A DNA stretch of 7,899 nucleotides from the NCBI GenBank assembly GCA_014382915.1, contig JACNIV010000017.1, positions 1-7,899 of the forward strand, read 5' to 3'. Positions 1 to 7,899 of the stretch are shown piece by piece (position 1 is the stretch's first letter; each line of letters begins with the position of its first letter). The notes below the pieces were generated by a model. The model was not told the origin of the DNA. It ran no database searches and was given only the letters and a program-made list of their open reading frames with translations. This stretch comes from Candidatus Cloacimonadota bacterium. GTDB lineage: Bacteria; Cloacimonadota; Cloacimonadia; Cloacimonadales; TCS61. The translations under genes were made by a program, and so were the position numbers.

Positions 1-378
1 AGTCAATTACATCAATTGCGGGGAAGAGTGGGACGTGGTTCGGATGAATCGTATTGTTATCTTATTGTATATCCACCAATTAGTGAAGACGGTAGAGAGC
101 GCCTGAACGTAATGATCGAAACGAATGACGGTTTTATAATTGCAGAGAGAGATCTGGAGATCAGAGGACCCGGCGACTTTTTTGGAACTGAGCAATCGGG
201 TATGCCTCCATACAAACATGCCAATATTCTGCGGGATCAAAAAATATTGCAACAAGCACGTGATCTTGCCTTTGATATTATTCGGGAAGATCATGATTTA
301 CAAATACGCAAAAATGAAAATTTAAAAAACAAATATTTCTCCGAATACCTGCATCGAGAAAAACTTTTTAATTTCTAA
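1..378 (+). CDS. recG: ATP-dependent DNA helicase RecG, C-terminal fragment (5' end outside window)
   Basis: This is the last 125 residues of RecG, the superfamily 2 helicase that remodels stalled replication forks and branch-migrates Holliday junctions. The frame is open from base 1, so the gene starts upstream of the window. The first residues read SQLHQLRGRVGRG, the helicase motif VI with its arginine fingers. It is followed by a YCYLIV strand and then ERDLEIRGPGDFFGTEQSG at about residues 48-66, the conserved region after the helicase core that couples ATP hydrolysis to duplex translocation (the TRG region). The C-terminal helix ends in FNF before a TAA stop. The GTEQSG wording fits RecG better than the related Mfd, whose equivalent stretch is followed by a further C-terminal domain that is absent here. 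The protein ends where RecG normally does, so the 3' end looks intact. It appears to be the end of a preceding transcription unit, though no terminator hairpin is visible after it. Confidence 0.95.
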   Translation, partial: SQLHQLRGRVGRGSDESYCYLIVYPPISEDGRERLNVMIETNDGFIIAERDLEIRGPGDFFGTEQSGMPPYKHANILRDQKILQQARDLAFDIIREDHDLQIRKNENLKNKYFSEYLHREKLFNF

Positions 379-431
379 ACTGATTTTTTATTTATTGGCT
401 GCCATCATTTCTTAAAAGGCTGATAAACCTC

Positions 432-464
432 TTGACAGATGAGAACCCATTTCAAATAGGTTTT
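432..464 (+). promoter_or_regulatory. candidate promoter of the mre operon
   Basis: A perfect TTGACA -35 hexamer lies at 432-437, about 60 bases before the mreB start. No good TATAAT lies 17 bp downstream; the nearest candidates are poor. A second reading is a Bacteroidota-like promoter: TTG at 432-434, 22 bases of spacer, then TAGGTTTT at 457-464, which matches TAnnTTTG except at the last base. Either way this is the only promoter-like sequence in the 117-base gap between recG and mreB. Transcription start is inferred, not shown. Confidence 0.4.
444..462. promoter_or_regulatory. 19-bp inverted repeat, possible operator
   Basis: AACCCATTT and AAATAGGTT flank a single C, and 8 of 9 arm positions are complementary; only C448/A458 do not pair. 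The one-base centre makes it a poor RNA hairpin but a good shape for a dimeric DNA-binding protein. It lies between the TTGACA and the mreB ribosome binding site, over the expected -10 region, where a bound repressor would block transcription. No regulator is identified, and chance occurrence in AT-rich DNA cannot be excluded. Confidence 0.35.
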
Positions 465-486
465 AGAAAAAAATTAACATTTTCCT

Positions 487-491
487 GGAGG
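487..491 (+). promoter_or_regulatory. ribosome binding site of mreB
   Basis: GGAGG sits four bases before the ATG at 496. It fixes the mreB start and shows that this organism uses Shine-Dalgarno initiation. Confidence 0.8.
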
Positions 492-495
492 ATAA

Positions 496-1533
496 ATGTT
501 TTTCGATAATATCGCGAGTCTTTTTTCCAATGATATTGCTATTGATTTGGGAACTGCAAATACACTTGTTTATCGTAAAGGGGTGGGAATCGTGATTGAT
601 GAGCCTTCTGTGGTAGCTATCTCCGTCGATGGCAAGAGAATCATTGCAATCGGAGAAGATGCCAAAGATATGCTGGGTAAGAATCCGGAAGAAGTTAGAA
701 TAATTAAACCACTGAAGGATGGTGTTATTGCTGATTTTCAGGTTACTGAACTGATGTTGAGAAACCTGATATTGCGTGCTCAGAAAAAACGCCTTCTTAT
801 TAAACCAAGAGTTTTAGTATGTGTTCCTTCCGGAATAACAGAAGTAGAAAAGCGTGCTGTACGCGACAGTGCAATTCATGCCGGGGCACGAGAAGTATAC
901 CTTGTTCCTGAACCTATCGCAGCAGCCATTGGAGCCGATCTTCCCATCCACAAACCGCAGGGCAACCTGATTATGGATATCGGAGGGGGAACAACAGAGA
1001 TCGCTATCATCTCACTTTCCCATATTGTGGTTCACACTTCTATTAGAGTGGGTGGCGATAAAATGGACGAAGCTATAGTTAGCTACTTGAGAAAAAGAAA
1101 TAATATTTTTGTCGGAATTCAAACTGCAGAAAAAGTAAAGATGAAAATCGGTTCTGCCTATCCCCTGGAAAAGGAATTGAGATCCGAAATTCGTGGCAGG
1201 GATATTATCACAGGATATCCCATCACTGTAGAAGTAACCTCGGAAGAGATACGAGAAGCATTATCGGAAAACGTAACAGCTATGATAGATGCAGTGAAAC
1301 ACCTGTTCGAGAAAACAGCGCCTGAACTTGCAGCCGACATTGCCGAGCGAGGATTGATCCTGACCGGTGGAGGAGCCCAACTGAAAGGCCTTGATAAAAA
1401 AATACAAGATACCGTGGACTTACCTGTTCATGTGATGCCCGAACCACTTACATGTGTTCTGAAAGGATGTGGACAGGTTCTGGATAACCTGGAAGATTAC
1501 CGGGAAGTCCTCCTTAAAAAAATTGAATCTTAA
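496..1533 (+). CDS. mreB: rod shape-determining protein MreB (bacterial actin)
   Basis: MreB is the actin-family ATPase whose membrane-bound filaments orient the elongation machinery. At 345 residues it has the usual family length. The N-terminus carries a short hydrophobic stretch (MFFDNIASLF) like the membrane-binding amphipathic helix of other MreBs. The phosphate-1 loop is DLGTANT (residues 17-23), and EPSVVA follows. The conserved EPIAAAIGA begins at E139 and carries the presumed hydrolytic glutamate. The phosphate-2 loop is DIGGGTTE (161-168), and LTGGGAQL near residue 290 forms the adenosine pocket. GSAYPLE, in the middle of the protein, is also typical of MreB. The start is the ATG preceded by GGAGG. 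It is the first gene of the operon, next to a candidate promoter, and mreC follows five bases after its stop. All nucleotide-binding motifs are present, so it should be functional. One small oddity is Pro138, where many MreBs have an acidic residue before the Glu-Pro. Confidence 0.98.
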   Translation: MFFDNIASLFSNDIAIDLGTANTLVYRKGVGIVIDEPSVVAISVDGKRIIAIGEDAKDMLGKNPEEVRIIKPLKDGVIADFQVTELMLRNLILRAQKKRLLIKPRVLVCVPSGITEVEKRAVRDSAIHAGAREVYLVPEPIAAAIGADLPIHKPQGNLIMDIGGGTTEIAIISLSHIVVHTSIRVGGDKMDEAIVSYLRKRNNIFVGIQTAEKVKMKIGSAYPLEKELRSEIRGRDIITGYPITVEVTSEEIREALSENVTAMIDAVKHLFEKTAPELAADIAERGLILTGGGAQLKGLDKKIQDTVDLPVHVMPEPLTCVLKGCGQVLDNLEDYREVLLKKIES

Positions 1534-1538
1534 AAAAA

Positions 1539-2333
1539 GTGAAAGAAAAAATCCCCATTATTATCTACCTCTTTCTAGCACTGGTACTTTTTTTAGGGAA
1601 TAATGAGCAAAGACAGAAAAAAGCCAATTTTCTAAGTAAAACCGTTTTCTATCCATTTATTACTTCTTTAAAAAAAATTGAATCACTTTTCGAAATCAAG
1701 GAAAAAAATATACTTCTTGCACAATCTATTGCCGGGCAAACAATAAAGATAACTGCCCTGGAAAATGAGTTAAAAGAATTGAATAGTATCCGATTAAACT
1801 ATGATTCGGGAATATATCATTTCTTGCTGGCAGATATAATAGGTTATAAAGGTAATTTCCTCGAACGTAATTTCATTATCAATAAAGGAAAGCTGCAAAA
1901 TGTGGAAACAAATTATCCTGTTATTTCCAACGATGGCATTGTAGGAAAAATTATATCTGTCTCCCAGAATTTTTCTGTTGTTTTACCGCTTGATCACTCT
2001 ACATTCAAACTGGGTGTGATGTCCAAACGAACCCATCTGCAAGGTATTATGGAATCTAATATTTACGGTAATTCTTTTATGACCCTGATCAAATTAGGTT
2101 CTGATATCGTGCTGGGAGATACCATAGTAACATCCAATATTTCAACGATTTTCCCGAAGGGTTTTCCCGTTGGCATTGTAACTAAACTCATCGAAGAACC
2201 AGACAAGACCCACATGACCGCCCAGATATCAACTTTCACCAAGCCCGCCAGTATGGATCAGGTAATTATATTATTCTGTAAGAAGGATACAAGCTATGAA
2301 CAAGAACTCGATGTTGATAGAAGTGAATGGTAA
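1539..2333 (+). CDS. mreC: rod shape-determining protein MreC
   Basis: MreC is a bitopic inner-membrane protein that links cytoplasmic MreB to periplasmic PBP2 and helps activate it. The 264-residue product has a membrane anchor at about residues 5-20 (IPIIIYLFLALVLFL) and then a charged helical stretch at about 50-88 (EIKEKN to ELKELNSI) that fits the dimerising coiled coil. The rest is the beta-barrel MreC core, including FIINKG (about 109), SNDGIVGKI (about 129) and the late segment FPKGFPVGIVTKL, which is very typical of the family. It is at the short end of the usual 270-370 range. The start is a GTG five bases after the mreB stop, with no Shine-Dalgarno sequence, so re-initiation by ribosomes finishing mreB is likely. 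Its last 38 bases overlap the next gene. Assignment rests on fold pattern, motifs and position between mreB and mreD. Confidence 0.93.
   Translation: MKEKIPIIIYLFLALVLFLGNNEQRQKKANFLSKTVFYPFITSLKKIESLFEIKEKNILLAQSIAGQTIKITALENELKELNSIRLNYDSGIYHFLLADIIGYKGNFLERNFIINKGKLQNVETNYPVISNDGIVGKIISVSQNFSVVLPLDHSTFKLGVMSKRTHLQGIMESNIYGNSFMTLIKLGSDIVLGDTIVTSNISTIFPKGFPVGIVTKLIEEPDKTHMTAQISTFTKPASMDQVIILFCKKDTSYEQELDVDRSEW
2283..2287 (+). promoter_or_regulatory. ribosome binding site inside mreC for the CofE-like gene
   Basis: AAGGA lies eight bases before the ATG at 2296 and inside the mreC coding sequence. It favours 2296 over the second in-frame ATG at 2311 and so supports the 38-base overlap with mreC. 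Confidence 0.6.
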
Positions 2334-2982
2334 ACAATACAAAAGAATTCCGATTAAGACCAAAATTCTTACAGCGGAAGATAATATGTTGAACATTATC
2401 CGCTTAAAAACAAAAAGCATAATACAAGAAAAAGACATAATCTCTATCAGTGAAAGTCCTCTTGCCATTACTCAAGGAAGAGCTATTCCCGTGAAAGATA
2501 TTAAAGTAAGTATACTGGCAAATGTTTTGTGGCGTTTTGTTTCCAAAGTAGAATATGGTATCGGGTTACGTTCTCCCACCAGCATGCAATGTGCAATAGA
2601 TGAAGTAGGTAACTGCAGAATGTTGTGTGCAGCATTTATCGGTGGTTTAGCCCGGCTGATAGGAAGACGCGGGAAAGGTGATTTTTATCGTATTGCCGGT
2701 AAACAGGCTGCCCTTATCGACGCTGCTACTACTTCTCCTGTTCCACCTTATAAAAACTGTGTAATAAAAGGTCCCAAATATCCTGAAATCGAAGCTCAAA
2801 AAATAAAGGATTCGCTGGGAAATGAATGTGCTGTAATGGACATCAATGATATCGGTGGCTGTTGGATGGTAGGAGGTAGTAACGGGATCGATAAAAAATT
2901 TATGGAAGAGGTAATGAAAGATAATCCGCAGGGCCAGGGAGCAGAACTTACTCCAATATGCCTGATACGTGAGGTAAAATGA
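2296..2982 (+). CDS. CofE-like (F420-0:gamma-glutamyl ligase family) protein in the mre operon
   Basis: The 228-residue protein resembles the coenzyme F420-0:L-glutamate ligase domain family (CofE/FbiB, PF01996), enzymes that form gamma-glutamyl amide bonds with GTP and divalent metal. Family-type features, recognised by memory and not by a search, are: SESPLAITQGRAIP (about residues 52-65), YGIGLRSPTSM (about 87-97), LIGRRGKGDFYRIAG (121-135), a Pro-rich PVPPY (148-152), KGPKYP (158-163), VMDINDIGG (180-188), which parallels the metal-binding ITD region of CofE, and a late DNPQGQGAELTP. It belongs to the branch of uncharacterised homologues found in bacteria that do not make F420, so the substrate is unknown. 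There is no signal peptide or membrane segment, so it is cytoplasmic. It has seven cysteines (99, 107, 111, 155, 178, 189, 222). It overlaps mreC by 38 bases and mreD by 4, so it is fully embedded in the elongasome operon. A role in modifying a cell-wall precursor or envelope component is inference only. Confidence 0.8.
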   Translation: MNKNSMLIEVNGKQYKRIPIKTKILTAEDNMLNIIRLKTKSIIQEKDIISISESPLAITQGRAIPVKDIKVSILANVLWRFVSKVEYGIGLRSPTSMQCAIDEVGNCRMLCAAFIGGLARLIGRRGKGDFYRIAGKQAALIDAATTSPVPPYKNCVIKGPKYPEIEAQKIKDSLGNECAVMDINDIGGCWMVGGSNGIDKKFMEEVMKDNPQGQGAELTPICLIREVK

Positions 2983-3464
2983 GGATATTGAAATATCTCG
3001 TACTTGGTATACTGCTTCTCTATTTCCAGATCATGCTCGCACCTAAATTTGCACTTTATGGCATTATACCCAATTTTTTTCTTGCTTACCTGGTTTATCT
3101 GAACATCAGGCAAGATAGAAAGATTGTTTTACCAATTGCATTTCTGCTGGGTTTAGCTCTTGATCTTACTTATCCTTCTTTGTTGGGCATGAACACCTTT
3201 GCATTTATTGTTGTTTCTTTATTGATTAATTCTTACCATGAAAATATCAATAAAAGAAGATTTATAATTGTGCTTTTGGGAATAATAGTCGTAAATATTG
3301 TTTATTATTTAATTTTTATGTTTTATCATATCATTTCTTCTCTCATATTGCCCAGGTTTTTCCTGTTGGCAATGTTCGCTGTATTTTTCAATACAATTTT
3401 CACAACGATCACTCTTTACTTGTTCATTATTGCAGAAAAATTCAGGTTTACTATTAATGTATAG
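2979..3464 (+). CDS. mreD: rod shape-determining protein MreD
   Basis: MreD is a small polytopic inner-membrane protein that modulates MreC-PBP2 interaction in the elongasome. The 161-residue product is almost wholly hydrophobic, with about five to six membrane segments, starting with YLVLGILLLYFQIML (residues 5-19) and ending with a helix near 140-155. Two features match MreD well: APKFALYGIIPNFFLAYLVY after the first helix, and FLLGLALDLTYPSLLGMNTF at about 55-74, which corresponds to the family's G-x-x-x-D-x-x-x/G-x-N-x-F region. The length is typical (about 160-180). The ATG overlaps the stop of the CofE-like gene as ATGA, with GAGG four bases upstream. The sequence is poorly conserved in this family, so position between mreC and mrdA also supports the call. 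Confidence 0.9.
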   Translation: MRILKYLVLGILLLYFQIMLAPKFALYGIIPNFFLAYLVYLNIRQDRKIVLPIAFLLGLALDLTYPSLLGMNTFAFIVVSLLINSYHENINKRRFIIVLLGIIVVNIVYYLIFMFYHIISSLILPRFFLLAMFAVFFNTIFTTITLYLFIIAEKFRFTINV

Positions 3465-5211
3465 CGGGCAGCAAAAACCATTGCTCCTTAATTACACCCT
3501 GATCAGTGTTTTCCTAATTCTTTTTTTATCTATTTTTAAATTACAGATCATAGAGAGCACTAAATACACTACCATTGCCGAAAAGAATTTCGTAAGAATA
3601 AAAACCTTATTTCCTATCAGGGGTGAGATTTATGATAGAAAATACAGGGCGATTGTCTTGAACAAACCATCTTATAATCTTTATATTTCGCTTAATAAAA
3701 TCCAGGACAGAAAGCAAGTAACGGAATTTATCAGCCAGAACTTTGATTTAAGCCTGGATGAGATCAATAAAATAATTTACGATAATAGATTTCGGCTGTA
3801 TAAAGATGTACTAATTGTACAAAATATTAGTTTCGGAAAAATGGTTAAAATTTCCGAGCAGATGAATTACTATCCTTCGCTTTCTCTTAAAAGTGAAAAA
3901 ATCAGACATTATCTATATAATAATCACTTCACCGGATACACAGGTAGAATAAACGAGAATGAGTATACAAAATATAAAGAACAGGGTTATTCTATAAACA
4001 GCTATATTGGTAAAAGCGGGTTAGAAAAATACTATGAAGACCTGTTGCGTGGTAAGAATGGTTACCAGTTACTACAGGTGGATGCAAGTGGACAGAACCT
4101 GCAGTTCTTTAAGCACAACCTTGACAAACCACCTGTCAATGGCACCAGTATGATCCTGACTATCGATAACGATCTACAGTATTATATCAGTTCAATTTTT
4201 CCAAAAGAAAAGAATGGAGCTATTGTTGTGATGGACGTAAAAACCGGGGGTATTTTAGCTTATGTGAGCAAACCGGATTTCAATCAAAATATTTTCAGCG
4301 AAAATTTAACTACTGAGCAATGGAACGATATCATAAATGATCCTGCTAAACCCATGCTGGACCGCATTATTCATGGTACTTATCCACCGGCTTCGGTTTT
4401 TAAACTCATAATGGCAACCCTGGCTTTAGAAGATGAAGTTATCAACGAAAAAACCAAACTTACTCGATGTGAAGGTGGAATGTGGTTCGGAAATCGTTAT
4501 TTCAAATGCTGGTGGGAAAAAGGACATGGTCGTCTGAATGTATTGGATGCTATAAAGTATTCTTGTGATGTCTTTTTCTATGATCTTTCCACACAATTTT
4601 CATTGGAACAAATAAATAACTTCACCAAAGAGAATATGCTTACAATTAGAACAGGAGTTGATCTGCCTGGTGAACGAAATGGTTTTTTCCCAACCAGAAA
4701 ATGGTACAAAGATAATTATGGAAAATATGTTGGTATCATCGGGCATAAGGTAAATTTAGCTATCGGGCAGGGTGAAGTATTGGTTACACCGTTACAGATA
4801 TGTGCCTATTATGCAGCTCTGGGTAATAATGGAAAGTGGATAAAACCGCATCTACTTACAAAAACAATAACCGGTACTGAATCTAACTACATTCAGCCGG
4901 AAATCAGACAGCTTCCTGTTTCACAAAAAAACATGGCATTAATACAAAAGTCACTGTTCAATGCTGTAAATGAAAGCTATGGGACTGGCGTAGCTGCCAG
5001 TCTTAGCAATGTATCTGTTTTTGGAAAGACCGGTTCAGCTGAAAATCATATGGGCAAGAAAACACACTCCTGGTTTGCCGGATATGCCAGGCAAGATGAA
5101 TTTGAAATTGCATTTGTTGTTTTCCTGGAAAATGCCGGACATGGTGGAAGTATTTCTGCGCCTATTGCCAGAAAGATCATTCAATATTATTATAATCTGG
5201 AAAAATCATGA
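3457..5211 (+). CDS. mrdA: penicillin-binding protein 2, elongasome transpeptidase (MrdA)
   Basis: PBP2 is the class B penicillin-binding protein that cross-links side-wall peptidoglycan and works with RodA. From the ATG at 3457 it has 584 residues, close to the family norm. A single membrane anchor lies at about 8-30 (LLLNYTLISVFLILFLSIF). The pedestal domain begins with the conserved RGEIYDR, where many homologues read RGxIxDRN. The transpeptidase domain carries all three active-site motifs: SVFK with catalytic Ser313 and Lys316, SCD at 369-371, and KTG at 524-526. PPAS, GHGRLNVLDA and GQGEVLVTPLQ are also family-typical. The start could be the TTG at 3430, but the ATG is preferred because it leaves only 8 bases of overlap with mreD and starts just before the anchor. 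A weak AGG lies 10 bases upstream. It ends in an ATGA overlap with rodA. The SCD motif suits PBP2 rather than the cell-division protein FtsI, as do the mre neighbours. Confidence 0.96.
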   Translation: MYSGQQKPLLLNYTLISVFLILFLSIFKLQIIESTKYTTIAEKNFVRIKTLFPIRGEIYDRKYRAIVLNKPSYNLYISLNKIQDRKQVTEFISQNFDLSLDEINKIIYDNRFRLYKDVLIVQNISFGKMVKISEQMNYYPSLSLKSEKIRHYLYNNHFTGYTGRINENEYTKYKEQGYSINSYIGKSGLEKYYEDLLRGKNGYQLLQVDASGQNLQFFKHNLDKPPVNGTSMILTIDNDLQYYISSIFPKEKNGAIVVMDVKTGGILAYVSKPDFNQNIFSENLTTEQWNDIINDPAKPMLDRIIHGTYPPASVFKLIMATLALEDEVINEKTKLTRCEGGMWFGNRYFKCWWEKGHGRLNVLDAIKYSCDVFFYDLSTQFSLEQINNFTKENMLTIRTGVDLPGERNGFFPTRKWYKDNYGKYVGIIGHKVNLAIGQGEVLVTPLQICAYYAALGNNGKWIKPHLLTKTITGTESNYIQPEIRQLPVSQKNMALIQKSLFNAVNESYGTGVAASLSNVSVFGKTGSAENHMGKKTHSWFAGYARQDEFEIAFVVFLENAGHGGSISAPIARKIIQYYYNLEKS

Positions 5212-6416
5212 GAGAATTCGACTGGGTAACATTACTTCTGCTGGTTATGCTGCTTACATGTGGTATTATTGCGATCTATTCAGCTTCTACCACCCAAATA
5301 GGAAATGATTTTCAGACAGAAAATTATTATCTTAAACAGATAATCTGGATTATTATTGCCTTTATTATTACATTTTTAATTATACGAACTCCATACAGTG
5401 TAATCGAAATAATGATACCACCAGCTTATATTATATCGATCATGTTGTTAATAATTGTACTGTTCATGCCAGAGATAAAAGGTTCTCAACGTTGGATCCC
5501 GCTGGGTCTTTTCAATTTTCAACCCTCAGAATTAGCTAAACTTACTACTATTTTATTAGTAACTAAGCTTATTTCCAAACCTCATATCACTAACTGGCAG
5601 ATCATTTCACGTTCTTTTATAATTTTTCTTATCCCGATAATTTTAATATTTCTTGAACCCGATCTGGGTACTTCACTCTGTTTAATAGTTAGCTTTTTTG
5701 TCATCCTGACTGCTTCAGATATTTCGGCTTTTTATATCATTCTCATCATTAGCCCACTGATAAGTATTATTGCTTCATTTTCACTTATTATATTCATTAT
5801 TTATATTCTAATTCTTATTTACATTTTATTTAAAACAAATCTTGATAAAATAATCATAGGTTTTGCTGTAGTTTTGAATACTTTTTTCTTTTTAATTACA
5901 CCCTTCATCTGGAACAGCTTGAAAGAATACCAGCAAAATCGTATTCTCACATTCATCGATCCGATGCGTGATCCTTTTGGAGCAGGTTATCAGATCATTC
6001 AGTCACGGATAGCCATAGGTTCGGGTGGATTCTGGGGTAAGGGATTTCTCATGGGTACTCAAAAGAATCTGAATTTCCTGCCAGAGCATCATACAGACTT
6101 CATATTTTCTGTGATCGGTGAAGAATTTGGATTTTTAGGTTGCGCAATTATTTTGCTAATCTATTTTTTGTTCTTGTATAGAATTGTAAGAAAAATAAAT
6201 ATGTTAAAAAGAAAGGAATTCAGATTTGCTGCCATTGGAATTCTGGCATATTTGACTTTTCAGATCTTTATAAATATCGGAATGAATATCGGTATCGTGC
6301 CAACAACAGGCATTCCGTTACCGTTCATTAGTTATGGTGGTTCCAATTTGCTGATAAATATCCTGGCAATTGGACTCGTGTTGAAATTCCTGAATGAAAG
6401 AAGTATTTTTGAATAG
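5208..6416 (+). CDS. rodA: peptidoglycan glycosyltransferase RodA (SEDS family)
   Basis: RodA polymerises lipid II into glycan strands during cylindrical growth, paired with the PBP2 encoded just upstream. The 402-residue protein is polytopic with about ten membrane segments and is slightly longer than E. coli RodA (370). SEDS signatures appear in order: GSQRWIPLG with QPSELAK (about 95-116), EPDLGTS (about 149-155), FIDPMRDPFGAGYQIIQS, GFWGKGF, then FLPEHHTDFIF with Asp297, the equivalent of the essential catalytic aspartate in this motif, and finally GIPLPFISYGGSN near the C-terminus. The PEHHTDFIF wording and pairing with mrdA indicate RodA rather than FtsW or SpoVE. Translation starts in an ATGA overlap with mrdA, with only a weak GGAA five bases before it, so coupling is likely. 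The middle third (about 5740-5890) is very AT- and Ile-rich, encoding back-to-back membrane helices. No key residue is missing. Confidence 0.97.
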   Translation: MREFDWVTLLLLVMLLTCGIIAIYSASTTQIGNDFQTENYYLKQIIWIIIAFIITFLIIRTPYSVIEIMIPPAYIISIMLLIIVLFMPEIKGSQRWIPLGLFNFQPSELAKLTTILLVTKLISKPHITNWQIISRSFIIFLIPIILIFLEPDLGTSLCLIVSFFVILTASDISAFYIILIISPLISIIASFSLIIFIIYILILIYILFKTNLDKIIIGFAVVLNTFFFLITPFIWNSLKEYQQNRILTFIDPMRDPFGAGYQIIQSRIAIGSGGFWGKGFLMGTQKNLNFLPEHHTDFIFSVIGEEFGFLGCAIILLIYFLFLYRIVRKINMLKRKEFRFAAIGILAYLTFQIFINIGMNIGIVPTTGIPLPFISYGGSNLLINILAIGLVLKFLNERSIFE

Positions 6417-6424
6417 GAGTAAAT

Positions 6425-7000
6425 ATGAAAAAGTTAATCATAGGCGTAATCGTAATATTAACCAGTTGTTATTTTGGTTCGATAATGCGCTTTTCCGAGA
6501 AAGATATAGGTGACACAGTAAACACTGTAATCAATCCCAGCTTTGAAGACGGAGACTATAATTTTGAAACTTTACCTGAAGAATGGATGGTGCTGAATGA
6601 TGCAGCCGAAAAAATATTCTGGGATAACAATTATAGGTGTACAGGTTCAAAAAGTTTGCGGATTGAGTATCCAGATGACAATATCAACATTATTTCCGAT
6701 GCCTTTCCAATAAATCCGGAATACGTTTACTATTCACGCTGTTTCCTGCGGACTAATTACCGATCCAACCATTCGGTGGTGATCAGATTTCTTGCTTTTA
6801 ATGCTAAGGGTAAAAGAGTGAATAAATTCAGCAACAAAGGATATCCAAAAGAAGACTGGACCCAGATCGACTTGACCTCCGGATTTCTAAACAGTACTGC
6901 CAGATTTGGTAGAATAATTATTTCCATACCCAAAAAGCCCGATAAGATCTTCTGGATTGATGATGTAGAAAGTTATAATGTTTATAAAATTCAAAAATAG
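6425..7000 (+). CDS. lipoprotein with a carbohydrate-binding-like jelly-roll domain
   Basis: I do not recognise a named family. The 191-residue protein begins with a lipoprotein signal: MKK, a hydrophobic stretch, then LTSC with the lipidated Cys15. Residue +2 is Tyr, not Asp, so export to the outer membrane is possible if the E. coli sorting rule holds. The mature part looks like one beta-sandwich of the galactose-binding/CBM4-9 type: INPSFEDGD (36-44), then PEEW, then GSKSLRIEY at about 74, then alternating short strands, then WIDDVE (177-182) near the end. Openings such as NPSFE and endings such as WIDDV are typical of those domains, but the sugar ligand cannot be read from sequence. AGGAG five bases before the ATG gives a strong ribosome binding site, and it starts nine bases after rodA, so co-transcription with the elongasome genes is likely. 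A periplasmic peptidoglycan- or envelope-glycan-binding role is inference. Confidence 0.75.
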   Translation: MKKLIIGVIVILTSCYFGSIMRFSEKDIGDTVNTVINPSFEDGDYNFETLPEEWMVLNDAAEKIFWDNNYRCTGSKSLRIEYPDDNINIISDAFPINPEYVYYSRCFLRTNYRSNHSVVIRFLAFNAKGKRVNKFSNKGYPKEDWTQIDLTSGFLNSTARFGRIIISIPKKPDKIFWIDDVESYNVYKIQK

Positions 7001-7002
7001 AT

Positions 7003-7007
7003 GGAGG
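7003..7007 (+). promoter_or_regulatory. ribosome binding site of the 88-residue gene
   Basis: GGAGG lies four bases before the ATG at 7012. Such a strong site, directly after the previous stop, supports the short gene as real and not a chance open frame. Confidence 0.7.
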
Positions 7008-7011
7008 AAGA

Positions 7012-7278
7012 ATGGCAAAAGAGAAGTATCTTTATGAACGTAAAAAATTCTGTGTTCCTGTTACAAAAGCCGAACCCTTAAATTCTATCCAGTTCATTAT
7101 TAATGATTTCATGAAAAAGAAGATTACTTTTTGTATAGACGGCAAAGGCGAGACATGGGAGATCTGGCGGCATGTGGATGACGGTGATAGCGACAAGATC
7201 AAGAAGACAGGAACTCCGATAAAACCTAAATATCTTTATGTGGAGGGTGAAGAAATAAAAGAGTTCGAACTTACCTAA
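7012..7278 (+). CDS. conserved-looking small protein of unknown function (88 aa)
   Basis: I do not recognise this protein. It has 88 residues, no signal peptide and no membrane segment, so it is probably cytoplasmic. It is charged, with many Lys and Glu, and alternates strand-like stretches (KFCVPVT, KITFCID, ETWEIWRHV, PKYLYVEG, IKEFEL) with one likely helix (NSIQFIINDFMKK, about 25-37), suggesting a compact alpha/beta fold. Two cysteines are present, Cys14 and Cys41. It starts 11 bases after the lipoprotein stop behind a strong GGAGG and is the last gene before the intrinsic terminator, so it appears to be the distal gene of the operon. Base composition resembles its neighbours and gives no sign of recent transfer. 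A structural prediction would be needed to say more. Confidence 0.7.
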   Translation: MAKEKYLYERKKFCVPVTKAEPLNSIQFIINDFMKKKITFCIDGKGETWEIWRHVDDGDSDKIKKTGTPIKPKYLYVEGEEIKEFELT

Positions 7279-7310
7279 TTTTTTATATTTTATTTGAAGT
7301 AATTATTCTG

Positions 7311-7333
7311 GCATCTCATTCGAGGTGCTTTTT
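7311..7333 (+). terminator. intrinsic terminator of the mre operon
   Basis: GCATCTC (7311-7317) and GAGGTGC (7322-7328) form a seven-pair stem with one U-G wobble and a four-base ATTC loop, followed directly by five T's (7329-7333). It lies 32 bases after the last stop codon. On the opposite strand the stem is not followed by T's, so it serves the rightward transcripts and not trxB. Confidence 0.8.
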
Positions 7334-7350
7334 GCAATAAAATCTCCTGA

Positions 7351-7899
7351 TTAAAAGTTATCCTGATTTTCTTCAATCCATTTTTCTGCCGAGAAAGCTG
7401 CCGTAGCTCCATCGGAAGCAGCAGTTACGATCTGACGTAAAACTTTGTGCGTAACATCACCAGCAGCATAAACACCCGGAATTTCTGTGTGCATGGTTTC
7501 ATCTGTCTTAATAAAATTCTGTTTATCAAAATCAACTCTGGATTCTACCAGTTCACTACTGGGGATAATACCCACGAAAATGAAAACACCGTCAAGCGGT
7601 AGTTCGCTGGTTTTTTTTGTTTTTTTATTAAACATTAAAAGGGTTTCTACGAAGTCGCTACCCTGGATTTCCTGCACTACAGAGTCCCATATTATTTCTA
7701 TTTTTTTATTAGCTAATACTCTTTCCTGCAAAATTTTTACGGCTCGCAACTGGTCTCTGCGATGAATAATGTAAACCTTACTGGCAAATTTTGTAAGGAA
7801 AATAGCTTCTTCTACAGCCGAATCTCCACCACCTATCACAGCAACTACTTTATCCCTGTAAAAAGCGCCGTCGCAAGTGGCACAATAAGAAACACCCCA
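7351..7899 (-). CDS. trxB: thioredoxin reductase, C-terminal part (5' end outside window)
   Basis: Thioredoxin reductase is the FAD enzyme that passes electrons from NADPH to thioredoxin. The visible 182 residues are the C-terminal half to two thirds of a roughly 310-residue protein; the frame is open to the window edge and starts beyond it. The segment begins WGVSYCATCDGAF, with the redox-active CATC pair as residues 6 and 9. The NADPH-binding loop VIGGGDSAVEEA follows, then HRRDQLRA, whose arginines contact the NADPH 2'-phosphate. PGVYAAGDV near the end is the C-terminal FAD-binding motif. A valine encoded by GTG at 7837-7839 is internal, inside the GGGDSA region, not the start. The protein stops at TAA just after ENQDNF. 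It is convergent with the mre operon and separated from it by the terminator, so it is probably functionally unrelated. Low-molecular-weight TrxB is the clear assignment over NTR-like homologues. Confidence 0.96.
   Translation of the reverse strand, partial: WGVSYCATCDGAFYRDKVVAVIGGGDSAVEEAIFLTKFASKVYIIHRRDQLRAVKILQERVLANKKIEIIWDSVVQEIQGSDFVETLLMFNKKTKKTSELPLDGVFIFVGIIPSSELVESRVDFDKQNFIKTDETMHTEIPGVYAAGDVTHKVLRQIVTAASDGATAAFSAEKWIEENQDNF

Follow-up and report, generated by a model that had tools for sequence, protein, structure and literature searches.

Among the closest described systems to the protein studied here is CofE of Archaeoglobus fulgidus (PDB 2phn, 7uld), the F420-0:gamma-glutamyl ligase. 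As set out in the mechanistic passages of one study (PMC10861534), CofE transfers the gamma-phosphate of GTP to a carboxylate, which is then attacked by the amino group of glutamate; two divalent metals take part, R234 stacks on the deazaflavin, and the mechanism is said to be strongly similar to that of MurD. A CofE-homologous gamma-glutamyl ligase domain also forms the N-terminal domain of FbiB in Mycobacterium, where it is fused to a reductase domain and belongs to the F420 pathway (the part of PMC8498797 dealing with FbiB). A third system is CT611 (FolC2) of Chlamydia trachomatis, a COG1478 homologue of CofE that complements an E. coli folC mutant according to the passage devoted to it in PMC1971073, and whose FolC activity is also given in a table entry of PMC5041015.

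We analyzed a window of 7,899 nucleotides, the whole stretch of Candidatus Cloacimonadota DNA under study, from a genome (G000) that is 78% complete; its close relatives that bear names are nearly all from Cloacimonadota. On its forward strand lies an mre operon made up of mreB (496..1533; PF06723, 457.7 bits; TIGR00904 over cut-off), mreC (1539..2333, with a GTG start; PF04085, 110.5 bits), a gene for a CofE-like (PF01996) protein of 228 amino acids that we call CofEL (2296..2982, ATG start), mreD (2979..3464; PF04093, 38.6 bits; TIGR03426, 52.5 bits), mrdA, encoding PBP2 (3430..5211; TIGR03423, 543.9 bits), and rodA (5208..6416; TIGR02210, 362.3 bits). The open reading frame list, from which the limits of mreC and CofEL are taken, agrees with the original prediction that the CofE-like gene overlaps the last 38 nt of mreC and shares 4 nt (ATGA) with mreD. 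The mrdA frame is open from a TTG at 3430, but translation more likely begins at an ATG at 3457. Downstream of rodA, a gene for an uncharacterized protein of 191 amino acids (6425..7000, forward strand; hydrophobic at its N terminus, matching neither Pfam nor NCBIfam) is a probable extension of the operon: it lies directly 3' of rodA in 38 of the 44 testable Cloacimonadota loci, and it is present also in genomes that lack CofEL. It is followed by an 88-amino-acid open reading frame (7012-7278) matching no family, whose relatives, sought within roughly 0.5 kb after rodA, were seen in two loci (L032 and L039). The 5' end of the window, upstream of mreB, carries the last part of recG, which was recognized by eye, and the 3' end a partial thioredoxin-reductase-type gene on the strand opposite to the mre operon.

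By sequence profile and structural model, CofEL is a member of the PF01996/CofE superfamily. The window protein scores 27.8 bits against PF01996, over the curated cut-off of 25, the Pfam match being limited to residues 20 to 82, and all 25 rows of a broader alignment (A4), the window protein among them, match the family at E 0.01. The predicted structure of CofEL matches CofE, and a CofE-like fold is predicted, with 16% identity to the A. fulgidus enzyme over the structural alignment. Searching the PDB by sequence with the single CofEL protein or with alignment A1 returned no CofE, while the broader A4 profile found it at E 1.4e-4 over 72 positions; likewise, a single CofE sequence compared with A1 gave a probability of 4.9%, as against 98% for profile versus profile. 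We give the weaker of these outcomes the same standing as the stronger. The proposed lack of homology to Mur ligases was borne out by the Pfam search, in which none of the Mur ligase domains (PF01225, PF08245, PF02875) matched CofEL and PF01996 was the only family found.

The residues shared with CofE include the putative metal site. Asp142 (codon 2719..2721, forward strand) is invariant in A1 and A4 and aligns, profile against profile, with Asp109 of A. fulgidus CofE, and the first residue of a DIND motif (Asp182-Asp185; codons 2839..2850, forward strand) aligns in the same way with Asp150; Asp109 and Asp150 are the residues that we take to be metal ligands in CofE. Asp182, Asn184, and Asp185 are invariant across A4. 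A second motif, DNPQGQG (residues 209-215; codons 2920..2940, forward strand), is a signature of the CofE-like subfamily, with Asn210 and Gly213 invariant in A4 and Pro211 nearly so. In general form the two CofEL motifs read DxND and DNPxGQ, whereas A. fulgidus CofE has DTNGRCFR instead. The C termini differ as well: CofEL lacks the segment after CofE residue 222, ending where the structural alignment stops, and thus has no counterpart of the region that bears R234, while an arginine matching R234 is invariant in 20 archaeal CofE sequences.

These differences bear on whether CofEL could be a genuine CofE making F420 tails. Its PF01996 match and the automatic public names of such proteins ("coenzyme F420-0:L-glutamate ligase") speak for it. 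However, in agreement with the original prediction, which saw no F420 biosynthesis gene near CofEL, neither CofH (TIGR03551, at the cut-off) nor CofD (TIGR01819) was found in any of the 124 Cloacimonadota genomes, while each of the two models was over its cut-off in 3 of the 14 control genomes. Weak CofH-like matches (E 0.001) do occur in 69 of the 124, with a maximum of 56 bits against a cut-off of 374.1. Additionally, no NCBIfam model matched the window protein, the F420_cofE equivalog TIGR01916 included, and among five CofEL relatives three reached 23 to 31 bits against that model (cut-off, 180.65) and two had no match. Three features that define a strict CofE, namely the TIGR01916 match, the other F420 genes, and the C-terminal segment with the F420-stacking R234, are thus lacking. 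We regard a genuine CofE as highly improbable, and a role in F420 biosynthesis was rejected for this phylum on the missing CofH (over cut-off) and CofD. If CofEL is a wall enzyme, as proposed below, the automatic name would mislead in these genomes and is not to be taken as evidence of F420. CofEL differs from FbiB both in being free of a reductase domain and in standing outside an F420 pathway. Quite possibly, it carries out the CofE reaction with a different substrate.

CofEL was present in 96 of the 124 Cloacimonadota genomes, effectively as a single copy (in G075 and G087 as two contig pieces). When the surroundings of all 96 were examined, 90 of them showed CofEL flanked on its own strand by mreC on the 5' side and mreD on the 3' side. 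The CofEL open frame started before the mreC stop codon in 83 of 90 loci. The order mreC-CofEL-mreD, which the original prediction had named as what would support it, is thus kept across numerous species in which neither CofH nor CofD was found. Across 26 diverged Cloacimonadota sequences CofEL has 47 invariant columns, and this, together with the mreC and mreD flanks, points to conservation beyond chance. The order around the operon served as a control: in loci L032-L099, 43 upstream neighbors of mreB fell into 29 unrelated clusters, the largest with 8 members, and recG, the neighbor of mreB in the window, recurred in 1 of 45 loci. Gene order is therefore generally lost at this depth, while mreC-CofEL-mreD is kept.

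Two of the 90 are irregular: in G087 the mreC side and the mreD side are on two contigs, and in G121 a broken mreC stops 0.77 kb before CofEL. The other 6 carriers depart from the pattern. In G077 and G086 a contig ends before CofEL and mreD follows it. In G060, CofEL, mreD, and mrdA stand together and mreB-mreC is on another contig. There, a small gene resembling S4-type RNA-binding proteins (by eye) overlaps CofEL in the place of mreC (L040, 1173-1865 and 1850-2212). The last three, G028, G032, and G033 (loci L069, L076, and L077), belong to one genus and have CofEL outside the mre operon, each copy about 0.5 to 0.7 kb from a convergent NlpC/P60 gene (78 to 81 bits), a family known for wall hydrolases.

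The reverse case, an mre operon without CofEL, was also found. Nine genomes that show mreB-mreC-mreD-mrdA-rodA (G010, G018, G021, G023, G024, G029, G030, G031, and G054; 71 to 99% complete) gave no CofEL match in a genome search, although a copy elsewhere is possible in G021, G024, G029, and G031, which are under 90% complete. Additionally, G104 (64% complete) has mreC-mreD-mrdA without CofEL; in G071 the contig stops at mreC. Since mre operons can be intact without it, CofEL is not essential to the elongasome. Among the good genomes the co-occurrence of CofEL and MreC (59/1 versus 5/5; Fisher p 1.2e-4) is confounded by linkage, shared descent, and assembly gaps.

CofEL was not restricted to Cloacimonadota. 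In a sample of 386 genomes, Cloacimonadota included, it was found in 117, of which 21 were outside that phylum. One of these, G250, was identified as a member of the class Ca. Eremiobacterota, and its dcw cluster (L144) reads, by Pfam domains, FtsI, MurE, MurF, CofEL, MraY, MurD, FtsW, MurG, and MurC, the individual Mur ligases being told apart by order and motif. CofEL was present in 92 of the 101 genomes of this class, and the order murF-CofEL-mraY held in all 30 loci examined, which were the best-scoring 30 out of the 92 carrier genomes. Among genomes of named species, the same order was seen in 49 of 58 loci, some of the 49 being titled only "bacterium" and two "Rhodospirillales"; two more loci have mraY and a contig edge, and near the remaining 7, which come from other organisms, there are none of the searched wall genes. 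The class sample of 101 and the named-genome set are not independent of each other, since they probably have genomes in common. CofH over cut-off was found in 0 of the 101 genomes; CofH-like matches below the cut-off, many near 300 bits and in neighboring pairs, occur in 98, and these are presumably MqnC/MqnE of menaquinone synthesis. The mre operon in Cloacimonadota and the murF-mraY position in Eremiobacterota thus place CofEL in two different peptidoglycan operons of two phyla. In the open library of papers that we searched, we found no report of either mreC-CofEL-mreD or murF-CofEL-mraY.

The Eremiobacterota loci weigh against the idea of an elongasome protein as the target of CofEL, which might, for example, attach glutamate to MreB or MreD in a part exposed to the cytosol. 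The place of CofEL between mreC and mreD would fit such a role, as would the co-occurrence with MreC to the extent that its confounding allows. However, CofEL of Eremiobacterota adjoins murF and mraY and not mre genes. Moreover, the MreC tails, which face the periplasm, follow no rule of ending in glutamate (8 loci with Glu against 26 with Asn and 17 with Lys), and glutamylation of the MreC tail was rejected on this admittedly weak test. We consider modification of an elongasome protein quite unlikely.

To place the two groups, a tree was built from 22 rows of Cloacimonadota, 16 of Eremiobacterota, 11 presumed to be cyanobacterial, and 12 others, leaving out four long-branched ones (L137, L145, L146, and L214). 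The Cloacimonadota and Eremiobacterota proteins fell on opposite sides of a branch with 99/99 support, the latter grouping with the presumed cyanobacterial proteins and the former with those of other phyla; one row from another phylum (L129) fell among the Cloacimonadota. In an AU test, monophyly of the two wall-linked groups, with one common origin for the CofEL of both phyla, was not rejected (p 0.088). Separate recruitment into the two wall operons is therefore favored by the sequence tree but not shown.

The relatives examined outside Cloacimonadota and Eremiobacterota were not in wall operons, which speaks against a family tied to the wall alone; their neighbors were named in part by Pfam or NCBIfam and otherwise by eye. 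A CofEL relative follows argF in L128 and, with one small gene between, in L195, and in L129 it is flanked by scpB and an rsuA-like gene. The V-ATPase operon contains the relative in a small group within one other phylum (L130, L131, L217, and L218); this group gave four clear and two weak matches among 80 genomes, with subunit A recognized by Pfam in L218 and the rest by eye. In L138 and L139 the relative lies beyond a row of lipid A genes, the last of which encodes an acyltransferase (in L139, 129.8 bits to PF03279); the other genes of the row were named by eye. The presumed Cyanobacteria (19 of 79 genomes; L196-L214 and L143) have a CofEL with an N-terminal membrane segment and a stretch matching no Pfam family, and a GNAT gene lies 3' of it in the majority of the small number of loci inspected; in L134 and L135 it is the gene immediately 5' of CofEL that codes for such a membrane segment. 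In L137, L146, L147, and L162, CofEL is fused behind TPR-like repeats (by eye). Plasmids and viral contigs contained no CofEL relatives.

Such varied contexts (argF, scpB/rsuA-like, V-ATPase, lpx, and GNAT genes) would be expected if CofEL were an amide ligase of general use, with an unrelated metabolite as its substrate, that entered the wall operons by chance and was kept there by translational coupling. The overlapping gene ends favor coupling, the CofEL frame so often starting before the mreC stop, and an mre operon can be intact without CofEL. Nevertheless, this account needs two phylum-wide accidents, both of them in peptidoglycan operons, and in Cloacimonadota the flanking synteny decays quickly. 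It also has to accommodate the relocated copies, which are again near a wall hydrolase gene, and the CofEL of G060, which has no mreC neighbor and yet remains with mreD-mrdA. We judge a chance passenger of this kind to be unlikely, if credible.

The main rival account starts from CT611. Like CT611, CofEL is a COG1478 protein of bacteria, and the organisms of both are thought to be without F420 (as PMC1971073 has it where CT611 is treated). Since CT611 complements a folC mutant, CofEL could make folate, that is, be a FolC2-type enzyme that glutamylates dihydropteroate or folate, its place in wall operons having no functional meaning. This would fit L146, in which folP and a folK-folC fusion are transcribed divergently from the gene for the TPR-CofEL protein, and L350 of Caldanaerobacter, in which folP and folK lie 2 to 3.5 kb upstream of the CofEL relative. 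It would also fit G001, in which a P-loop motif scan recognized no FolC within the 1.6 Mb that were read out of 2.25 Mb (71%), although the sixth Mur_ligase_M domain of this genome lies in the unread 29% and could be FolC. On the other hand, the FolK-FolC fusion of L146, two genes from CofEL, is itself over the FolC cut-off (TIGR01499, 168.7 against 162.65 bits). Clustering with folate genes is also not the rule: a few relatives in other lineages are near folP or folK, but the genes flanking CofEL are wall genes in both Cloacimonadota and Eremiobacterota. In this respect CT611, which clusters with folate genes and was outside our tree, is unlike the CofEL of either wall-linked phylum.

The number of Mur ligase domains speaks to the same question. 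Among 70 good Cloacimonadota genomes, six Mur_ligase_M domains were counted in 49 of the 60 carriers of CofEL and in 9 of the 10 non-carriers; the other good genomes had 2 to 5, the lowest being G003 and G020 with 2, both carriers. Counts are thus alike with and without CofEL, and there is no sign of a FolC gained in exchange for it. All in all, a folate role seems to us improbable, though worth keeping in mind. Five of the six domains of G001 were identified as MurC, MurD, MurE, MurF, and PgsB. The PgsB, a poly-gamma-glutamate synthase (L267, 32-1219; G001:C1:1000032-1001219), scores 402.7 bits against the TIGR04012 cut-off of 222.7, and MurE and MurF of this genome share one open frame of 956 amino acids (G001:C1:897613-900480). 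In Cloacimonadota the best Mur_ligase_M match commonly falls in a frame of about 900 to 1050 amino acids, while the frames of family f13 are shorter, at about 510 to 550. With MurC, MurD, MurE, and MurF all present in both L144 and G001 and domain counts alike, replacement of a missing Mur ligase by CofEL was rejected. CofEL would, for the same reasons, add a step to wall synthesis and not replace one.

What we propose for CofEL is a cytosolic amide ligase that acts by way of an acyl phosphate on a peptidoglycan precursor, a reading that we consider about equally likely to be right or wrong. The chemistry would be that of CofE: an acyl phosphate would be formed from a nucleoside triphosphate on two divalent metals, and an amine would then attack it to give an amide bond. 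By analogy, this is also the route of MurD and the other Mur ligases, with which CofEL shares an operon in Eremiobacterota; it is set apart from them by its lack of homology in the tests made and by the presence of MurC to MurF beside it in L144. Since inspection of the CofEL sequence by eye revealed neither a signal nor a membrane segment, its acceptor would be expected in the cytosol or at the cytosolic face of the membrane. The position between murF and mraY suggests UDP-MurNAc-pentapeptide or lipid I/II as candidate acceptor molecules. In the simplest case, CofEL would modify either the free alpha-carboxyl of D-isoglutamate or that carboxyl of diaminopimelate which is free, with glutamate or another small amine as the donor.

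The substrate is a best guess from gene position. A wall precursor is suggested because CofEL is found in murein operons of two phyla, in one of them between the enzymes that finish the pentapeptide and load it onto the lipid. The original prediction had left the acceptor of glutamate or another amino acid open between a cell wall precursor, a lipid, and an elongasome protein; the order murF-CofEL-mraY favors the precursor over the other two. The same prediction had named what would speak against it, a full F420 pathway together with a gene order unique to one genome, or a missing PF01996 match, and neither outcome arose. It is nonetheless supported in part only, because the substrate and reaction are putative, CofEL has been lost from some mre operons, its other relatives have non-wall contexts, and a CofE homologue works in folate synthesis.

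Taken further, CofEL may represent a previously unrecognized class of peptidoglycan-precursor ligase with the CofE fold, which would extend UDP-MurNAc-pentapeptide or lipid I/II by a further amino acid in Cloacimonadota and Eremiobacterota, would modify the stem peptide of the wall without being a Mur, MurT/GatD, Fem, or ATP-grasp ligase, and would have been recruited separately into mre and dcw operons. We put this forward tentatively, its chances being somewhat below even. Should it hold, the fold that is known from adding the tail of a redox cofactor would also serve in building cell walls, and two mostly uncultured phyla would differ from textbook wall chemistry.
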